From assembly GCF_003710085.1 (NCBI RefSeq), contig NZ_CP033324.1:1178001-1242000 (forward strand): DNA of 64,000 bases. Reading direction: 5' to 3'. How positions within the stretch are numbered: position 1 is the first letter of the stretch; each line of letters starts with the position of its first letter. Both the position numbers and the translations under genes were made by a program. Below the pieces are notes generated by a model, which saw only the letters and a program-made list of their open reading frames with translations, searched no databases and had not been told where the DNA came from. The stretch comes from Nocardioides pantholopis. GTDB taxonomy: Bacteria; Actinomycetota; Actinomycetes; Propionibacteriales; Nocardioidaceae. Shown here piece after piece: positions 1 through 64,000 of the stretch.

Positions 1-1
1 C

Positions 2-391
2 GGGTCGATCGGTGAGTTCACGATCGTCGTCAACGAGAAGTTCGGCGCGAACGACTGCGCCAAGGTCAAGTGCGTGATCGGCGCCCAGCCGCTGCCGGGC
101 GCGCAGGATGACGCGACGATCAACGCGAACATGGTCTTCCACGACATCAGCTTCGGCGCCGAGCCGGCCGCCGAGGCCGTGCAGGCCCCCGCGGCCCCCG
201 CCGCGCCTGCTGCCCCCGCCGCGCCGGCCGCGCCTGCCGTCGCCGCGACCACCGCGACCTCCACGCTGCCGCAGACCGGCGGCGGCGACTCGCTGCCCGT
301 CGTGCTCCTCGCCGGGTCGGCGCTGCTGCTCGGTGGCTTCGGTGTGCTGTTCGTGGTGCCGGCCCGTCGCCGCGAGCAGGCCGCCCGATGA
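2..391 (+). CDS. LPxTG surface protein, C-terminal part (5' end outside window)
   Basis: The reading frame is open from the first bases, so the gene begins upstream of the window and only its last 129 residues are visible. An extracellular stretch ends in an Ala/Pro-rich linker (PAAPAAPAAP type). It is followed by the sorting signal LPQTGGGDS, a hydrophobic helix and a basic tail (RRREQ). This is the classic order for a sortase substrate covalently attached to the cell wall. The stop overlaps the start of the next LPxTG gene (ATGA), so both are probably co-translated. The function of the ectodomain cannot be judged. Confidence 0.85.
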   Translation, partial: GSIGEFTIVVNEKFGANDCAKVKCVIGAQPLPGAQDDATINANMVFHDISFGAEPAAEAVQAPAAPAAPAAPAAPAAPAVAATTATSTLPQTGGGDSLPVVLLAGSALLLGGFGVLFVVPARRREQAAR

Positions 392-1656
392 GCGCCCGTA
401 CGCTGCGCCGCGCCGCGGCCGCAACGTTCGCGGCCGGAGGCCTGGCGCTGCTCTCGCTGCCGATGCTGGCCTCGCCGGCGTCGGCGGCTCCTGGGGACAT
501 CTCGGTCACCACCAAGATGGACTGCCAGTTCGCGACGTTCCCCCGGTTCGACTGGGATGCCGAGGTGGTGCTCAGCCAGGCCCGGGTCGACGCTTCCACG
601 ATCGCGCTGTCCGCGACCATCAGCAACCAACCCGGTGTGGTCCCGGTGCCGCTGTCCAACGCTGCGCAAGAGGCCACGCTGACGATCGAGATCGATGGGA
701 AGGAAGTCGAGCTCACTGGCTCGGGTCCGGTCACGGCCCCCTCCAAGACGCCCGTGCCGGTCCCTGACGTGAAGGGGACCTTGGCCTCCGCCACCGACCC
801 GACCGCCTTCAAGATCGTCGCTTTCGAGAACACCTTCACGGCATTCGCTCTCAGCGGTGCTTGCGTGCCGAAGGGCGGGGTGCTGCCCACGCCCACGCCC
901 ACGCCCACGCCCACGCCGACCCCGACTCCGACGCCGTCGCCCAGTCCGACGAAGGCCCCCGGCGGCGCCAAGGGGTCCCCGGCGACGGGCAACCCGAAGT
1001 TCGCCTGCACGCTCTCGCCGTTCAACAGCCCGTTCGACTACCCGGCGAAGCTCACGATCGCCGGTGCTCGGGCGACCGAGGACGGGACCGAGGTGAAGCT
1101 CGCCGGCACGCTCGGCGACATGCCGGGCGTCTCGCCGGTGGCGATCGACGCCCTTCCGATGCGCGTCAAGGTCGACGTGACCATCGACGGCAAGGCGACC
1201 ACGCTGAGCGGTGAGGCGCCGGTGTCCGCGGCCGCGAACGCGCCGGTGAAGATGCCGCCGCTCTCCGGCAGCGTCACCACCGACGCGACCAACGCCAAGG
1301 TCGAGGTGAAGGGCCTGAGCTTCGACATGGACGAGCTCGGCGGTCTGACCATCACCGCGAAGTGCACTGTCGCGTCCGGCGGTGCGCTGAGCGAGATGAA
1401 GATCGGCGTGGGCTCCCTGGACGAGGCCGGCGGCGGTGACGGCGACGCGGACGGGTCCGGCGGCGCCGGCGGTAGCGCCACGCCGGTTGCCTCCAGCGGT
1501 GGCTCGAGCACTGGCGGCGTGCTGCCGAAGACCGGCGGCGCGGACTCGATCCCGGTGATCGGCCTGTGGGCCGGCGGCCTGGCACTGCTGGGCGCGGCGA
1601 TCCTGGTGCTCGTGCCGGGCACCCCGGTGCGGGTGCGTGCCGGGAGGCACAGCTGA
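388..1656 (+). CDS. Secreted LPxTG cell-wall protein with duplicated domain
   Basis: The 422-residue product has a signal peptide (about residues 1-33, ending ASPASA-APG), two homologous domains (about 40-160 and 195-330), a (TP)n linker between them, and a C-terminal LPKTGGADS signal with membrane helix and basic tail. The two domains share the pattern C..., PGV.PV, a TIDGK...L(T/S)G strand and P.V..P.(V/L).G, so an internal duplication is visible. They resemble the DUF6801-type domain of actinobacterial secreted proteins; that assignment is from memory of the family and is tentative. The ATG overlaps the upstream stop. A hairpin terminator follows at 1755-1791. Probably a structural or adhesive wall protein; no catalytic motif is seen. 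Confidence 0.85.
   Translation: MSARTLRRAAAATFAAGGLALLSLPMLASPASAAPGDISVTTKMDCQFATFPRFDWDAEVVLSQARVDASTIALSATISNQPGVVPVPLSNAAQEATLTIEIDGKEVELTGSGPVTAPSKTPVPVPDVKGTLASATDPTAFKIVAFENTFTAFALSGACVPKGGVLPTPTPTPTPTPTPTPTPSPSPTKAPGGAKGSPATGNPKFACTLSPFNSPFDYPAKLTIAGARATEDGTEVKLAGTLGDMPGVSPVAIDALPMRVKVDVTIDGKATTLSGEAPVSAAANAPVKMPPLSGSVTTDATNAKVEVKGLSFDMDELGGLTITAKCTVASGGALSEMKIGVGSLDEAGGGDGDADGSGGAGGSATPVASSGGSSTGGVLPKTGGADSIPVIGLWAGGLALLGAAILVLVPGTPVRVRAGRHS
885..934 (+). repeat. Hexanucleotide tandem repeat coding the TP linker
   Basis: GCCCAC-type hexamers are repeated about five times and then decay into GAC/CCG variants. They encode the (Pro-Thr)n linker between the two domains of the LPxTG protein. 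Slippage here could change linker length. Confidence 0.85.
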
Positions 1657-1754
1657 GCCGCGAGGCGCAGCACAGACTGCGGCGCGGGCCTGCGGGGGCC
1701 ATCACGCGCCGCTGACGGACAGCCCGAGGTCTGACCTCATGGGCTGGCCGGACG

Positions 1755-1791
1755 GGGCCGAGGCGGGGTTGGAGGACCCTCGCCTCGGCCC
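1755..1791 (+). terminator. Rho-independent-like terminator after LPxTG pair
   Basis: GGGCCGAGGCG (1755-1765) pairs perfectly with CGCCTCGGCCC (1781-1791) and is followed by TTGTCGTTC. It lies about 100 bp after the LPxTG gene. Confidence 0.7.
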
Positions 1792-1827
1792 TTGTCGTTC
1801 CCGCACAGTGGCGCCCGCTGGTCGTCC

Positions 1828-2027
1828 GGTGGTCGAGCCGTGAGCGCAGCGAGCGTCCGGCGGTCGAGCCGTGAGCGCAGCGAGCGTGTCGAGACCATCG
1901 GCTGCGGCCGGGACGGCGGGTGCCTGCGGGGGTCTCGACACTCTCAGGCGCCGGGGCGCCTTCGCGGCTCGACCACCGGGGCAGGTGGTCGAGCCGTGAG
2001 GAGCGCAGCGACGAGCGTGTCGAGACC
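1828..2027. repeat. Array of ~45-bp GGTGGTCGAGCC...GTGTCGAGACC repeats, left of HNH gene
   Basis: Four copies are visible: 1828-1856 (partial), 1861-1896, 1931-1977 (opposite orientation, diverged centre) and 1984-2027 (best copy). The unit starts GGTGGTCGAGCCGTGAG and ends GAGCGTGTCGAGACC. Its reverse complement occurs on the other side of the HNH gene (3541-3649). The stretch 1657-2031 holds no gene, only the terminator and this array. Such units look like dispersed intergenic repeats of the REP kind. Confidence 0.85.
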
Positions 2028-2031
2028 CCGG

Positions 2032-3369
2032 TCAGGTGACGATGGTGGTGCCGGTGTGGTCGCGGCGCAGGTGGATGCCGTTGGGGGTTCGCCACAGGTA
2101 GGTGGTCTCGTCGAGCTTGGTATAGGTCCAGCTGGTGTGGGTCTTGGCTCGGTGGTGGGTGCGGCACAGGGGTGCGAGGTTGGGGTCGGTGGTCTCGCCG
2201 AAGTCCTCGCCGTCGCCCGGTGGTCCCTCGCGCTCGTGCCGGTGGCGGACGACGTGATCGGTGTCCGCGCGGCGGGCCGAGCGGCCGCACCAGGGGAAGA
2301 CGCAGGTCGGGTTGTTCAGGGAGACGCGTTCCGCGATCCGGTCGGGGACCTCGTAGGCGTCGGTGTGGTCGACGTCGGCGAGGTCGAGAATCGGCTTGAC
2401 GATGACCTGGGCGTCGGGGTTGGCGCACCAGGTCTTGACCTGGTCCGCGGAGACGAACGAGCGGGTGTTCTCGACCCGGGCCAGGTGCAGATTCCCGTCG
2501 CTGGGGCTGCCGAGGGCGGCGGCGCTGAGGTGGACGTGGACGACGACCTGGCGGGGCCGGCAGCGCTTGGACAGGCCCGCGACCTCGGTCGGGGTGGTGT
2601 CCAGGTCCAGGGCGAGCTGGCGGCGGGCGATCTCGCCCACGGCCAGGGAGCGGCGTACGTCGAGGGACTCCGCACAGCCGAGCTCGCCGAGGACCCGGGC
2701 CCCGCGGGCGACCGCGTCGTCGAGGTCGAGGGCGTCGGCGAGGTCCAGCTCGCCGTCCACGACCACTGTCCCGCCGAACGAGACCCGGCCGGTGTCCAGG
2801 TCGAAGTGGCGCCGGTCCGCGGCAGCGCGGCGCTTCTCCTCCGCTCCGGCGGGGTCGAACCGGACCCGGGCCTCCTCGATCAGCCGGTCCAGGGCGGCGT
2901 ACCCGATCTTCCCCGCCACCGACCAGACGTGAGCGTCGACGTACGCAGCACCGTCGGCAGGCAGCGACAGGGTGTTCGCCGCGACCTTCCGGCCCCGCCA
3001 CGCCGGTACCTCGCCGGCACGCACCGCAGCCCAGGTCTTGGGGAGCCGGTGCGCGAGCTCGACCGCCTCGCCGAGCATCGCCCGGGCCGCGTCCGAGGAC
3101 ATGCCGAGCGCGGCGCCGAGCTCCAGCGGGGCGAACTCGGTGACCAGCGGCGCACCCGGCCCCGCGATCGCCACCTCACCCTCGGCACCCGGGAGGCAGG
3201 CCGCGTCGTCGAGGCAGTCGACCGAGTGCATCGAGGCCCAGGCCACCGCAGCCTCCAGCAGCTCGCCCTCAGCCCGATCTGCGAGAGCCCGGCGCGACCG
3301 CGCGAAGGCCAGCACCGCGGCGGGGCTGTCGCACTCGCCCAGCGGGGCGGGGTTCGGGTCGATGGCCAT
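2032..3369 (-). CDS. 13E12-family DUF222 / HNH endonuclease domain protein
   Basis: The 445-residue product has an N-terminal DUF222 region (about 20-330) and a C-terminal HNH nuclease domain. The HNH domain shows CVFPWCGRSARRADTDHV, then LAPLCRTHHRAKT: the Cys pair, D-H and C..HH metal/active-site residues are present. This is the architecture of the REP13E12 family, which is multicopy and regarded as mobile in mycobacteria and common in Nocardioides. The ATG at 3369 is chosen because upstream codons run into repeat DNA. The gene sits between two inverted arrays of a 45-bp repeat, consistent with a mobile or repeat-associated element. The biological role of the family is not known. Confidence 0.85.
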   Translation of the reverse strand: MAIDPNPAPLGECDSPAAVLAFARSRRALADRAEGELLEAAVAWASMHSVDCLDDAACLPGAEGEVAIAGPGAPLVTEFAPLELGAALGMSSDAARAMLGEAVELAHRLPKTWAAVRAGEVPAWRGRKVAANTLSLPADGAAYVDAHVWSVAGKIGYAALDRLIEEARVRFDPAGAEEKRRAAADRRHFDLDTGRVSFGGTVVVDGELDLADALDLDDAVARGARVLGELGCAESLDVRRSLAVGEIARRQLALDLDTTPTEVAGLSKRCRPRQVVVHVHLSAAALGSPSDGNLHLARVENTRSFVSADQVKTWCANPDAQVIVKPILDLADVDHTDAYEVPDRIAERVSLNNPTCVFPWCGRSARRADTDHVVRHRHEREGPPGDGEDFGETTDPNLAPLCRTHHRAKTHTSWTYTKLDETTYLWRTPNGIHLRRDHTGTTIVT

Positions 3370-3540
3370 AGCACATTCTACTCGAACAAGTGTTCGAGAC
3401 GCTAGGCGTGGAATGAACAATGTGGAAGGAAATCTTGCGACGGAGGGCGGGACCGTCACCCCAAGAAACGGGAGCGGGCTCGCCGCGGGACCAAGACCCT
3501 CAACCCCAGCGGCGCGCAACCATCTGGTCCGGTGAACGCT

Positions 3541-3649
3541 GGTCTCGACACGCTCGTCGCTGGCGCTCCTCACGGCTCGACCACCGAGGGTCTCGACACG
3601 CTCGTCGCTGGCGCTCCTCACGGCTCGACCACCGAGCGGCTCGACCACC
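3541..3649. repeat. Array of ~45-bp repeats, right of HNH gene, inverted relative to left array
   Basis: Two identical 45-bp copies (3541-3585 and 3589-3633) are separated by GAG and followed by a truncated copy (3634-3649). Each begins GGTCTCGACACGCTCG and ends CACGGCTCGACCACC. They are the reverse complement of the best left-hand copy, apart from a one-base gap. The rest of 3370-3685 holds no recognisable gene. Confidence 0.9.
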
Positions 3650-3685
3650 GGAGCGGGTCGACCACCGGAGCGGGTCGCGATGCGC

Positions 3686-4369
3686 TCAGGCGCCAGTGTG
3701 CCCTTGCGACTTGACCACCGCTGCCAGGTCCTTGGGCAGCTGCAGGGGACCGGTCAGGATTCCGGGGACGGTTCCTCGTCGGGTCGCCTCGCCTGCGGGC
3801 GTGGTGAACGGGTCGTCGGTGAGACGGACGTCCCGGCATCCGTAGCCGTCGACCAGCACGCCGGTGCGGTGCTGGCCGGTGCGGTAGACGAGCATCCACC
3901 GCGGTCCCAGCTCCAGCGTGCAGATGCGGGCCGGGTTTGCCGGTCTGAGGAGCGGGAGGTGGTCGGCGAGGGCGGCGAGGTCCTCGGCGCCGACGGGGGT
4001 GGCGGCCCCGGCGAGCTCCCAGCCCCACGTGGTGCCCTGACCGCCCGGCCCGGGGCCGGCTTCCACGGGGTCGTAGCGGCACGCCCAGGCTTCCTCCGGG
4101 GCGGGCAGGGAAGGAGCTGTCTCGGCCACGGGCTCGATGTCATCGCCCTGGTCGTCCGGGACCTCGGGCAGCGACGCGGGGCAGGGGTCGCCGTCGGTCG
4201 CCGGCCCGCTCGGGGCCCCCGAGGATGGAGCCGAGGGCGGAGCCGAGGCGCCGGGAGCCTGGTCGGCGGCGGAGCCGTCGTCGCTGCAGCCGGCCAGGAC
4301 GGCGCCGGCGAGCACGAGGCCGACGCCGGCGACGGCGAGCCGGACGGATCTTCCGCGAGCGCTGATCAC
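3686..4369 (-). CDS. Secreted lipoprotein, unknown function
   Basis: The 227-residue product has a lipoprotein signal: a basic start, a hydrophobic core and the lipobox LAGC, with the modified Cys at residue 28. A Ser/Pro/Ala-rich linker follows, then a globular domain with several Cys (CPASLP, WACRYD, CTLELG, YGCRDV) that could form disulfides. The GTG start has an AGGAGG ribosome site 5 bases upstream. No enzymatic motif is recognised. The C-terminal end lies close to the repeat array. Confidence 0.8.
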   Translation of the reverse strand: MISARGRSVRLAVAGVGLVLAGAVLAGCSDDGSAADQAPGASAPPSAPSSGAPSGPATDGDPCPASLPEVPDDQGDDIEPVAETAPSLPAPEEAWACRYDPVEAGPGPGGQGTTWGWELAGAATPVGAEDLAALADHLPLLRPANPARICTLELGPRWMLVYRTGQHRTGVLVDGYGCRDVRLTDDPFTTPAGEATRRGTVPGILTGPLQLPKDLAAVVKSQGHTGA

Positions 4370-4430
4370 GGGCGCCTCCTGGTGGTGTCTCTGAGGACTG
4401 TGGCTTTCCTCGGGTGCCTGTAAACCTCGG

Positions 4431-4460
4431 ACCGCCGGCGGCCCGAGGGCCGCCGGCGGT
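4431..4460 (-). terminator. Strong hairpin terminator after the epimerase-like gene
   Basis: ACCGCCGGCGGCCC (4431-4444) is perfectly complementary to GGGCCGCCGGCGGT (4447-4460). It lies just after the stop of the minus-strand gene ending at 4470 and marks the left end of the catabolic supercluster. Confidence 0.8.
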
Positions 4461-4469
4461 CGTGGGGGA

Positions 4470-5339
4470 TCAGCTGGCGGGGGTGACCAGCTTGGTGAGC
4501 GCGGGGTCGAAGGACCGCGAGGGGGTGAAGCCGCTGTCGATCAGGCGCTGGACCGAGATCGGCTTGGTGGGGCCGGCGATCTCGCCGCGGTACTCCAGGG
4601 GCGGCAGGTCGTTCTCCGCCGAGATCGTGTCGAAGAGCGTCGCGTTCGTGGGCGGGACCTCGGCGTGCGTGAGGTTGAACAGCCCGGTGAGGCGCTGCTG
4701 GACGGCGTGCACGACCGCGTCGGCGGCGTCGTCGACGTAGAGGCGGTAGAGCAGCGCGTCGCCTGCGAACGGGACCGACCCGTGGAGGTACTGGTGGGCC
4801 ATCTTGACCTTCTCCGCGATCGGCGGGTCGCCGGGGCCGAAGATGTCGCCGCAGCGGAAGACCGCGGCGCGGTCGGCGGCCTGGAGGTAGGTCTGCTCCA
4901 TCAGCAGGAAGCTGCTCGGGCTCGGGTCGTCGGAGTCCGTGGTGGGGGAGTCCTCGTCGACGGCGTCGAGGTGGTTGGCCGCGGAGCCGTAGACCGACAG
5001 CGAGGAGAGTCCGACCAGGTACGGCGACCCGGGCGCGGAGATCACGTTCTCCGCGGTGTCCACGAGGATCTCGCGGTACGTCTTGGCCCGTCCCTCCGGC
5101 GTCATCGACTGCTGGGCCGACGGTCCGGCGCTGATGACGACCGCGTCCTGGCCGGCCACGGCCGCGTGGACGGCGTCCCGGTCGCTGCCGCGCACCACCA
5201 CGGCGTTCCCGAAGCGCTCGGTGAGCCCCTCGACCTTCGCCTCGGTGGTGGTCGTCACCGTGACCTCGTGGCCGAGCTCCTGGAGCCGGGCGGCCGTGGC
5301 CGACCCGACGAAGCCGGCGCCGATGATCAGGACCTTCAT
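4470..5339 (-). CDS. NAD(P)-binding epimerase/reductase (extended SDR-like)
   Basis: The 289-residue product begins MKVLIIGAGFVGSATA, a Rossmann GxGxxG dinucleotide-binding loop. An Asp-poor acceptor strand (TTTTEAKV) follows, suggesting NADP rather than NAD. The central motifs VVISAGPS and SSLSVYGS are those of extended SDRs. The usual YxxxK catalytic pair is not obvious: the matching stretch reads SFLLMEQ, so it may be a reductase of the NmrA/atypical type. It starts 4 bp inside the stop of the RCCR-like gene (ATGA overlap), so the two are translationally coupled and probably work on the same compound. Confidence 0.8.
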   Translation of the reverse strand: MKVLIIGAGFVGSATAARLQELGHEVTVTTTTEAKVEGLTERFGNAVVVRGSDRDAVHAAVAGQDAVVISAGPSAQQSMTPEGRAKTYREILVDTAENVISAPGSPYLVGLSSLSVYGSAANHLDAVDEDSPTTDSDDPSPSSFLLMEQTYLQAADRAAVFRCGDIFGPGDPPIAEKVKMAHQYLHGSVPFAGDALLYRLYVDDAADAVVHAVQQRLTGLFNLTHAEVPPTNATLFDTISAENDLPPLEYRGEIAGPTKPISVQRLIDSGFTPSRSFDPALTKLVTPAS

Positions 5340-6163
5340 GCTGTTTCCTCCATCTGTTGGAACCCGGCGCGGACCGCGACGAGCTCCTCGACGCGCTCGG
5401 CGCCGAGGAACTTCTTCGACAGCTCGTTCATCGGGTCGAGCGTGTAGCCGTAGGTGCGGACCTGGTGGTCACGCTGGCGGAGCGCGGCGCGCTCGGCCTC
5501 GGGGACCGCTGTCGCCTCGCGCACCCAGCCCAGCCAGGTGTCGACGCGCTCGCGGACGACCTCGCGCAGCGTCTCCACGACGTCCTCGGTGCGCTCGGCG
5601 ACGTAGGAGTGGGCGACGGGGGAGAGGAAGGCGCGCATGTACGTGCCGTGGCTGACCGACCAGGTGAAGCGGTCGTCGCCGCGCAGCTGGAGGAACGACT
5701 CGTTCTGCGGCTCGTAGTACTTCGCGAGGTAGTCGGTCTCGACCATCAGGTCGCGCCGGGAGACGAACTCGCTGTAGAAGAAGATCTGCGGGATCGTGCC
5801 GAACACGATGATCAGGTGGGGTACGTCGACCTCCGGGCCGAGCCAGACCTGGAGGTTCATGTCCAGGATCGAGTTCTTCCGGTTACCGATCCAGGAGTGC
5901 ACCAGCCACTCGGCGTGCGGGCCGTCGGCCGCGGGCTCGCCGGCGAAGGTGTTCATCGCCCCCTCGTAGCTGGCGTCGTCGGTGGCCCAGTAGTCCAGGC
6001 CGGCGCTGCTCGGGTGCGGCTGCACCGGGAGCTCTGCGGTGATCCGGTCCTTGGCCTCGCTGAGGATCTCCCAGAACTGGGCCCACAGCTCGGAGCTGTC
6101 GACGTCCGGGGACTCGGCGAGGAACTCGTGGATGGTCTTGGTCTGCGCGCTGCTTCCGCTCAC
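5336..6163 (-). CDS. Red chlorophyll catabolite reductase (RCCR)-family protein
   Basis: The 275-residue product matches the plant RCCR family (RCC_reductase) along its length: a HSWIGNRK segment, DVPHLIIVFG, SRRDLMVETDYLAKYYE, MRAFLSPVAHS, then a helix with VDTWLGWV and a final FLGAERVEELVAVRAGF. Plant RCCR is a ferredoxin-dependent bilin reductase that opens the way from red to colourless chlorophyll breakdown products. A Glu that I recall in the plant counterpart of the LIIVFG strand is not kept, so the substrate may differ. The GTG start at 6163 is chosen because earlier codons lie in the divergent promoter. The gene overlaps the SDR-like gene and is divergent from the monooxygenase/hydrolase block. 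Confidence 0.75.
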   Translation of the reverse strand: MSGSSAQTKTIHEFLAESPDVDSSELWAQFWEILSEAKDRITAELPVQPHPSSAGLDYWATDDASYEGAMNTFAGEPAADGPHAEWLVHSWIGNRKNSILDMNLQVWLGPEVDVPHLIIVFGTIPQIFFYSEFVSRRDLMVETDYLAKYYEPQNESFLQLRGDDRFTWSVSHGTYMRAFLSPVAHSYVAERTEDVVETLREVVRERVDTWLGWVREATAVPEAERAALRQRDHQVRTYGYTLDPMNELSKKFLGAERVEELVAVRAGFQQMEETA

Positions 6164-6211
6164 GTCCCGCACCCTATAGATATATGATCTACGAATCCAG
6201 AGGAGTTGCGA
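6164..6211. promoter_or_regulatory. Divergent promoter with palindrome TAGAT-N5-ATCTA
   Basis: This 48-bp gap separates the RCCR-like gene (minus) from the monooxygenase-like gene (plus). On the minus strand TAGATCATATATCTA is directly followed by TAGGGT, the same -10-like hexamer found next to the operators at 7236 and 24599. The palindrome differs from the TATGTC-N-GACATA operator, so a second regulator may act here. On the plus strand AGAGGAG precedes the ATG at 6212. Confidence 0.5.
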
Positions 6212-6535
6212 ATGATCGTCGTGGTGAGCCAGGCCTGGACCAAGCCGGGCGAGGAGCATGCGCAGGCCTACATCGCGCTGAACGAGCAGTTCGGCCGGTT
6301 CTGGCGCGACCACCCCGGCTTCCGCGGCCGGCGCCTGGTGCGCGGGGTCGAGGACCGCACGCACTTCACCCACCTGCGCTGGTTCGACTCGGTGGAGAGC
6401 TACGAGGAGTGCACCTGCGCGGAGGGGTACGCCGACCACACGGTCCTCATGTACGAGCACCTGCAGCCCTACGACTCCTATCCGCGGGAGTTCCTCGAGA
6501 TGGTCATCGACGAGCCGGGCGCGGTCGCGCCGTGA
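6212..6535 (+). CDS. Small antibiotic-biosynthesis-monooxygenase-like (ABM/Dabb fold) protein
   Basis: The 107-residue product has the size and layout of the dimeric alpha-beta barrel family: an initial strand MIVVVSQAWTKPG, a helix with ALNEQFGRFWRDHPGFRGRRLV, then HFTHLRWFDSVESYEEC and YEHLQPYDSYP. Such proteins are cofactor-free monooxygenases, haem-degrading enzymes or cyclases. The ATG at 6212 follows an AGAGGAG site. The stop overlaps the GTG of the hydrolase, forming an operon. With an RCCR-like gene next door, oxidation of a tetrapyrrole-like substrate is conceivable but not shown. Confidence 0.65.
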   Translation: MIVVVSQAWTKPGEEHAQAYIALNEQFGRFWRDHPGFRGRRLVRGVEDRTHFTHLRWFDSVESYEECTCAEGYADHTVLMYEHLQPYDSYPREFLEMVIDEPGAVAP

Positions 6536-7251
6536 CGACGTTCGTCCTGGTGCACGGGGCCTTCCGGGGCGGCTGGGCCTGGCGGCGGGTGCGCCCGCAC
6601 CTGGTCGCCGCCGGCCACGACGTGCACGCGCCCAGCCTGCTCGGCGCCGGCGAGCGGGTCGCCCTGGCGGCCGCGGTGACCGGTCTGGACAGCTGGGTCG
6701 ACGAGCTGGAGGCGCTCCTGGTCGCCGAGGACCTCACCGACGTGGTCCTGGTCGGCCACAGCCAGGGCGGCATCGTGACGACGGCGCTGGCCGCCCGGGT
6801 GCCCGAGCGGCTGCGCTGCGTGGTGCACCTGGACGCCGCCGTGCCGGAGCCCGGGGAGCGGGCGCTCGACCTGGGCCCCGGCGGACCGGTGCCGGAGCGC
6901 GACCTGCTGGTCCCGCCGCGCCCGCTGGCGGCGGACACCGCGGACGGCGGCGACCTCGACGCGGCGACCGCCGCCTGGACGAGCGCCCGACTCACGCCGA
7001 CGCCGGTCGCCCCCTCGCTGGACCCGGTTCCCGCCGTGCCGGACGGGGTCCGGCAGATCTACGCCTTCTGCGACCGGACGCCGCCCGGCTACCCCTCGCA
7101 GGTCACCCGCGCCCGTCTCGACGCGCGCGGTACGCCGTACACGGTCCTGGCCGCGGGGCACGACGCCCCGCTGACCGCGCCGGAGCTCGTGGCCGACCTG
7201 CTGCTGTCCGCTGCTGGGCAGACCCTTGACCTCCATATGTCTGACATTTAG
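6532..7251 (+). CDS. Alpha/beta hydrolase (esterase, hydroxynitrile-lyase-like branch)
   Basis: The 239-residue product has the oxyanion-hole motif LVHGAFRGGWAW, the nucleophile elbow GHSQGG, the acid region near YAFCDRTPPGY and the catalytic His in AAGHDAPLTAPE. This matches the small esterase branch related to MekB, salicylate esterase and hydroxynitrile lyases. It probably hydrolyses an ester or an activated C-C bond of the pathway substrate. The GTG start overlaps the upstream stop (GTGA). Its last codons (coding MSDI) are themselves the operator of the next transcription block. Confidence 0.85.
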   Translation: MTTFVLVHGAFRGGWAWRRVRPHLVAAGHDVHAPSLLGAGERVALAAAVTGLDSWVDELEALLVAEDLTDVVLVGHSQGGIVTTALAARVPERLRCVVHLDAAVPEPGERALDLGPGGPVPERDLLVPPRPLAADTADGGDLDAATAAWTSARLTPTPVAPSLDPVPAVPDGVRQIYAFCDRTPPGYPSQVTRARLDARGTPYTVLAAGHDAPLTAPELVADLLLSAAGQTLDLHMSDI

Positions 7252-7254
7252 GGT
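7226..7254 (+). promoter_or_regulatory. Promoter with GntR-type operator TATGTC-T-GACATT
   Basis: -35 TTGACC (7226-7231) and -10 TAGGGT (7249-7254) are 17 bp apart. The near-palindrome TATGTCTGACATT (7236-7248) fills the spacer, so a bound repressor would block RNA polymerase. It lies inside the 3' end of the hydrolase gene and serves the cupin/thioesterase/dehydrogenase block. Near-identical sites occur at 14078 and 24599. Confidence 0.75.
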
Positions 7255-7287
7255 CGCGGAGGTGAGCCCGTTTCGGCAGGTGTCCTG

Positions 7288-7875
7288 ATGCCCCGCCCCC
7301 AGAGTCTTGACCTGCGCGCCGCCGACCTGTCGTGGCGCACGGTGCCGATGCCGGGCGCGAACCTCGGCCTGGACCTGGTGCCGCTGGCGTCGACCGGCGA
7401 GACGTTCGCGATCCTGGGACGCTTCCCGGTCGGCTTCGTGCGCGACGAGCCCGGAGGCTACCTGGCCGCCGAGGACTTCGTCGTCCTCGCCGGCCACCTG
7501 GAGCTGGAGGGGGAGCGCTACGGCGCGGGCCGACTCACCTCGGTCCCGGCCCGCCACCTGCGCACCCGGATGGCAGCACCGCAGGGCTGCACGGTCCTCG
7601 CCTGGTTCGGCGGCCCGGCCGTGTTCCGGGACCCGGCCGAGATCGCTCCGCACAGCGACGAGCCGATCCGCAGCTGGGACCTCGCCGCGCTCGGCGAGGA
7701 CGAGGTCGTCAGTACCGCCGACGCGTCCTGGCGGCGCTGCCGGACCGCGCACTGGCGGGTCGGGGTCGACGGGTTCGACCTGGCCGGGACCGGCTGGTCC
7801 CGCTCGCCGGAGCTGTGGCCCGGGTCCGGGCTGCCCGGCGACCTGGTCCTGCGCGAACCGGCTGCCGATGGCTGA
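7288..7875 (+). CDS. Cupin-like protein (ChrR/DUF4437 type)
   Basis: The 195-residue product has cupin-style strands. GGYLAAEDFVVLAGHLELEGERYGAGRLTSVPA gives the typical loading-strand and turn pattern, and CTVLAWFGGPAVF follows. Classical His residues are sparse (GHLELEGE, HSDEP), so metal binding is uncertain. Another, longer cupin lies at 19314 in the same supercluster. The gene is the first of the block behind the operator at 7236 and overlaps the next gene by 8 bp. The role is unknown; isomerase, dioxygenase or a sensing role are all possible. Confidence 0.6.
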   Translation: MPRPQSLDLRAADLSWRTVPMPGANLGLDLVPLASTGETFAILGRFPVGFVRDEPGGYLAAEDFVVLAGHLELEGERYGAGRLTSVPARHLRTRMAAPQGCTVLAWFGGPAVFRDPAEIAPHSDEPIRSWDLAALGEDEVVSTADASWRRCRTAHWRVGVDGFDLAGTGWSRSPELWPGSGLPGDLVLREPAADG

Positions 7876-8632
7876 GCCGCACGTCCGGCAGGTGCTCCTG
7901 AGCCCCCAGTGGGACGGGTACGACGGCACGTTCGGCGGCAAGGTGATCGCCGAGCTGGCCGCGGCCGCCCAGTGCGCCGAGGGCTTCGACCTGCTCTCGC
8001 TGACGACCGAGTTCCTCGGCGCCGCGCGCCCGGGGGCCGCCGTGGTCGAGGTGCTGCCGCGGCACGTCGGTCGGGTGTCGGCCTCGGTCGTGGTGGCCCT
8101 GCGCCAGGGCCACGACCGGGCGCGCGCCACCGCGAAGCTCGCCCGGGTGGACGGACGGTGCGCGGCCGCGCTGGGTGCCGACCTGCGCGGCGTACGCCCG
8201 CCGGAGGAGCTGGCGCCGTTCGAGCCGGCGTACTGGCACCTGCCGCACTGCCGACTGCTCGACCTGCGTCTGGTCGACCACTCGAGTCGGGGTCTCGAGC
8301 GGCGGACCCGGGTGTGGCTGCGCCTGGACGCCGCCGCGCCGGAGGTCGCCGAGCTGGACCACGCGGGCCGGGTAGCGGTGCTGGTGGACGCGGTCCCGCC
8401 GGCGCTGTTCTTCGACGAGCGGGCTCCGGCGTTCGTCCCCACGCTGGACCTGAGCCTGCACCTGCGACCCGGGATTGCCCTTCCCGAGGACGGCTGGTGC
8501 CTCGCGGAGGGACGGCTGGTGTGGGCCACCGAGGACTTCTGCCTCGAGGACGTCACGCTCTACGCCCGCACCGGCGAGGTGCTGGCGCAGGGGCGGCAGA
8601 ACCGCCGCATCATTCATACCTCGGACCTATGA
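7868..8632 (+). CDS. Acyl-CoA thioesterase-like double hot-dog protein (TesB/4HBT_3 type)
   Basis: The 254-residue product fits two tandem hot-dog folds. The N-terminal half has GTFGGKVIAELAAAAQCAEG; the C-terminal half has PALFFDERAPAFVPTLDLSLHLR and WATEDFCLEDVTLYARTGEVLAQGRQNRRI, which is the usual end of the TesB-like family. It would release free acids from CoA thioesters or bind acyl-CoA. The ATG overlaps the upstream gene by 8 bp. It is followed by acyl-CoA dehydrogenase and hydratase genes, consistent with a beta-oxidation branch. Confidence 0.7.
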   Translation: MAEPHVRQVLLSPQWDGYDGTFGGKVIAELAAAAQCAEGFDLLSLTTEFLGAARPGAAVVEVLPRHVGRVSASVVVALRQGHDRARATAKLARVDGRCAAALGADLRGVRPPEELAPFEPAYWHLPHCRLLDLRLVDHSSRGLERRTRVWLRLDAAAPEVAELDHAGRVAVLVDAVPPALFFDERAPAFVPTLDLSLHLRPGIALPEDGWCLAEGRLVWATEDFCLEDVTLYARTGEVLAQGRQNRRIIHTSDL

Positions 8633-8695
8633 CGCTGAGCGACCGTTGACCGAGCGAGATCGTCCCGGCGTCGGCCGGGCCGGGAAGGAACTCTG

Positions 8696-9877
8696 ATGAG
8701 CACGACGTCCAGCCCCCGGGCCACCGCGACCGCCGGGGCGGAGGAGCTCGCCGCGCTGCGGGCGGCGGTCCGGCAGGTGTGCAGCCGGTTCGGCCACGAC
8801 TACTACGTGCGCACCAGTGCCGAGGGCGGGAACGCCCGCGAGCTGTGGACCGCACTCGGCGAGATCGGGGCCCTCGGCGTCGCGATCCCCGAGGAGCACG
8901 GCGGCGGCGGGCAGGGCATCGAGGCGCTGGCGGTGGTCGCCGAGGAGGTGGCCGCGTGCGGGTCCCCGCTGATGCTGATCGCGCTCTCCCCGGCGGTGTG
9001 CGCCACGATGCTCGCCGACCACGGCTCGCCGGCGCAGCAGCAGGAGTGGCTGCCCGGGCTCGCCGACGGGTCCAAGGTGCTCGCGTTCGCGATCACCGAG
9101 CCCGATGCGGGGTCCAACGCCCACAACATCTCCACCCGGGCCGTCTTCGAGGACGGCGCCTGGGTGCTGAGCGGGCAGAAGTACTACGTCTCCCACGTCG
9201 ACAACGCCGACGCCATGGTCGTGATCGCCGACGCGCAGGGCGGTCCGGACCAGCTGCCGCCCGGGCCCAAGGCGTTCCTCGTGCCGACCGAGGTCGAGGG
9301 CCTCTCGCGCTCCGAGATCGCTGTCGAGATCATCTCCCCGGAGCGCCAGTACTCGCTGTTCCTGGACCGGGTCCGGGTGCCGGCCGACGCGATCGTCGGC
9401 GGCGAGCGCGGGCTCGGCGTGCTGTTCAGCGGGCTCAACCCCGAGCGGATCCTGAGCGCCGCGCTGCTCAACGGGATCTCCCGCTATGCAGTGGACAAGG
9501 CAGTCGCGTACGCCCGGGACCGGGTCGTGTGGAGCGAGCCGATCGGGGCCCACCAGGCGATCGCGCACCCGCTGGCCCGCGCCGAGACCCGGCTGACGGC
9601 GGCACGGCTGCTCACGCTGGAGGCGGCCCGGGCTGCGGACCGCGGGGAGACCGGCGGGGTCGCGGCGGCGATGGCGAAGCTCGAGGCCTCGGAGACCGCA
9701 TCGCTGGCGCTGGACGCCGCGATGCAGACCCACGGCGGCAACGGGATGGCGCGCGAGTACGGCCTGGCCACGCTGTCCGGGCTGGTCCGGCTCTTCCGGA
9801 TCGCGCCGGTCAGCTCGGAGATGCTGCTCAACCACATCGCGCACAAGGCCCTGCGGCTGCCGCGGTCCTACCGGTGA
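8696..9877 (+). CDS. Acyl-CoA dehydrogenase family protein
   Basis: The 393-residue product has full family length, with EEHGGGGQGIEALAVVAEEVA, AFAITEPDAGSNAHNISTRA and GAWVLSGQKYYVSHVDNAD, the flavin and substrate-binding core. The C-terminus ends RIAPVSSEMLLNHIAHKALRLPRSYR; the Glu-Gly-Thr segment that carries the catalytic base in medium-chain enzymes is replaced by PVSSEM, a feature shared with the dehydrogenase at 12709. Its substrate may be a bulky or unusual acyl-CoA. A GGAAGGAA ribosome site precedes the ATG. The stop overlaps the next GTG. Confidence 0.85.
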   Translation: MSTTSSPRATATAGAEELAALRAAVRQVCSRFGHDYYVRTSAEGGNARELWTALGEIGALGVAIPEEHGGGGQGIEALAVVAEEVAACGSPLMLIALSPAVCATMLADHGSPAQQQEWLPGLADGSKVLAFAITEPDAGSNAHNISTRAVFEDGAWVLSGQKYYVSHVDNADAMVVIADAQGGPDQLPPGPKAFLVPTEVEGLSRSEIAVEIISPERQYSLFLDRVRVPADAIVGGERGLGVLFSGLNPERILSAALLNGISRYAVDKAVAYARDRVVWSEPIGAHQAIAHPLARAETRLTAARLLTLEAARAADRGETGGVAAAMAKLEASETASLALDAAMQTHGGNGMAREYGLATLSGLVRLFRIAPVSSEMLLNHIAHKALRLPRSYR

Positions 9878-10575
9878 GTGGGCCGGTGAGCGGCCTCGAG
9901 GTCGCCCGGGCCGACGGCGTCGTCACTGTCGTCCTCGACGGCAGCCGCGGCAACGCCCTCGGCCAGGCGCGGTACGCCGGGATCCGGGCGGCCGCCGAGT
10001 CGGTGGCCGCCGGCGAGGTGCTGGTGCTGCGCGCGGAGGGCCGGCACTTCTGCGCCGGCCAGGACCTCGAGGAGCACGCCGCCGCAGTCGCCGCCGGGAC
10101 GGTCCGGGCGACGGTGCAGCAGGGCGCGGCGACCGTGCTGGCGCTGCTGCGGTGCCGGGGCGCCGTCGTCGTCGCCGCCCAGGGCGCCGCGGTCGGCGCC
10201 GGGGCGCTGCTCGCAGCGAGCGCCGACGTGCTGGTGCTCTCCGACAACGCCTGGCTGGCGCTGCCGGAGCTCGAGCTGGGGCTGCCGCTCGGTGCCGCCG
10301 TCGCGGCCCGGATCCTGCCGGAGCCGCAGGTGCGCCGGATGATGCTCACCGGCGCCCGGGCCAGTGCCGAGGAGATCGCCCGGGCCGGTGCGGCCACCGT
10401 GGTCTCGCGCGCCGGGCTCGCCGACGCCGCTCGCGCGGGCGCCGCGGCCCTGCGCCGCCTGGACCCGACCGCGCTCGGGCTGGCCAGGGCCGGCTGGGGC
10501 GACGGCGAGCGGGAGCGGGCCGCCCGGCGCTACGAGGCCGAGCTGGCGGACACGCTGCGCTGCCTGCCCGACTGA
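9874..10575 (+). CDS. Enoyl-CoA hydratase/isomerase family protein
   Basis: The 233-residue crotonase-fold product shows the CoA-binding loop EGRHFCAGQDLEE and the second oxyanion segment AQGAAVGAGALLAASADVLVL. Of the two hydratase Glu residues, the one in LALPELELGLPLG is present while the one in the GAGALLAAS helix is missing, so it could be an isomerase or another crotonase activity. It is shorter than typical (about 260). The GTG at 9874 overlaps the dehydrogenase stop; a second GTG at 9886 is possible. Last gene of this plus-strand block. Confidence 0.8.
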   Translation: MSGPVSGLEVARADGVVTVVLDGSRGNALGQARYAGIRAAAESVAAGEVLVLRAEGRHFCAGQDLEEHAAAVAAGTVRATVQQGAATVLALLRCRGAVVVAAQGAAVGAGALLAASADVLVLSDNAWLALPELELGLPLGAAVAARILPEPQVRRMMLTGARASAEEIARAGAATVVSRAGLADAARAGAAALRRLDPTALGLARAGWGDGERERAARRYEAELADTLRCLPD

Positions 10576-10604
10576 TCAACCGGTCCGCGGGCGAGCGGGC
10601 CGGC

Positions 10605-11798
10605 TCAGGCGGCCGCGGCGCGCCGGGCCAGCGCCAGCGCGGTCGCGGAGACCTGCACGGCCACGGCGGCGGTGAGGGTCGTGGCGCCGAGCAGGACGAC
10701 CGTCAGGCTCAGGTGGCCCAGGACCGGTCCGGCGAGCAGGGCCGCCCCGCCGAGGGTGCCGAACGCGACGACGAGGAACGCCGAGTAGGTCTCCGCGCGC
10801 CGCTCCGGCGCGGCGATCCGCCCGATCAGGCTGGCACCGCCCAGCAGGCACAGGCCCGCGCCGCTGCCGAGCAGCGCGGTGCCGACCAGGACCGGCCAGG
10901 GCAGGCCGGCCGAGGCGCCGTACGCCGTGAGCGCCCAGCCCAGCGCGGCCATCACCGCGCCGACCCGCACCGCCGGGAGCGGCTCGAGGCGGCGGCCGGC
11001 CACCTGCGCCACGGCCACCGCGCCCAGGCACAGCGAGACCAGCCGGCCCGCCGCGGCCTCGCTGGTCCAGCCGACGGCGTGCGCGACCAGCGGGCCGAAG
11101 GCGCCGTAGAGGCTCATGCAGGTGTTCGTGACCACGACGCCGCCGGCGGCGACCGAGAACGGCAGCCAGATCCGGCGCGCGACCCGGGCCGGCTGGACGA
11201 TCCGGCCGCGGCCCGGCGCCGGGGCGGACTGCCCGCGGCGCAGCAGCAGCAGCGCCACCGGGACCAGCATCAGGAGCACGACCGCGAGGTACGGCACGGC
11301 GAGGGGGCGCGAGGAGGCGTCCGCCAGCGTGCCGGCCACCACGGGTCCGAGGGCGGCGCCGAGGCTGATCGCCAGGGTGTTGACGAACGAGCCGCTGTCC
11401 GGCCCGCCCGGGTGCAGGTCCATCAGCGCCGCCGCGGCGGCGCCGGTGATCAGGCCCGCGCCGAGACCCTGGAGCAGCCGCCCGGCCAGCAGCGGCGCCA
11501 GGCTGCCGGCGCTGGTGAGCACCAGCATCGCGGCCACGAGCACCGCGGCCCCGAGCAGCAGGGTGGGGCGGCGGCCGATCCGGTCGGAGAGGCCGCCGAG
11601 GCCGAGCAGGACCACGACGACCCCCGCCGGGTAGCCGGCGAAGACCAGGCTGACCTGGGCCTCGGTGAGCCCCCACCGGTCCTGGTAGGTCGGGAAGAGC
11701 GGGGTCGGGGTGAAGCTGGCGATCATCGTCACCAGGAGCAGCGCGACGGTCCCCGCCAGCAGCAGCCCGGGCGAGCGCCGGGGGACCGCGGTGCTCAC
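10605..11798 (-). CDS. MFS transporter
   Basis: The 397-residue product has about 12 hydrophobic segments. The loop 2-3 signature is visible as GGLSDRIGRRPTLLLG, and the central half repeats the pattern with PAPGRGRI as the cytoplasmic linker. It probably exports or imports a pathway intermediate. The GTG start overlaps the stop of the VOC gene (GTGA). It is the last gene of the minus-strand block that begins at 13875. Confidence 0.85.
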   Translation of the reverse strand: MSTAVPRRSPGLLLAGTVALLLVTMIASFTPTPLFPTYQDRWGLTEAQVSLVFAGYPAGVVVVLLGLGGLSDRIGRRPTLLLGAAVLVAAMLVLTSAGSLAPLLAGRLLQGLGAGLITGAAAAALMDLHPGGPDSGSFVNTLAISLGAALGPVVAGTLADASSRPLAVPYLAVVLLMLVPVALLLLRRGQSAPAPGRGRIVQPARVARRIWLPFSVAAGGVVVTNTCMSLYGAFGPLVAHAVGWTSEAAAGRLVSLCLGAVAVAQVAGRRLEPLPAVRVGAVMAALGWALTAYGASAGLPWPVLVGTALLGSGAGLCLLGGASLIGRIAAPERRAETYSAFLVVAFGTLGGAALLAGPVLGHLSLTVVLLGATTLTAAVAVQVSATALALARRAAAA

Positions 11799-12709
11799 CG
11801 GTCCCGTTCCCGGAACACCAGCCGGGCGCCGTACGCGGAGGCGAGGCCGAGGTGGCGCACGCCGTCCAGCACGAGCTCGGAGGTGAGCTCCCCGTGCCCG
11901 GGACGGTCCTGCACCAGCGACCGCAGGCGGTCCAGGTCGGGTACGTCGCACACGGCCACGACCCGGGGCACCGGGTCCGGCGGCCGGGTGCCGCCGGGCA
12001 TCGCGGCGGCGAACTCCAGGCGCGCGTTGCGGGAGCGGGGCCCGCGGAACAGTGCGGCCTCGAACCCCTCGCCCGGTCCCAGGTCGAGCATCTGCTCGAC
12101 CCCGGGGCCGTCGAAGCGCCCGGTGAAGTACTGCTGACCGCCCAGGACGTCGCGGGCGAACGCGGTCGCCCCGTCCAGGTCGTCGGTCAGGAAGACCGCT
12201 GCCACGACCTCGCTGGTGTCCTCGGCCGGGTCGTGGTCGATCACGCAGCGGGTGCCGCGGGGGCGGTACTGGACGAACGCGTGCAGCAGCCCGGACTCGG
12301 GCTGGACCAGCATCCGCTCCCGGACGGGGAGGTCGGTGCCCGGCAACGGGTAGTGCACGGCCGGGGTGCGGAACCTGCCGCCGCCCGCCTCGACCCGGTC
12401 CTCGACAGCGTCCGCGTCGCGCAGGTAGAAGTCCAGGGCATAGGGGCCGACCCGGTCCGGTCGCCCCGCGGGGGTCGCGGGCGGCAGACCGGGGACCTCG
12501 ACGAGCCGGATCCAGCCGCCGGCGCTGCGCGGCTTGCCCAGCAGCACGCTGCGGGCCGGCGGCAGCGGCAGGCCCCACAGCTCCTGCAGCCGGGGGTCGG
12601 GGTCGGTGTCGTCGGCGAGCTCGGTGAAGCCGAGCAGGTCGCGGTAGAGCCTGGTCAGCGGGCCGGCGTCGGCCACCGGGAGGACCAGCTCGTCGATGCC
12701 GTCGAACAT
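11795..12709 (-). CDS. VOC-family (glyoxalase/extradiol dioxygenase fold) protein
   Basis: The 304-residue product has two VOC modules: MFDGIDELVLPVADAGPLTRLYRDLLGFTE at the start, and VVAAVFLTDDLDGATAFARDVLGGQQYFTGRFDGPG in the middle. A dioxygenase would need two His and one Glu; His residues are few, so lyase or isomerase activity is as likely. The ATG overlaps the dehydrogenase stop (ATGA). Pairing of an acyl-CoA dehydrogenase with a VOC protein also occurs in itaconate-type gene clusters as I recall them. Confidence 0.75.
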   Translation of the reverse strand: MFDGIDELVLPVADAGPLTRLYRDLLGFTELADDTDPDPRLQELWGLPLPPARSVLLGKPRSAGGWIRLVEVPGLPPATPAGRPDRVGPYALDFYLRDADAVEDRVEAGGGRFRTPAVHYPLPGTDLPVRERMLVQPESGLLHAFVQYRPRGTRCVIDHDPAEDTSEVVAAVFLTDDLDGATAFARDVLGGQQYFTGRFDGPGVEQMLDLGPGEGFEAALFRGPRSRNARLEFAAAMPGGTRPPDPVPRVVAVCDVPDLDRLRSLVQDRPGHGELTSELVLDGVRHLGLASAYGARLVFRERDR

Positions 12710-13875
12710 CAGTAGCTCCGCGGCAGGCCCAGGGCCTCGCCGAGCAGGTTGCGGATCATCTCGTTGCTGATCGGGCTGAACAGCTGGAGCCGGGCGTCGC
12801 GGAAGTACATCTGCATCGCCGACTCCTCGGCCAGGCCCATCGCGCCCAGCGCGCGCATGCCGCGGTCGGTGACCCGCGCGGTCGTCTCGGCGGCGACCAG
12901 CTTGGCCATCGCCGAGTGGGCGAGCGCGTCCTCGCCGCGCTCGATCCGGCCGACCGTCGAGTTGACCAGCGCCCGGGCCGCGCTCAGCTCGGCGACGCTG
13001 TCCGCGGCGGGGTGCTGGACGGCCTGGAGCGCGCCGATCGGCGCACCGAAGGCCTCCCGCTCCCCGGCGTACGCGACGTGCAGGTCGAGCGCCGCGCGGC
13101 CGATGCCGAGGCTGATCGCCGCCGCCATCACCCGCTCGACGTCGAGGGCCTGGGAGATCATCTGCAGCCCGCGGCCGCGGCGCCCGACGAGGTGGTCCTC
13201 GGGGGCGCGGGCCTCGTCGAGGAACACCTCGCAGGTCCCCGCGGCGCGCATGCCGGCCAGGTGCACGCGGCGCACGCTCACCCCCGGCTGGTCGGTGGGT
13301 ACGGCGATCAGGCTCAGGCCGCGGGCCCTGCGCCCGTCCTCGGCCGGGTCGGTGCGGCACAGCACGAACACGTGGTCGGCCTCGCCGGCCAGCGAGATCC
13401 AGGTCTTCTGGCCGCTGACCCGCCACTCGCCGTCCACGAGCGTGGCCCGGCTGCGCAGGCCGAGCAGATCGGTCCCGACGCCGGGCTCGCTCAGGCCGAA
13501 GCTGCAGATCCGCTCGCCGGCGGCGACCGACGGCAGCCAGTCCGCGACGACGCCGCACGCGGGATCGGCGAGCATCCGCATCGCCATGCCGCTGAGCACG
13601 TAGTCGACGGCCAGGCTGGGGAGCACCCGGGCGATCTCCTCGGTCACCGCCACGGCGTCCCCGACGGTGCCGCCGCTGCCGCCGGCGTCCTCGTCGGCCG
13701 CCAGGCCGAGCAGCCCCGCCTCGCCCAGCGCCCGCCAGACGCCGCGGCCGAAGCCGCCCTCGCGGTCGGTGCGCGCGGCCTCCTCGGCGGGCAGGTGCCG
13801 GGCCAGCAGGTCGGCGGTCATCGCGCGGACGTCGCTGCGGGTGGCGGGCTCGTCGAACGGTGCTGCGCTCAGCAC
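12709..13875 (-). CDS. Acyl-CoA dehydrogenase family protein
   Basis: The 388-residue product has the signatures ICSFGLSEPGVGTDLLGLRSRATLVDGEWRVSGQKTWIS and the C-terminal FSPISNEMIRNLLGEALGLPRSY. As in the dehydrogenase at 8696, the position of the canonical catalytic Glu is occupied by the PIS(N)EM motif. The GTG at 13875 has a short leader. First gene of a three-gene minus-strand operon (dehydrogenase, VOC, MFS) divergent from the ABC importer operon. A partial operator half-site (TATGTCAGG, 13908) lies just upstream. Confidence 0.85.
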   Translation of the reverse strand: MLSAAPFDEPATRSDVRAMTADLLARHLPAEEAARTDREGGFGRGVWRALGEAGLLGLAADEDAGGSGGTVGDAVAVTEEIARVLPSLAVDYVLSGMAMRMLADPACGVVADWLPSVAAGERICSFGLSEPGVGTDLLGLRSRATLVDGEWRVSGQKTWISLAGEADHVFVLCRTDPAEDGRRARGLSLIAVPTDQPGVSVRRVHLAGMRAAGTCEVFLDEARAPEDHLVGRRGRGLQMISQALDVERVMAAAISLGIGRAALDLHVAYAGEREAFGAPIGALQAVQHPAADSVAELSAARALVNSTVGRIERGEDALAHSAMAKLVAAETTARVTDRGMRALGAMGLAEESAMQMYFRDARLQLFSPISNEMIRNLLGEALGLPRSY

Positions 13876-14132
13876 GGCTACCTCACTGTCGGCAGGGCCG
13901 GGATCGATATGTCAGGTTGATCGGCCATGGAGCGCCGACGACCGTGACAGGCGGAACTGCCGACCCGGATTCCTGGGGAGCGTAGGCCGGGCAACCGCCG
14001 GTTGGCTACCCAGTCCAGGCTCGCAAGGTGAAATAGTTGGTGAGTGTCTTGTGCTCTGGATCACCTGGCTCGTACCTTATGTCTGACATATAAAGCGAGC
14101 CGGTTGTCCCGTGCTCGGGAGATGGAGTCGAG
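13876..14132. promoter_or_regulatory. Divergent intergenic control region with operator TATGTC-T-GACATA
   Basis: The perfect 13-bp palindrome TATGTCTGACATA (14078-14090) overlaps a -10-like TATAAA (14089-14094) of the importer operon. A degenerate copy, TATGTCAGGTT (13908-13918), faces the minus-strand dehydrogenase operon 33 bp from its start. One regulator could therefore control both directions. Confidence 0.75.
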
Positions 14133-15749
14133 ATGCGTTCAACTGTGAAGCGCCGGATCGCGGTCACCGCGGTCGCCACGCTGGCCACCGGCGTGCTGGC
14201 CGCCTGTGGCGGCGGGTCCTCCGACAGTGATTCCGGCGCCCGCGACAAGACGCTGGTGATGGCCTGGTCGGCGGTGCCCCCGCAGCTGGACCCGATGGTC
14301 TACACGGGCAACACCGTCGTGTACTCCACCGACGCCTTCCTCTCGGGCCTGCTCGAGTACGACTACTCGAAGGCCGGTGACGACACGGTCATCGCGACCG
14401 ACGAGCTGGTCCCCGCCCTCGCCGAGTCCTTCGAGCCCAACGCGGACCGCACCCAGTTCACGTTCAAGCTGCGCAAGGGCGTGAAGAGCCAGTACGGCAA
14501 CGAGATGACCGCCGACGACGTGGTGTGGACCTACCAGCGGTTCGTCTCCAACCCGGCGAGCATCCAGGCCGCGTCGCTGATGAAGCCGGCGAACGTCGAC
14601 CTGAAGAACCCGATGGAGAAGATCGACGACTACACGGTGCGCTACAACCTCACCGCGCCGTCCTCGATCAGCCTCTCGGTGGTCGCCTACCCGCTGATGG
14701 GCATCCTCGACTCGACCGAGGCCAAGAAGCACGCGACCGACGCCGACCCCTACGCCGGGGAGTGGCTGGCGCAGAACTCCGCGGGCTTCGGGCCCTACCA
14801 GCTGGACTCCATCGCCCCCGGCGAGGAGATCCGGATGTCCCAGAACCCGAACTACTGGGACGAGAAGCCCTACTTCGAGGACGTCGTGATCCGCAGCGTC
14901 CCGGACGGCGCCAACCGCGCGCAGCTGCTGATGGCCGGCGAGGTCGACATCATCTCCGAGCCCCCGATCGACCAGCTGAAGAAGATCGAGGACAACAGCG
15001 CCACCAAGGTCAACGTGCAGCCGGACGCCAACCGGCACAACCTCAACCTCAGCATGAAGGACCCGGACCTGAAGAAGCCCGAGGTCCGCAAGGCCATCAA
15101 CATGGCCATCGACCGCGAGGGCATCGTCGAGTCGGTCTACCAGGGCTACGCCAAGCCGGCCTGGACGCCCGTGCCGAGCAGCATGATGGCCGACCAGGAG
15201 CCGATGATCGAGTACGACCCGAAGCAGGCGGCCCAGCTGCTCGCCGACGCCGGCTACGCCGACGGCCTGTCGATCGAGATCTCGATCAGCTCCGAGCGTC
15301 CCGGCCCGTACGCCGAGAACATCGCGCGGCTGATCCAGAGTGACCTCAAGGAGATCGGCGTCGAGGTGACGATCAAGAACGTCCCGTCGCCGGCCGACTT
15401 CGAGGAGGCCGTCTCCAGCCAGTCGATGCAGGCCTACCTGTACTCCGACCGGCCCTCGCAGCCCGACCCGGGCTTCTCGATGTACCTCTACAACGGCACC
15501 GGCTCGGCGCTGAACAAGGTCGGCTTCGCCAACCCGCAGTTCGACGAGCTCGTCGGCCGCACCCTGCGCCTGGACCTGGGCGAGGAGCGCGACACGGTCG
15601 TGGACGAGGCCATGGACGTGCTGCGCGAGAACCAGCCGATCTTCTCGCTGGTCGAGATGCCCGACATCACCGGCGAGGCCGCTGACCTCGAGGGACGGAT
15701 CTCCGTGCCCTCCGGCGGCGTCCCGTACGTCAACCTGAAGCGGGGGTGA
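14133..15749 (+). CDS. ABC importer substrate-binding lipoprotein (family 5, oligopeptide/dipeptide type)
   Basis: The 538-residue product has a lipobox (VLAAC, Cys 25) and the family-5 pattern LVPALAESFEPNADRTQFTFKLRKGVK, MTADDVVWTYQRFV and QNPNYWDEKPYFEDVVIR. It captures the substrate outside the membrane for the permeases and ATPases that follow. Family-5 proteins bind peptides but also opines, sugars, haem and nickel chelates, so the ligand is not defined. It is the first gene of an operon of about 11 genes ending with the GntR regulator. Confidence 0.9.
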   Translation: MRSTVKRRIAVTAVATLATGVLAACGGGSSDSDSGARDKTLVMAWSAVPPQLDPMVYTGNTVVYSTDAFLSGLLEYDYSKAGDDTVIATDELVPALAESFEPNADRTQFTFKLRKGVKSQYGNEMTADDVVWTYQRFVSNPASIQAASLMKPANVDLKNPMEKIDDYTVRYNLTAPSSISLSVVAYPLMGILDSTEAKKHATDADPYAGEWLAQNSAGFGPYQLDSIAPGEEIRMSQNPNYWDEKPYFEDVVIRSVPDGANRAQLLMAGEVDIISEPPIDQLKKIEDNSATKVNVQPDANRHNLNLSMKDPDLKKPEVRKAINMAIDREGIVESVYQGYAKPAWTPVPSSMMADQEPMIEYDPKQAAQLLADAGYADGLSIEISISSERPGPYAENIARLIQSDLKEIGVEVTIKNVPSPADFEEAVSSQSMQAYLYSDRPSQPDPGFSMYLYNGTGSALNKVGFANPQFDELVGRTLRLDLGEERDTVVDEAMDVLRENQPIFSLVEMPDITGEAADLEGRISVPSGGVPYVNLKRG

Positions 15750-15752
15750 CCC

Positions 15753-16817
15753 ATGGCCCTGAGCGCAGTCCCGGGGGTCGCCCCCAAGAAGCCGTCGAAG
15801 GCCTCCGGCCCGCTCCGGCTGGTGCTGTCGCGACTGGGCTTCCTCGCCGCGGCGCTCTTCGGGCTGGTGACGCTGTCCTTCTTGCTGGTCAGCGTCACCC
15901 CCGGAGACCCCGCTGAGCTGATCGCCGGCCCGATGGCGACCACCGAGCAGGTCGAGCAGATCCGTGCCGACCTGCGCCTGGACGACTCCATCGGCGCCCG
16001 GTACGTCGACTACCTCGGCGGCCTGCTGCAGGGCGACCTCGGCACGTCGTACTTCTCCAAGCGCCCGGTGCTCGACGAGGTGGCGGAGAAGCTGCCGGCC
16101 ACCCTGGAGCTGATCCTGCTGGCCGTGCTCCTGGCCGGGGTCCTCGGCGTCGCGGTCGGCGCCCTCGGCGCCTACCTGCGCGGCCGGTGGGCCGACAAGG
16201 CGAGCCGGCTGGTGGTCGGCGTCTTCCAGGCCATCCCGGACTTCTTCCTGGGCCTGATCCTGATCTACACGCTGTTCTTCCTGCTCGGCGTCGCACCGGC
16301 GCCGACCGGCCGGGTGGGCCTGCTCGAGCAGGCGCCGGAGAAGGTCACCGGCTTCCACACCGTCGACGCGCTGATCGCCGGGGACCTCGGCCTGTTCGTG
16401 TCGGTGCTCCAGCACCTGATGCTGCCGGTGATCACGCTGGGGCTGGTCTACGCGGCGTACTTCGCGAAGACCGCGCGGACCACGATCGGCAAGGCCCTGA
16501 ACTCCCAGCAGGCGCAGTTCGCCCGGGCCCTCGGGCTGCCCGAGCGGACAGTGGTGCGCTACGCGTTCGTCGAGGCCCGGACCACGATCGTGACGTACGC
16601 CGGGGTCATCTTCGCCTCGCTGCTCGGCGGGGAGGCGATCGTGGAGCGGATCTTCTCCTGGGACGGCATCGGCCGCTGGTCGCTGGAGGGGATCATCAAG
16701 CTCGACATCCCGGTCGTGCAGGGCATGGTCCTGGTCGCCGGTGCGATCACGCTGATCGTCTACACCGTGCTCGACATCGTCATCGGCCTTCTCGACCCGA
16801 GGATCTCGCATGCCTGA
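15753..16817 (+). CDS. ABC importer permease 1 (DppB/OppB type)
   Basis: The 354-residue product has an N-terminal helix, the periplasmic LLVSVTPGDPAELIAGP stretch typical of DppB, and six core helices. The ATPase-coupling motif is in QFARALGLPERTVVRYAFVEAR. It starts 3 bp after the binding-protein stop and overlaps the next permease by 8 bp, so subunits are made in coupled fashion. Confidence 0.9.
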   Translation: MALSAVPGVAPKKPSKASGPLRLVLSRLGFLAAALFGLVTLSFLLVSVTPGDPAELIAGPMATTEQVEQIRADLRLDDSIGARYVDYLGGLLQGDLGTSYFSKRPVLDEVAEKLPATLELILLAVLLAGVLGVAVGALGAYLRGRWADKASRLVVGVFQAIPDFFLGLILIYTLFFLLGVAPAPTGRVGLLEQAPEKVTGFHTVDALIAGDLGLFVSVLQHLMLPVITLGLVYAAYFAKTARTTIGKALNSQQAQFARALGLPERTVVRYAFVEARTTIVTYAGVIFASLLGGEAIVERIFSWDGIGRWSLEGIIKLDIPVVQGMVLVAGAITLIVYTVLDIVIGLLDPRISHA

Positions 16818-17658
16818 GGTATTCGCGCCCACCCGCAGCAGCGCCGCCCTGCGCCTGGTCCGCCAGCACAAGGCGGCCGCGATCGGGGTGGGGTTCATCG
16901 TCCTGCTGCTGCTCGCGAGCCTGGTCGCGCCGCTGCCCCACGACCCGAGCGACACCGACAGCACCGCCACCCTGCAGGCCCCCTCGGGGGCGCACTGGTT
17001 CGGCACCGACGGCGCCGGCGCCGACGTGTTCAGCCGGGTCATCGACGCCGCCCGGGTGGACCTGTCCCTGGCGCTGGGCGGCACCGTCCTCTCCCTGGTC
17101 CTCGGCGTGCTGCTCGGCCTGGCCGCCAGCACCAAGGGCAAGGGCAGCGAGCGCCTGGTGCGCGGGCTGGACGCCTTCCAGGCGTTCCCGCTGCTGATCC
17201 TCGCGCTGGCGCTGGTCTCGCTGTCGGGCAACAAGCTCTACATGGTCGTGATCGCGATCGCGCTGATCAACATCCCGCGCTACATGCGGCTGCTGCGCAG
17301 CGAGGTGCTGGCCCTGCGCCAGTCGCGCTTCATCGAGGCGGCGATCGCGATGGGGGCGCCGCCGCGGCGGGTCACCTTCCGCCACCTCCTCCCGAACGTC
17401 TGGGGCGTGGTCCTCGTGCAGACCTCGCTGACGATCGCCAACGCGATCGTCGTGATCGCCTCGCTCTCCTTCCTCGGGGTCGGCGTCAGCGCGCCGACGC
17501 CGTCGTGGGGCTCGATGATCCGCGACGGCGCTGGCTCGATGTCCTCGGGCGAGTGGTGGATCGCGACGTTCCCCGGCCTGGTCGTGCTGCTGTGCGTCCT
17601 CGCCTTCAACCAGCTCGCCGACGCGATCGGCGACACGACCGCCAGGAGCCACCGGTGA
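16810..17658 (+). CDS. ABC importer permease 2 (DppC/OppC type)
   Basis: The 282-residue product has the DppC N-terminus (RQHKAAAIGVGFIVLLLL), the HWFGTDGAGADVFSRVI motif conserved in this subunit, and the coupling EAA-type loop SRFIEAAIAMGAPPRRVTFRHLLPN. It forms the heterodimeric channel with the preceding permease. It overlaps the ATPase gene by 4 bp. Confidence 0.9.
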   Translation: MPEVFAPTRSSAALRLVRQHKAAAIGVGFIVLLLLASLVAPLPHDPSDTDSTATLQAPSGAHWFGTDGAGADVFSRVIDAARVDLSLALGGTVLSLVLGVLLGLAASTKGKGSERLVRGLDAFQAFPLLILALALVSLSGNKLYMVVIAIALINIPRYMRLLRSEVLALRQSRFIEAAIAMGAPPRRVTFRHLLPNVWGVVLVQTSLTIANAIVVIASLSFLGVGVSAPTPSWGSMIRDGAGSMSSGEWWIATFPGLVVLLCVLAFNQLADAIGDTTARSHR

Positions 17659-18476
17659 GCGACGACCTCGTGCTCGACGTCCGCAACCTCGCGGTGACCA
17701 TCGACACCCCGGACGGCCAGGTGAACCCCGTCAAGGGCGTCGACCTGCAGGCCCACGCCGGGGAGATCGTGGGCATCATGGGGGAGTCGGGCTGCGGCAA
17801 GTCCACGACCATCAAGGGCATCCTGCGGCTGCTGGGCTCCAACAGCACGGTGACCGCGGACCGGATCGACCTGGTCGGGCAGGCCGACCTGGCCACGATC
17901 GACAAGCGCGAGATCCGGCGGATCCGGGGCCGCCACATCGGCTTCGTCGCGCAGAACCCGTTCGGCTCGCTGAACCCGATCTACCCGATCGAGCGGCAGT
18001 TCTACGAGCTGCAGAAGGCGCACCGGACCGGGGTGTCGAAGAAGGAGTCGCGCGAGATCGCGGTGGAGATGCTGCGCGGGGTCGGGATCGTGGCGCCCGA
18101 GCGGGTGCTCCACGGCTACGCCCACCAGCTCTCCGGCGGCATGGCCCAGCGGGTCGTGATCGCGCTGGCCACGACCCTCGGGCCGCGGCTGCTGTTCGCC
18201 GACGAGCCGACGACCGGGCTCGACGCCACGGTCCAGGCCCAGATCCTCGACCTGATCTCCGGGCTGGTGCGCTCGGAGAACCGCTCGATGGTGCTGGTCA
18301 CCCACGACCTGGGCGTGATCGCCCAGTACTGCCAGAAGGCGGTCGTGATGTACGCCGGCGAGGTGGTCGAGTCCGGCGACGTCATGCAGGTGATGGTCGA
18401 CCCGCAGCACCCGTACACGAAGAAGCTCATCGGCTCGGTGCCCAAGGCAGGGGAGAAGCTCAGTGTCACTCGTTGA
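17655..18476 (+). CDS. ABC importer ATPase 1 (DppD type)
   Basis: The 273-residue product has Walker A GESGCGKST, Q-loop FVAQNPFGSLNP, signature LSGGMAQRV and Walker B LLFADEPTTGLDATVQA with the switch His in VTHDLGVI. The C-terminal HPYTKKLIGSVPKAGEKL is the usual oligopeptide-transporter tail, though it is shorter than classic DppD and without a clear Fe-S Cys motif. GTG start, 4-bp overlap upstream and 14-bp overlap downstream. Confidence 0.9.
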   Translation: MSDDLVLDVRNLAVTIDTPDGQVNPVKGVDLQAHAGEIVGIMGESGCGKSTTIKGILRLLGSNSTVTADRIDLVGQADLATIDKREIRRIRGRHIGFVAQNPFGSLNPIYPIERQFYELQKAHRTGVSKKESREIAVEMLRGVGIVAPERVLHGYAHQLSGGMAQRVVIALATTLGPRLLFADEPTTGLDATVQAQILDLISGLVRSENRSMVLVTHDLGVIAQYCQKAVVMYAGEVVESGDVMQVMVDPQHPYTKKLIGSVPKAGEKLSVTR

Positions 18477-19317
18477 GGTCGACAGCGCGGTCAAGACGTT
18501 CGCCCCGCGCCTGCGCGGGGCCGACCCGGTGCGGGCGCTGCGCGGCGTCTCGCTGCACATCGACGAGGGCGAGACGCTCGCGGTGATCGGCGAGAGCGGG
18601 TCGGGCAAGTCCACCCTGGGCCGTGCGGTGCTCCGGCTGCTCGACCTCGACAGCGGCACGGTGTCCTTCGACGGGACCGACCTCTCCGGCCTCGACGACA
18701 AGGCGATGCGGGCCAAGCGCGCCGAGATGCAGATCGTCTTCCAGGAGCCGTACGAGTCGCTCAACCCGCGGCTCTCGGTCGGCTCGATCGTCGCCGAGCC
18801 GCTGGAGATCCACCAGCCGGGCCTGGGCACGACCGAGACCCGTGCGCAGGTGCTCGCCACGCTGGACCGGGTCGGGCTGCCCGCCGACGCCGCGCGGCGG
18901 CTGCCCGGGGAGCTCTCCGGCGGCCAGCAGCAGCGGGTGGGCATCGCCCGGGCGATCATCAGCCGGCCCCGCTTCATGGTGCTCGACGAGCCCACGTCGT
19001 CGCTGGACCTCTCGATCCGGGCCCAGGTCCTCGCGCTCCTCGCGGAGCTGCAGGACGAGTTCTCGATGGCCTACCTGTTCGTCTCCCACGACATGCACAC
19101 CGTGGAGTGGGTCAGCGACCGGATCGCGGTGATGTACCTCGGCGAGATCGTCGAGACCGCGCCCACCCGGCAGCTCTTCGACCGCCCGGGCCACGCCTAC
19201 ACCCAGACCCTGCTCTCGGCCCGGCTCTCCGCCGACCCGCGCGAGCGGCACGCCTACCAGGCGTTCGCCGGCGACACCGCCGTGCGCCAGCAGAGCACCG
19301 ACGAGGTCGCCGGGTGA
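18463..19317 (+). CDS. ABC importer ATPase 2 (DppF type)
   Basis: The 284-residue product has Walker A GESGSGKST, Q-loop IVFQEPYESLNPR, signature LSGGQQQRVGIARAI, Walker B FMVLDEPTSSLDLSIRAQ and switch VSHDMHTVEWV. It pairs with the preceding ATPase. A GGGGAGA site lies upstream of the GTG within the preceding gene. It completes a five-gene importer (binding protein, two permeases, two ATPases). Confidence 0.9.
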   Translation: MSLVEVDSAVKTFAPRLRGADPVRALRGVSLHIDEGETLAVIGESGSGKSTLGRAVLRLLDLDSGTVSFDGTDLSGLDDKAMRAKRAEMQIVFQEPYESLNPRLSVGSIVAEPLEIHQPGLGTTETRAQVLATLDRVGLPADAARRLPGELSGGQQQRVGIARAIISRPRFMVLDEPTSSLDLSIRAQVLALLAELQDEFSMAYLFVSHDMHTVEWVSDRIAVMYLGEIVETAPTRQLFDRPGHAYTQTLLSARLSADPRERHAYQAFAGDTAVRQQSTDEVAG

Positions 19318-20147
19318 GCGGATCGACCACGGTCGTCGACGGGGCGGCGCTGCCCTGGGTGAACGGCGCGGAGGTCTTCGAGACCATGGAGCCCGCCTTC
19401 CGCGACCACATCGGCGCGAGCCGTGAGGCGGCGCTCGAGCTGCTCTCCCGGTACCACGCGCGCTCGCTGTGGCTCGACGGCGCCAGCTCGCGGCGCATCG
19501 ACCACGTGCGCGCCGACCCCGGGTACGTCGACCTCAGCGAGGCCTTCCACGACAGCGTCGAGGAGTGCTACGTCCTGGACGGGCGGGTGCGGCTCTCCGC
19601 GGAGGGCGACCTCGAGCGGGGCGACTACTTCTGGCGGCCCCCGGGCTGGGTGCACTCCGCCGCCAGCGAGGGCGGCTTCGCGGCGATCCTGATGATGGAG
19701 GGGACCGACCCCGGCGAGGCCAGCGAGCGGGTCACCCGCGTGGTCCGCCCGGACGAGGACGCCGGGAGCCAGGCGCTGAGCGACGGCGAGCGCGCGATCG
19801 GCCCCCGCGGCTACGTCCGGCGCACCGAGACCCGGTTCATGCCGTGGCGCCCGCACGACGACACCGTGGCCGCGCTCGGCGGCACCGGCCTGCGGGCCAA
19901 GGTGCTCAGCAGCAACGCCGTGACCGGGGCGTGCTCGCTGCTCGTCGGCGCGCCCGCTGGATGGACGGCCGCTCCGGCCGTCACGGACCGGGAGCGGTTC
20001 GTCGTCAACACGACCGGCCCGCTGCTGGTCGACGGGCACCTGCTCGTCGAGACCGGCCTGGTGCACGTCCCCGCCGGGGCCAGCGTGCCGGAGCTCGGCG
20101 CGCCCGAGGGCGCCGAGCTGCTGGTCAAGGTCGGCGGCCCGCGATGA
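19314..20147 (+). CDS. Cupin-domain protein (bicupin-like)
   Basis: The 277-residue product contains FHDSVEECYVLDGRVRLSAEGDLERGDYFWRPPGWVHSAA, a clear cupin motif 1/2 pair with Glu and His metal-ligand candidates. A second, weaker cupin half follows (TGACSLLVGAPAGWTAAPAV, FVVNTTGPLLVDGHLL). Such proteins can be dioxygenases, isomerases or lyases. The GTG overlaps the ATPase stop and the end overlaps the hydrolase (ATGA), so a catalytic or sensing step is placed directly behind import. Related in style to the cupin at 7288. Confidence 0.7.
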   Translation: MSGSTTVVDGAALPWVNGAEVFETMEPAFRDHIGASREAALELLSRYHARSLWLDGASSRRIDHVRADPGYVDLSEAFHDSVEECYVLDGRVRLSAEGDLERGDYFWRPPGWVHSAASEGGFAAILMMEGTDPGEASERVTRVVRPDEDAGSQALSDGERAIGPRGYVRRTETRFMPWRPHDDTVAALGGTGLRAKVLSSNAVTGACSLLVGAPAGWTAAPAVTDRERFVVNTTGPLLVDGHLLVETGLVHVPAGASVPELGAPEGAELLVKVGGPR

Positions 20148-20953
20148 GGATCCGCAGCGGCTACGTCGACGCGGCCTGGGGCCAGGTCCACTACCGCGCC
20201 GCCGGCGACAGCGGGCCGTGGGTGGCCCTGTTCCACGAGTCCCCGCTCTCGTGCCGGGTCTACGACGACGTGCTCCGGGAGCTCGGCACGCACTGCCGGG
20301 CGGTCGCCTTCGACACCCCGGGGTACGGCGCCTCCGAGCCGCCGGTCCACGACCGGTTCGAGATCCCCGACTACGCGGCGGTGCTCGGCGAGGCCGCCCA
20401 CGCGCTCGGGATGCGGGACGCGGTCCTCGGCGGCGTGCACACCGGTGCGTCGCTGGCCATCGAGGCCGCCCACGCCGTCCCCGGCCTCGCGGCCGGCGTC
20501 TTCCTCTCCGGGGTCGCGCTGTTCAGCGCCGACGAGCGCGCCGAGATGCTCGCCTCCTGGGCGCCGGACGTCGCGCAGGACCTCGACGGCACCCAGTTCG
20601 CCTGGGCCGTCGAGCGCTACCGGCGGATCTGGCCCGACCTCACCGCCCCGATGCTGCACACCGCCGTGGTCGAGGTGATGCGGGTCGCCGAGCGCTACAA
20701 CTGGGGCTACAACGCGGCGTTCCGGCACGACCCCGCCCAGCCGCTCGCCGACCTCCGGGTCCCGGTGCTGCTGCTGGACGCCGAGCACGACATGCTCGCC
20801 GACAAGGACCCGCTGGCGCTGGCTCTGGCCCGGTTCGGGCGCCTGGCGGTGCTGCCGGGTCTGCCGGGCCAGCCGCACCTGCGGGCCCCGCAGGAGTACG
20901 CCGCCCACATCCGCGACTTCGCCCTCGAGGTGAGCGGCGCGTGCCCGCGATGA
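20144..20953 (+). CDS. Alpha/beta-hydrolase-fold protein with His at the nucleophile position
   Basis: The 269-residue product has the fold: ALFHESPLSCRVYDDVLREL, FDTPGYGASEPP, then the elbow GGVHTGASLAIEAA, the acid strand VPVLLLDAEHDML and a late His in GQPHLRAPQEYA. The elbow aligned to G-x-S-x-G reads G-V-H-T-G, so the serine nucleophile is replaced by His. It may be a non-hydrolytic member (lyase, isomerase or dioxygenase-like) or use another residue. It lies between the cupin and an enoyl-CoA hydratase in the importer operon. Confidence 0.75.
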   Translation: MRIRSGYVDAAWGQVHYRAAGDSGPWVALFHESPLSCRVYDDVLRELGTHCRAVAFDTPGYGASEPPVHDRFEIPDYAAVLGEAAHALGMRDAVLGGVHTGASLAIEAAHAVPGLAAGVFLSGVALFSADERAEMLASWAPDVAQDLDGTQFAWAVERYRRIWPDLTAPMLHTAVVEVMRVAERYNWGYNAAFRHDPAQPLADLRVPVLLLDAEHDMLADKDPLALALARFGRLAVLPGLPGQPHLRAPQEYAAHIRDFALEVSGACPR

Positions 20954-21753
20954 CAGTCGTCCGGTCCCGGGTCGAGGACCAGGTGCTGCACCTGCTGCTC
21001 GACGGCCCCGAGACGCTCAACAGCGTCTCGCCGCAGACCCTGACCGGGCTGGAGGAGGCGCTGACCCGCGCCGAGGAGGACGAGGACCTGCGGGCCGTCG
21101 TCATCACCGGCGCGGGGGAGAAGGCCTTCAGCGTCGGGATGGACATCACGTTCCTGGGGGAGTGCTTCGCCGACCCCGACGGGGTCTTCCTGCCGTTCCT
21201 GGACCGCTTCCACGCGGTGCTGCGCCGCCTGGAGCTGCTGCCGGTCCCGGTGATCGCGCAGGTCAACGGCCTGGCGCGGGCGGGCGGCTTCGAGCTGCTC
21301 CTGGCCTGCGACCTCGTGGTCGTCGCCGAGGGCGCCCGGGTCGGCGACATCCACCTGGCCTTCGGGGTGCCGCCGGGGGCGGGCGCCAGCCAGCGGGCGG
21401 CCCGCAAGCTCGGCGACCAGCGGGCCAAGGCCCTGATGCTGACCTCGATGTGGCTCGACGGCCACACCATGCTCGCCTGGGGCCTCGCCCTGGCCGTCCT
21501 GCCGCGGACCGAGCTCGCCGCCGAGGTCGAGCGGCTCCTCGGCACGCTGCGCGGACGCTCCCGGGCCGCGATCGCCGCGACGAAGCTGGGCATCGGCGCG
21601 GCCCAGGACCTGCCGCTGGCCGAGGGCCTGCGCCACGAGCGCGCGCTGTTCGAGAAGTTCCTGCGCGTCCCGGGCGCGGCCGAGGGCTACACCGCCTGGG
21701 TCGAGCAGCGGGCGCCGAGCTGGGGGAGTGCCGATGTCCGCGAGGTTCGTTGA
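20950..21753 (+). CDS. Enoyl-CoA hydratase/isomerase family protein
   Basis: The 267-residue crotonase-fold product has GAGEKAFSVGMDITFLG and NGLARAGGFELLLACDLVVVAEGARVGDIHLAFGVPPGAGASQRAAR. The Glu in GGFELLLACD is kept; the second hydratase Glu (FGxPE) is replaced by His (VGDIHLAFG). The hydratase at 9874 shows the reverse loss, which is notable. The ATG at 20950 overlaps the upstream stop (ATGA); a GTG at 20941 is an alternative. Confidence 0.8.
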   Translation: MTVVRSRVEDQVLHLLLDGPETLNSVSPQTLTGLEEALTRAEEDEDLRAVVITGAGEKAFSVGMDITFLGECFADPDGVFLPFLDRFHAVLRRLELLPVPVIAQVNGLARAGGFELLLACDLVVVAEGARVGDIHLAFGVPPGAGASQRAARKLGDQRAKALMLTSMWLDGHTMLAWGLALAVLPRTELAAEVERLLGTLRGRSRAAIAATKLGIGAAQDLPLAEGLRHERALFEKFLRVPGAAEGYTAWVEQRAPSWGSADVREVR

Positions 21754-22144
21754 GACCCCGACCGTCGAGGTCACCGAGGAGCTGGTGACCACGCTGGTCG
21801 AGCGCGGCGGGTTCACCCACCCGCTGTTCCGGCCCGCCTCCGGGAGCCGGGCGGACGTGCCGCTGCCCGGCCAGGCGGTGCTGCTGCTGGCCGGCGGCCT
21901 CGTGGAGCAGTCCGGCGCGCTCGACGCCGCGGTGGCGATGCTCGAGATGCGCTCGGTGCGCTTCCTGGACATGGTCCGCCCCGGCGACTCCCTCGTGGTG
22001 CGGCTGACCCCGGGCCCCGCCCGGCCGGCCAGCCGGGGCCGCGTGGTGCAGGAGCTCGGCTGGGAGATCCGCACCGGCGCGGGGACCACCGTGGCGGAGG
22101 CCACTGTCGTGATGTTGATGAACGAGTCGATGGAAGGTTCTTGA
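21734..22144 (+). CDS. Small hot-dog fold (MaoC-like) protein
   Basis: The 136-residue product resembles half of a MaoC-like hydratase: GGFTHPLFR near the N-terminus, PGQAVLLLAGGLVEQSG, then MRSVRFLDMVRPGDSLVVRLTP and AEATVVMLM. The D-x-N-P-x-H catalytic motif is not present, so it may be a non-catalytic partner or thioesterase-like. The ATG at 21734 has GGGGGAG 5 bp upstream and overlaps the hydratase gene. Confidence 0.6.
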   Translation: MSARFVETPTVEVTEELVTTLVERGGFTHPLFRPASGSRADVPLPGQAVLLLAGGLVEQSGALDAAVAMLEMRSVRFLDMVRPGDSLVVRLTPGPARPASRGRVVQELGWEIRTGAGTTVAEATVVMLMNESMEGS

Positions 22145-22147
22145 GCA

Positions 22148-23716
22148 ATGGGTCGAAAGCTGAACATGGCGAGTGGCATCAGGGAGTTCGCCCGGTCGGC
22201 GCCGGGCCAGGTCGCCGCGGTCGACGGTGACCGCTCGCTGACCTTCGCCGGGATGGACGAGCGCTCCAGCCGCCTCGCGTCGGGGCTGCTGGCCGCCGGG
22301 CTGCGCACCGGCGAGACGGTCGCGGTGCTCTCCGGCAACCGCCTGGAGTACTTCGAGATCGCGACCGCGCTGGCCAAGGCCGGCCTGGTGATGGTCCCGC
22401 TGAACTCGCGCAACAACGCCGCCGACAACGAGTACATCATCGGGCACTCCGGCGCCCGGGCGCTGATCCTCGACCCGGCGATCGCCGCCAACGCCGAGAC
22501 CGTGCTGGAGACGCTGCCGCTGGTGCTCGGCTTCGACGGCGGCGGCGACGCGGGCCGTGACTACGAGGCGTTCCTGAGCGCCGGCACCCCCCGGGACCCG
22601 GGCGTCGACGTCGGCGGGGACGACCTGTTCTGCCTCACCTACACCTCCGGCACGACCGGTCGGCCCAAGGGCGTCATGCTCACCCACGCCGGCCGGGTGC
22701 TGACGGCGTACGGCGCCGCGATCGAGTACGGCCTGGGCCCCTCGCGCAACACGATGGCGGTCGCGCCGCTCTACCACGGCGCCGGGTTCTCCTTCGGCTA
22801 TGCCGGTCCCCAGCTGGGCGGCACGACCTCCGTGCTGCGCAAGTGGGACCCCGAGGAGTTCCTGCGGATGGTCCAGGACTCGCGCACCAGCACCGTGTTC
22901 CTGGTGCCGACCCACGCCCAGCAGATCCGCCGGCTCGTGGAGTCGCCGGCCGCGGCGTACGACCTCTCGGCGCTGGAGACGCTCTACTTCAACGCCGCCG
23001 CGCTCCCGGTCGAGCTCAAGGAGTGGGTCCACGAGGCGTTCCCCGGCGTCGGGGTGCACGAGCTGTACGGCTCCACCGAGTGCTCGATCGTCACCGACCT
23101 GCGCCCCGAGCACTCGCTGCGCAAGGCCGGCAGCGTCGGGCACCCGTGGTTCATGCAGGAGGTCAAGCTGCTCGGCAGCGACGGCGCCGAGGTCGCGGCC
23201 GGCGAGCCGGGCGAGCTGTTCGCGCGCTCGCCGATGCTGATGAAGGGCTACCTCGGCGACCCGCAGGCGACCGCCGAGGCGACCGACGCCGACGGGTTCG
23301 TGACCGTCGGCGACGTGGCCGTGCGCGACGAGGAGGGCTTCATCTCGATCGTGGACCGGCTCAAGGACATGATCATCGCCGGGGGCGTCAACATCTTCCC
23401 GCGCGAGATCGAGGAGGTCCTGGTCCGCCACGACGACGTCGACGAATGTGCAGTCATCGGGGTGCCGGACCCGACGTACGGTGAGAGGATCGCTGCGTTC
23501 ATGGTGCCCCGAGCCGGGCGGACCGTGGACACCGCGAGCCTCGAGCAGCACGTCCGCTCGGGGATCGCCCGCTACAAGGTGCCGCGCGAGTGGCACGTCG
23601 TCGACGCCTTGCCCCGCAACGCCGGGGGCAAGATCCTCAAGCGCCAGATCCGGGACGAGTACGTCTCGGTGCCACCGGCGCCACCACAGGGAGAGAAGCA
23701 TGCCGACCGGGAATGA
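22148..23716 (+). CDS. Acyl-CoA synthetase (AMP-forming, class I adenylate-forming)
   Basis: The 522-residue product has all ANL motifs: TYTSGTTGRPKGVMLTH (ATP loop), HELYGSTE, the hinge region DGFVTVGDVAVRDEEGFISIVDRLKDMIIAGGVNIFPREIEEVL and the catalytic Lys in NAGGKILKRQIR. It activates a carboxylic acid to its CoA thioester and probably makes the first CoA derivative of the imported substrate. It overlaps the regulator gene by 17 bp. Confidence 0.9.
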   Translation: MGRKLNMASGIREFARSAPGQVAAVDGDRSLTFAGMDERSSRLASGLLAAGLRTGETVAVLSGNRLEYFEIATALAKAGLVMVPLNSRNNAADNEYIIGHSGARALILDPAIAANAETVLETLPLVLGFDGGGDAGRDYEAFLSAGTPRDPGVDVGGDDLFCLTYTSGTTGRPKGVMLTHAGRVLTAYGAAIEYGLGPSRNTMAVAPLYHGAGFSFGYAGPQLGGTTSVLRKWDPEEFLRMVQDSRTSTVFLVPTHAQQIRRLVESPAAAYDLSALETLYFNAAALPVELKEWVHEAFPGVGVHELYGSTECSIVTDLRPEHSLRKAGSVGHPWFMQEVKLLGSDGAEVAAGEPGELFARSPMLMKGYLGDPQATAEATDADGFVTVGDVAVRDEEGFISIVDRLKDMIIAGGVNIFPREIEEVLVRHDDVDECAVIGVPDPTYGERIAAFMVPRAGRTVDTASLEQHVRSGIARYKVPREWHVVDALPRNAGGKILKRQIRDEYVSVPPAPPQGEKHADRE

Positions 23717-24455
23717 GCCCCGTCCCACGGGACGCCCGCGGACCGGAGCGGCCGAGCTCCTGACGGTCAGCAAGGTCCGTCCCGCCTACCAGCAGGTGGC
23801 CGACCAGCTGCGGGAGCTGATCCTCGGAGGCTCGCTCTCCTCCGGGGACCGGCTGCCGCCGGAGGCCGAGCTGGCCGCCACCTTCGGGGTGAGTCGGAGC
23901 ACGGTGCGCGAGGCGCTGCGGGTGCTCGCATCCCGGGACCTGATCCACACGGTCCGGGGCACCACCGGCGGCACCTTCGTCAGCCAGGTGCAGATGGACA
24001 AGGTCAGCGACTACCTGGAGACCAGCATCGGGCTGATGTCCGGCAGCGAGGGGGTGACCGTCGCCGCCATGCTCGAGGCTCGCGAGGTCCTCGAGGTGCC
24101 GGCGGCCCGGCTGGCCGCCGCCCGCCGGGAGCCGCAGCACCTGGACGCGCTGCGCGAGGCGATCGAGCGGGAGACCGCGAGCCGGGGCCGCGGCTCCCGG
24201 TTCACCGAGCACCGCACCTTCCACCAGGTCATCGTCGAGGCGGCCGGCAACACCCTGCTGGCGATGGTGACCGAGCCGGTCTACCGGGTCCTGCAGGCCA
24301 AGTTCCTCTCCCCGGACGTGCCGCCGAGCTTCTGGACCGGGGTCGACCACGAGCACCAGCAGATCCTGGCCGCGATCGAGAGCGGCGACGAGGAGGCCGC
24401 GGCCGCCGCGATGCACGACCACCTCGTCGGCCTCCGCCCGGCGTACCGCGACTGA
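23700..24455 (+). CDS. GntR-family transcriptional regulator, FadR (FCD) subfamily
   Basis: The 251-residue product has a winged-helix GntR domain (about 28-95: VADQLRELILGGSLSSGDRLPPEAELAATFGVSRSTVREALRVLASRDLI) and an FCD effector domain (AMLEAREVLEVPAARLAA, then EHRTFHQVIVEAAGNTL and VDHEHQQILAAIESGDEEAAAAAMHDHL, with His residues that can hold a metal). The ATG at 23700 follows GGAGAGAAG. It is the last gene of the importer operon. It is the best candidate to bind the TATGTC-N-GACATA operators (7236, 14078, 24599), making it autoregulated through 14078. Confidence 0.88.
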   Translation: MPTGNEPRPTGRPRTGAAELLTVSKVRPAYQQVADQLRELILGGSLSSGDRLPPEAELAATFGVSRSTVREALRVLASRDLIHTVRGTTGGTFVSQVQMDKVSDYLETSIGLMSGSEGVTVAAMLEAREVLEVPAARLAAARREPQHLDALREAIERETASRGRGSRFTEHRTFHQVIVEAAGNTLLAMVTEPVYRVLQAKFLSPDVPPSFWTGVDHEHQQILAAIESGDEEAAAAAMHDHLVGLRPAYRD

Positions 24456-24587
24456 GGCCCCTCCGCCCGGCCCGGCCCGGCCCTGACCGCCACTGCCCGG
24501 GGGGCGGACGCCGAAACCGCGTTCCGAAACCGTGATATAGCCTCGAACGAAAGCCGTGCAGCCCCGAAATGACGGGGCGTATGACGC

Positions 24588-24617
24588 TTGACACTCGATA
24601 TGTCAGACATTTAGGGT
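24588..24617 (+). promoter_or_regulatory. Promoter with operator TATGTC-A-GACATT
   Basis: -35 TTGACA (24588-24593) and -10 TAGGGT (24612-24617) have an 18-bp spacer occupied by TATGTCAGACATT (24599-24611). This is the same arrangement as at 7226-7254. It drives the eleven-gene block 24654-34656. The rest of 24456-24587 contains GC-rich CGGCC repeats and nothing else recognisable. Confidence 0.8.
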
Positions 24618-24653
24618 CGGCGGAGTCCGACGACGTGCGTGAGAGGTGTAGAG

Positions 24654-25190
24654 ATGGCCAAGGTGCCAGGCTGGCAGGGACGGTACTTCGAGGATTTCGA
24701 GATCGGAGACATCTACCAGCACCCACTGGGTCGCACCGTCACCGAGCAGGACAACATCTCGTTCTCGCTGCTGACGATGAACACCAACCAGATGCACTTC
24801 AACAGCGAGTACGCCGCGAAGTCGGAGTTCAAGAAGCCGCTGGTCGTCTCGACCCTGACCGTGGCGATCGCCGTCGGCCAGAGCGTCACCGACATCACCC
24901 AGAACGCCTTCGCGAACCTGGGCTGGGACGAGATCCGGATGACCCACCCGGTCTTCGCGGGCGACACGCTCTTCAGCGAGTCGCTGGTGCTGGAGAAGCG
25001 TGAGTCGGGCAGCCGCCCGCACGCCGGCATCGTGACCGTGAAGACCCGCACCCTGAACCAGAGCGGCGACGAGGTCTGCTCGTTCAAGCGCACGTTCTAC
25101 GTCTACAAGCGTGGCGCCGAGCAGCTCGAGGGCCTCTTCCCCGAGGGCAAGAAGGCGCTCGCCGACGGCACCCCGCTCGCCGAGGGCTGA
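24654..25190 (+). CDS. MaoC-family hydratase, mesaconyl/itaconyl-CoA hydratase-like
   Basis: The 178-residue single hot-dog product has the motif LTMNTNQMHFNSEYA where ordinary R-hydratases carry D-x-N-P-x-H. The TMNT..(L/M)H variant is, as I recall, typical of the beta-methylmalyl-CoA dehydratase / mesaconyl-CoA hydratase branch acting on C4-C5 dicarboxyl-CoA. DEIRMTHPVFAGDTLFSESLVLEKRES follows. With the CoA-transferase and the HpcH/HpaI lyase of the same operon it could form an itaconate/mesaconate-like route. First gene behind the operator at 24599. Confidence 0.75.
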   Translation: MAKVPGWQGRYFEDFEIGDIYQHPLGRTVTEQDNISFSLLTMNTNQMHFNSEYAAKSEFKKPLVVSTLTVAIAVGQSVTDITQNAFANLGWDEIRMTHPVFAGDTLFSESLVLEKRESGSRPHAGIVTVKTRTLNQSGDEVCSFKRTFYVYKRGAEQLEGLFPEGKKALADGTPLAEG

Positions 25191-25194
25191 GCGG

Positions 25195-26229
25195 ATGCGG
25201 ATCACCTACGCCCCCTGGGGCGAGACGCTGCCGGAGCTGGCCGACGCCGCGACCCGCGCCGAGGCCGCGGGCGCCGAGGTGCTGTGGGTGCCCGAGCTGC
25301 ACCGCTCGGCCACGCTGAGCGCCGCGGTCCTGGCGCAGGCCACCACGACCGCGCAGGTCGGCACCGCGATCGCGCTGGCCTTCACCCGCAGCCCGATGGT
25401 GACCGCACTCGAGGCGCTCGACCTCGATGAGATGTCCGACGGCCGCTTCCTGCTGGGCCTCGGCACCGGCGTGCAGCGGCTCAACGAGGACTGGCACAAC
25501 GCCCAGTGGGGCAAGCCGGTCGGTCACCTGCGCGAGACCGTCCGCAACGTGCGGCACTTCTGGGAGACCTGCACCACCGGGGAGCAGATCGACCTCGAGG
25601 GCGAGTACGAGCCGATGCGGATCCGCGGCTACGAGCGGCCGTTCCCGGTGCGCCGTACCCGGATCCCGATCTACCTGGCGGCCATGGGCCCGGCGATGAC
25701 CCGCCTGGCCGGCCGGATCGCCGACGGCTGGATCAGCCACGAGCTGTGCTCGCCGTCGTACCTCGAGCAGCGGGTGCTGCCCGAGATCGACGCCGGCCTG
25801 GCCGCGGTCGAGGGCCGCAGCCGCTCCGACATCGAGCTGGTCGTCTCCGCCTGCTGCTCGGTCGACCCAGACGCGACGGTGGCCAAGCGCCGCGTCGCCG
25901 GCCTGGTCGGCTTCTACGCCAGCGTCCGGACCTACGCGGACTTCTTCGAGTTCCACGGCCTCGGCGAGCAGCAGCAGCGTGTGATCGAGGCGTTCCGCTC
26001 CGGCCAGGGCGCCGACTACCTCGCCGAGTCCGTCAGCGACGAGATGGTCGACGCGCTCACCCTCAACGGCGACCAGGACCGCGTCGCCGAGCAGATCAGC
26101 GCCTACGAGGGCAAGGCCGACGCCGTCAAGCTCAGCCCGCCGACCCACGGCATCGCGGCGGCAGACACCCGCGCGGCCCAGGACCGGATCATCGAACTCA
26201 TCGCGACCCTCACAGGAGGCCGTCAGTGA
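25195..26229 (+). CDS. LLM-class (luciferase-like) flavin/F420-dependent oxidoreductase
   Basis: The 344-residue TIM-barrel product has the start AADAATRAEAAGAEVLWVPELHRSATLSAAVLAQATT, the FTRSPMVTALEALDLDEMSDGRFLLGLGTG signature and PIYLAAMGPAMTRLAGRIADGWISHEL. Members use FMN or coenzyme F420 for mono-oxygenation or hydride transfer; many actinobacterial ones are F420-dependent. It probably performs a redox step on a CoA or free intermediate. The stop overlaps the next GTG. Confidence 0.85.
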   Translation: MRITYAPWGETLPELADAATRAEAAGAEVLWVPELHRSATLSAAVLAQATTTAQVGTAIALAFTRSPMVTALEALDLDEMSDGRFLLGLGTGVQRLNEDWHNAQWGKPVGHLRETVRNVRHFWETCTTGEQIDLEGEYEPMRIRGYERPFPVRRTRIPIYLAAMGPAMTRLAGRIADGWISHELCSPSYLEQRVLPEIDAGLAAVEGRSRSDIELVVSACCSVDPDATVAKRRVAGLVGFYASVRTYADFFEFHGLGEQQQRVIEAFRSGQGADYLAESVSDEMVDALTLNGDQDRVAEQISAYEGKADAVKLSPPTHGIAAADTRAAQDRIIELIATLTGGRQ

Positions 26230-27491
26230 AGCCGCTCCAAGACGTCCGGATCATCTCCCTCGAGCAGTACGGCGCCGGCCCCTTCGGCAGCGTGCACCTC
26301 GCCGACCTCGGCGCCGAGGTCATCAAGATCGAGGACCCGAGCGTCGGCGGCGACGTCGGCCGGTACGTGCCGCCGTACTTCGAGGAGGAGGACTCGCTCT
26401 TCTTCGAGACCTTCAACCGCAACAAGAAGTCGCTCTCGCTGGACATCAAGACCCCCGCCGGGCGCGAGGTCTTCGAGGACCTGGTGCGCAACGCGGACGC
26501 CGTCTACTCCAACCTGCGCGGCGACGTGCCGGCGAAGATCGGCATCACCTACGACCAGCTCAAGCACCTCAACCCCGCGATCGTGTGCTGCTCGCTGACC
26601 GGGTTCGGCATGACCGGCCCGCGCCAGAAGGAGCCCGGCTACGACTACGTGCTCCAGGGCCTGGCCGGCTGGATGGAGCTGACCGGCGAGCCCGACGGCC
26701 CGCCCACCAAGTCGGGGCTGTCGCTGGTCGACTTCTCCGGTGGCTACGTGGCGGCGCTCTCGCTGCTCTCGGGCCTGCACGCCGCGCGCCGTGACGGCGT
26801 CGGCATGGACTGCGACGTCAGCCTCTACGACACCGCGATGTCGATGCTGACCTACCCGGCGACCTGGCACATGAACGCCGGCTACACGCCGCGCCGGATC
26901 AGCCACTCCGCGCACCCCTCGCTGGTGCCGTTCCAGGCATTCGAGGCCTCCGACGGCTGGTTCATCGTGGGCTGCGCGAAGGAGAAGTTCTGGGTCCGGC
27001 TGGCCGAGGTCATCGGCCACCCGGAGTGGGCCACGCCCGACTCGAAGTTCGCGACGTTCTCGCTGCGCCAGCAGAACCAGGCCGAGCTGACCGGGCTGCT
27101 CGAGGAGATCTTCAAGACCGAGACCGTCGACCACTGGCTCTCGAAGTGCTACCCCGCCTCGATCCCGTGCGGCCCGATCAACGACGTCGAGGCCGCGCTC
27201 AAGGAGCCGCACACGCTGGCGCGCAACCTGATCGTGGAGACCGACCACCCGCGCTACGGGACCGTCCGTCAGCTCGCCTCGCCGGTGCGCGTCGGTGCGG
27301 ACCTGCCCGAGTACGTGCGGGCCCCGCAGCGCAACGAGCACTTCGAGGAGATCGTCGGCGGCATCCTCGGCCTGGACCAGGAGCGGATCGCCGCGCTGGC
27401 CGCCCAGGGTGCGTTCGGCACCCCGGCCGTGGCCGAGCACGCCGCGGAGGTCGTCGACGTCGCCCAGGCGTCCGGCGCCGCGGAGGCCTGA
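26226..27491 (+). CDS. Class III CoA-transferase (CaiB/BaiF family)
   Basis: The 421-residue product has the N-terminal IISLEQYGAGPFGSVHLADLGAEVIKIE motif, RNKKSLSLDIKTPAGREVFEDLV, and the segment GLSLVDFSGGYVAAL that carries the Asp expected to form the covalent carboxylate-CoA anhydride. It moves CoA between two carboxylic acids; itaconate (Ict) and succinyl/mesaconyl CoA-transferases belong here. GTG start overlapping the LLM stop. Confidence 0.88.
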   Translation: MKPLQDVRIISLEQYGAGPFGSVHLADLGAEVIKIEDPSVGGDVGRYVPPYFEEEDSLFFETFNRNKKSLSLDIKTPAGREVFEDLVRNADAVYSNLRGDVPAKIGITYDQLKHLNPAIVCCSLTGFGMTGPRQKEPGYDYVLQGLAGWMELTGEPDGPPTKSGLSLVDFSGGYVAALSLLSGLHAARRDGVGMDCDVSLYDTAMSMLTYPATWHMNAGYTPRRISHSAHPSLVPFQAFEASDGWFIVGCAKEKFWVRLAEVIGHPEWATPDSKFATFSLRQQNQAELTGLLEEIFKTETVDHWLSKCYPASIPCGPINDVEAALKEPHTLARNLIVETDHPRYGTVRQLASPVRVGADLPEYVRAPQRNEHFEEIVGGILGLDQERIAALAAQGAFGTPAVAEHAAEVVDVAQASGAAEA

Positions 27492-27497
27492 GCCCCC

Positions 27498-28892
27498 ATG
27501 GCGGAGAAGTCCGAGACCCTGACCGCACCCGCGCTGGCCCGCTGGGCCACCGGGCCGCTGACCGTGCCGGCCGACGTACAGGCGGCGGCGCTGCGGCACC
27601 TGCTCGACGGGCTCGGCAACGCCGTCGCGGCGGCCCGCTCCGACGCCGCGGCCGCGGCGGTGACTGTCGCGACCGGGCTGGGCGGACCGGCCGAGGCGAC
27701 GATCCTCGGCGCCACGACCCGGCTCTCCGCCCCCGCGGCCGCACTGGCCAACGGCACCCTGGTGCACGCGCTCGACTTCGACGACACCCACGCCGGCGGC
27801 CTGGTGCACGCCACCGCCGTCGTGCTGCCGGCCGCGCTCGCGGTCGGGGAGCAGGTCGGGGCCGACGGGCGCGCGGTGCTGGACGCCGCGGTGGTCGGCT
27901 ACGAGGTGGCCTGCCGGGTCGCCGCAGCGGCCCCCAACGGGTTCCACGCCGGCGGCCTGCACGCGACGATGGTGGCCGGGGTCTTCTCCTCGGCGGCGGT
28001 CGCCGCCCGGCTGATGGGCCTGGACGCCGCCACGACGACGCACGCGCTCGGCATCGCCGGCAGCCAGGCGGGCGGGCTGCTCGCCTTCCTCGCCACTGGC
28101 GCGAGCACCAAGCAGCTGCACCCCGGCTTCGCCTCGCAGGCTGGCATCCTGGCGGCGCGCCTCGCCGCGGCCGGCGCGACCGGCCCGGACACGGTCTTCG
28201 ACGGGCCGCACGGCGTGTACGACGCGCTGGCTACCGGCCCGGTCGACACCGGCGTGATCCTGCGCGGCCTGGGGGAGACCTGGGAGACCACCCGGATCGG
28301 CATCAAGCCCTGGCCCACCTGCCAGCTCGCGCACGCCACGATGGCCGCCGCGACCGCCGCCCTGGACGCGGCCGGCGCCGGCGTCGACGAGGTCGAGGCG
28401 CTGCACGCCCAGGTCCACCCGGACTCGGCGAGCGTCGTGTGCGCCGACGGCCGCGACCTGACCCGCCCGGTCAGCCCGTACGCCGCGAAGTTCAGCCTGC
28501 CGTGGAGCGTCGCGGCGCTGCTGGTCGACGGCCACGTCGGCGTCGACACCTACGCGCCGGACAACCTGGGCCGGCCCGAGATCACCGGGCTCGCCGCCCG
28601 GATCGGCTGGGACGTGCGTCCCGACGGCGGCGTCGCCGCCGACGCGGCCGGCGACGTCGTGCTGACGCTCACCGGCGGCCGCACCGTCCACGGCCACGTG
28701 GACCGCAGCCCCGGCGGCGGCTCCGCGCCGCTGTCCGAGGAGGCGCTGCTCGCCAAGTTCACCGGCAACGCCGGTCCGGGCGCCGCCGCCCTGGCCGAGG
28801 CCCTGCACGCCCTCCCGGACGCGCCGGACCTGACCCTGCTCCTGTCCCGTGCCGCTGCTGCGGCCGAAGCTCCCCTGGAGGTCCCCGCATGA
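27498..28892 (+). CDS. MmgE/PrpD-family dehydratase/isomerase
   Basis: The 464-residue product has the family pattern HLLDGLGNAVAAARSDA, NGTLVHALDFDDTHAGGLVHATAVVLPAALAVGEQVG and the large lid domain with FEDTWETTRIGIKPWPTCQLAH-like residues (ETWETTRIGIKPWPTCQLAH here). Relatives are 2-methylcitrate dehydratase and cis-aconitate decarboxylase; the latter makes itaconate. In itaconate-degradation clusters a PrpD-family gene is often present. The end overlaps the Rid gene (ATGA). Confidence 0.85.
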   Translation: MAEKSETLTAPALARWATGPLTVPADVQAAALRHLLDGLGNAVAAARSDAAAAAVTVATGLGGPAEATILGATTRLSAPAAALANGTLVHALDFDDTHAGGLVHATAVVLPAALAVGEQVGADGRAVLDAAVVGYEVACRVAAAAPNGFHAGGLHATMVAGVFSSAAVAARLMGLDAATTTHALGIAGSQAGGLLAFLATGASTKQLHPGFASQAGILAARLAAAGATGPDTVFDGPHGVYDALATGPVDTGVILRGLGETWETTRIGIKPWPTCQLAHATMAAATAALDAAGAGVDEVEALHAQVHPDSASVVCADGRDLTRPVSPYAAKFSLPWSVAALLVDGHVGVDTYAPDNLGRPEITGLAARIGWDVRPDGGVAADAAGDVVLTLTGGRTVHGHVDRSPGGGSAPLSEEALLAKFTGNAGPGAAALAEALHALPDAPDLTLLLSRAAAAAEAPLEVPA

Positions 28893-30109
28893 CCCTCTCC
28901 GCGATCAAGCCCGCCGAGTTCCCCTGGTTCCCCTACGAGGGGTTCACGTTCTGCCTCGGGCTGAGCGAGGGCGACGCGGCCTGGACCTCGGGCCACACCT
29001 CCGCGCGCCACGACCCCGCGGTGGGCAAGATGACCGTGTCCGGCTCGATGGAGCAGCAGTCGCGGATCGCCTACGAGAAGTGCCTGGCCATCCTGGCCGG
29101 CGCCGGGTTCGGCCCCGAGGACGTCACCCGGGTCACCGAGAACGTCACGCTCGCCGGTCTCCCCGAGTACGAGACCACCGCCGCCGTGCGCCGCGAGGTC
29201 TTCGGCGCCCACCAGCCGACCGTGCGCACGGTCGTCGTCGAGCGCCTGGTCCGCCGCGCCGCCTGGCTCGAGGTCGAGCTGCACGCGGTCAAGGGCGGCG
29301 GCGACCAGCTCCGCGTCGCCAGCGAGGTCCGCGACGCCGGCAACTGGGTCGCCTCGCCGATCACCGAGGGCCACGACGGCACCGTCTACCTGCCGACGAT
29401 GATCCCCGTCGACGCGGCCGGCGACGTGGTGCACCCGGGCGATTTCGCCGCCCAGTACCGCTACTGCCTGGAGCAGGCCGACGTGCTCCTGAAGCAGGTC
29501 GGGCTCAGCCTCGACAACGCGGTCACCACCTACGACTACTCGACCCCGGACACCCGCGCCGAGTACCGCAAGACCCACCGGGTCCGCAAGGAGCTGCTCG
29601 GCAACAACGAGGGCGGCGTCTACCCCGGCGCCGGCGGCATCCTGATGAGCAGCCTGCACAAGCCGGGCCAGCTGGTCGCCATCGACGTGACCGCCTCGCG
29701 GCACCCGCTGGAGCTGGTGAACCCGGGCTGGAGCCGCTACGACACGCTCACCTACGCCCCGGGCGTGAAGGCGGGCCGCACGCTGTTCATGTCGGGCTTC
29801 GCGGCCCTCGACATGGAGACCCAGGAGGCGCTGCACCCCGGCGACATCGGGGCCCAGGCCGAGGTGACCTTCGAGGCCATCCTGCACCTGCTCAAGCACG
29901 CCGGCCTGGACGCCAGCCACCTGCTGGAGACCACCGAGTACTGCGTGGAGTCGGCGATCCCGGACTACCGGGCGGTCGCCGGCGTCCGCGAGCGGCTGCT
30001 CCAGGCGCCGTGGCCCGCCTCCACCGGCGCGATCTGCCAGGGCCTGCTGCGTCCCGAGTTCCTGCTCGAGGTCTTCCCGCTGGCGCTCTACCCGGAGGAC
30101 CGGGCATGA
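28889..30109 (+). CDS. Fused double Rid (YjgF/YER057c/UK114) domain protein
   Basis: The 406-residue product is a head-to-tail pair of Rid domains. Domain 1 (about 10-145) has VRTVVVERLVRRAAWLEVELHAV with the Arg and Glu expected of an imine deaminase. Domain 2 (about 165-400) contains PWPASTGAICQGLLRPEFLLEVFPLAL, where the Arg is replaced by Ser but the Glu remains. Rid proteins hydrolyse enamines/imines or reactive intermediates. A tandem fusion of this length is unusual. Located between PrpD and MaoC genes with 4-bp overlaps on both sides. Confidence 0.75.
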   Translation: MTLSAIKPAEFPWFPYEGFTFCLGLSEGDAAWTSGHTSARHDPAVGKMTVSGSMEQQSRIAYEKCLAILAGAGFGPEDVTRVTENVTLAGLPEYETTAAVRREVFGAHQPTVRTVVVERLVRRAAWLEVELHAVKGGGDQLRVASEVRDAGNWVASPITEGHDGTVYLPTMIPVDAAGDVVHPGDFAAQYRYCLEQADVLLKQVGLSLDNAVTTYDYSTPDTRAEYRKTHRVRKELLGNNEGGVYPGAGGILMSSLHKPGQLVAIDVTASRHPLELVNPGWSRYDTLTYAPGVKAGRTLFMSGFAALDMETQEALHPGDIGAQAEVTFEAILHLLKHAGLDASHLLETTEYCVESAIPDYRAVAGVRERLLQAPWPASTGAICQGLLRPEFLLEVFPLALYPEDRA

Positions 30110-30606
30110 GCCTGCTGACCGACGAGGTCCGCGCCCTCGAGGGCCAGACCAGGGTCTACACAGCACCGGAGCCGTTCGGCGCCGCGGCGGGCCGCTACTT
30201 CGGGCTCGCCATCGGCGACGACAACCCGCTCTACTCCGACCCCGACTACGCCCGCGCTCAGGGCCTGGCCGGCGTCACCGCGCCGCTGACACTGGTCTGC
30301 GAGACCAACCAGTACGCCGGGCTCCCGATGGACGCCGAGGGGTACGCCGGCCACACCTGGCAACTCGACATCCCCGGCACCCGGCAGGTCCGCGGCGGCA
30401 ACAAGTACACCTTCCACCGCCGGATCCGGCCCGAGGACGTCGTCACCGCGACCTGGCGGATCACCTCGGTGACCGAGAAGGTCACCGGCTCGGGCAACCA
30501 GATGCTCATCGTCGGCTCGACCGCCACCTACACCAACCAGGAAGACGAGCTGCTGGCCGAGAACGCGGAGACGATCATCTTCGTGGGACTGGAGAAGAAG
30601 GCATGA
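30106..30606 (+). CDS. MaoC-like N-terminal hydratase subunit (FAS1-DH/MaoC_N type)
   Basis: The 166-residue hot-dog product has LAIGDDNPLYSDPDYARAQG, where the D-x-N-P is kept but the catalytic His is Tyr, and GGNKYTFHRRIRPEDVVTATWRITSVTEK. Together with the next gene it looks like a heterodimeric hydratase in which only one subunit carries the active His, as in the ChsH1-ChsH2 pair of steroid catabolism. Overlaps both neighbours by 4 bp. Confidence 0.75.
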   Translation: MSLLTDEVRALEGQTRVYTAPEPFGAAAGRYFGLAIGDDNPLYSDPDYARAQGLAGVTAPLTLVCETNQYAGLPMDAEGYAGHTWQLDIPGTRQVRGGNKYTFHRRIRPEDVVTATWRITSVTEKVTGSGNQMLIVGSTATYTNQEDELLAENAETIIFVGLEKKA

Positions 30607-31070
30607 GCGAGGCCACCGCATCCTTCGCCGACCACGCCGCGATCGCGGTCGGCGACGTCATCCCGCCGCTGGAGCGCACGATCACGCTCACCGACATGGT
30701 CGCCTACGCCGGCGCCACCTGGGACTGGCACAAGCTGCACTACGACACGGCGTACGTCGCGGAGAAGAAGCTGCCCGGCCCCATCGTCGACGGCCAGGTC
30801 TTCGGCGCGCTGCTGGTCGAGATGCTCCAGGACTGGCTCGGCCCGCAGTCGTTCGTGCGCGAGCTGGAGTTCACCTTCCGCAACCTCGTCTTCGCCGGGG
30901 AGACCCTGCGCTGCGCGGGCACTGTCACCGAGGTCGGCGAGGACCGGATCTCGGTGTCGATGAGCGTCGTCGTCGTGGCCGAGGACGGCTCGGACGGCCG
31001 GGCGGCCGCCGCCCCGGCCAGCGCCGTCGTGCTGCTGGGCACCCCCGACGGTCCGGGCGCCCCGGCATGA
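30603..31070 (+). CDS. MaoC-like hydratase, catalytic partner subunit
   Basis: The 155-residue hot-dog product has YAGATWDWHKLHYDTAYVAEKKLPGPIVDGQVFGALL, with the D-x-x-x-x-H arrangement of the MaoC hydratases. RELEFTFRNLVFAGETLRCAGTVTEVGED follows. It probably hydrates an enoyl-CoA, producing the beta-hydroxyacyl-CoA that the thiolase-like protein next door cleaves. Overlaps the upstream and downstream genes by 4 bp each. Confidence 0.8.
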   Translation: MSEATASFADHAAIAVGDVIPPLERTITLTDMVAYAGATWDWHKLHYDTAYVAEKKLPGPIVDGQVFGALLVEMLQDWLGPQSFVRELEFTFRNLVFAGETLRCAGTVTEVGEDRISVSMSVVVVAEDGSDGRAAAAPASAVVLLGTPDGPGAPA

Positions 31071-32215
31071 GCACCGGCGTCGCGATCGTCGGTGCCGCCG
31101 AGTCCGACCTCGGGGTCACCGACTCCTCGATCATGACCCTGCAGACGCAGGCGGTCACCCGGGCGCTGGCCGACGCGGGGCTGACCCTGGCCGACGTCGA
31201 CGGCATCGCGACTGCCGGCGTCTCCCGGTTCTCCGCGACCCAGCTCGCCGACTACTTCGGGATCGTGCCGACCTGGACCGACTCGACGTTCGCCGGCGGC
31301 AGCGCCTACGAGATGTACGTCGGGCGCGCGGCCCAGGCGATCGCCGCCGGCCAGTGCAGCACGGTGGTCATCTCGTTCGCCTCCAACCAGCGCTCGGCGC
31401 GCTCGCGCAAGCTCGGCGGCGTCCACGAGCCGTGGATCCCCGAGGCGCAGTTCGAGGAGCCCTACGACATGCTCTACCCGCTGTCGTACTACGCGATGGC
31501 GGCGCAGGCCTACCTGCACAAGTACGGCGGCACCCGCGAGCAGCTCGCCGAGGTCGCGATCGCGGCCCGGGAGTGGGCGCTGCTGAACCCGAAGGCGTTC
31601 CGCTACGGCAAGGGCTCGCTCAGCGTCGAGGACGTCCTGGGCTCCACGATGATCTCCTCGCCGCTGACCGCCGCCGACTGCTGCCTGGTCACCGACGGCG
31701 GGGGAGCGGTGGTGGTCACCTCGCTGGAGCGGGCCCGCGACCTGAAGCGCAAGCCCGTCGAGGTGCTCGGCTACGGCGAGCGCACCACCAACACCTCGTT
31801 CACCGCGGTGGCCGACCTGACCGTCCCGGGGGCTGCCGGCTCCGGCGCCGACGCCTTCGGCCGCGCGGGGATCACCGCCGCGGACGTCGACGTGCTCGAG
31901 GTCTACGACTCCTTCACGATCACCGCGGCGCTCAGCGTCGAGGGGCTCGGCTTCTGCGGCCCCGGCGAGGTCCTCGACTTCATCGCCGACGGCCGGATCC
32001 GGCCCGGCGGCGCGCTGCCGCTGAACACCGCCGGCGGCGGGCTGTCCTACTGCCACCCGGGCCAGTACGGCGTGCTGCTGCTCGTCGAGGCCGTGCGCCA
32101 GCTGCGCGGCGAGTGCGGCGACCGGCAGGTCCCGGGCGCCGAGATCGCTGTCGCCCACGGCACCGGGGGCATCCTGTCCACGCACGCGACGGTCGTCCTG
32201 GGAGGAGCCCGATGA
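31067..32215 (+). CDS. Thiolase-fold protein without catalytic Cys, Ltp2-like retro-aldolase candidate
   Basis: The 382-residue product has the thiolase fold, with VAIVGAAESDLG at the start and NTAGGGLSYCHPGQYG near the end. The nucleophilic Cys position reads DSTFAGGSAYEM and the C-terminal Cys region reads AHGTGGILSTHATVVL, so both thiolase cysteines are absent. Tyr 280 (EVYDSF) and Tyr 328 (LSYCHPG) are placed like the two tyrosines I recall for Ltp2 aldolase. It is followed by a DUF35 protein, the known partner arrangement of Ltp2. A retro-aldol cleavage of a branched beta-hydroxyacyl-CoA is the likely reaction. Confidence 0.78.
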   Translation: MSTGVAIVGAAESDLGVTDSSIMTLQTQAVTRALADAGLTLADVDGIATAGVSRFSATQLADYFGIVPTWTDSTFAGGSAYEMYVGRAAQAIAAGQCSTVVISFASNQRSARSRKLGGVHEPWIPEAQFEEPYDMLYPLSYYAMAAQAYLHKYGGTREQLAEVAIAAREWALLNPKAFRYGKGSLSVEDVLGSTMISSPLTAADCCLVTDGGGAVVVTSLERARDLKRKPVEVLGYGERTTNTSFTAVADLTVPGAAGSGADAFGRAGITAADVDVLEVYDSFTITAALSVEGLGFCGPGEVLDFIADGRIRPGGALPLNTAGGGLSYCHPGQYGVLLLVEAVRQLRGECGDRQVPGAEIAVAHGTGGILSTHATVVLGGAR

Positions 32216-32667
32216 GCGAAGCGACCTGGGACCCGCCCGAGGTCCCGCCCGCCGACGACGTCTCGACGCCGTACTGGGACGCGACCCGCGAGCACCGGCT
32301 CACTGTGCAGTCCTGCGGCGCCTGCGGGCACGTGCAGCACCCGCCCCGCGCGGTCTGCACGGCGTGCTCGTCGATGGAGCACCTGAGCCAGGTCGACGCC
32401 GCCGGCACCGGCGCCGTCGACACCTTCACCACCGTCCACCGGGCCCCGCGCCCGGAGCTGGACGCGCCGTACACGGTCGCCCGGGTGCGGCTGGCCGAGG
32501 GCCCGGTCGTGCTGACCCGCCTGGAGCCGGCTGTCCCGGACCAGCGAGCCTGGACCATCGGCGACCCGGTCGCCGTCGCCTGGGCGGACCTGCCCGACGG
32601 GCGCGCCCTTCCCTACTTCACCCCTTCTCTCGGCAGCACTTCTCCCGACACCACCAAGGAGCACTGA
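32212..32667 (+). CDS. Zinc-ribbon/OB-fold (DUF35) acyl-CoA-associated protein
   Basis: The 151-residue product has the rubredoxin-like zinc ribbon CGACGHVQHPPRAVCTAC (two CxxC pairs) and an OB-fold with GAVDTFTTVHRAPRPELDAPYTVARVRLAEG. DUF35 proteins bind acyl-CoA and partner thiolase-fold enzymes; in the steroid system DUF35 of ChsH2 binds Ltp2. The ATG overlaps the thiolase-like stop. The start of the dehydrogenase overlaps its stop (TGATG). Confidence 0.85.
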   Translation: MSEATWDPPEVPPADDVSTPYWDATREHRLTVQSCGACGHVQHPPRAVCTACSSMEHLSQVDAAGTGAVDTFTTVHRAPRPELDAPYTVARVRLAEGPVVLTRLEPAVPDQRAWTIGDPVAVAWADLPDGRALPYFTPSLGSTSPDTTKEH

Positions 32668-33827
32668 TGGACTTCAAGCTCGACGAGGACCAGCGCGAGT
32701 TCAAGGCGCTGCTGCGCCAGTTCGTCGACAAGGAGATCATCCCGGTCGCCCGGGAGTGGGAGCAGGCCGGTCGCTACCCGACCGAGATCGTCGACGGCAT
32801 GAAGGACATGGGCCTGTTCGGCATCACGGTGCCCGAGGAGTACGGCGGCCTCGACCTCGACCCGGTCTCGTTCGCCCTGGTCTTCGAGGAGCTGGCCCGC
32901 GGCTGGATGGGCATCGCCGGCATCCTCGGCAGCCACTCGCTGGCCTGCCGCCTGATCGCGATGCACGGCACCGAGGAGCAGAAGAACAAGTACCTGCCCG
33001 ACCTCGCCACCGGCAAGCGCCGCACCGGCATCGGCCTCACCGAGCCCGACGCCGGCACCGACCTGCAGGGCATCCGCACCACCGCCCGCCTCGAGGGCGA
33101 CCACTACGTCGTCAACGGCGCGAAGATGTGGATCACCAACGCCCGGTACGCCGACCCGCTTCCGGTCCTGGTCAAGACCGACCCGACCGCCTCGCCGGCG
33201 CACAAGGGCATGAGCGTGCTGCTGATCGAGGCCGGCACCCCCGGCTTCGAGGTCACCAAGGACATCCCGAAGCTGGGCTACAAGGGCACCGAGTCCTGCG
33301 AGATCCTGCTCGACAACGTCAAGGTCCCGGTCAGCCAGCTCGTCGGCAACGTCGAGGGCCGGGGCATGCAGCAGGTGCTCTCCGCACTGGAGTGGGGCCG
33401 GGTCAACATCGCCGCCCGCTCGGTCGGCATCGCCCAGCGCGCGTACGACGAGGCGCTGGCGTACTCCCAGGAGCGCAAGGCGTTCGGCAAGGCGATCGCC
33501 GAGTTCCAGCTGATCCAGGCCAAGATCGGCGAGCTCGGCACCCAGGTCCAGGCCGCCCGGCTGATGGCCTACTGGGCCGCCGACGCCGTGCGCACCGGCC
33601 GCGCCGACGGCGCGACCGGCATGGCCAAGATCTTCTGCTCCGAGGTGGCCCTGCAGGCGGCCATCGACTCGCTGAAGGTGCACGGCGGCTACGGCTACTC
33701 CACCGAGTTCGAGGTCGAGCGGCTCTACCGCGACTCGATCCTGATGAGCATCGGCGAGGGCACCAACGACATCCTGCGCACGGTCGTGGCGAAGTCGCTG
33801 ATGAAGAAGGAGACGATCGTTGGCTGA
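32667..33827 (+). CDS. Acyl-CoA dehydrogenase
   Basis: The 386-residue product is a canonical enzyme: KRRTGIGLTEPDAGTDLQGIRTTARLEGDHYVVNGAKMWITNARYADPL, RKAFGKAIAEFQLIQAKIGEL, and YRDSILMSIGEGTNDILRTVVAKSL with the catalytic Glu in GEGTND. It oxidises an acyl-CoA to the trans-enoyl-CoA and hands electrons to ETF. Unlike the other two dehydrogenases of the supercluster it keeps the standard base. Its start overlaps the DUF35 stop and its end overlaps the HpcH gene by 8 bp. Confidence 0.92.
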   Translation: MDFKLDEDQREFKALLRQFVDKEIIPVAREWEQAGRYPTEIVDGMKDMGLFGITVPEEYGGLDLDPVSFALVFEELARGWMGIAGILGSHSLACRLIAMHGTEEQKNKYLPDLATGKRRTGIGLTEPDAGTDLQGIRTTARLEGDHYVVNGAKMWITNARYADPLPVLVKTDPTASPAHKGMSVLLIEAGTPGFEVTKDIPKLGYKGTESCEILLDNVKVPVSQLVGNVEGRGMQQVLSALEWGRVNIAARSVGIAQRAYDEALAYSQERKAFGKAIAEFQLIQAKIGELGTQVQAARLMAYWAADAVRTGRADGATGMAKIFCSEVALQAAIDSLKVHGGYGYSTEFEVERLYRDSILMSIGEGTNDILRTVVAKSLMKKETIVG

Positions 33828-34656
33828 GCAGCCGCGCCTGGCCCGCTCCGCGCTCTACGTCCCCGGCGACGCGCCGGACAAGCTCCGCAAGGCGCTGGAC
33901 CGGGGCGCCGACGAGCTGATCGTCGACCTCGAGGACGCTGTCGCCGTGGACCGCAAGGAGCTGGCCCGCGACATCGTCGCGACCTGGCTCGACGGGCTGC
34001 CGGACACCGAGACCACCATCTGGGTCCGGATCAACCCGGGCGCTCCGATGGCCGAGGACGTCCGCGCGATCGGCGGGGCGACGAACCTCGCCGGGGTGAT
34101 GCTGGCCAAGACCGAGTCGGCCGAGGAGCTCGTCGAGCTCGACGGCCTGCTCGCCGCTGAGGGCTCGGACGCTCGCGTCGTGCCGCTCCTGGAGAGCGCC
34201 GCCGCTGTGCTGCGCGCGCTGGAGATCGCCTCGGGTCCGCGGGTCCAGCGGCTCCAGATCGGCGAGGCCGACCTGCGCGCCGACATCGGCGTGACCACCG
34301 GTCCCGACGAGCGCGAGCTGCTGCACGTGCGCAGCCACGTCGTGCTCGCCTCCTCGGCGGCCGGCATCGCGCCGCCGATCGCCCCGGTCTCCACCGAGTT
34401 CCGCGACCTCGACGCGTTCCGTGCCTCCACCGAGGCGCTGGCGCGGCTGGGCTTCGTGGGCCGGGCCTGCATCCACCCCGCCCAGGTGGCCGTCGCGAAC
34501 GAGGTCTTCACGCCGTCGGCCGCCGAGGTCGAGAAGGCGCAGGCGCTGCTGGAGCGGTTCTCCGGCGGCGAGGCCGTGGGCGTGGACGCCGACGGGCGGT
34601 TCGTCGACGAGGCGGTGCTGCGCCAGGCGCGCCTCGTCCTGGCTCGGACCCGCTGA
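33820..34656 (+). CDS. HpcH/HpaI (CitE-like) aldolase, citramalyl/malyl-CoA lyase family
   Basis: The 278-residue product has RSALYVPGDAPDKLRKALDRGADELIVDLEDAVAVDRKELAR, LAKTESAEELVELDGLL, RLQIGEADLRADIGV and GRACIHPAQVAVANEVFTPS, which carry the Mg2+ Glu/Asp pair and CoA-binding residues. Family members split malyl-CoA, citramalyl-CoA or beta-methylmalyl-CoA. With the CoA-transferase and mesaconyl-like hydratase it would close an itaconate-type route to acetyl-CoA plus pyruvate. The TTG start at 33820 overlaps the dehydrogenase; last gene of the block. Confidence 0.88.
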   Translation: MAEQPRLARSALYVPGDAPDKLRKALDRGADELIVDLEDAVAVDRKELARDIVATWLDGLPDTETTIWVRINPGAPMAEDVRAIGGATNLAGVMLAKTESAEELVELDGLLAAEGSDARVVPLLESAAAVLRALEIASGPRVQRLQIGEADLRADIGVTTGPDERELLHVRSHVVLASSAAGIAPPIAPVSTEFRDLDAFRASTEALARLGFVGRACIHPAQVAVANEVFTPSAAEVEKAQALLERFSGGEAVGVDADGRFVDEAVLRQARLVLARTR

Positions 34657-34665
34657 GCGATGCCC

Positions 34666-34679
34666 TAGGGTCGGCGCCA
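34666..34679 (+). promoter_or_regulatory. TAGGGT -10 element for a nearly leaderless transcript
   Basis: CCTAGGGTCGGCGCCATG places a TAGGGT hexamer a few bases before the ATG at 34679. The same spacing is seen at 50104-50117. Transcription would begin at or next to the start codon. Confidence 0.5.
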
Positions 34680-35524
34680 TGAGGGCGGTGCTGAGCGGTC
34701 TGGCGGGAGTGCTGGCCTGCCTCCTGCTGCCCGTGGCCATCGCCTCGACCTGGACGGCGTCGGTCGCGACCGACACCGACCGGTACGTCGACACCGTCCG
34801 CCCGCTGGCCGCCGACGAGGCGGTCCAGCGGGCGGTCGAGCGTCGGCTGACCGGACGGGTCCTGGCCGCTGTCGACGGCACCGCGCTCGGCGACCGGTTC
34901 GGCGACACGCTCGGGACCGTCGCCCGCTCGGCGGTCCGCCGGGTGCTGGAGAGCCCGGCCTTCGAGGACGCCTGGGCGGAGGCGAACCGGGCGGCGCACG
35001 AGCAGGTGGTGCGCGAGCTCGAGGACGACCAGGACGCCAGCCGCGGGATGTCGATCTCCCTGGCCCCGGTCGCCCGCGCGGTGCTGCGCGAGCTCGGGGT
35101 GCCGGCCCCGGCGACCCCGGTGGACGTCTCGATCCAGGTGCTGGACGCCGAGGAGCTGGACCGGGCGAGCGCGGCGTACCGGCTCGTGGACCGGCTGGGC
35201 CGGGTGCTGCCGGTGGTCTGGGTGGTGCTGGTCGTGCTGGCGCTGCTGCTGGCGCGGCGCCGGATGGGGGCGCTGGCCCGGCTCGGCGTCGGCAGCGCGC
35301 TGACCTCGCTGGCCCTGATCGGGGCGGTGTGGCTGCTGCGCGGCTATCTCGCGGGGCGGGCTCCCGCGCTAGACCAGGACGTCGTCGAGCAGGTCTGGTG
35401 GGCCGCGACCGCCGACCTGCGCACCGCGAGCCTGATCGCCGCCGCAGCCGGGGCCGTGGTGGCTCTGGGAGCCGGCCTGGCGCTCGCCGTCGGGCGCCGG
35501 ATGACGGGCCGCCGGGACCGCTGA
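34679..35524 (+). CDS. Integral membrane protein, unknown function
   Basis: The 281-residue product has one N-terminal hydrophobic segment (signal anchor, about 1-25), an extracytoplasmic region of about 150 residues with many charged helices (TDRYVDTVRPLAADEAVQRAVERRLTGRVLAAVD), then three membrane helices (about 182-200, 208-230, 250-275). The VDTVRPLAxDxxVQ..v stretch is common in actinobacterial membrane proteins of unknown role. Preceded by a TAGGGT promoter rather than co-transcribed with the catabolic block. Confidence 0.8.
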   Translation: MRAVLSGLAGVLACLLLPVAIASTWTASVATDTDRYVDTVRPLAADEAVQRAVERRLTGRVLAAVDGTALGDRFGDTLGTVARSAVRRVLESPAFEDAWAEANRAAHEQVVRELEDDQDASRGMSISLAPVARAVLRELGVPAPATPVDVSIQVLDAEELDRASAAYRLVDRLGRVLPVVWVVLVVLALLLARRRMGALARLGVGSALTSLALIGAVWLLRGYLAGRAPALDQDVVEQVWWAATADLRTASLIAAAAGAVVALGAGLALAVGRRMTGRRDR

Positions 35525-35548
35525 GGCGCGCCCGGGCCCGGAGCCAAT

Positions 35549-35578
35549 TTGAGCATGGTTCTTTACCCCCGCTAGGGT
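35549..35578 (+). promoter_or_regulatory. Promoter of the betaine importer operon, followed by long leader
   Basis: -35 TTGAGC (35549-35554), 18-bp spacer, -10 TAGGGT (35573-35578). About 175 bases of untranslated leader follow before the ATPase gene. The leader is rich in pairing potential, but no known riboswitch class was recognised. Confidence 0.55.
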
Positions 35579-35758
35579 CGACGGGCGGCTGGCGCCCCCC
35601 GACGACTCGGCTCGGTGCGTTCAGTCCGTGTAGTGCCGCAGATCGAACGGGGCACCTGGGACGCCGTCCGCGGCGCAAAGGGCACGGGCAGAACGAGCGA
35701 CAGTCGCATGCCACGACGCCGGAACACGCCGGCGCGGGACGCGAGGAGCTCGTCGAAG

Positions 35759-37003
35759 GTGTCAGTCATGGAAGCGCACGGGGTCTACAAGGTCTTCGGG
35801 CGCCGACCCGAACGCGCCGTGGAACGGATGCGCGCCGGGGCCACCCGTGAGGACCTCCGGGCCGAAGGGCTCACCGCCGCCGTCATCGACGCCTCCTTCG
35901 AGGTCGCCGAGGGCGAGATCTTCGTCGTCATGGGCCTCTCGGGCTCCGGGAAGTCCACGCTGATCCGGATGGCCAACGGCCTGCTGCTGCCGACCGCCGG
36001 CACCTTCGCCGTCGGCGGGGAGGAGCTCACCCGCCTGGACGCCCGCCGGCTGCGCGCGGTGCGCCGCGAGAAGGTCAGCATGGTCTTCCAGCACTTCGCG
36101 CTGCTTCCGCACCGCACCGTGGGCGAGAACGCGGCGTACGGCCTGAAGATCCAGGGCGTGAACCGCGCCGAGCGCGAACGCCGTGCCGAGGAGGCGCTCG
36201 GCCTGGTCGGCCTCGGCGGCTGGGGCGGCTCGATGCCCGGGGAGCTCTCCGGCGGCATGCGCCAGCGCGTCGGCCTGGCCCGGGCGCTCGCCGCGGGCAC
36301 CGACATCATGCTGATGGACGAGGCGTTCAGCGCCCTCGACCCGCTGATCCGCCGCGAGATGCAGGACCAGCTCGTCGAGCTCCAGCACCGGCTGGGCAAG
36401 ACCATCCTCTTCATCACCCACGACCTCAACGAGGCGATGCGCCTGGGGGACCGGGTCGCGATGATGCGCGACGGACGGATCGTCCAGGTCGGCACCGCCG
36501 AGCAGATCCTCAACGACCCCGCCAACGACTACGTCGCCCAGTTCGTCCAGGACGTCGACCGGACCCGGGTGCTGACCGCGAGCTCGGTCATGGAGCCTCC
36601 GGTCGCCGTGCTCGGGGCCGAGCAGGGCCCCCGGGCCGCGCACCGGCTGATGCGCGAGCACCAGCTCTCGGCGCTGATGGTCGTGGACCGGGACCGCCGG
36701 CTGCGCGGCACGGTCCGCGAGGAGACAGTGGCAGCGGCGCTGGAGCGCGGCGGCGACGACCTCGTCGGCCTGCTGGAGCCCGCCGTCACCGTCGGCCCCG
36801 ACGTCGCCGTCGCCGACCTGTTCGGCGCCTCGGCCGAGAGCCCGGTCGCCCTCGCCGTGGTCGGCGAGCAGGACCGCCTGCTCGGCGTGATCCCGCGGGT
36901 CACCCTGCTCGCCGCGCTCGGCGGCGCCAGCGCCGCGGAGACGACCGGCTCGATCCCGGCGATCGCCGATCCACTGCTCGACCAGACGGGAGCCCAGGCA
37001 TGA
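35759..37003 (+). CDS. proV: Glycine betaine/proline ABC importer ATPase (ProV/OpuAA type)
   Basis: The product of 414 residues has the ProV-specific start GVYKVFGRRPERAVERM, Walker A GLSGSGKST, VFQHFALLPHRTV, signature LSGGMRQRVGLARAL, Walker B IMLMDEAFSALDPLIRREMQ and two C-terminal CBS-like segments (about 280-390) that sense ionic strength in relatives. It energises osmoprotectant uptake. GTG 35759 gives the usual MSVMEAHGVYKVFG start; ATG 35768 and ATG 35708 are alternatives. It overlaps the permease by 4 bp. Confidence 0.9.
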   Translation: MSVMEAHGVYKVFGRRPERAVERMRAGATREDLRAEGLTAAVIDASFEVAEGEIFVVMGLSGSGKSTLIRMANGLLLPTAGTFAVGGEELTRLDARRLRAVRREKVSMVFQHFALLPHRTVGENAAYGLKIQGVNRAERERRAEEALGLVGLGGWGGSMPGELSGGMRQRVGLARALAAGTDIMLMDEAFSALDPLIRREMQDQLVELQHRLGKTILFITHDLNEAMRLGDRVAMMRDGRIVQVGTAEQILNDPANDYVAQFVQDVDRTRVLTASSVMEPPVAVLGAEQGPRAAHRLMREHQLSALMVVDRDRRLRGTVREETVAAALERGGDDLVGLLEPAVTVGPDVAVADLFGASAESPVALAVVGEQDRLLGVIPRVTLLAALGGASAAETTGSIPAIADPLLDQTGAQA

Positions 37004-37974
37004 GCACCACGACCATTCCGGCGGACGCCGTGGCACGGGCCGAGACCGTCGAGTCCGGGGTGCCGCGCATCCCCGTCGGCGAGTGGATCGACTCCGGGTT
37101 CGACTGGGTCAAGGAGCACCTGGGCGACTTCTTCGACACGGTCAGCGACCTGATCGAGACCACCGTCGACGGGCTCGCCGGCCTGCTGATGTCGCCGCCG
37201 GCGCTGGTCCTGGCGCTGGTCCTGGCCCTGCTCGCCTGGCTGCTGAAGGACTGGAAGCTGGGGCTGACCTCGGCGGTCGGCCTGGTCGTGGTCATCGGCA
37301 TGGACCAGTGGGACAACGCCATGGAGACCCTGGCGCTGGTGCTGGTCGCGACGCTCGTGGCCCTGGTGGTCGCGATCCCGCTGGGGGTGGCCGCGGCCCG
37401 GTGGGACCGGGTCAGCCGTGTCGTGCGGCCGGTGATGGACCTGATGCAGACGATGCCGGCGTTCGTGTGGCTGGTGCCCGTGGTGACGCTGTTCAGCATC
37501 GGCGTCTCGGCCGGGCTGGTGGCGACCGTGATCTTCGCGCTGCCCCCCGGCGTACGCCTGACCGAGCTCGGCATCCGCCAGGTCGACGCGGAGGTGGTGG
37601 AGGCCGGGCACGCGTTCGGCGCGACCCCGCGCGAGATCCTGCGCGGGATCCAGTTCCCGCTGGCGCTGCCGACCGTGATGGCGGGCATCAACCAGGTCAT
37701 CATGCTGGCGCTGTCGATGGCCGTGATCGGCGGCCTGGTCGGCGCTCCCGGACTGGGACGCGAGGTGACCAGCTCGATCTCCCGGCTCGACATCGGCCTG
37801 GGCTTCGAGGCCGGCCTGTCCGTGGTGATCCTCGCGATCTACCTCGACCGGCTCACGGCCTCCATCGGCGCCGGGCGCCGGGGCCGCATCCGGCTCCCGC
37901 GACGCCGGGCGGCGCGCAACGTCTCGACCACCGAACCTACGTCCCCCGAGGACGTCGTCGTCTCCACGGGCTGA
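37000..37974 (+). CDS. proW: Glycine betaine/proline ABC importer permease (ProW type)
   Basis: The 324-residue product has a long N-terminal region with an amphipathic segment, then about 7 helices with VMDLMQTMPAFVWLVPVVTLFSIG and the coupling loop VVEAGHAFGATPREILRGIQFPLALPTVMAGINQ. This is a typical ProW permease. It follows the ATPase in an ATGA overlap and precedes the binding protein. Confidence 0.92.
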   Translation: MSTTTIPADAVARAETVESGVPRIPVGEWIDSGFDWVKEHLGDFFDTVSDLIETTVDGLAGLLMSPPALVLALVLALLAWLLKDWKLGLTSAVGLVVVIGMDQWDNAMETLALVLVATLVALVVAIPLGVAAARWDRVSRVVRPVMDLMQTMPAFVWLVPVVTLFSIGVSAGLVATVIFALPPGVRLTELGIRQVDAEVVEAGHAFGATPREILRGIQFPLALPTVMAGINQVIMLALSMAVIGGLVGAPGLGREVTSSISRLDIGLGFEAGLSVVILAIYLDRLTASIGAGRRGRIRLPRRRAARNVSTTEPTSPEDVVVSTG

Positions 37975-38038
37975 GCCCGCAGCGAGGCGGTAGGGCGGTC
38001 CGCGAGGACCGGACACGAAGAACGAGAGGAAACGACGA

Positions 38039-38950
38039 ATGAAGCGCACGAAGGTGACCCGCGCCGTTGGCACGGCGCTCGGCCTGGCCGCTCTGGCGAC
38101 CTCCCTGGTGGCCTGCGGGTCCGACGACGAGGGCAGCGGCGGCGGTGACGGCGGCGGCAGCGACACCATCACCCTCGGCATCATCCCGTCGTGGACCGAC
38201 GGCCTCAGCTCGGCGTACCTGTGGAAGGCCATCCTCGAGGAGGAGGGCTACGAGGTCGAGATCGAGGAGCTCTCCGAGGCGGCCCCGCTCTACACCGGCG
38301 TCGCCGAGGGCGACATCGACGTCTTCCCGTCGGCCTGGCCGCAGGTGACCCACGCGTCCTACCTGGAGGAGTACGGCGACGACCTGGAGGACCTGGGCGC
38401 CTACTACGAGGGCGCCAAGCTGACCTTCGCGGTGCCGGAGTACAGCGACCTCACCTCGATCGCGGACCTCAAGGGTGCCGGCGACGACTACGACGGCAAG
38501 ATCATCGGCATCGAGCCGGGCGCCGGGCTGACCAAGGTCACCAAGGAGTCGGTGCTGCCGGCCTACGAGCTCGAGGACGAGTACACGCTCGTGGAGTCCT
38601 CCACGACCGCGATGCTCACCGAGCTGAAGAAGGCGACCGAGGCCGAGGACGACATCGTCGTCACCCTCTGGAAGCCGTTCTGGGCCAACTCGGAGTTCCC
38701 GGTCCGCGACCTGGAGGACCCCGAGGGCGCGCTCGGCGAGGCGGAGACGCTGAACGCGATCGCGACCGCCGGCTTCGCCGACGAGAACCCGGAGCTCGCC
38801 GAGATGTTCGGCAACTTCAAGCTCGACGACGCCCAGTACGGCTCGCTGGAGAACCTCGTCGTCAACGAGTACGGCGACGGCAAGGAAGAGGAGGCCGTCG
38901 AGGCCTGGCTCGAGGAGAACCCCGACTTCGTGGACTCCCTCAAGGGCTGA
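38039..38950 (+). CDS. proX: Glycine betaine ABC importer substrate-binding lipoprotein (OpuAC domain)
   Basis: The 303-residue product has a lipobox (SLVAC, Cys 26) and an OpuAC domain: TLGIIPSWTDGLSSAYLWKAILEEEGYEVEIEELSEAAPLYTGVAEGDIDVFPSAWPQ. Trp residues suited to an aromatic cage for quaternary ammonium are present (SWTDG, SAWPQ, LWKPFWAN). GAGAGG lies before the ATG. A perfect terminator follows at 38965-39000. Confidence 0.9.
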   Translation: MKRTKVTRAVGTALGLAALATSLVACGSDDEGSGGGDGGGSDTITLGIIPSWTDGLSSAYLWKAILEEEGYEVEIEELSEAAPLYTGVAEGDIDVFPSAWPQVTHASYLEEYGDDLEDLGAYYEGAKLTFAVPEYSDLTSIADLKGAGDDYDGKIIGIEPGAGLTKVTKESVLPAYELEDEYTLVESSTTAMLTELKKATEAEDDIVVTLWKPFWANSEFPVRDLEDPEGALGEAETLNAIATAGFADENPELAEMFGNFKLDDAQYGSLENLVVNEYGDGKEEEAVEAWLEENPDFVDSLKG

Positions 38951-38964
38951 CCCCCCGCACGCGC

Positions 38965-39000
38965 ACGAAGGGCTCCTCCCGGTCGGGAGGAGCCCTTCGT
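38965..39000. terminator. Terminator between betaine operon and isochorismatase gene
   Basis: ACGAAGGGCTCCTCCC (38965-38980) and GGGAGGAGCCCTTCGT (38985-39000) form a 16-bp perfect stem with a GGTC loop. It lies between convergent genes and can serve both. Confidence 0.9.
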
Positions 39001-39014
39001 CGTCCGGGGCCGGC

Positions 39015-39617
39015 TCAGGCCCAGGCGGCCTCGACGTCGTCGACGCTGGTCAGCCATCCGAACGTGAAGCCGATCGTCGAGAGCGCGACCTCGTGGCGGT
39101 TCTGGTCGTACTCGGCGACGGCGTCGGTGGCGACGTGGACCCGGTAGTCGCGCTGGCCGGCGTCCCGGGCGGTGGTCTCCACGCAGATGTTGGTGGTGAC
39201 GCCGCACAGGACCAGCGAGCGGATGCCCTGGCTGGTCAGCACCGGCTCGAGCGAGGTCCCGTAGAACGAGCTCGGCCGGGCCTTGTCGATGACGACCTCG
39301 CCGGCCTGCGGCGACAGCGCGGGGACGATCTCGGCGTCCCAGGTCCCGGTGATCAGGGCGTCCACCTCGGTCATCTGCGGCATCAGCGCGTGGGGGAGGA
39401 GACCGCCGTCGGCGTACCCGGGCTGGTAGACGTAGCGGGTGTAGATGACCGGGACCCCGGCGGTGCGGGCGGCCCGGACCAGGCGCTCGCAGCCGGCGAC
39501 GGCCGGCTGGAGGGCCTCGTGGGGCATGCCGATGCGGGCCATCGACCCCTCCGCGTCGAGGAAGCCGTTCTGCATGTCGATGACGAGCAGGGCGGTGTCG
39601 GTGGTGGAGAGAGACAT
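39015..39617 (-). CDS. Isochorismatase-family cysteine hydrolase
   Basis: The 200-residue product has LLVIDMQNGFLD (catalytic Asp), IDKARPSSFYGTSLEPVL (Lys) and SLVLCGVTTNICVETTARDAGQRDYRVHVATDAVAEYD with the nucleophilic Cys of NICVE. Family members hydrolyse isochorismate, nicotinamide, ureidoacrylate or N-carbamoyl compounds; the exact substrate is undetermined. The ATG at 39617 is chosen because the upstream frame lacks coding character. Confidence 0.88.
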   Translation of the reverse strand: MSLSTTDTALLVIDMQNGFLDAEGSMARIGMPHEALQPAVAGCERLVRAARTAGVPVIYTRYVYQPGYADGGLLPHALMPQMTEVDALITGTWDAEIVPALSPQAGEVVIDKARPSSFYGTSLEPVLTSQGIRSLVLCGVTTNICVETTARDAGQRDYRVHVATDAVAEYDQNRHEVALSTIGFTFGWLTSVDDVEAAWA

Positions 39618-40023
39618 GGAGGGCTCCGATCGGGTGCGGGGTGAGGGCCCGGCGCCGGAGTGATCCACGGCATACCAGGGGGGAGCAGCATGCCAGTCGT
39701 GCCGGAGCCGATGTCCGGCGGGCCGCTCGACGACCACGGTGCCCGGGCGCGGACTTCTCCTGATCAGGACAGCGAAGGAGCTCGAACGGATCCAGCGGTC
39801 CTGCGGGCGGCGCGCGCACGACCCGCGCGACGGTGCTCGGCGTAGATCCCTGCGAGCAGCCGGCCGCTTGGGATGGGCTTCCTCGGCGTCCCCTGCGGAA
39901 CCCGGCTGGAACCGGCGCTGGCGCGCTGGCGCCGAGTCGTGTGCCTGAGGGCTGGTCCGGGCGCGTCCTCAGGCACACGACCCCCAGCCTCAGGGCACCT
40001 CGGGGGAATCTGCATGAGAACGA
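39618..40023. other. Gene-free interval with competing hairpins
   Basis: No convincing gene is seen on either strand. The arms GTCGTGTGCCTGAGG (39936-39950) and CCTCAGGCACACGAC (39967-39981) are perfectly complementary, and a third arm CCAGCCTCAGGGCAC (39984-39998) can compete for the first. Confidence 0.6.
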
Positions 40024-40026
40024 CAA

Positions 40027-40060
40027 AGCCCCTGCCCAGCGTTTCCGCTGGTCAGGGGCT
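40027..40060 (-). terminator. Terminator of tRNA-Lys
   Basis: On the minus strand AGCCCCTG-a-CCAGCG pairs with CGCTGG-g-CAGGGGCT around a GAAA loop and is followed by TTTGTCG. It begins 7 bp downstream of the tRNA 3' end. Confidence 0.85.
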
Positions 40061-40067
40061 GTATCTG

Positions 40068-40140
<73 letters not shown>

Positions 40141-40217
40141 CCGGTGAAGCGAGAGGAACACTACCAGCGCCTCCCGCTGGCGGAAAATCGGGGCCGTCGA
40201 GACCCGGGGGAGCCCGC

Positions 40218-41801
40218 TCAGCGGGCGGCCAGCACCGCCTGGGCCGCGTTGTGCCCGCCCAGGCCGGAGACGGCGCCGCCGCGGCGGGCGCCGGAGCCGC
40301 AGACCAGCACCGAGGCGAGGTCCGTCTGCACGCCCCACTGCTGGGCGGGGGTGTCCAGCCGCGCCCGGTTGGCCGCCCACGGCCAGTCCAGGTCGCCGTG
40401 GAAGATGTGGCCGCCCGGCATCGCGAGGTCGGCCTCGATCTCCTGGGGGATCTTCGCCTCGATGCAAGGGTTGCCGTCGGCGTCGCGGGCCACGCAGTTC
40501 TCGATCGGCTCGGCGAGGTGCTCGTTGAGCGACGCGATCGCCCGGGCGACCGCGGCCGCCTTGGTCGCCGCCGGGTTCGCCTCGAACAGGGTCGCGGGGG
40601 TGTGCAGCCCGAAGTAGGTCAGCGTGTGGGTGCCGGACGGCGCGTCGCCGAGGATCGAGCGGTCGCTCAGGGTGTGGCAGTAGACCTCGCCCGGCAGCCG
40701 GGTCGGGACCGCGCCGGCGGCCGCCTGGGCGTACGCCGCCTCGAGGGCGGCGTACTCCTCGCCGAGGTGCAGCGTGCCGGCGAAGGCGACGGCCGGGTCC
40801 ACGCCCGAGCGCAGCGCGGGGAGGCGGTCCAGCAGGATGTTCACCTTCAGCTGGGACCCGACCGGCTTGGTCCCGGGGTCCTCCTCCTCGCCGAGCAGGA
40901 TCCGCAGCACCCACGGGGCAACGTTCGCGAGCACGTGGCGCGTCGAGACCGTGTGCTCGCGGCCGCCGGCGTGCCAGGTCACCTCGGCCCCGTCGTCGGA
41001 GCCGCGGATCGCGCTGACCCCGGCCGAGGTGATGATCTCGGTGCCGCCCGCGACGGCCGCGCCGGCCAGTGCGTCGGTGACCGCGCCCATGCCGCCGACC
41101 GGGACCCGCCACTCGCCGGTGCCGTTGCCGATGAGGTGGTAGAGGAAGCACCGGTTCTGGACCAGGGAGGCGTCGCGCAGCGAGGCGAAGGTGCCGATCA
41201 GGGCGTCGGTGGCCACGACGCCGCGCACGGTGTCGTCGGCGAACCGGGCCTCGAGCGCCTCGCCCAGCGGACGCTCGACGAGGTCGCGCCACACGGCCGC
41301 GTCGACCTGGTCGCGGATCGCCCGCTCGTGGGGGAGCGGCTCCATCAGGGTCGGCGCCACCACGCCGGCGAGGTCCCCGACCTCGGCGTAGAAGCGTTGC
41401 CAGGCGGCGTACTCGTCCTCGCCGCCGGTCAGCTCGCGGAACGACGCCCGGGTGGCCTCGCCCTCGGGGCGCTCGACCAGCAGGCCGCCGGTGCGGCCCC
41501 CACGGCTCCAGGGCGTGTACGACGCGGTGCTGCGGGAGGTGAGGGCGAGGTCCAGGCCGAGGTCGTCGACCAGCCGGGTCGGGAGCAGCGAGACCAGGTA
41601 GGAGTAGCGCGAGAGCCGGGCGCCGTGACCGGCGAACGGCGTGGCCGAGACGGCCGCCCCGCCGGTGTGGTCGAGGCGCTCGAGGAGCAGGACCGAGAGG
41701 CCGGCCCGCGACAGGTACGCCGCGGACACCAGGCCGTTGTGCCCGCCGCCGACGACCACCGCGTCGTAGTGCGTCCGGGCGGGGGAAGTCAGCGAGTTCA
41801 C
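40218..41801 (-). CDS. FAD-dependent oxidoreductase of the phytoene-desaturase/PYROXD2 type
   Basis: The 527-residue product starts with the ADP-binding YDAVVVGGGHNGLVSAAYLSRAGLSVLLLERLDHTGGAA. It has the central RVPVGGMGAVTDALAGAAVAGGTEI strand-turn typical of the CrtI-like superfamily and a C-terminal FAD closure CGSGARRGGAVSGLGGHNAAQAVLA. No carotenoid genes are nearby, so a PYROXD2-like amine or lipid oxidoreductase role is more likely than carotenoid synthesis. The GTG start has CCTAGGTT just upstream, pointing to a leaderless transcript. Confidence 0.88.
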   Translation of the reverse strand: MNSLTSPARTHYDAVVVGGGHNGLVSAAYLSRAGLSVLLLERLDHTGGAAVSATPFAGHGARLSRYSYLVSLLPTRLVDDLGLDLALTSRSTASYTPWSRGGRTGGLLVERPEGEATRASFRELTGGEDEYAAWQRFYAEVGDLAGVVAPTLMEPLPHERAIRDQVDAAVWRDLVERPLGEALEARFADDTVRGVVATDALIGTFASLRDASLVQNRCFLYHLIGNGTGEWRVPVGGMGAVTDALAGAAVAGGTEIITSAGVSAIRGSDDGAEVTWHAGGREHTVSTRHVLANVAPWVLRILLGEEEDPGTKPVGSQLKVNILLDRLPALRSGVDPAVAFAGTLHLGEEYAALEAAYAQAAAGAVPTRLPGEVYCHTLSDRSILGDAPSGTHTLTYFGLHTPATLFEANPAATKAAAVARAIASLNEHLAEPIENCVARDADGNPCIEAKIPQEIEADLAMPGGHIFHGDLDWPWAANRARLDTPAQQWGVQTDLASVLVCGSGARRGGAVSGLGGHNAAQAVLAAR

Positions 41802-41931
41802 CGACCCAACCTAGGGCACGGCTACTGGTCTGGACCGGCGCCCCACCCGGGCCCCCGATCCGCGCGGGCCGGCGAGCCAGTGGCCCAACTTCCGGCGCCG
41901 GTGGCCGGTTTGGCCCGATGCTGGCGCAGTC

Positions 41932-43962
41932 GTGGCGAAGGTCTCGGAAGGGGAGCAGGTGTTGGGAGTGCCCGCGGGCGTCCGGGTGGCGGTCCTGATG
42001 CTGGTGATGGTGGCGGCCGGGTTCGCGGCGGTGCTGAGCGCACCCGACGACGGCCACGTCATCGGCATCTGGCCGGTCGGTGTGGCCACGGCCGCGCTGC
42101 TGGCCTCCGGCGGCCGCCGGGTCCCGCTCCTGCTCGGTGTGGTGGCGGCCTCCGCGATCGTCTCGATCGACCTCGCGGGTCGCCCGACGGCGGTCGCGGT
42201 CGGCTACGGCCTCGGCACCGCGGTGGAGGTCTGGGTGGTGTGGCGGATGCTGGGCGGCGCCGCGGCCACGCTGCCGCGGCTGCGCACCGACGGCGACCTG
42301 GCCCGCTACCTCGGCGCCTGCCTGGCCGGCGGCGCGACGATGGCGCTCGCCGGCGCGCTGACCTCCGCGGTGACCGGGTTCGGCTCGCCGTGGTTCGTCG
42401 CCCTGGCGCTCGGCACCGCCCACCTGGCCTCCCAGCTGGCGATCGTGCCGTTCTTCTGCCGGCTCCCCGACCACGGCGCGGTGGCCAGCACCCGCGAGCG
42501 GATCCTCCAGTGGCTCACGATCCTCGTGGTCACCCCGCTGATCTTCACGCCGGTGCACTTCCCGACGCTGACCTTCCTCATCATTCCCGTGCTCGTGTGG
42601 AGCGCCCTGCGGATCCGCCCCTTCGAGGCACTGGTCCAGGTGTGCGCGGTGATGTTCTTCGCGATCACGATGACGACCTTCCAGCGCGGCCCCTTCGCGG
42701 CCGCCCCGGACGCCTTCGAGCTGCCTCGCGACGCCCGCGGGGTGCTGCTCGCGGCGTTCGCGATCACCTGCGTGCTGGTCGTGGTCCCGCTGCTGCTGCG
42801 GGTCGGGCAGCAGGTCGTCACCGCCCGCGAGGCCGCGGCCGAGCGGGACCGCCTGGAGAACATCGTGCGCGGCACGCCCGGCGTGGCGATCATCGGGACC
42901 GACGAGACCGGCCGGATCACGCTGTTCAACCCCGGCGCGGAGCGGCTGCTGAGCTACCGCGCCAGCGACGTCCTGGGGCACGACTCGCAGCTGCTGCACA
43001 CCGCGGGCGCGATCAGCGAGAAGGCCACCGAGCTGGGGGTCACCGACCGGTTCGCCGACGTGCTGAGCGCCCTGGTCGGCCCCGAGGTGGGCGCCAGCGA
43101 GCTGCGGCTGCGGCGCGGGGACGGCGAGGAGCGCAGCCACCTGATGACGATCTCGCGGATCACCGACGAGGTGGACCGGGTGGTCGGCTACGTCAGCACG
43201 TCCGAGGACGTCACGGAGCGGCTGCTGGCGGAGAGCGCCCTGAAGGAGGCGGTGGACCGGCTCCAGGAGGTGGACGCGGTCAAGGACGCGTTCGTCTCGA
43301 CGGTGAGCCACGAGCTGCGGACCCCGATCACCAGCATCCGCGGCTACCTGGAGATGCTCGAGGACGGCGACTTCGGCGAGCTCTCCGGCCCGCAGGCGGA
43401 CGCCGTACGCCGCATCGACGCCAACAGCCGCCGGCTGCTCGGGCTCATCGACGACCTGCTCTCGCTCTCCCGGATGCAGGACGGCGCGGTCCTGGAGGCC
43501 GAGCGGGCCTTCGACCTGCGCGACGTCGTCGCGGCCGGGTACGACGTGGCGGTGCCTGCGGTCCGGGGCCGGGACCTGGAGCTGGACCTCACGCTGCCAC
43601 CGGACCCGGTGCCGTTCCTCGGCGACCCCGAGCTGCTGGAGCGGGTGGTGGTCAACCTGGTCGGCAACGCGGTGAAGTTCACCCCGCCGGGCGGGCGGGT
43701 CCGGGTCGCGCTGGTGTTCTCGGGGGACGCGGTGGAGCTGAGCGTGGCCGACACCGGGATCGGGATCCCGGTCTCCGAGCAGCACCTGCTGTTCCAGCGC
43801 TTCTTCCGCTCCGAGCTCGCCCGCCGCAACGCCATCCAGGGCAGCGGGCTGGGCCTGTCGATCGCGCGCGCGATCGTCGAGCGCCACGGCGGGACCATCG
43901 CCGTGGAGTCGGCCGCGGGGGAGGGCACCACCTTCCGGGTCCGGCTCCCGATCGTCGGCTGA
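41932..43962 (+). CDS. Membrane sensor histidine kinase (MASE1-like, PAS, HisKA, HATPase)
   Basis: The 676-residue product has about eight N-terminal membrane helices resembling MASE1 (to about residue 300), a PAS domain (PGVAIIGTDETGRITLFNPGAERLLSYRASDVLG), the dimerisation/phosphorylation motif VSTVSHELRTPITSIRGYLEMLEDG with His 460, and ATP-binding boxes VVNLVGNAVKFTPPGG, VADTGIGIP and GSGLGLSIARAIVERHGG. No response regulator is adjacent, so it is an orphan kinase; the NarL proteins 2.5-5 kb away are possible but unproven partners. GTG 41932 is used; GTG 41971 is an alternative. Confidence 0.88.
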   Translation: MAKVSEGEQVLGVPAGVRVAVLMLVMVAAGFAAVLSAPDDGHVIGIWPVGVATAALLASGGRRVPLLLGVVAASAIVSIDLAGRPTAVAVGYGLGTAVEVWVVWRMLGGAAATLPRLRTDGDLARYLGACLAGGATMALAGALTSAVTGFGSPWFVALALGTAHLASQLAIVPFFCRLPDHGAVASTRERILQWLTILVVTPLIFTPVHFPTLTFLIIPVLVWSALRIRPFEALVQVCAVMFFAITMTTFQRGPFAAAPDAFELPRDARGVLLAAFAITCVLVVVPLLLRVGQQVVTAREAAAERDRLENIVRGTPGVAIIGTDETGRITLFNPGAERLLSYRASDVLGHDSQLLHTAGAISEKATELGVTDRFADVLSALVGPEVGASELRLRRGDGEERSHLMTISRITDEVDRVVGYVSTSEDVTERLLAESALKEAVDRLQEVDAVKDAFVSTVSHELRTPITSIRGYLEMLEDGDFGELSGPQADAVRRIDANSRRLLGLIDDLLSLSRMQDGAVLEAERAFDLRDVVAAGYDVAVPAVRGRDLELDLTLPPDPVPFLGDPELLERVVVNLVGNAVKFTPPGGRVRVALVFSGDAVELSVADTGIGIPVSEQHLLFQRFFRSELARRNAIQGSGLGLSIARAIVERHGGTIAVESAAGEGTTFRVRLPIVG

Positions 43963-43970
43963 CCGCGAGC

Positions 43971-43989
43971 CCCGCGCGACGCGCGCGGG
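43971..43989 (+). terminator. Hairpin after the histidine kinase
   Basis: CCCGCGCG and CGCGCGGG form an 8-bp stem around ACG, 9 bp after the kinase stop. An A-run, not a T-run, follows on this strand, so its use as terminator is uncertain. Confidence 0.45.
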
Positions 43990-44088
43990 CCCGAAAAAAG
44001 GTAAAGAACCGGGCGTCGCCCGTGACACGATCTGCGGGTGCGGTGCCGCCTCGAGGCACGCCGAGGAGAAGATCCAAGGAGCCTGCTG

Positions 44089-45978
44089 ATGCGTCGCGTT
44101 CTCGCTGCCCTGGTCACCGCCGCGGTGGCCCTCGCCCTGGCGGTCGCGGGCGCAGTGAGCGTCGTCCCCGACACGGGCGCCCGCCCGGCCGCCGCCGCGG
44201 CCCCGGCCAGCCCGGCCAGCCCGGCCGACGACCGTGCAGCCCAGCCGGTGCCGGCGGCGGTCGCCGCGGTGAAGGCTGCCCGGGCGAAGCTGGCGAAGGT
44301 CGACAAGCGGCTGCGCAAGGCCCGGTCCGGAGTCCGGAAGGCGGAGCGCCAGCTGCGCCAGATTCGCAAGAGCAGGGCGCCGAGGGCCCGCAAGGCGCGC
44401 CTGGTCAAGGCCAAGCGGACGGCCGTGCGCACCGGGAAGGCGAAGGTGCGCCGCGCCCTACGCGCCCGCACCCGCGCCCGCAACGCCGTCCGGACCGCCG
44501 AGGCCAAGCTGCGGGCGGTCCGCCCGCTGGGCAAGCCCAACGTCGTGGTCTTCCTGCTCGACGACATGCGCGCCGACGAGCTGAACCACCTGCCGAAGAC
44601 CCGCAAGCTGCTCGCCGGCTCGGGCCTGGAGCTGACCGACGCGGTCTCCGCCCACCCCCTGTGCTGCCCGGCCCGGGCCCAGCTGCTCACCGGGCAGTAC
44701 GCCCAGAACAACGGGGTGCGCCACAACTCCGGCGTACACGGCGGCTACGCGTCCTACACCCCGGCCTCGACCCTGGCCACGATGCTCAGCGCCGCCGGCT
44801 ACCGGACCGCGCTGCACGGCAAGTACCTCAACGGCTACGGCGGGTCGGTCGCCCAGCCGACCGAGCCGGGCTGGTCCACCTGGGACGCGCTGGTGCGCGG
44901 CACCTACGACTACAAGACGTTCGGCTTCGTCAACGGCGACCGGTTCCGCGACGACTACGTGACCGACCGGATCACCGAGCGCAGCATCGCCACGATCCGC
45001 CGCGACGCCGACCGGCAGAACCCGTTCTTCGTGCTGGCCGGCCACCCGGCCCCCCACTACGCGTGGGGCCCCAGCTGGGCGGCGAGGCACAACCCGCCCG
45101 TGGGCAAGCCGAAGTACGTCAAGGCGTACGCCGGGCGCCAGGCCCCGTCCCTGTCCGACCCGGCCTTCGCCGAGGCCGACCTGAGCGACAAGCCGGCGTC
45201 CTGGCTGTCCTCGGAGGGTCGCGCGGACTCCCGCGACTACGTGCAGCAGCAGTTCGTGCACCGCGCCGCGGCGCTGCGCTCGGTCGACGACGGCATCGCG
45301 GCCACCGTCGAGGAGCTGCGCCGGCTCGGGGAGCTGAGCAACACCTACCTCGTGGTCACCTCCGACAACGGCTACACGCTGGGCGAGCACGCCTCGATGG
45401 GCAAGAACGTCTTCTACGACGAGGCGCTCACGGTCCCGATGCTGGTCTCCGGTCCGGGCGTGCGCGCCGGCTCCTCGACGCTGCCGGTCCACCTCGCCGA
45501 CCTCGCGGCCACGATCCTCGACGTGGCCGGGGCGACGCCGACGCACGTGCTCGACGGCCGGTCCTTCGTCCCCGAGCTCCGGTCCGCCTCGGGGTCGGGG
45601 GAGCCCGCCTGGCGGGACACGACACTGCTGCTGGCGGGCGCGCCGCAGAGCCGGGCCGCCGACCAGTGGGGCTTCCGCGGCGTACGCACCGAGCGCTACG
45701 TGTACGGCGTCTCGTGGTTCGCGCCGGAGGAGGAGGTGCTCTTCGACCGGATGACCGACCCCGCCGAGCTGACCTCGGTCCACCGGGACCCCCGCTACGC
45801 GGCCGTCCGGGCGGAGCTGCGCCGTCGTGCCGAGCTGCTCTCGAGCTGCGTCGGAGCCTCCTGCAACCGGAGCTTCGGGGCGCTGCCCGAGCCCCGGTCC
45901 GGCCCGGCGGAGCCCGCCGACCCGGCTCCCGAGCCCGAGCAGCCAGCGCCCGTGCGGGACCGCGTTCTCATCCCGTAG
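44089..45978 (+). CDS. Secreted sulfatase with basic coiled N-terminal domain
   Basis: The 629-residue product has a signal peptide (about 1-36), a Lys/Arg/Ala-rich helical region (about 55-145), and a sulfatase domain: PNVVVFLLDDMRADEL (metal Asp pair), LCCPARAQLLTGQYAQNNGV with the formylglycine site Cys 192 (C-C-P-A-R), GKYLNGYGG, and SDNGYTLGEHASMGKN. It hydrolyses sulfate (or phosphate) esters outside the cell after Cys-to-formylglycine conversion by a separate enzyme not encoded nearby. The cationic region could bind wall polymers or sulfated glycans. AAGGA precedes ATG 44089. Confidence 0.88.
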   Translation: MRRVLAALVTAAVALALAVAGAVSVVPDTGARPAAAAAPASPASPADDRAAQPVPAAVAAVKAARAKLAKVDKRLRKARSGVRKAERQLRQIRKSRAPRARKARLVKAKRTAVRTGKAKVRRALRARTRARNAVRTAEAKLRAVRPLGKPNVVVFLLDDMRADELNHLPKTRKLLAGSGLELTDAVSAHPLCCPARAQLLTGQYAQNNGVRHNSGVHGGYASYTPASTLATMLSAAGYRTALHGKYLNGYGGSVAQPTEPGWSTWDALVRGTYDYKTFGFVNGDRFRDDYVTDRITERSIATIRRDADRQNPFFVLAGHPAPHYAWGPSWAARHNPPVGKPKYVKAYAGRQAPSLSDPAFAEADLSDKPASWLSSEGRADSRDYVQQQFVHRAAALRSVDDGIAATVEELRRLGELSNTYLVVTSDNGYTLGEHASMGKNVFYDEALTVPMLVSGPGVRAGSSTLPVHLADLAATILDVAGATPTHVLDGRSFVPELRSASGSGEPAWRDTTLLLAGAPQSRAADQWGFRGVRTERYVYGVSWFAPEEEVLFDRMTDPAELTSVHRDPRYAAVRAELRRRAELLSSCVGASCNRSFGALPEPRSGPAEPADPAPEPEQPAPVRDRVLIP

Positions 45979-46101
45979 CGCGCCGCGCCGCCTCCCGGCG
46001 GTGACGCTCGCCCGAAACGGGTGGGGCGCGCAGCGCCGTCCCGGCGCACGCTGAGGTTCTGCTGGGGCCGCTCGGGCGCCACCGCAGGGAGGAGCTCGGC
46101 G

Positions 46102-46320
46102 ATGAGACGATCCGACGCGTTGCGGACCCGGCGGCACGCGCGTCCGCCCCAGGTGCTGGCGGCCGGCGGCGGAGCCGCCCGCCGCCTCGATCCGGGCCGG
46201 GCCCGCCCGGTGGTGGCGGGGGTCCTGGCGGCGGTGCTCCTGGCCGCGCTCGTGGCCGGCGTGGTGGGTGCCGTGCTGTGGTCGGTGGTGCGTCTGTTCC
46301 TGAGCCTGGCCGCCGGCTGA
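46102..46320 (+). CDS. Small membrane protein, unknown
   Basis: The 72-residue product has an Arg-rich N-terminal half and one C-terminal hydrophobic helix (VVAGVLAAVLLAALVAGVVGAVLWSVVRLFL). A good GGGAGGAGC ribosome site lies 6-7 bp before the ATG. It stands alone between the sulfatase and the NarL-type regulator. No family recognised. Confidence 0.65.
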   Translation: MRRSDALRTRRHARPPQVLAAGGGAARRLDPGRARPVVAGVLAAVLLAALVAGVVGAVLWSVVRLFLSLAAG

Positions 46321-46443
46321 CCCCGGTCCGCGCTGGACGACGACCGCAGGCCGCTGGTCGTGGTCTACTGGAATGTCTAGGCGTCGCTGCCCGCGGATGG
46401 TGCGGGACCAGAGCTCCGCCATGGAGCCTCTGGAAGTGTCATC

Positions 46444-47070
46444 GTGCCCGTCCGCGTCGCGCTCACCAACGACTACGAGATCGTCACCCAGGGTCTGCGG
46501 GCGATGCTCGAGGAGCACGCCGACCGGGTCCGGGTCGTCGAGGCGACGGTGGGGTCGGCGATCGCGGCCGAGGCCGACGTGATCCTCTTCGACACCTTCG
46601 GGCGCCTCGTCGCCGGCGACGAGAAGCTGCGGCGGGTGGTGCGGGAGAACGACGCGAAGGTAGTGGTCTTCAGCTGGGAGTCCTATCCCGAGAGCCTGGC
46701 CCTGGAGTGCGGCGCCGTCGGCATCATCCACAAGGGCCTGACCGGTGCGGAGCTCGCCGCGGCGCTGGTCGCCATCCACGAGGGCCGTCCGTTCTCGTTG
46801 CCGCACCCCGCGAGCGAGACCATGCCCGCCTGGCCCGGTCGGGAGCACGGCCTCAGCCCCCGGGAGGCGGAGCTCCTCTCGCTGATCGTGCAGGGGCTGA
46901 CCAACCAGGAGATGGCCGAGCGGACCTACCTGAGCATCAACACCGTGAAGACCTATGTCCGCTCCTGCTACCGCAAGATCGGCGTCGTCAGCCGCTCGCA
47001 GGCGGTCGTGTGGGGTCTGCGCAACGGCTTCGACGTCGACGAGCAGCAGCCCACGCCCCGTCGGGGCTAG
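46444..47070 (+). CDS. NarL/LuxR-type response regulator A
   Basis: The 208-residue product has a degenerate receiver domain (VRVALTNDYEIVTQGLRAMLEEHADRV; ILFDTFG supplies a possible phospho-Asp; GIIHKGL the Lys) and a LuxR-type HTH (LSPREAELLSLIVQGLTNQEMAERTYLSINTVKTYVRSCYRKIGVVSRSQAVVWG). The acidic pair usually written DD is ND. It is a close paralogue of the regulator at 48536. GTG start. Confidence 0.88.
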   Translation: MPVRVALTNDYEIVTQGLRAMLEEHADRVRVVEATVGSAIAAEADVILFDTFGRLVAGDEKLRRVVRENDAKVVVFSWESYPESLALECGAVGIIHKGLTGAELAAALVAIHEGRPFSLPHPASETMPAWPGREHGLSPREAELLSLIVQGLTNQEMAERTYLSINTVKTYVRSCYRKIGVVSRSQAVVWGLRNGFDVDEQQPTPRRG

Positions 47071-47071
47071 A

Positions 47072-47090
47072 CCCGACAGTTCCGGTCGGG
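47072..47090. terminator. Short hairpin between convergent genes
   Basis: CCCGAC (47072-47077) pairs with GTCGGG (47085-47090) around a 7-nt loop, located between the regulator A stop and the stop of the small membrane gene on the other strand. Confidence 0.4.
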
Positions 47091-47097
47091 GTCCCGG

Positions 47098-47238
47098 CTA
47101 GCGCCGGGTGATCCAGGTGGCCACCGTGCTGCGCAGGCTGATGCGCCGCTGGCGCCGGTACTGCAGCATCGGCACCACGAGCTGGACGACCACTGCCGCG
47201 CTGGAGAGCGCGGCGAGAATCAGGACGAGTGTCAGCAT
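47098..47238 (-). CDS. Small single-pass membrane protein
   Basis: The 46-residue product begins MLTLVLILAALSSAAVVVQLVVPML, a single helix, followed by a basic tail (QYRRQRRISLRS). An AAGGGGGGAG ribosome site lies 3 bp before the ATG. Size and layout are typical of small regulatory membrane proteins; function unknown. Confidence 0.55.
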   Translation of the reverse strand: MLTLVLILAALSSAAVVVQLVVPMLQYRRQRRISLRSTVATWITRR

Positions 47239-47651
47239 GGCTCCCCCCTTCTCGGGGCGGGCGGTCCGAGCACCCGCCTGGGACCACCGGTGCCCTCGCA
47301 GCCAGGGACCAGCATCATCCGGAGGGGTCATTTCGTGCGGGAGACCGGTGGGGTGGAGGCGGCTCGGCTCGCCTCGGCGCTGTCCGGAAAAACAGGTGGG
47401 GTGGGGTCAACGTTCTCGAAGAACGGGTGGGGTCGGGGCGATATCGGGGCCCCCAAATCCTCCCGACCCCACCAGTTGTTCTCGGAGCCCCGGACAGCCC
47501 TACCCGGCAAGCTGCACACGGGTGGTCCCGGGATCCACGAGACGCTGAGCGTCGAGGACCGGGCCGCCCGCCTCCTGGCCAACCTCGAGGACTTCGTGGG
47601 ACGGGTCTGCGCCCCTGCGTGATCCCCAGCGGGCGGTACGGCGCCGAGCCG
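47239..47651. other. Gene-poor interval with GGTGGGGT motifs and a long inverted repeat
   Basis: The motif GGTGGGGT recurs (about 47349, 47397, 47426). GGTGGGGTCGGG (47426-47437) and CCCGACCCCACC (47462-47473) are perfectly complementary across 24 bp, with weaker pairing extending outward (CGAAGAAC / GTTGTTCTCG). An open frame 47290-47622 exists but looks like a by-product of GC-rich DNA. Confidence 0.6.
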
Positions 47652-48371
47652 TCAGTCCTGCTCGTCCTCCGCGGCCCGCCCCGCCAGGAGGGTCTCGGCC
47701 AGCTCGGCGGGTGTCACGCCGGTGCGGAGGACCGCCTGGTCGAAGAGCTCGCGCGCCTCGTCGACCTCGAGGCGGTGGCTCTCGGCGAGCCAGCCCACGG
47801 CCATCGCGATGCGCACCTTCTCCCGCAGCACCGTCGGCGCCTGCTGGGCGGTGTGCCGGGTGCTGAACTCGAGGTCGGCGTTCGTGACCGCCCCGGGGGC
47901 CCAGGCCTCGAAGATGTGGGCGATCTCCTCGTGGTGGCCGGTGAAGGCGTGCTTCGTGGCGGCGTACAGGTTGACGCAGCCGAGCACGTCGCTCCCGGTG
48001 ATGATCGGCAGGGTCAGGGTGCTCGCCACGGCGTGGGCGGCGGTCGCCTGGGCGAAGACCTGCCAGCGGGTCTCGTCCAGCGGGTTGCTCTCGTCGTCCT
48101 CGAGCCGTCCCGGGTCGTCGGCGCCCTCCATCGGGGGCCGCCCGGCGATGTACTGCACGGCGTCCAGCACCGCCACCTCCCGGTGGCTCGCGACGACCGT
48201 GAACGTGATGCCCTCCTGCATCGAGGCGACGCTGACGCCGACGCAGTCGGGGATGAGATCCTGCACCTGGCTGACCCGCTCGACCAGCTGGTCGAGCAGG
48301 TCCTCGTTGTCGGGGGTCAGGAACGGCCCGAACAACTCGGCCGCCTGAGCACTCTCCGGAATGAGCTCCAC
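47652..48371 (-). CDS. GAF-ANTAR domain regulator
   Basis: The 239-residue product has a GAF-like sensor domain (DLIPDCVGVSVASMQEGITFTVVASHREVAVLDAVQYIAGRPP, then STLTLPIITGSDVLGCVNLYAATKHAFTGHHEE) and a C-terminal ANTAR domain (LREKVRIAMAVGWLAESHRLEVDEARELFDQAVLRTGVTPAELAETLL). ANTAR proteins bind nascent RNA hairpins and prevent termination. It lies between two NarL-type paralogues in opposite orientation to both, with a GTG start. The inverted repeat at 47426-47473 lies downstream of it, not in its leader. Confidence 0.85.
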   Translation of the reverse strand: MELIPESAQAAELFGPFLTPDNEDLLDQLVERVSQVQDLIPDCVGVSVASMQEGITFTVVASHREVAVLDAVQYIAGRPPMEGADDPGRLEDDESNPLDETRWQVFAQATAAHAVASTLTLPIITGSDVLGCVNLYAATKHAFTGHHEEIAHIFEAWAPGAVTNADLEFSTRHTAQQAPTVLREKVRIAMAVGWLAESHRLEVDEARELFDQAVLRTGVTPAELAETLLAGRAAEDEQD

Positions 48372-48535
48372 GCGGCCTTGTACCCCGTCGCGGACGATTC
48401 CTTCTCGCGACCGACCAACTTGTCGACGGGCCGCTTCGGTGGGCGTCGGCCGGGGTGGCGCGGGGTGGTTGACTGGGGGTGTGACGCGTCGTCGGCCGTA
48501 AGCAATGCGGTGATCGACGCCAGAAGGATCGGGAA

Positions 48536-49177
48536 GTGGCCGTCGTGCCTGTCCGAGTTGCCCTTGCCAACGACTACGAGGTCGTGATGCGCGGCCTCGC
48601 CGCGATCCTCCATGATCACGCCGACCGGGTGGAGGTCGTCGAGTCGACCACCGCGACCGGGGTGGCGGCCGACGTCGACATCATCCTCGTCGACATGTTC
48701 GGCCGGCCACCAGGCGATGAGGAGAAGCTGCGCCGGCTGGTGCGCGAGAACGACGCGAAGGTCGTGATCTTCAGCTGGCAGAGCTACCCCGCCGGCGCCG
48801 CACGCGCGTACGGCGTCGCCGGGACCGTCCACAAGGGCATCAGCGGTGCGGAGCTCGCCGACGCGTTGGTCGCGATCCACGAAGGCAGCCGCCTGCCTCG
48901 GTCTCGGTCGGGGACCGCGCCGGACGGGGAAGCGGGCTGGTCCGGTGCCGAGTACGGGCTGGGAGCGCGGGAGGCCGAGATCCTGGCCCTGGTCGTGCAG
49001 GGGTTCACCAACCAGCAGATCGCGACGCAGACCTACCTGAGCATCAACACCGTCAAGACCTACATCCGCTCCTGCTACCGCAAGCTCGGCTTCACCAACC
49101 GCGCCCAGGCGGTCGCCTGGGGCTTCCAGCACGCCTTCGGGGTCGAGGACCCGCGGCAGAGCCCGCGCTCGCCGTGA
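48536..49177 (+). CDS. NarL/LuxR-type response regulator B
   Basis: The 213-residue product has a receiver (VRVALANDYEVVMRGLAAILHDHADRV; ILVDMFG; GTVHKGI) and HTH (LGAREAEILALVVQGFTNQQIATQTYLSINTVKTYIRSCYRKLGFTNRAQAVAWG). It is highly similar to regulator A over its entire length, including the unusual ND in place of the acidic DD pair. GTG 48536 follows AAGGA; GTG 48545 would match the start of regulator A. A recent duplication of A or B is likely. Confidence 0.88.
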   Translation: MAVVPVRVALANDYEVVMRGLAAILHDHADRVEVVESTTATGVAADVDIILVDMFGRPPGDEEKLRRLVRENDAKVVIFSWQSYPAGAARAYGVAGTVHKGISGAELADALVAIHEGSRLPRSRSGTAPDGEAGWSGAEYGLGAREAEILALVVQGFTNQQIATQTYLSINTVKTYIRSCYRKLGFTNRAQAVAWGFQHAFGVEDPRQSPRSP

Positions 49178-49213
49178 GGGGTGCTCTCGACCCGGCCTTG
49201 CCCGCAGAGCAGT

Positions 49214-49246
49214 CGAGCCCCTGACCTGGTCCAGGTCAGGGGCTCG
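49214..49246 (-). terminator. Perfect 16-bp hairpin downstream of tRNA-His
   Basis: CGAGCCCCTGACCTGG (49214-49229) and CCAGGTCAGGGGCTCG (49231-49246) are fully complementary. It lies 9 bp beyond the tRNA 3' end and also follows regulator B on the other strand. Confidence 0.8.
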
Positions 49247-49255
49247 ATCTGTTGG

Positions 49256-49329
49256 GGTGAGTAACGGGACTTGAACCCGCGACATCTGCGACCACAACGC
49301 AGCGCTCTACCAGCTGAGCTATACCCACC
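49256..49329 (-). tRNA. tRNA-His (GTG)
   Basis: On the minus strand: acceptor GTGGGTA/TACTCAC with an additional 5' G opposite the discriminator C (the tRNA-His hallmark), D arm GCTC/GAGC, anticodon stem CTGCG/CGCAG with loop TTGTGGT (anticodon GTG), T arm with TTCAAGT. CCA not encoded. Confidence 0.95.
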
Positions 49330-49376
49330 AAGGCTGGCTTCCCGGAGTGCGGGAGCCGGGCAGAAGTGTACGGGAA

Positions 49377-50024
49377 CTACTCGCCGCTCGCGGAATCGGC
49401 CCCGGCATCGGGGTCGGGGATGCCGGTCAGCGAGCCGCCGTGCTTCTGGGCCAGGGCCCGCGCCGCGTCGCTGTCGATGCCCGGGGACGGCAGGAAGACC
49501 GCCTCCCGGTAGTAGCGCAGCTCCTCGATGCTCTCCTGGATGTCGGCCAGCGCGCGGTGGTTGCCGCGCTTCGCCGGGGCCTGGAAGTAGGCCTTGGGGA
49601 ACCAGCGCCGCGAGAGCTCCTTGATCGAGGAGACGTCGACGATGCGGTAGTGCAGGAACGACTCGAGGTCGGGCATGTCGCGAGCCAGGAACGCGCGGTC
49701 GGTGCCGACGGTGTTCCCGGCCAGCGGCGGGCGGCTGCCGTCGGGACAGTGCTGCTTGATGTAGGCCAGCACCCGCTCCTCGGCCTCGGCCAGGGTGACC
49801 CCGTTGGCCAGCTCGGGCAGCAGGCCGGACTTCTCGTGCATCGAGCGCACGAAGTCGCCCATCTGCTCGAGCGCCTCGTCCGGGGGACGGACGATGATGT
49901 CGACGCCGTCGCCGAGCACGTTCAGGTCGAAGTCGGTGACCAGGGCCGCGACCTCGATCAGGGCGTCGGCACCGAGGTCGAGCCCGGTCATCTCGCAGTC
50001 GATCCAGACCAGTCGTTCGTTCAC
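49377..50024 (-). CDS. orn: Oligoribonuclease
   Basis: The 215-residue DEDDh exonuclease begins LVWIDCEMTGLDLGADALIEVAALVTD (ExoI motif with Asp and Glu). It has NTVGTDRAFLARDMPDLESFLHYRIVDVSSIKEL (ExoII/III region) and RGNHRALADIQESIEELRYYRE (His and Asp of ExoIII). It degrades 2-5-nt RNA, including the pGpG product of c-di-GMP turnover. GTG start at 50024. The C-terminal tail is acidic and about 20 residues longer than in E. coli. Confidence 0.95.
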   Translation of the reverse strand: MNERLVWIDCEMTGLDLGADALIEVAALVTDFDLNVLGDGVDIIVRPPDEALEQMGDFVRSMHEKSGLLPELANGVTLAEAEERVLAYIKQHCPDGSRPPLAGNTVGTDRAFLARDMPDLESFLHYRIVDVSSIKELSRRWFPKAYFQAPAKRGNHRALADIQESIEELRYYREAVFLPSPGIDSDAARALAQKHGGSLTGIPDPDAGADSASGE

Positions 50025-50103
50025 GAGGAGCCACCCTACGGCGTACCTCAGGTCCCGGGTCCTCGGGACCTTCGCCTCTCAGCGCCGACTCAGGCGACGG
50101 CCC

Positions 50104-50117
50104 TAGGGTGTCCTGCG
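50104..50117 (+). promoter_or_regulatory. TAGGGT -10 element, probably leaderless mRNA
   Basis: TAGGGT at 50104-50109 is followed by TCCTGC-type spacing to the GTG at 50117. This supports the GTG at 50117 over the in-frame GTG at 50108 inside the -10 hexamer. Confidence 0.5.
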
Positions 50118-50683
50118 TGAGGGAGTGGCTGGGTCTGCTGGCACGGGTGGTCGTCGGGGGCGTCTGGATCGCCGCCGGGGCCGCCAAGGTGACCGACCCC
50201 GCAGCGAGCGTGCAGGCCGTGCGTGCCTACGACCTGCTGCCGGACGCGGTGGTGCCGACCGTCGGCCACCTCCTCCCGGTCCTGGAGGTCGTCGTCGGCG
50301 CGACCCTGGTGCTCGGCGTGCTGGTGCGAGCCTCCGCGGTGCTCTCGGCGCTGCTGTTCGTGGCCTTCATCATCGGCATCGCCTCCGCGTGGAGCCGCGG
50401 CCTGCAGATCGACTGCGGCTGCTTCGGTGGCGGCGGGTACGACCCCGACGCCGCGTCGAAGTACCCCGTCGAGCTGGCCCGCGACGCGGTCCTGCTCGCG
50501 GTCTCGCTCTTCCTGGTCCGCTGGCCGCGCAGCAGGTACGCCGTGGACAACGTGCTGCTGCCGCAGCGGCGGCCGGCCGAGGACTCCCCGGACCAGGGCC
50601 GGGACCAGGGCCGGGACCAGGACCAGGACCCGGACCAGCTTCAGGATGAACACAGCACCGTCTCGTTGGAAGGTCAGAGCTGA
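50117..50683 (+). CDS. MauE/DoxX-family membrane protein
   Basis: The 188-residue product has four membrane helices with GGVWIAAGAAKVTDPAASVQAVRAYDLLP at the start and a Cys pair IDCGCFGGGGYDPDAA in the third loop, as in MauE-type proteins thought to reduce or form disulfides with a thioredoxin partner. A charged tail rich in DQGRDQ repeats follows helix 4. The next gene, one base away, encodes a DsbA-like protein, supporting a redox couple. Confidence 0.85.
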   Translation: MREWLGLLARVVVGGVWIAAGAAKVTDPAASVQAVRAYDLLPDAVVPTVGHLLPVLEVVVGATLVLGVLVRASAVLSALLFVAFIIGIASAWSRGLQIDCGCFGGGGYDPDAASKYPVELARDAVLLAVSLFLVRWPRSRYAVDNVLLPQRRPAEDSPDQGRDQGRDQDQDPDQLQDEHSTVSLEGQS

Positions 50684-51436
50684 ATGTCGAACAAGAACGC
50701 CACGGCGTCACGCAGCAAGCGAGCGGCCGAGGCCGTGCGTGAGCAGGAGCGCGAGGAGCGCCGCCGCCGGTGGCTGATGATCGGCGGGGTCGTGGTGGCG
50801 CTGGTCGCGATCGTCGTCGCCGGGACGTTCGCGCTGCGGGCGACCGACCCGACCAAGGACGTCGAGGCGCCCGCCGCCGGGGCCGCGAGCTCCGGGGTGC
50901 AGGAGTACGGCGTGAGCATCGGCGACCCGGACGCCCCCCGCAAGGTCGTCATCTACGAGGACTTCCTGTGCCCGTTCTGCGGTGACCTCGAGGCCGCCAC
51001 CCGCGAGGACCTGGTCCGGCTCGCCGACGAGGGCAAGGTCTTCGTCGAGTTCCGCCCCTTCGAGCTGCTGGGCGGGATCGGCGACTACTCCGCCCGCGTG
51101 ACCAACGCGTTCGCGGTCGTGCTGCAGGAGGCCGGCGCCGAGCAGGCCAAGGCGTTCCACGACATCGCCTTCGAGGAGCAGCCGGACGAGGGCGGCCCGT
51201 ACCCCGACGACGACGAGCTCGTCGAGTGGGCAGTGGCCGCCGGCGCCGACGAGGAGGCGGTCCGGGACGCGATCACCGAGGGCACCCAGCAGGAGTGGGT
51301 GGACCGGGCCACGCAGTCCGCCGAGGACGCCGGCGTGCGGTCCACGCCGACGGTCCTCGTCGACGGTGAGGTCTTCCAGGCCGGCGGAACCGCCGAGGAG
51401 CTCGGCGAGGCGCTCGTCGAGGAGCTGGACGGCTAA
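50684..51436 (+). CDS. DsbA-like membrane-anchored thiol oxidoreductase
   Basis: The 250-residue product has a cytoplasmic basic N-terminus, one membrane helix (about 33-53) and an extracytoplasmic DsbA/thioredoxin domain with CPFC (Cys 96 and Cys 99) and the cis-Pro in VRSTPTVLVDGEVFQAGG. It forms or shuffles disulfides in exported proteins. Directly follows the MauE-like gene, its likely redox partner. Confidence 0.9.
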   Translation: MSNKNATASRSKRAAEAVREQEREERRRRWLMIGGVVVALVAIVVAGTFALRATDPTKDVEAPAAGAASSGVQEYGVSIGDPDAPRKVVIYEDFLCPFCGDLEAATREDLVRLADEGKVFVEFRPFELLGGIGDYSARVTNAFAVVLQEAGAEQAKAFHDIAFEEQPDEGGPYPDDDELVEWAVAAGADEEAVRDAITEGTQQEWVDRATQSAEDAGVRSTPTVLVDGEVFQAGGTAEELGEALVEELDG

Positions 51437-51477
51437 ACGGCTGGCCAGGCGCTGGGCGGCCGGGCACACTGCTCCGG

Positions 51478-52530
51478 ATGAGCGACCAGACCAACCTCAG
51501 CGCGTTCATCCGCGGGCTGCCCAAGGCCGAGCTGCACGTCCACCACGTCGGGTCCGCGTCGCCGCGGATCGTCAGCGAGCTGGCGGCGCGGCACCCGGGG
51601 ACCGTCCCGAGCGACCTCGACGAGCTGCGCCGGTTCTTCGAGTTCCGCGACTTCGCGCACTTCATCGAGATCTACCTCGCGGTCGTCGCCCTGATCCGCA
51701 CGCCGGAGGACATCCGCTACCTGACCTACGAGATCGGGCGGGAGATGGCCGAGGGGCAGCGGCTGCGCTACGCCGAGCTCACCTGCACGCCGTACACCTC
51801 GGTGCGTCCGTACGACGAGGGCGCCGGGATGGCGATCGAGGCCTACACCGAGGCCCTCGAGGACGCCCGGGTGGCGGTGCAGCGCGACTTCGGGCTGGTG
51901 CTGCGCTGGATCTACGACATCCCGGGCGAGTTCGGGCTGCCCGCCGCCGACGCGACCCTGGGCTACGCGCTGGACCACCGGCCCGACGCGCTGGTCGGGT
52001 TCGGGCTCGGCGGGCCCGAGACGGGGGTGCCGCGGGCGCAGTTCCGGCGGCACTTCGAGGCGGCGCGCGCGGCGGGGCTGCACAGCGTGCCGCACGCCGG
52101 GGAGACCACCGGCCCGGAGACCATCTGGGACGCCGTGCGGGTGCTGGGCGCCGAGCGGATCGGCCACGGCACGTCCGCGGCGCAGGACCCCGCCCTGCTG
52201 GCGCACCTGGCAGAGCACGGCATCCCGCTCGAGGTCGCCCCGACCTCGAACGTCGCCACGCGCGCGGTCGCGAGCCTGGCCGAGCACCCGATCCGCGCCT
52301 TCCGCGACGCCGGGGTCACGATCACCGTGAACTCCGACGACCCGCCGATGTTCGCCACCTCCCTGACCCAGGAGTACGCCGTGGCGGCGGAGCTGCTCGA
52401 GCTCGACCAGGCGGGGGTGGCCGAGCTGGCCCGGACCGCGGTCCGGGTGTCCTTCGCCGAGGACGACGTACGCCGCCGGGTGCTCGCCGAGATCGACGAG
52501 TACGCCGCCACGCAGGCCCTCGTGCGCTGA
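51478..52530 (+). CDS. add: Adenosine deaminase family protein
   Basis: The 350-residue product has the zinc H-x-H in PKAELHVHHVGSASPRI (usually HVHLDGS; the variant HHVGSA is known in actinobacterial homologues as I recall), VPHAGETTGPETIWDAV, GAERIGHGTSAAQDPALL and VTITVNSDDPPMFATSLTQEY (catalytic His and Asp pair). It deaminates adenosine or a related purine such as aminodeoxyfutalosine. ATG start 41 bp after the DsbA-like gene. Confidence 0.88.
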   Translation: MSDQTNLSAFIRGLPKAELHVHHVGSASPRIVSELAARHPGTVPSDLDELRRFFEFRDFAHFIEIYLAVVALIRTPEDIRYLTYEIGREMAEGQRLRYAELTCTPYTSVRPYDEGAGMAIEAYTEALEDARVAVQRDFGLVLRWIYDIPGEFGLPAADATLGYALDHRPDALVGFGLGGPETGVPRAQFRRHFEAARAAGLHSVPHAGETTGPETIWDAVRVLGAERIGHGTSAAQDPALLAHLAEHGIPLEVAPTSNVATRAVASLAEHPIRAFRDAGVTITVNSDDPPMFATSLTQEYAVAAELLELDQAGVAELARTAVRVSFAEDDVRRRVLAEIDEYAATQALVR

Positions 52531-52588
52531 GCGGCCACGCCCGGAGGGGTGATGGTGTCCGCCGAGGGGTCCGGGTACAGAACGGGCC

Positions 52589-53707
52589 GTGACCACCCTC
52601 AGCGCGCCCGCGGGCACCGATAGCTCCCGCCCCGACCAGCTGGTGGTCGCCTCGGTCCCGGCCGGGCACGTCTACGTCCGGCACCTGGCCCCCGAGACCG
52701 GGCCGGGAGCGGTCCGGCTGCCCGACCCCGACCCCGACTCCCCGGAGCGCTCCGCTGTCGAGAAGTGGTGGCCGCCGGTGATGCTGGACCCGCGGTGGGC
52801 GGCGGAGGCCGACTTCGACCTGATGCACCTGCAGTTCGGCTTCGACTCCTGCTCGCTGGAGCAGCTGCACGAGCTGGTGGCCACGCTGCGTCGCCGCGGC
52901 AAGCCGCTGGTCTTCACGGTGCACGACCTGCGCAACCCGCACCACCTCGAGCGGGGCGTGCACGACGCCCAGCTCGACGTGCTGGTGCCGGCCGCCGACG
53001 CCGTGGTGACGCTGACCCGGGGCGCCGCGGCGGAGATCCGACGGCGCTGGGACCGCGAGGCGCTGGTGCTGCCGCACCCGCACGTCGTGGACCTCCCGAC
53101 GATGGTGCTCGCGCAGCAGGCCCGGGCCCACCGCCGCACCGACCGGTTCCGGGTCGGGGTGCACGCCAAGAGCCTGCGGGCCAGCATGGACCCGCTGCGG
53201 ATCCTGCCGACCCTGGTCGACACGGTGCGCGGGCTGCCCGGTGCGGTGCTCCAGGTGAACGTCCACCACGACGTCCACGACCGCGACGGGGCGCGCCACG
53301 ACGCCGAGCTCACGGCGTACCTGGACTCCGGGCAGGCGCGCGGCGACCTGGAGCTGGCGGTCCACGACTTCCTGCCCGACGCCGACCTGTGGGACTACCT
53401 GAGCTCCCTCGACGTCTCGGTGCTGCCCTACCGCTTCGGCACCCACTCCGGGTGGCTGGAGGCCTGCCGCGACCTCGGCACCACCGTGGTCGCGCCCAGC
53501 TGCGGCTACTTCGCCGACCAGGGCCCGGTGCTGGGCTACGTCCACGACGAGGAGCGGGGCTTCGATCCCGACTCGCTGGCGGCCGCGATCGTCGAGGCCC
53601 ACCGGAGCCGGCCCCGGCTCGGCGTCGGGGTCGAGGAGCGCCGGACCCAGCGGGCGGAGGTCGCGGCGGCGCACGAGCGGCTCTACCGCGCCGTGGCCGC
53701 CCGATGA
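52589..53707 (+). CDS. Glycosyltransferase, GT-B fold (GT4-like)
   Basis: The 372-residue product shows the two-domain GT-B layout. The N-terminal domain contains DLMHLQFGFDSCSLEQLHELVATLRRRGKPLVFTVHDLRNPHHLE; the C-terminal domain contains FLPDADLWDYLSSLDVSVLPYRFGTHSGWLEACRDLGTTVVAPSCGYFADQG, a GT4-type donor-binding region. GTG start. First gene of a four-gene glycosyltransferase run with 4-bp overlaps or short gaps. Confidence 0.82.
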   Translation: MTTLSAPAGTDSSRPDQLVVASVPAGHVYVRHLAPETGPGAVRLPDPDPDSPERSAVEKWWPPVMLDPRWAAEADFDLMHLQFGFDSCSLEQLHELVATLRRRGKPLVFTVHDLRNPHHLERGVHDAQLDVLVPAADAVVTLTRGAAAEIRRRWDREALVLPHPHVVDLPTMVLAQQARAHRRTDRFRVGVHAKSLRASMDPLRILPTLVDTVRGLPGAVLQVNVHHDVHDRDGARHDAELTAYLDSGQARGDLELAVHDFLPDADLWDYLSSLDVSVLPYRFGTHSGWLEACRDLGTTVVAPSCGYFADQGPVLGYVHDEERGFDPDSLAAAIVEAHRSRPRLGVGVEERRTQRAEVAAAHERLYRAVAAR

Positions 53708-54771
53708 GGATCTGCCTGATCGCGTCGAGCAGGTTCCCGGTCCGTGAGCCGTTCGCCGGCGGGCTGGAGGCGATGACCGCCCACCTCGCGCGCGAGCTGG
53801 TGCGGCGGGGCCACGACGTCGCGGTCTTCGCCGCCCCCGGGTCGGACCCGGACCTGCCGGTGACCGAGCTGCCGCTGCCGGTCTTCGCGTCGAGCCCCGC
53901 CGCCCGCGCCGACGTCGGCGCCCCGCCCGAGGCCTGGATGGCCGAGCACCACGCCTACCTGGGCCTGATGCTGGAGCTGGCCCGCACCGGCGCCGAGCGC
54001 TTCGACGTCGTGCACAACAACAGCCTGCACCACCTGCCGGTCGCGATGGCCTCGGCCGTTCCGGTCCCGATGGTGACCACCCTGCACACGCCGCCGGTGC
54101 CGTGGCTGGAGTCAGCGATCGCCCTGGACCCCGACGCGTCCCGCTTCATCGCGGTGAGCCGCTTCACCGCCGACGCGTGGCGGCACCGGGTGAGCAGCCG
54201 CACCGTGCACAACGGCGTCGACACCGACGTCTGGCGCCTCGGGGAGGGCGGCGGCCGGGCGGTCTGGTCGGGGCGGCTGGTGCCCGAGAAGGCGCCGCAC
54301 GTCGCGATCGACGCCGCCCGCGAGGCCGGGATGCCGCTGGTGCTGCTCGGCCCGGTGCTGGACCCGGCGTACTTCGCGCGGGAGGTGGCGCCCCGCCTCG
54401 GTGGCGACGTCGAGTACGCCGGCCACCTGCCCCAGCACCGGATCGCCGCGCTGCTGGCGGCGGCCTCGGTCGCGGTGGTCACGCCCGCCTGGGACGAGCC
54501 GTACGGGCTGGTCGCCGCCGAGGCGATGGCCTGCGGGACCCCGGTCGCCTCCTACGCCCGCGGCGCGCTGCCCGAGGTGGTCGCCCCGCAGGCGGGTCGG
54601 CTGGCGCCGCCCGGGGACGTCGCGGCGCTGGCGACCGCGATCCGCGAGGCCGCGGGACTGGACCGAGCGGCCGTGCGCGAGCACGCGGTGCGGCACTGCT
54701 CGCTGGACCGGATGGTCAGCGAGTACGAGCGCTGCTACGCCGAGCTGGTCGCCGGCCCGGTCGCCGCGTGA
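53704..54771 (+). CDS. Glycosyltransferase family 4
   Basis: The 355-residue product has FAGGLEAMTAHLARELVRRGHDVAVFA, FDVVHNNSLHHLPVAMA, SRFTADAWRHRV, HNGVDTDVWRL, GRLVPEKAPHVAIDAAREAG and TPAWDEPYGLVAAEAMACGTPVASYARGALPEVV, which is the E-x7-E donor motif of GT4. Retaining transferase, probably using a nucleotide hexose. The ATG overlaps the upstream stop. Confidence 0.92.
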   Translation: MRICLIASSRFPVREPFAGGLEAMTAHLARELVRRGHDVAVFAAPGSDPDLPVTELPLPVFASSPAARADVGAPPEAWMAEHHAYLGLMLELARTGAERFDVVHNNSLHHLPVAMASAVPVPMVTTLHTPPVPWLESAIALDPDASRFIAVSRFTADAWRHRVSSRTVHNGVDTDVWRLGEGGGRAVWSGRLVPEKAPHVAIDAAREAGMPLVLLGPVLDPAYFAREVAPRLGGDVEYAGHLPQHRIAALLAAASVAVVTPAWDEPYGLVAAEAMACGTPVASYARGALPEVVAPQAGRLAPPGDVAALATAIREAAGLDRAAVREHAVRHCSLDRMVSEYERCYAELVAGPVAA

Positions 54772-54781
54772 GGCCGGGACC

Positions 54782-55759
54782 GTGATCGGCTACTACGTCC
54801 ACCACCAGGGCGCCGGGCACCAGCACCGGGCGGCGGCGCTGGCGCGCGCGCTGGACGAGCCCGTCGTGGGCATCTCCTCAGCCCCGCGCCCGGCCGACTG
54901 GCCGGGGGAGTGGCTGCACCTGGACCGCGACGACGAGGGCGGGACGGCCCTCGACCCGACCGCGGCCGGGCGGCTGCACTGGGTCCCGCTCGGCGACGCC
55001 GGCCTGCGCCGGCGTACCGCCCGGGTCGCGCGGTGGCTCGACGCGGCCCGTCCGCGGCTGCTGGTCGCCGACGTCTCCGTGGAGATCGCGCTGCTGGCCC
55101 GGTTGCACGGCGTCCCGGTCGTGACGGTGGTGGTGCCCGGCTGCCGGGGCGACGCCGCGCACCGGCTCGGCTTCGACGTCTCCGCCGAGCTGGTCGGCCT
55201 GTGGCCGCCCGAGGCGGCCGGGATGCTGCGTGACGTCCCCGCCGAGGTGGCGGGCCGGGTGCGGGCGCTGGGCGGGCTCTCGCGCTTCCCGGTACGCCGT
55301 CCCCGGCCGCGGCGGCCCGGCCCGCCGCGGGTGGCCTACCTGGCCGGGACGGGCGGCCGGGTCGACGACGCCCTGGACGCGGCGCGCGCCCAGACCCCGG
55401 GCTGGGAGTGGAGCGTGCTGAGCCGGCAGCACGGCTCCTGGGTGGCCGACCCCCGCGCCGTCGTCGAGGACGCGGACGTCGTGGTGACCCACGCCGGCCA
55501 GAACGCGCTGGCCGAGGTGGCCGCGGCGCGCCGGCCCGCCGTGGTGGTGCCGCAGCCGCGCCCGCACGACGAGCAGGTGACGACCGCCGACGTCCTGGCC
55601 GCCGGGCCGTGGCCGGCGCTGGTGGAGCCGGTGTTCCCGGCGCAGGGCTGGGAGCGGCGGCTCGCGGAGGCGGCCGCCCTGGACGGCGAGGCCTGGGCGC
55701 CGTGGTGCGACGGCGCTGCTGCACACCGGTTCGCGGCGCTGCTGCAGGGGACCCGATGA
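54782..55759 (+). CDS. MurG/GT28-like glycosyltransferase
   Basis: The 325-residue product begins IGYYVHHQGAGHQHRAAALARAL, the glycine-rich N-terminal loop of MurG-type enzymes. DADVVVTHAGQNALAEVAAARRPAVVVPQPRPHDEQVTTADVL matches the acceptor/donor site found in GT28 and in the UGT-like enzymes. Its role next to GT4 and GT2 genes is assembly of a glycoconjugate. GTG start 10 bp after the GT4 stop. Confidence 0.85.
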   Translation: MIGYYVHHQGAGHQHRAAALARALDEPVVGISSAPRPADWPGEWLHLDRDDEGGTALDPTAAGRLHWVPLGDAGLRRRTARVARWLDAARPRLLVADVSVEIALLARLHGVPVVTVVVPGCRGDAAHRLGFDVSAELVGLWPPEAAGMLRDVPAEVAGRVRALGGLSRFPVRRPRPRRPGPPRVAYLAGTGGRVDDALDAARAQTPGWEWSVLSRQHGSWVADPRAVVEDADVVVTHAGQNALAEVAAARRPAVVVPQPRPHDEQVTTADVLAAGPWPALVEPVFPAQGWERRLAEAAALDGEAWAPWCDGAAAHRFAALLQGTR

Positions 55760-56616
55760 GCGGGCCCGTCCGGGTCGGGGTGGTGACGATCGCGTCCGGG
55801 CGCCACGAGCACCTGGCCGCGCAGCACGCGTCGCTCGCCGCCGGCAGCCGGCGGCCGGACACCTGGGTGCTGGTGGCGATGGACGACAGCGAGCTGGCGA
55901 CCTGGCCGGAGCGCGACGGCCTACGCCCCGCCGTCCACCCGGTCGCGCGGGAGCCGCACGGGCTCCCGCTGGCTCGGGCCCGCAACACCGGCGTCGCGGC
56001 CGCCCTCGACGTGGGGTGCGACGTCGTGGTCTGCCTCGACGTCGACTGCCTCGCGGGTCCCGACCTCGTCGCGGCGTACGCCGACGTGGTCGGGCGGCGC
56101 CCCGGCACGGTCTGGTCCGGGCCGGTCACCTACCTCGACCCGCCCGGCCCGGCCGGCTACCCCCTGGACCGCCTGCCGGCGCTGGACGCCCCGCACCCGG
56201 CGCGGCCCGCCCCGGCGCCGGGGGAGGAGGTCGACGGTGCGAACCCCGACCTGTTCTGGTCGCTGTCCTTCGGGTTCTCCGCCGAGGCCTGGACCGCTGC
56301 CGGCGGGTTCGACGAGGCGTACGTCGGCTACGGCGGCGAGGACACCGACTTCGGCCGCCGGCTCGGGGCCGCGGGCGTCGGCCTCGGCTGGGTGGGAGCC
56401 GCTCGCGCCTACCACCAGTGGCACCCGGTCTCCGACCCGCCGGTCGAGCACCTCGACGACATCCTGCGCAACGCCGCGCTCTTCCACGACCGGTGGGGCG
56501 GATGGCCGATGGGCGGCTGGCTGAGCGAGTTCGAACGGCTCGGGCTGGTGGAGCAGCGTGCCGGCCGGTGGGTGCGGACAGCCGAGCGGGTCAGCGCCGG
56601 TCGGAGTGCCGGGTGA
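55756..56616 (+). CDS. Glycosyltransferase, GT-A fold (GT2-like)
   Basis: The 286-residue product has VGVVTIASGRHEHLAAQHASLAAGSRRPDTWVLVAMDD, CDVVVCLDVDCLAGPDLVAAY with the DxD metal motif, and GGFDEAYVGYGGEDTDFGRRLGAAGVGLGWVGAARAYHQWHP, the ED-type active-site stretch. The end runs 26 bp into the convergent DUF6314 gene. Confidence 0.9.
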   Translation: MSGPVRVGVVTIASGRHEHLAAQHASLAAGSRRPDTWVLVAMDDSELATWPERDGLRPAVHPVAREPHGLPLARARNTGVAAALDVGCDVVVCLDVDCLAGPDLVAAYADVVGRRPGTVWSGPVTYLDPPGPAGYPLDRLPALDAPHPARPAPAPGEEVDGANPDLFWSLSFGFSAEAWTAAGGFDEAYVGYGGEDTDFGRRLGAAGVGLGWVGAARAYHQWHPVSDPPVEHLDDILRNAALFHDRWGGWPMGGWLSEFERLGLVEQRAGRWVRTAERVSAGRSAG

Positions 56617-57016
56617 CCATCACGTAGTCCTTGTGCGGGCCGGTGGTCCGCCAGGTCACGGTCCAGGCCCGGGCGTCGCCGGCGACCAGGCCGCGGTAGT
56701 GGTCGGCGCCGCAGGGGTGGTCGACCTCGCTGCCGACCGACCAGGGGTGGAAGTCCCGGCCGTCGGAGAAGAGCACCCACCAGCCCTCGTCGCCCCGGCG
56801 TACGACGTCGAGGGTGCGGCCGACCTCGACCGACCCGCCGGACCAGGTCATCACGCCCTCCTCGGTCCACCGGACGTGGTCCTCGGCGAGCCGGGCCAGG
56901 CTCGCGGAGCCGGTGACCCGGCGGACCTCGCCGCCGAGCCGGTCGTCGACCTCCCGCTCCAGCGTCCAGGTGCCGAGCAGGTCGGTCGGGAGCAGCGGAG
57001 CGTCGGTGGCGGGCAC
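56591..57016 (-). CDS. DUF6314-like small beta-barrel protein
   Basis: The 141-residue product begins LLPTDLLGTWTLEREVDDRLGGEVRRVTGSASL and ends PHKDYVMVTRHSDRR. The GTW.LER start and the strand-rich composition match the actinobacterial DUF6314 family as I recall it, which resembles lipocalin-like folds. Function unknown. GTG start; the 3' end overlaps the GT2-like gene. Confidence 0.65.
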   Translation of the reverse strand: MPATDAPLLPTDLLGTWTLEREVDDRLGGEVRRVTGSASLARLAEDHVRWTEEGVMTWSGGSVEVGRTLDVVRRGDEGWWVLFSDGRDFHPWSVGSEVDHPCGADHYRGLVAGDARAWTVTWRTTGPHKDYVMVTRHSDRR

Positions 57017-57078
57017 GCCCCCATTCTTCCCGACCGGCGGAGCCGCGGCGAACCCGATTATCCAGTGGGTCGGTGGAC

Positions 57079-57090
57079 TAACATGGCTTC
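57079..57090 (+). promoter_or_regulatory. TAACAT -10 element, short leader
   Basis: TAACAT (57079-57084) fits TANNNT and sits 6 bp before the ATG at 57091, suggesting a nearly leaderless mRNA for the GH43-like gene. No convincing -35 is seen. Confidence 0.4.
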
Positions 57091-57978
57091 ATGACCGCCG
57101 ACACCCTCGCGCTCCCGACCTACGACGACGCCCGGGTCGTGGTGCCCGCGCCCGCCGCCGGCCCCGGCAACTGGGCGGGCGCCGCGAGCGCGGTGCTGCA
57201 CGAGGGCGTGTTCTGGCTGACCTGGCGGGTGCGCCGGCCGCTGACCGACGGCCGCGGGGTCTCGGTGGTGGTGGCGCGCTCCGACGACGGCGAGCGCTTC
57301 GAGCCGGTCGTCGAGGTGCGCCGTGAGGCGTTCGGCGCGGAGTCCTTCGAGCGGCCGGTCCTGGTCCCGCTGCCGGGCGGGGGCTGGCGGCTCTACCTCT
57401 CCTGCGCCACCCCGGGCTCGAAGCACTGGTGGGTCGACAGCCTCACCGCCGCGAGCGTCGAGGGGCTGCCGCTGGGGGAGCGACGGATCGTGCTGCCCGG
57501 CGACGAGCGCACCGCTGTCAAGGACCCGGTCATCCTCCGCGGCGAGCACGGCTGGGACATGTGGCTGTGCTGCCACCCGCTGACCGAGACCGGCGCCGAG
57601 GACCGGATGACGACCCGGCACCTCACCAGCGACGACGGCCTGAGGTGGACCGACCGCGGCGAGGTGCTCGTCGGCCGTCCGGGGAGCTGGGACGCCCGCG
57701 GCGCCCGGGTCACCGCGGTGCTGACCGAGGAGCCGCTCAGCGTGCTGTACGACGGACGCCCGGACGCCGCCTCGAACTGGCACGAGACGACCGGCGTGGC
57801 CCGGTGGGACGGCGAGCGGCTGGTCGCCGACGAGGCGCTGGCGCCGATCCGCTCGCCGCACTCCGACGGCGCGTTCCGGTACGCCGCGGCGGTGCCGCTG
57901 CCGTCGGGAGAGACCCGCTTCTACATCGAGGCCGCCCGGCCCGACGGCGCCCACGACCTGGTGACAGTGGTCCGCTGA
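57091..57978 (+). CDS. Glycoside-hydrolase-family-43-like five-bladed propeller protein
   Basis: The 295-residue product has repeated blades with the patterns NWAGAASAVLHEGVFWLTWRVRRPL, SFERPVLVPLPGGGWRLYLSCATPGSKHW, AVKDPVILRGEHGWDMWLCCH and SVLYDGRPDAASNW. Asp and Glu residues at blade turns resemble GH43/GH130-type active sites, but the sequence is not complete enough to name a substrate. It lies within a glycosyltransferase cluster. Confidence 0.75.
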   Translation: MTADTLALPTYDDARVVVPAPAAGPGNWAGAASAVLHEGVFWLTWRVRRPLTDGRGVSVVVARSDDGERFEPVVEVRREAFGAESFERPVLVPLPGGGWRLYLSCATPGSKHWWVDSLTAASVEGLPLGERRIVLPGDERTAVKDPVILRGEHGWDMWLCCHPLTETGAEDRMTTRHLTSDDGLRWTDRGEVLVGRPGSWDARGARVTAVLTEEPLSVLYDGRPDAASNWHETTGVARWDGERLVADEALAPIRSPHSDGAFRYAAAVPLPSGETRFYIEAARPDGAHDLVTVVR

Positions 57979-57983
57979 CCCGG

Positions 57984-58019
57984 CCCGGCGTTCCCGGCGT
58001 TCCCGGCCTTCCCGGCCTT
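57984..58019. repeat. Four tandem copies of a 9-bp unit CCCGGC(G/C)TT
   Basis: Two copies of CCCGGCGTT followed by two of CCCGGCCTT, between the convergent GH43-like and sulfotransferase genes. Confidence 0.9.
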
Positions 58020-58035
58020 CCCGGGCGGACGCCGG

Positions 58036-58992
58036 TCAGGCGCTGCGCTCGCTGAACGAGCCGCGGCTCTCGGTGGAGATCCAGTCGGCGAAGTCCTGGC
58101 CGGTGAGCCGGGAGAGCAGCGCCACGTCGTCCGCGAAGTGCGGAACCAGCCGCTCGCGGGCCTCCGCGGAGAGCTTGGGACGGTGGCCGCCCCCGGCCTG
58201 GAGCCGGCGGACCAGCGGCGCGCTGGCCCGCCGCCACACCTCGGGCGGCGCGAACTGCCCGAGCCGGGCCCCGGCCCGGACCACCGGCCCGAGGACGTCC
58301 GAGCGCAGGCCGGGCTCCACGAAGTTGCGCAGGTTGTCGCGCGGCACGGAGTCGACCACGCCCTCGTCGATGCCGAGGAAGCGGCAGGCTCGGTCCAGGG
58401 TCGCGGTGGGCTCGTCGACGAGCTCGCGGTAGCGCAGCACCAGGACCCGCGCGGGGTCGACGTACCGGTAGAGGTGCTCGAGCTGCTCGCCGTACCGGCC
58501 GAGGTCGGCGTAGCGCCAGAACGGCGCCCAGCCGTCCTCGACGCGCTGGTCCTGGAGGGCGAAGGCGGCCTCGAAGTCGGCGACCGGCTCGAGCCCGTCG
58601 CACCACAGGTGCATCCAGTTGCTGTACGCGCGGTCGATGGGGTCGCGCAGGAGCGCGATCAGCCGGACCTCGGGCAGCGCCTCGCCGATCCGGCGGTGGG
58701 CGCCGGTGTTCCACAGGTAGAACGCGGTGCTCTCGCCGCGCACCTGGTCGGGCCGGGCGGGCTCGAAGAGCCGCTCGTAGTCGCGGCGGCGCCAGAACCA
58801 CTCCTGCTGGGAGTGCTTGTCGCCGGGTCCGCTCCACGCGGGCGGCGGCGCGTCGTCGCAGAGCCAGTACTTCGGCTCCTTCGGGGTCGTGGAGAAGACC
58901 TGGGGGTGCTGGGCGAGCGCGGCGTGCAGGGCGGTGGTGCCCGCCTTGGGGGCGCCGATGATCAGGAAGTCGGGCTGGAGCGAGCGGGTCAC
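58036..58992 (-). CDS. Sulfotransferase family protein
   Basis: The 318-residue product has the 5'-phosphosulfate loop PDFLIIGAPKAGTTALHAALAQHPQV, VRLIALLRDPIDRAYSNWMH (3'-phosphate binding) and a FLGIDEG...DNLRNFVEPG region close to the C-terminus. It transfers sulfate from PAPS to a glycan, lipid or metabolite. It is next to glycosyltransferase genes, so a sulfated glycoconjugate is a reasonable inference. Confidence 0.88.
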   Translation of the reverse strand: MTRSLQPDFLIIGAPKAGTTALHAALAQHPQVFSTTPKEPKYWLCDDAPPPAWSGPGDKHSQQEWFWRRRDYERLFEPARPDQVRGESTAFYLWNTGAHRRIGEALPEVRLIALLRDPIDRAYSNWMHLWCDGLEPVADFEAAFALQDQRVEDGWAPFWRYADLGRYGEQLEHLYRYVDPARVLVLRYRELVDEPTATLDRACRFLGIDEGVVDSVPRDNLRNFVEPGLRSDVLGPVVRAGARLGQFAPPEVWRRASAPLVRRLQAGGGHRPKLSAEARERLVPHFADDVALLSRLTGQDFADWISTESRGSFSERSA

Positions 58993-59095
58993 GGCGACCT
59001 CCGCGGTCGAACTGCCGGGTTCACGACGTCGCCGACAGTAATGGCGTGGACGGGCCCGGTCGACGGTTTCCGGCGAATGCGCCAGGGGCCGATGG

Positions 59096-59461
59096 TCAGT
59101 CCTCCCAGGGGGCCGAGTCGCCCATCTTGGCGTAGTACTTCGCCAGGTGGCTCTTGACCCGGTCGATGTCCTTGGCCGGCAGGTCGACGCCGCCGCGGGA
59201 GCCCTGCATCACGTTGCCCGCGGCGATCACGCCGCGGGGGACGGCCCGGAGCCGGCCGTCGACGACGTCGGCGACCAGCAGCTTGTACGCCGTGAAGTTC
59301 TCCTTGTTCTCGGCGTCGTACCAGACGTGGGCGTCGCGGTACTTCGGGTTGGGTCCGTCCTCGGCGTCGGCCCAGGCGCGCACCCGCTTCTCGGCGGCGG
59401 CGCCGTCCCACGCGCGGTCCCGGTCGGCCAGGGGCAGGTCCTGGAAGCTGGTCACGGCCAC
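59096..59461 (-). CDS. DUF6582-like hypothetical protein
   Basis: The 121-residue product contains AWDGAAAEKRVRAWADAEDGPNPKYRDAHVWYDAENKENFTAYKLLVADVVDGRLRAVPRGVIAAGNVMQGSRGGVDLP and ends HLAKYYAKMG. The arrangement resembles a domain known from phage-related and bacterial proteins (DUF6582). No active site visible. GTG start. Confidence 0.65.
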   Translation of the reverse strand: MAVTSFQDLPLADRDRAWDGAAAEKRVRAWADAEDGPNPKYRDAHVWYDAENKENFTAYKLLVADVVDGRLRAVPRGVIAAGNVMQGSRGGVDLPAKDIDRVKSHLAKYYAKMGDSAPWED

Positions 59462-59544
59462 GGCGTACTCCTCCTCGCTGGTGGGCGCCCGGTACCCAGC
59501 CGGCGGGACGCATGCGGGGCGGCCCGGCGGGGGACCGGGGCGGC

Positions 59545-59697
59545 ATGGATGATCAGCACCAGGAGAGGCCCACCACCAACAAGCCCCTGAACGGGCCCCG
59601 CAAGGGTGCCATCGGGCCGGCCTTCGCGGTCCTCGGCCTGGTGATCGTGGTCGTGGTGATCTTCGCGGTCATCACGCTGCTGCGCTACAACTCCTAG
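59545..59697 (+). CDS. Small single-pass membrane protein
   Basis: The 50-residue product has a hydrophilic Pro/Asn-rich N-terminus and a C-terminal helix (FAVLGLVIVVVVIFAVITLL). The ribosome site is weak (GGGG), so the start is uncertain. No family recognised. Confidence 0.55.
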   Translation: MDDQHQERPTTNKPLNGPRKGAIGPAFAVLGLVIVVVVIFAVITLLRYNS

Positions 59698-59733
59698 CGC
59701 AGCCCCGGGCCGCCGGCCGACGCGTCCTACGGG

Positions 59734-60027
59734 TCAGATCGCCCGGTAGGGGATCGCGGTGATGAACAGGACCCGCTCCGGGATCGTGTCCCGCTTCACC
59801 TGCACGGTGAGCTCGTGGCCGCGGGCCCGCGCCCGGCGCAGGGCGTTGACGATCGCGCTGACGGCCAGGCTGGAGAGGTAGGTGACCCGCGACAGGTCCA
59901 GCACCAGGAGCGGCTCGTCGCCGTAGTCGTCGAGCACCGCCTTCAGGTTCTCGATCTCCAGCTCGTCGAGATCGCCCTCGAGCTCAAGGACCCGCGGAGT
60001 CGCGGCCTGCGGCGTCGTGGCGGTCAT
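59734..60027 (-). CDS. STAS-domain anti-sigma-factor antagonist-like protein
   Basis: The 97-residue product is a single STAS domain: VLELEGDLDELEIENLKAVLDDYGDEPLLVLDLSRVTYLSSLAVSAIVNALRRARARGHELTVQV. The Ser in TYLSSLAV is in the position phosphorylated in SpoIIAA-type antagonists. ATG 60027 (MTATTP) is preferred because the upstream extension is low-complexity. No anti-sigma kinase is nearby. Confidence 0.8.
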   Translation of the reverse strand: MTATTPQAATPRVLELEGDLDELEIENLKAVLDDYGDEPLLVLDLSRVTYLSSLAVSAIVNALRRARARGHELTVQVKRDTIPERVLFITAIPYRAI

Positions 60028-60254
60028 CTGACCGACCGCCTGAGCGGCGTACGACGTTCGCGGAGCGGGGGTCGGGAAGCGGCGGTGACAGGGAGCATGG
60101 GTCGGACCTCTCGGTTCATGCCGAGGCGAGGGCGCCGACCGCTCCAGTATCGCGGCGGTCAAACCCCCTCCGTCACACCTTCCGGGGTGGGAGCCGGCGC
60201 CGGCCGGCGCATCCGCGCGACCCAGGGTGGGGTCACCGCTGGCGGGACCCGGTG

Positions 60255-60328
60255 CGCCCCCGGCAGGACTCGAACCTGCGACCGGCGGATTAGAAGGCCG
60301 CTGCTCTATCCAGCTGAGCTACGGAGGC
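60255..60328 (-). tRNA. tRNA-Arg (TCT)
   Basis: On the minus strand: acceptor GCCTCCG/CGGGGGC (one G-U), D arm GCTC/GAGC, anticodon arm with loop CTTCTAA (anticodon TCT) and one C-T mismatch at the stem base, and T arm GCAGG/CCTGC with TTCGAGT. CCA not encoded. DNA to the right of it (60329 on) has a different composition. Confidence 0.93.
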
Positions 60329-60697
60329 TGGGGATCGGAATTGCAGTCGGGAGAACCCTCGGGATAACACCCGTGCGATCCACCCGACTTTGCAGCGCCG
60401 ACCCGCGGGTCAGTCTAGGGGGTCTTGTCCGCGGACTGTTGCTGCACTTGCGGCAGGCCAGATCCTCCCCGCGTTGCCGCGCCAATCGTCGGTCACGTCC
60501 TGCGCCGGTCGGCGGATCCGTGCCAGCGAGCTCATCTGACTGTGCGCCAGCGCGGTGAGCGCAACCGGCCGCCGCACTCCTGGCGCGATCCGGTGCACCG
60601 CCCAGATAGACGCGGTGGCACAGCATCGGTCTCACGGGAGCCGCCTAGTAGCCACGATTGGCGTGCGGGTGTCTCGAGTGCGTGCAAGCCTGAGCGC
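60329..60697. other. Gene-free interval upstream of accessory genes
   Basis: Nothing beyond short, unsupported reading frames is seen. Composition becomes less GC-skewed here than in the rest of the window. Confidence 0.5.
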
Positions 60698-61723
60698 ATG
60701 GGTCTGTTCTCCCGCCAATCCCGCAATGCCGCCCCGCCCCCGAAGAGCGCCGTCCCGACGACAATCGTGACGGTTGCCTTCCGTGAACTCGGCTCCCGAG
60801 ATCCACTCAGAAACTTCTCACCCGATCACGGCTACGCGTACACGTGGCCGTTTCCCTTACCGCCGCAGATCGGGCAATGGGCAGTCGCCGACGGTTGGGA
60901 GGGAGAGAGCAGCGTGGTCGTGGGCGCGTTGGGAATGCCTGCCCAAGCCAGAGGCATGGAACTGAAGGCGCTAAGCCGCCTGATCTCGCCCCTTGAAGTC
61001 GTGGCCGCGCAACAGCGACGCGACTCCCCATCGCACGCGTGGCTGGACCTCGCCCGCCGCGCGGCAGGCCTGCCAGTCGACCGTCCGTTGATCGACCGTG
61101 TCCCAGATGGCTTCGATCCCCTGCCGCCCGCTGCCGGTGAAGCAGGGATCAAGGCCGCCGATCACAACGGGAACGTCTGGTGGCGCGCCTACAACCTCTC
61201 CGCTGAACTAGGCCGCGATCCTGACGAGGCCCCAACCTTCAAGTCGATCGGGCAGCATTGGTATCGCGAACGCGATCGGCAGTCGAAGGCAGCAGACGAG
61301 CGACGCATGGCGCGCACCATCGCGACTATCGACCTCGGTGCCGCAATCCGGGACGTCCGGTCGCGCACTAGGGCCGAGGTTGAAGCCATGACGTTCGCCG
61401 GTCAGCCACTTTGGGACTGGCTCAAGCACGCCCAGGCACTCGAAAAGGACGGCCGCGCCGATGAGGCGCTGGCACTGCTCGAGGCCCTGATTATCGCCGC
61501 CGAGCAGGAAGCGAGTATCAGCGGGCGGGAGCCAGCGCCCGCATACACGGAGCGAGCAGCGATCATCCATCGCAAGCGACGTGACTATGTCGCCGAGATC
61601 GCTGCCGTGGAGCGGTGGATAAATGCCTGCCCTCCGGAGGAGCGCGGCCCTGGCGCGCTGCAGGGCAAGCTGGCCGAGCGGCTCGATCGAGCTCGTGAGC
61701 TGGCAGCCAAGAACACCGGATGA
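60698..61723 (+). CDS. Hypothetical protein, unknown function
   Basis: The 341-residue product begins MGLFSRQSRNAAPPPKSAVPTTIVTVAFRELGSRDPLRNFSPDHGYAYTW, a start seen in actinobacterial hypothetical proteins. The C-terminal half contains helical hairpins (HAQALEKDGRADEALALLEALIIAAEQEA, AYTERAAIIHRKRRDYVAEIAAVERWINAC) that look like tetratricopeptide-type repeats. Several codons are less GC-rich than in neighbours. ATG 60698 chosen because the upstream frame has no coding character. Confidence 0.65.
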   Translation: MGLFSRQSRNAAPPPKSAVPTTIVTVAFRELGSRDPLRNFSPDHGYAYTWPFPLPPQIGQWAVADGWEGESSVVVGALGMPAQARGMELKALSRLISPLEVVAAQQRRDSPSHAWLDLARRAAGLPVDRPLIDRVPDGFDPLPPAAGEAGIKAADHNGNVWWRAYNLSAELGRDPDEAPTFKSIGQHWYRERDRQSKAADERRMARTIATIDLGAAIRDVRSRTRAEVEAMTFAGQPLWDWLKHAQALEKDGRADEALALLEALIIAAEQEASISGREPAPAYTERAAIIHRKRRDYVAEIAAVERWINACPPEERGPGALQGKLAERLDRARELAAKNTG

Positions 61724-61866
61724 ATGCCAGACGCGTGGCATCGGTTGCTCGATTTGCCGTGCGCTCGGAGCCGCTGCATTCGTCGCTAGTCGGCGTAAGA
61801 ATCGCTCGCCTGTTTATTTCGCACTGCGTCGGGGTCTAAGACGATCCGGGGGGCAGCATCCTCGCT

Positions 61867-62802
61867 CTACAGGTTCTTGACGCCGAATGGAACGTGGACG
61901 CTCGGAACCAAGCTCTGCGTTCCTTCAAGGTGCGACATCTGGTCATCGAAGAAGATGTGGGGCTTCAAAATTCCGAGCACAGTGCTCTTCTCCCAACCAC
62001 CTAGGAAGAAGCCGTCGTTCACTCGCAGACCCCAGGACTTCAAGGACTTGATGGCGCGGGCGTACGCGGGAGCGTTGCGAGCAGTCACGATTGAGACGAA
62101 CAGGCGTCGCGCATAACGGGCGTCGTCCTTCGCTCTCGCGTCCTCGAGATCTTGGATCCGGTTGATCGCGCCAAGAAGATCCTTCATGGGACCCGGGGGC
62201 AGCGGAACCTCAGCCATCGTCGTCTCATGCTCGTGATAGCCCTCTATGCCTTCAGCGGCGTACACCCGTTCCGCGGAGTCATCAGCCAGTACCGCGTCGA
62301 AGTCGAACGCGACCCGCAGATCACGGTCCTCGGGATCATCCGCCTCAAGATCCGCCACCGAACCGACGACTTGTCCTGCCGGGAAGCCGAGTTCGGTGGC
62401 TTCGGCGACGTCCTTCGGGTTCGCCGACAGGAACAGCTTCATTCCGAACGCCGGTATGTACTTGTACGGCGAGCGCCCCTGCGTGAAGACCGCCCGTGTC
62501 ATCGGCAGACCGTGGGTCTCGATCGAACGCATGACCCGCGCCCCAGTCTCGGGGTCGTTCCGCGACAGCACGATGACCTCAACGACCGGGGATGGCCCGG
62601 TAGCTAAGTCGTTCAGGCCGAGCAACCTCCTGATGAACGGGAACGCAATGCCAGGTGCGAGTTGCTCCTCGTACTGTGCTTCCTGGAACGCCCTGTACTC
62701 GTCTTCTCCCTGCTCGTCGAAGACTGCGTGTGACTCAGTCAGGTCGAAGAGCGCGCTCGACGCGACGCCGATAACGAGTGTGTCAGTCCATTGCATGGCC
62801 AC
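61867..62802 (-). CDS. Cytosolic 5'-nucleotidase (NT5C1-like, PF06189 type)
   Basis: The 311-residue product matches the family: LVIGVASSALFDLTESHAVFDEQGEDEYRAFQEAQYEEQLAPGIAFPFIRRLLGLN, VEVIVLSRNDPETGARVMRSIETHGLPMTRAVFTQGRSPYKYIPAFGMKLFLSANPKDV, RVAFDFDAVLADD (motif I Asp) and the C-terminal IFFDDQMSHLEGTQ (motif III Asp). It dephosphorylates nucleoside monophosphates. ATG 62802 or 62796. Located in accessory-looking DNA, where nucleotide hydrolases can also have defence roles; that is only a suggestion. Confidence 0.85.
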   Translation of the reverse strand: MAMQWTDTLVIGVASSALFDLTESHAVFDEQGEDEYRAFQEAQYEEQLAPGIAFPFIRRLLGLNDLATGPSPVVEVIVLSRNDPETGARVMRSIETHGLPMTRAVFTQGRSPYKYIPAFGMKLFLSANPKDVAEATELGFPAGQVVGSVADLEADDPEDRDLRVAFDFDAVLADDSAERVYAAEGIEGYHEHETTMAEVPLPPGPMKDLLGAINRIQDLEDARAKDDARYARRLFVSIVTARNAPAYARAIKSLKSWGLRVNDGFFLGGWEKSTVLGILKPHIFFDDQMSHLEGTQSLVPSVHVPFGVKNL

Positions 62803-63001
62803 GCTTCAACCGTACGAGTTCTATGACGACCTGGGATGCAAACCGGCCGAGCGGGTCCTAGTAAGCACGCGGACTCGGCGTGGGTCACCCTCCCGAACAT
62901 GGGGCTTGTTCGCGTAGGGGTCGCATCCGCGAACGACGAACTCGAAGCCTCCTCTCTGGGATCGTGTCTTTCCGCAGCCTGTTGATGTCTGAGGTGTGAC
63001 C

Positions 63002-63007
63002 TAGCCT
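63002..63007 (+). promoter_or_regulatory. TAGCCT -10-like element before the last gene
   Basis: TAGCCT (63002-63007) fits TANNNT and lies 7 bp before the ATG at 63015, a near-leaderless layout like others in the window. Confidence 0.35.
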
Positions 63008-63014
63008 GCTCGAC

Positions 63015-64000
63015 ATGTTCCCGCCGCCAATTGGACCAGAGCTCGCCCCAGACGTCGCCCGACGGCTCGATGACATTTACTTCGCCGCAGACCCCCTCGG
63101 ATACTTCACAGCGCGTATCTCCAGCCTCCTCAACGGACTGATCTCCGAGCATGTCGACGACGAACCGCAACCGGCTTCGGAGCCATCACAGTTCGATAAG
63201 CTGGTTGGTGAGGTCGCCAAGACATACCGCAGCCCCACCTTGCAGGCCCGCAGATTACAGACCGCTATCGACGCCTTCGCCGTCCGCCACCACGCCGCCG
63301 AGACGCTTCTCCGTCTGGCCTACGTTCTTATCCGGCGCCGCAACGGTCTCGGGAGACCGAGCGTCTGGGCAGACGTGGAAGCCACCCCCACCGCCATGGG
63401 TGATGTTTTGAAGGGTATTCGCGAAGGCTTCAGCATTAACGCCGATAGGTGGGAGCAGTTCCGCGACCTCGTGTACCCGGCCGATGCGACCAACAGAGAC
63501 GATCCGAACATCATCTCGGGTGTCACTACGTTCGCGGAGTGGTTCAACTTCTCCATTCAGTTGTTTGAGCAGGGTCCACTTGACGTATCTGCGGCGCACA
63601 ACAAGTTCAAGCACGGTCTGGGCGTTCGCATCCGCGACGACTACCTCGTCACTTTGGTGACCGGCGGTCCCGACGAGCGCGGATACATACCGCAATCCGC
63701 TCTTAAAGGGGACGGAGCAGTCAACCTCTTCGACCGCACCGTGCTGCAGTTTCTCGCCACCCCCGGGCCACGCAAGCAAGGATCTGCACTGGAGAGCACC
63801 ACCCTACGGCTGAGTCCCGATGTTCTCCTGGCCCAAGCAGCTCTCATCGCACACACCTACGCTGCGATGTTTTGCATCGCAGCGAAGGCGCACTTCAACG
63901 CCCGCAGCAACCGTCACGATGTCGATGCCGGTGACGACTGTCAGGAGTCTCCTGTTTTGACATACCCGGGCCTGCTGGTCAACGGGCCACTTCCCGAGCA
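63015..64000 (+). CDS. Unknown protein, open at the right edge (5' part)
   Basis: From ATG 63015 the frame stays open for 328 codons to the window end. It begins MFPPPIGPELAPDVARRLDDIYF and continues FAEWFNFSIQLFEQGPLDVSAAHNKFKHGLGVRIRDDY. The HNKFKHG stretch is reminiscent of motifs in small families of unknown or defence-related proteins, but I cannot name it. Codon use is less GC-biased than in the core region, suggesting acquired DNA. The gene is not otherwise visible as a complete frame because its stop is outside the window. Confidence 0.75.
   Translation, partial: MFPPPIGPELAPDVARRLDDIYFAADPLGYFTARISSLLNGLISEHVDDEPQPASEPSQFDKLVGEVAKTYRSPTLQARRLQTAIDAFAVRHHAAETLLRLAYVLIRRRNGLGRPSVWADVEATPTAMGDVLKGIREGFSINADRWEQFRDLVYPADATNRDDPNIISGVTTFAEWFNFSIQLFEQGPLDVSAAHNKFKHGLGVRIRDDYLVTLVTGGPDERGYIPQSALKGDGAVNLFDRTVLQFLATPGPRKQGSALESTTLRLSPDVLLAQAALIAHTYAAMFCIAAKAHFNARSNRHDVDAGDDCQESPVLTYPGLLVNGPLPE

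Follow-up and report, generated by a model that had tools for sequence, protein, structure and literature searches.

Why a bacterium should carry a relative of red chlorophyll catabolite reductase (RCCR), and on which compound such a protein would act, is the question raised by a 64,000-nucleotide stretch of DNA from the soil actinobacterium Nocardioides pantholopis (the window; the interval 1178001-1242000 on a single contig of 4.04 Mb). Enormous amounts of chlorophyll are degraded annually, and in plants the process ends at phyllobilins. In the literature that we searched, the microbes and genes that finish chlorophyll breakdown after the plant phyllobilins were not identified, and we found no direct precedent for a bacterial RCCR or for a bilin or chlorophyll catabolic cluster; the outgroup of RCCRs 'and related sequences' used in PMC10151467 may include some such proteins. 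The gene cluster described here is a concrete and testable candidate for the microbial completion of chlorophyll breakdown. Moreover, relatives of RCCR and of the ferredoxin-dependent bilin reductases (FDBRs) in a catabolic setting of non-photosynthetic bacteria bear on the origin of plant RCCR and of bilin reductases.

The gene in question, which we call RCCR-B, occupies window positions 5336-6163 on the minus strand and encodes 275 amino acids from a GTG start codon. Its orthologues begin at the identical residue, and therefore the coordinates given in the first-pass annotation, which named no strand, are correct. The plus-strand open frame opposite RCCR-B is the usual shadow of GC-rich DNA. 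The conservation observed in 12 loci is that of the minus-strand protein, which, together with the profile and fold matches, leads us to reject a chance or shadow ORF. Plasmid and viral origins were rejected as well, as RCCR-B has no match among 72,556 plasmids and no relatives in the viral contigs searched.

RCCR-B had been proposed to align with the plant RCC_reductase family. Indeed, it matches the Pfam RCC_reductase profile PF06405 with an E value of 1.4e-14 and 54.3 bits, above the curated cut-off of 24.9, and its residues 33-252 align with positions 9-239 of the 253 in the profile, a region that includes both motifs quoted in support of that proposal. Because PF06405 finds nothing in any of 14 control genomes, this match is well beyond chance. 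The FDBR profile PF05996 (Fe_bilin_red) leaves RCCR-B unmatched up to E 1. When the single sequence is searched against the PDB, Arabidopsis RCCR (3agb) ranks at the top (E 3.5e-4) and the next relevant entry is phytochromobilin synthase (0.09), and a profile of 30 RCCR-B relatives recovers RCCR at 1.2e-20, PebB at 1.5e-7, and phytochromobilin synthase at 2e-4.

An AlphaFold (AF2) model built from 13 orthologues (pLDDT 84.5, pTM 0.85) adopts the RCCR/FDBR fold. Its best Foldseek match is plant RCCR (2zxk, E 6e-13), and VIA-align likewise places RCCR nearest (Z 24.2 over 251 residues, rmsd 2.9, 17% identity), followed by phytochromobilin synthase (23.8), PebB (23.7), and PcyA (~22); the FDBRs, including PebA, range from 21 to 24, and coproporphyrinogen oxidase is further away (~16-17). 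RCCR-B is thus securely a distant member of the RCCR/FDBR superfamily. It has in common with plant RCCR (PF06405; 2zxk, 3aga) the Pfam match, the fold, a C-terminal Asp, and a VS...R...SP motif, and with the FDBRs (PebB 6qwq, phytochromobilin synthase 6kmd, and PcyA) the fold. When one plant RCCR and two FDBRs serve as references in a tree, RCCR-B and its paralogue RCCR-A join plant RCCR (95/57) and are separated from the FDBRs (100/99), with long reference branches and an unreliable rooting; the RCCR-like cluster proteins lie far from the plant enzyme in this tree. The known families of the fold, which are RCCR, FDBR, and oxygen-dependent coproporphyrinogen oxidase, all act on tetrapyrroles according to PMC10151467 and PMC13193486.

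The setting of the gene had been described as an actinobacterial catabolic cluster, which is right and understated. Gene calling and comparison with eight Nocardioides/Mumia genomes delimit a conserved block of ~33 kb (1151738-1185251) that lies mostly to the left of the window. In order, this block encodes a C-N hydrolase, a GntR protein, a flavin reductase, an acyl-CoA-dehydrogenase-like flavoprotein, an ALDH, a PEP-mutase/ICL lyase, an FAD monooxygenase, a second ALDH, RCCR-A, an alpha/beta hydrolase, a Rieske oxygenase (VanA_C), the products of genes 16 and 17, an SDR, the product of gene 19, an Amdase/maleate-isomerase family protein, a sortase, a secreted protein, an ABC transporter with a branched-chain-type permease, a neocarzinostatin-family LPXTG protein, a second LPXTG protein, the NAD epimerase, RCCR-B, an ABM protein, and a further alpha/beta hydrolase. 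The check for co-occurring genes yields a second RCCR-like gene and an FDBR-like gene together with Rieske, amidase, isomerase, lyase, and importer genes in one conserved cluster.

RCCR-A (1162278-1163087, plus strand) is 31% identical to RCCR-B, lies 20 kb from it, and also scores above the cut-off for PF05996 (35.1 versus 31). Plant RCCR acts after a Rieske oxygenase, and RCCR-A adjoins the Rieske gene of the cluster. This Rieske protein is recognized by VanA_C but by no PaO model, and a PaO-type Rieske was rejected, as PF08417 matches nothing in the genome. Among the annotated cluster proteins, none was recognized as a haem oxygenase, bilin-binding globin, V4R protein, phytochrome, or Fe-S protein, and no ferredoxin was recognized in the cluster; the one haem oxygenase of the genome is 2 Mb away. 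A search for a Staygreen Mg-dechelatase gave no match, and none in the controls either. Most cluster enzymes come from broad families serving many substrates. NCBIfam models give no score above an equivalog cut-off for the Amdase-family, amidohydrolase, or isochorismatase proteins, so that substrate names cannot be transferred to them.

Within the window, the neighbours of RCCR-B are as the first-pass annotation described them. The start of the gene for the NAD-dependent epimerase/dehydratase-like oxidoreductase (4470-5339, minus strand; 289 aa; PF01370, 53.6 bits) overlaps the RCCR-B stop by 4 bp, which suggests that the pair is likely translationally coupled. The two genes adjoin in 11 of the 12 fetched loci (the exception being L019), and the overlap is kept in all of these but L015. 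Divergent from RCCR-B is the gene for a 107-aa ABM-fold protein (6212-6535, plus strand; PF03992, 24.6 bits with a cut-off of 23.1), which is found beside RCCR-B in 11 loci at 71-85% identity and has a homologue that also adjoins the core cluster of genome G678. The 239-aa alpha/beta hydrolase that follows (6532-7251, plus strand; PF12697, 70 bits) is closest in the PDB to the plant methylesterase/hydroxynitrile-lyase family (SABP2, 3e-14; 5hk8, 'probable pheophorbidase', 1.3e-8). It forms the right end of the conserved cluster, as genes to the right of 7251 are not conserved with it. Of 12 loci fetched independently, 11 have all four genes grouped.

At the left edge of the window, positions 1-391 hold the 3' part of gene 27 (plus strand; in full G000:C1:1177726-1178391, L022:14726-15391), whose product combines a neocarzinostatin-family domain (PF00960, 63 bits) with a Gram_pos_anchor match (20 bits) and an LPQTG anchor, and whose position is conserved among the clusters of relatives. 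Gene 28 (388-1656, plus strand) encodes a secreted, cell-wall-anchored protein of 422 aa with an LPKTG sorting motif; its counterparts at the same position in Nocardioides/Mumia clusters are 32-40% identical. We note separately that the gene 27 domain is a chromophore-binding apoprotein fold and that other families have similar proteins in their clusters (G416, G298). A 445-aa ORF (2032-3369) with an HNH-nuclease-like C-terminus separates the LPXTG gene from the epimerase gene; it is missing there in relatives, and short repeated DNA is present near it, around 3400-3650.

Gene 16 (1165344-1166084; L022:2344-3084), next to the Rieske gene, encodes a third FDBR-like protein. It has no Pfam match above cut-off, and its best PDB profile match, to phytochromobilin synthase, is weak and not significant alone (E 0.22). 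Alignment with the RCCR profile by hhalign gives a probability of 97% and an E value of 3.9e-11. All 17 family members carry an Asp at the FDBR Asp105 position as well as a C-terminal Asp, and a His stands one column off the His88 position. Gene 16 appears to represent an unannotated third family of the FDBR superfamily, found only in genomes with RCCR-like genes. Gene 17 (G000:C1:1166081-1167034; L022:3081-4034; 317 aa) belongs to a highly conserved family with a mean column identity of 67% (15 sequences) and without known relatives, which always accompanies the RCCR cluster. Membership of gene 17 in a known bilin lyase or lipocalin family was considered and rejected, as Pfam is unmatched and PDB profile matches are not significant.

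The distribution of these families is narrow and coincident. PF06405 matches are present in 14 of the 394 genomes of the class, the gene 16 profile finds exactly the same 14, and gene 17 is present in 11 of them and in no others in the sample; the 14 genomes span four families and are not independent. Two genomes of the phylum that lie outside the class preserve the order RCCR-A/Rieske/gene 16/gene 17. Actinomycetes with 8-Mb genomes have a cluster that contains RCCR-A only. RCCR-B was seen only in Nocardioides/Mumia, one small-genome family, and a single MAG; the minimal clusters of other families lack it.

The 48-bp gap between the divergent RCCR-B and ABM genes contains an operator-like site, GATATATGATC (6179-6189, plus strand), which in relatives mostly reads GATATATGATCTAY. 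Besides the window, 11 loci contain the element; two Mumia loci have a C in place of the G, and two others read CATATATGATC/TATATATGATC. Its degenerate form RATATATSATC, a pattern picked after viewing the cluster sites so that the count is partly circular, occurs four times in the whole 4-Mb genome, three of them in the cluster. The sites stand upstream of the core operon (1154219), the sortase/secreted gene (1170272), RCCR-B/ABM (1184179), and a BciA-like gene (1413456). The backwards control pattern occurs 0 times here and in nine relatives. Over nine genomes, 27 of 39 sites fall at most 25 kb from the cluster, and in G028, G002, and G020 further sites precede operons adjoining it. One such operon encodes a CoA-transferase and an isochorismatase-type amidase and is divergent from an HMGL gene; another (G028, G002) encodes a CoA-transferase, a Cyclase protein, MmgE/PrpD, and an allantoinase/dihydropyrimidinase-type amidohydrolase. 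The 11-mer would tie RCCR-B, the core operon, the transport region, and the BciA-like gene into a candidate regulon under a putative regulator.

The BciA-like gene (G000:C1:1413516-1414613; L091:9517-10614) is far from the cluster, and its product matches PF13460 (76.9 bits). Over 315 columns it has just 29% identity to a protein of Rhodobacter sp. CZR27 whose annotation says no more than NAD(P)H-binding and which, judging by replicon and sequence, we take to be BciA. In R. sphaeroides, BciA is rsp_3070 (PMC3931815). The resemblance to the BciA/DVR 8-vinyl reductases lies in the PF13460 family and in this identity, over most of the length, to a presumed BciA; the gene is only one part of the candidate regulon, and its product is a putative vinyl reductase. 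Among 341 genomes only 4 carry it, and these are exactly the members of the window organism's family in the sample that have both RCCR-A and RCCR-B; it is unlinked to the cluster in the window's genome and beside it in G028.

To what extent RCCR-B could act as its plant relative does was judged by aligning RCCR-B with Arabidopsis RCCR, PebB, and phytochromobilin synthase (numbers refer to the 275-aa RCCR-B). Glu154 and Asp291 are catalytic residues of RCCR, and Asp105 is the central catalytic Asp of the FDBRs; Asp105 and His88 are numbered on PcyA. The position of RCCR Glu154 and FDBR Asp105 is Val120 in RCCR-B, with Val in 12 of 12 B-type and Ala in 18 of 18 A-type proteins; in phytochromobilin synthase it is Asn. 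The C-terminal Asp (Asp243) is invariant in RCCR-B, RCCR-A, and the FDBR-like proteins, and aligns with Asp290 or Asp291, gap placement being ambiguous. Both RCCR-A and RCCR-B keep Ser171 and Arg177. RCCR Phe218 is replaced by Leu180, and the PcyA His88 position holds Asn103 in RCCR-B (as in PebB) and His in RCCR-A. By this alignment RCCR-B has the scaffold and only part of the catalytic set, and the name RCC reductase is therefore inappropriate. Given the Val and Ala at the Glu154/Asp105 position, activity may differ or be absent. Thus, the identification as an RCCR homologue stands for ancestry and for the bilin-reductase fold, whereas RCCR-B is not a plant-type RCC reductase: Glu154 and Phe218 are replaced, the bacterial proteins form a paralogue pair, and the accompanying Rieske is VanA-type in a genome that has no match to the PaO model.

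What, then, might the cluster degrade? We put it at about an even chance that RCCR-B is part of a catabolic cluster, co-regulated and dedicated to an exogenous linear tetrapyrrole, such as a bilin-type product of chlorophyll, phycobilin, or haem, and the assignment of the substrate class itself could equally well go either way. In this reading, RCCR-B would be a bilin-binding protein that has the RCCR/FDBR fold and no cofactor, and most likely a ferredoxin-dependent reductase. An earlier suggestion of a link to chlorophyll or haem breakdown is well motivated by the three FDBR/RCCR-fold proteins, the BciA-like gene with its common site, and the maleimide-type enzymes; a linear tetrapyrrole is thereby a candidate substrate. 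The coincident distribution of the RCCR-like and gene 16 families, the conserved gene order, and the 11-mer add to the case. Against it weigh the Val and Ala at the Glu154/Asp105 position, the lack of a haem oxygenase or recognized ferredoxin in the cluster and of a PaO match in the genome, the breadth of most of the enzyme families, and the low identity between the BciA-like protein and its presumed Rhodobacter counterpart. When the pyrrole rings of bilins are oxidatively broken down, they yield methyl-substituted maleimides. The cluster and the neighbouring operons of relatives encode cyclic-amide hydrolases, half-amide hydrolases, a maleate-isomerase-family protein, mesaconate-type CoA-transferases, and citramalate/methylisocitrate-type lyases. 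Each of these downstream enzymes is generic and none is assigned by a curated cut-off; jointly, as judged from family membership, they would fit maleimide/maleamate/maleate chemistry. We propose a maleimide route because such products and such enzymes coincide.

In this scheme for linear tetrapyrrole catabolism, the cell-wall-anchored proteins and the branched-chain-type ABC transporter would capture and import the pigment. RCCR-A, RCCR-B, the third FDBR-like protein, and the BciA-like vinyl reductase might then reduce and tailor it, with alpha/beta hydrolases cleaving esters, after which the Rieske and flavin monooxygenases could cleave it oxidatively so that its units end as substituted maleimides. 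Imide and half-amide would be hydrolyzed by the amidohydrolase, isochorismatase-type, and C-N hydrolases, followed by cis-trans isomerization by the Amdase/maleate-isomerase-family protein, and by hydration and C-C cleavage through MmgE/PrpD, CoA-transferase, and HpcH/HpaI, HMGL, or PEP-mutase-family lyases. Whether this amounts to a complete aerobic pathway, in which several actinobacterial classes import chlorophyll- or haem-derived linear tetrapyrroles and convert them to central metabolites via three FDBR/RCCR-fold proteins, a Rieske oxygenase, and a maleimide-type lower pathway, is a bolder idea that we put forward tentatively and at less than even confidence.

An unlikely but serious alternative is that the cluster degrades another hydrophobic or N-heterocyclic compound (a steroid, a flavin-like molecule, or a plant natural product) and has recruited the RCCR/FDBR fold. 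The Rieske oxygenase, the two-component flavin monooxygenase (with HsaA/HsaB-like matches), the FAD monooxygenase, and the ALDHs are common in clusters of that kind, and the RCCR catalytic acid is lost in RCCR-A and RCCR-B. A reconstituted lumichrome/riboflavin catabolic cluster of Nocardioides simplex, which includes a Rieske dioxygenase and hydrolases, provides a precedent in the same genus for a coloured heterocycle; the accessible part of its description mentions no RCCR/FDBR-fold protein and gives a different gene set (PMC12746152). Recruitment is hard to reconcile with three separate FDBR/RCCR-fold families and a BciA-like gene under one operator-like motif, and with the action of the fold's known enzyme families on tetrapyrroles.

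Alternatively, RCCR-B might bind a bilin without redox activity, as a carrier, chaperone, or isomerase, and leave reduction to the Asp-bearing FDBR-like protein. The invariant Val of the B-type proteins, the invariant Asp of the gene 16 family, and the lack of RCCR-B in minimal clusters are consistent with this division of labour, which we nevertheless find improbable: the C-terminal Asp, Arg177, and Ser171 are kept, and phytochromobilin synthase, an active FDBR, also has no acid at the position in question.

It is very doubtful that RCCR-B is a true RCC reductase in a plant-like PaO/RCCR degradation of pheophorbide a. The plant PaO/phyllobilin pathway and the cluster do have in common a Rieske oxygenase, an RCCR-like protein, and a methylesterase-family hydrolase (6532-7251); RCCR-A adjoins the Rieske gene in Nocardioides/Mumia, 8-Mb actinomycete, and other-class clusters alike, and the BciA-like gene has the common operator-like site. 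Against this, the Rieske is of the VanA type with PF08417 unmatched, Glu154 is not conserved, and the proteins are distant from plant RCCR in the tree. Unlike the plant pathway, the cluster further includes ring-opening, amidase, isomerase, and lyase genes. Synthesis of a bilin pigment, as by FDBR genes in phototrophs, is highly improbable, for although PMC10151467 describes pre-PcyA proteins of the FDBR fold from non-photosynthetic, heterotrophic bacteria as active bilin-producing enzymes, the clusters that it reports have haem oxygenase, globin, V4R, or B12-binding partners, whereas in the present cluster neither these nor a phytochrome gene were recognized, and it consists of oxygenases, hydrolases, lyases, and an importer.

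Two further observations concern RCCR-like genes elsewhere. Actinobacteria with genomes of 1.0-1.7 Mb (G061, G089, G140, G107; loci L046-L050, L055) contain as many as four RCCR-like and five gene-16-like genes each, a heavy investment for genomes of this size. Finally, on two contigs differing in GC (L019:4005-7337 and L055:741-3964), RCCR-B shares one gene order with a FemX-like and an alanine-racemase-like gene at a site outside the catabolic cluster, an arrangement that represents an isolated use of RCCR-B.
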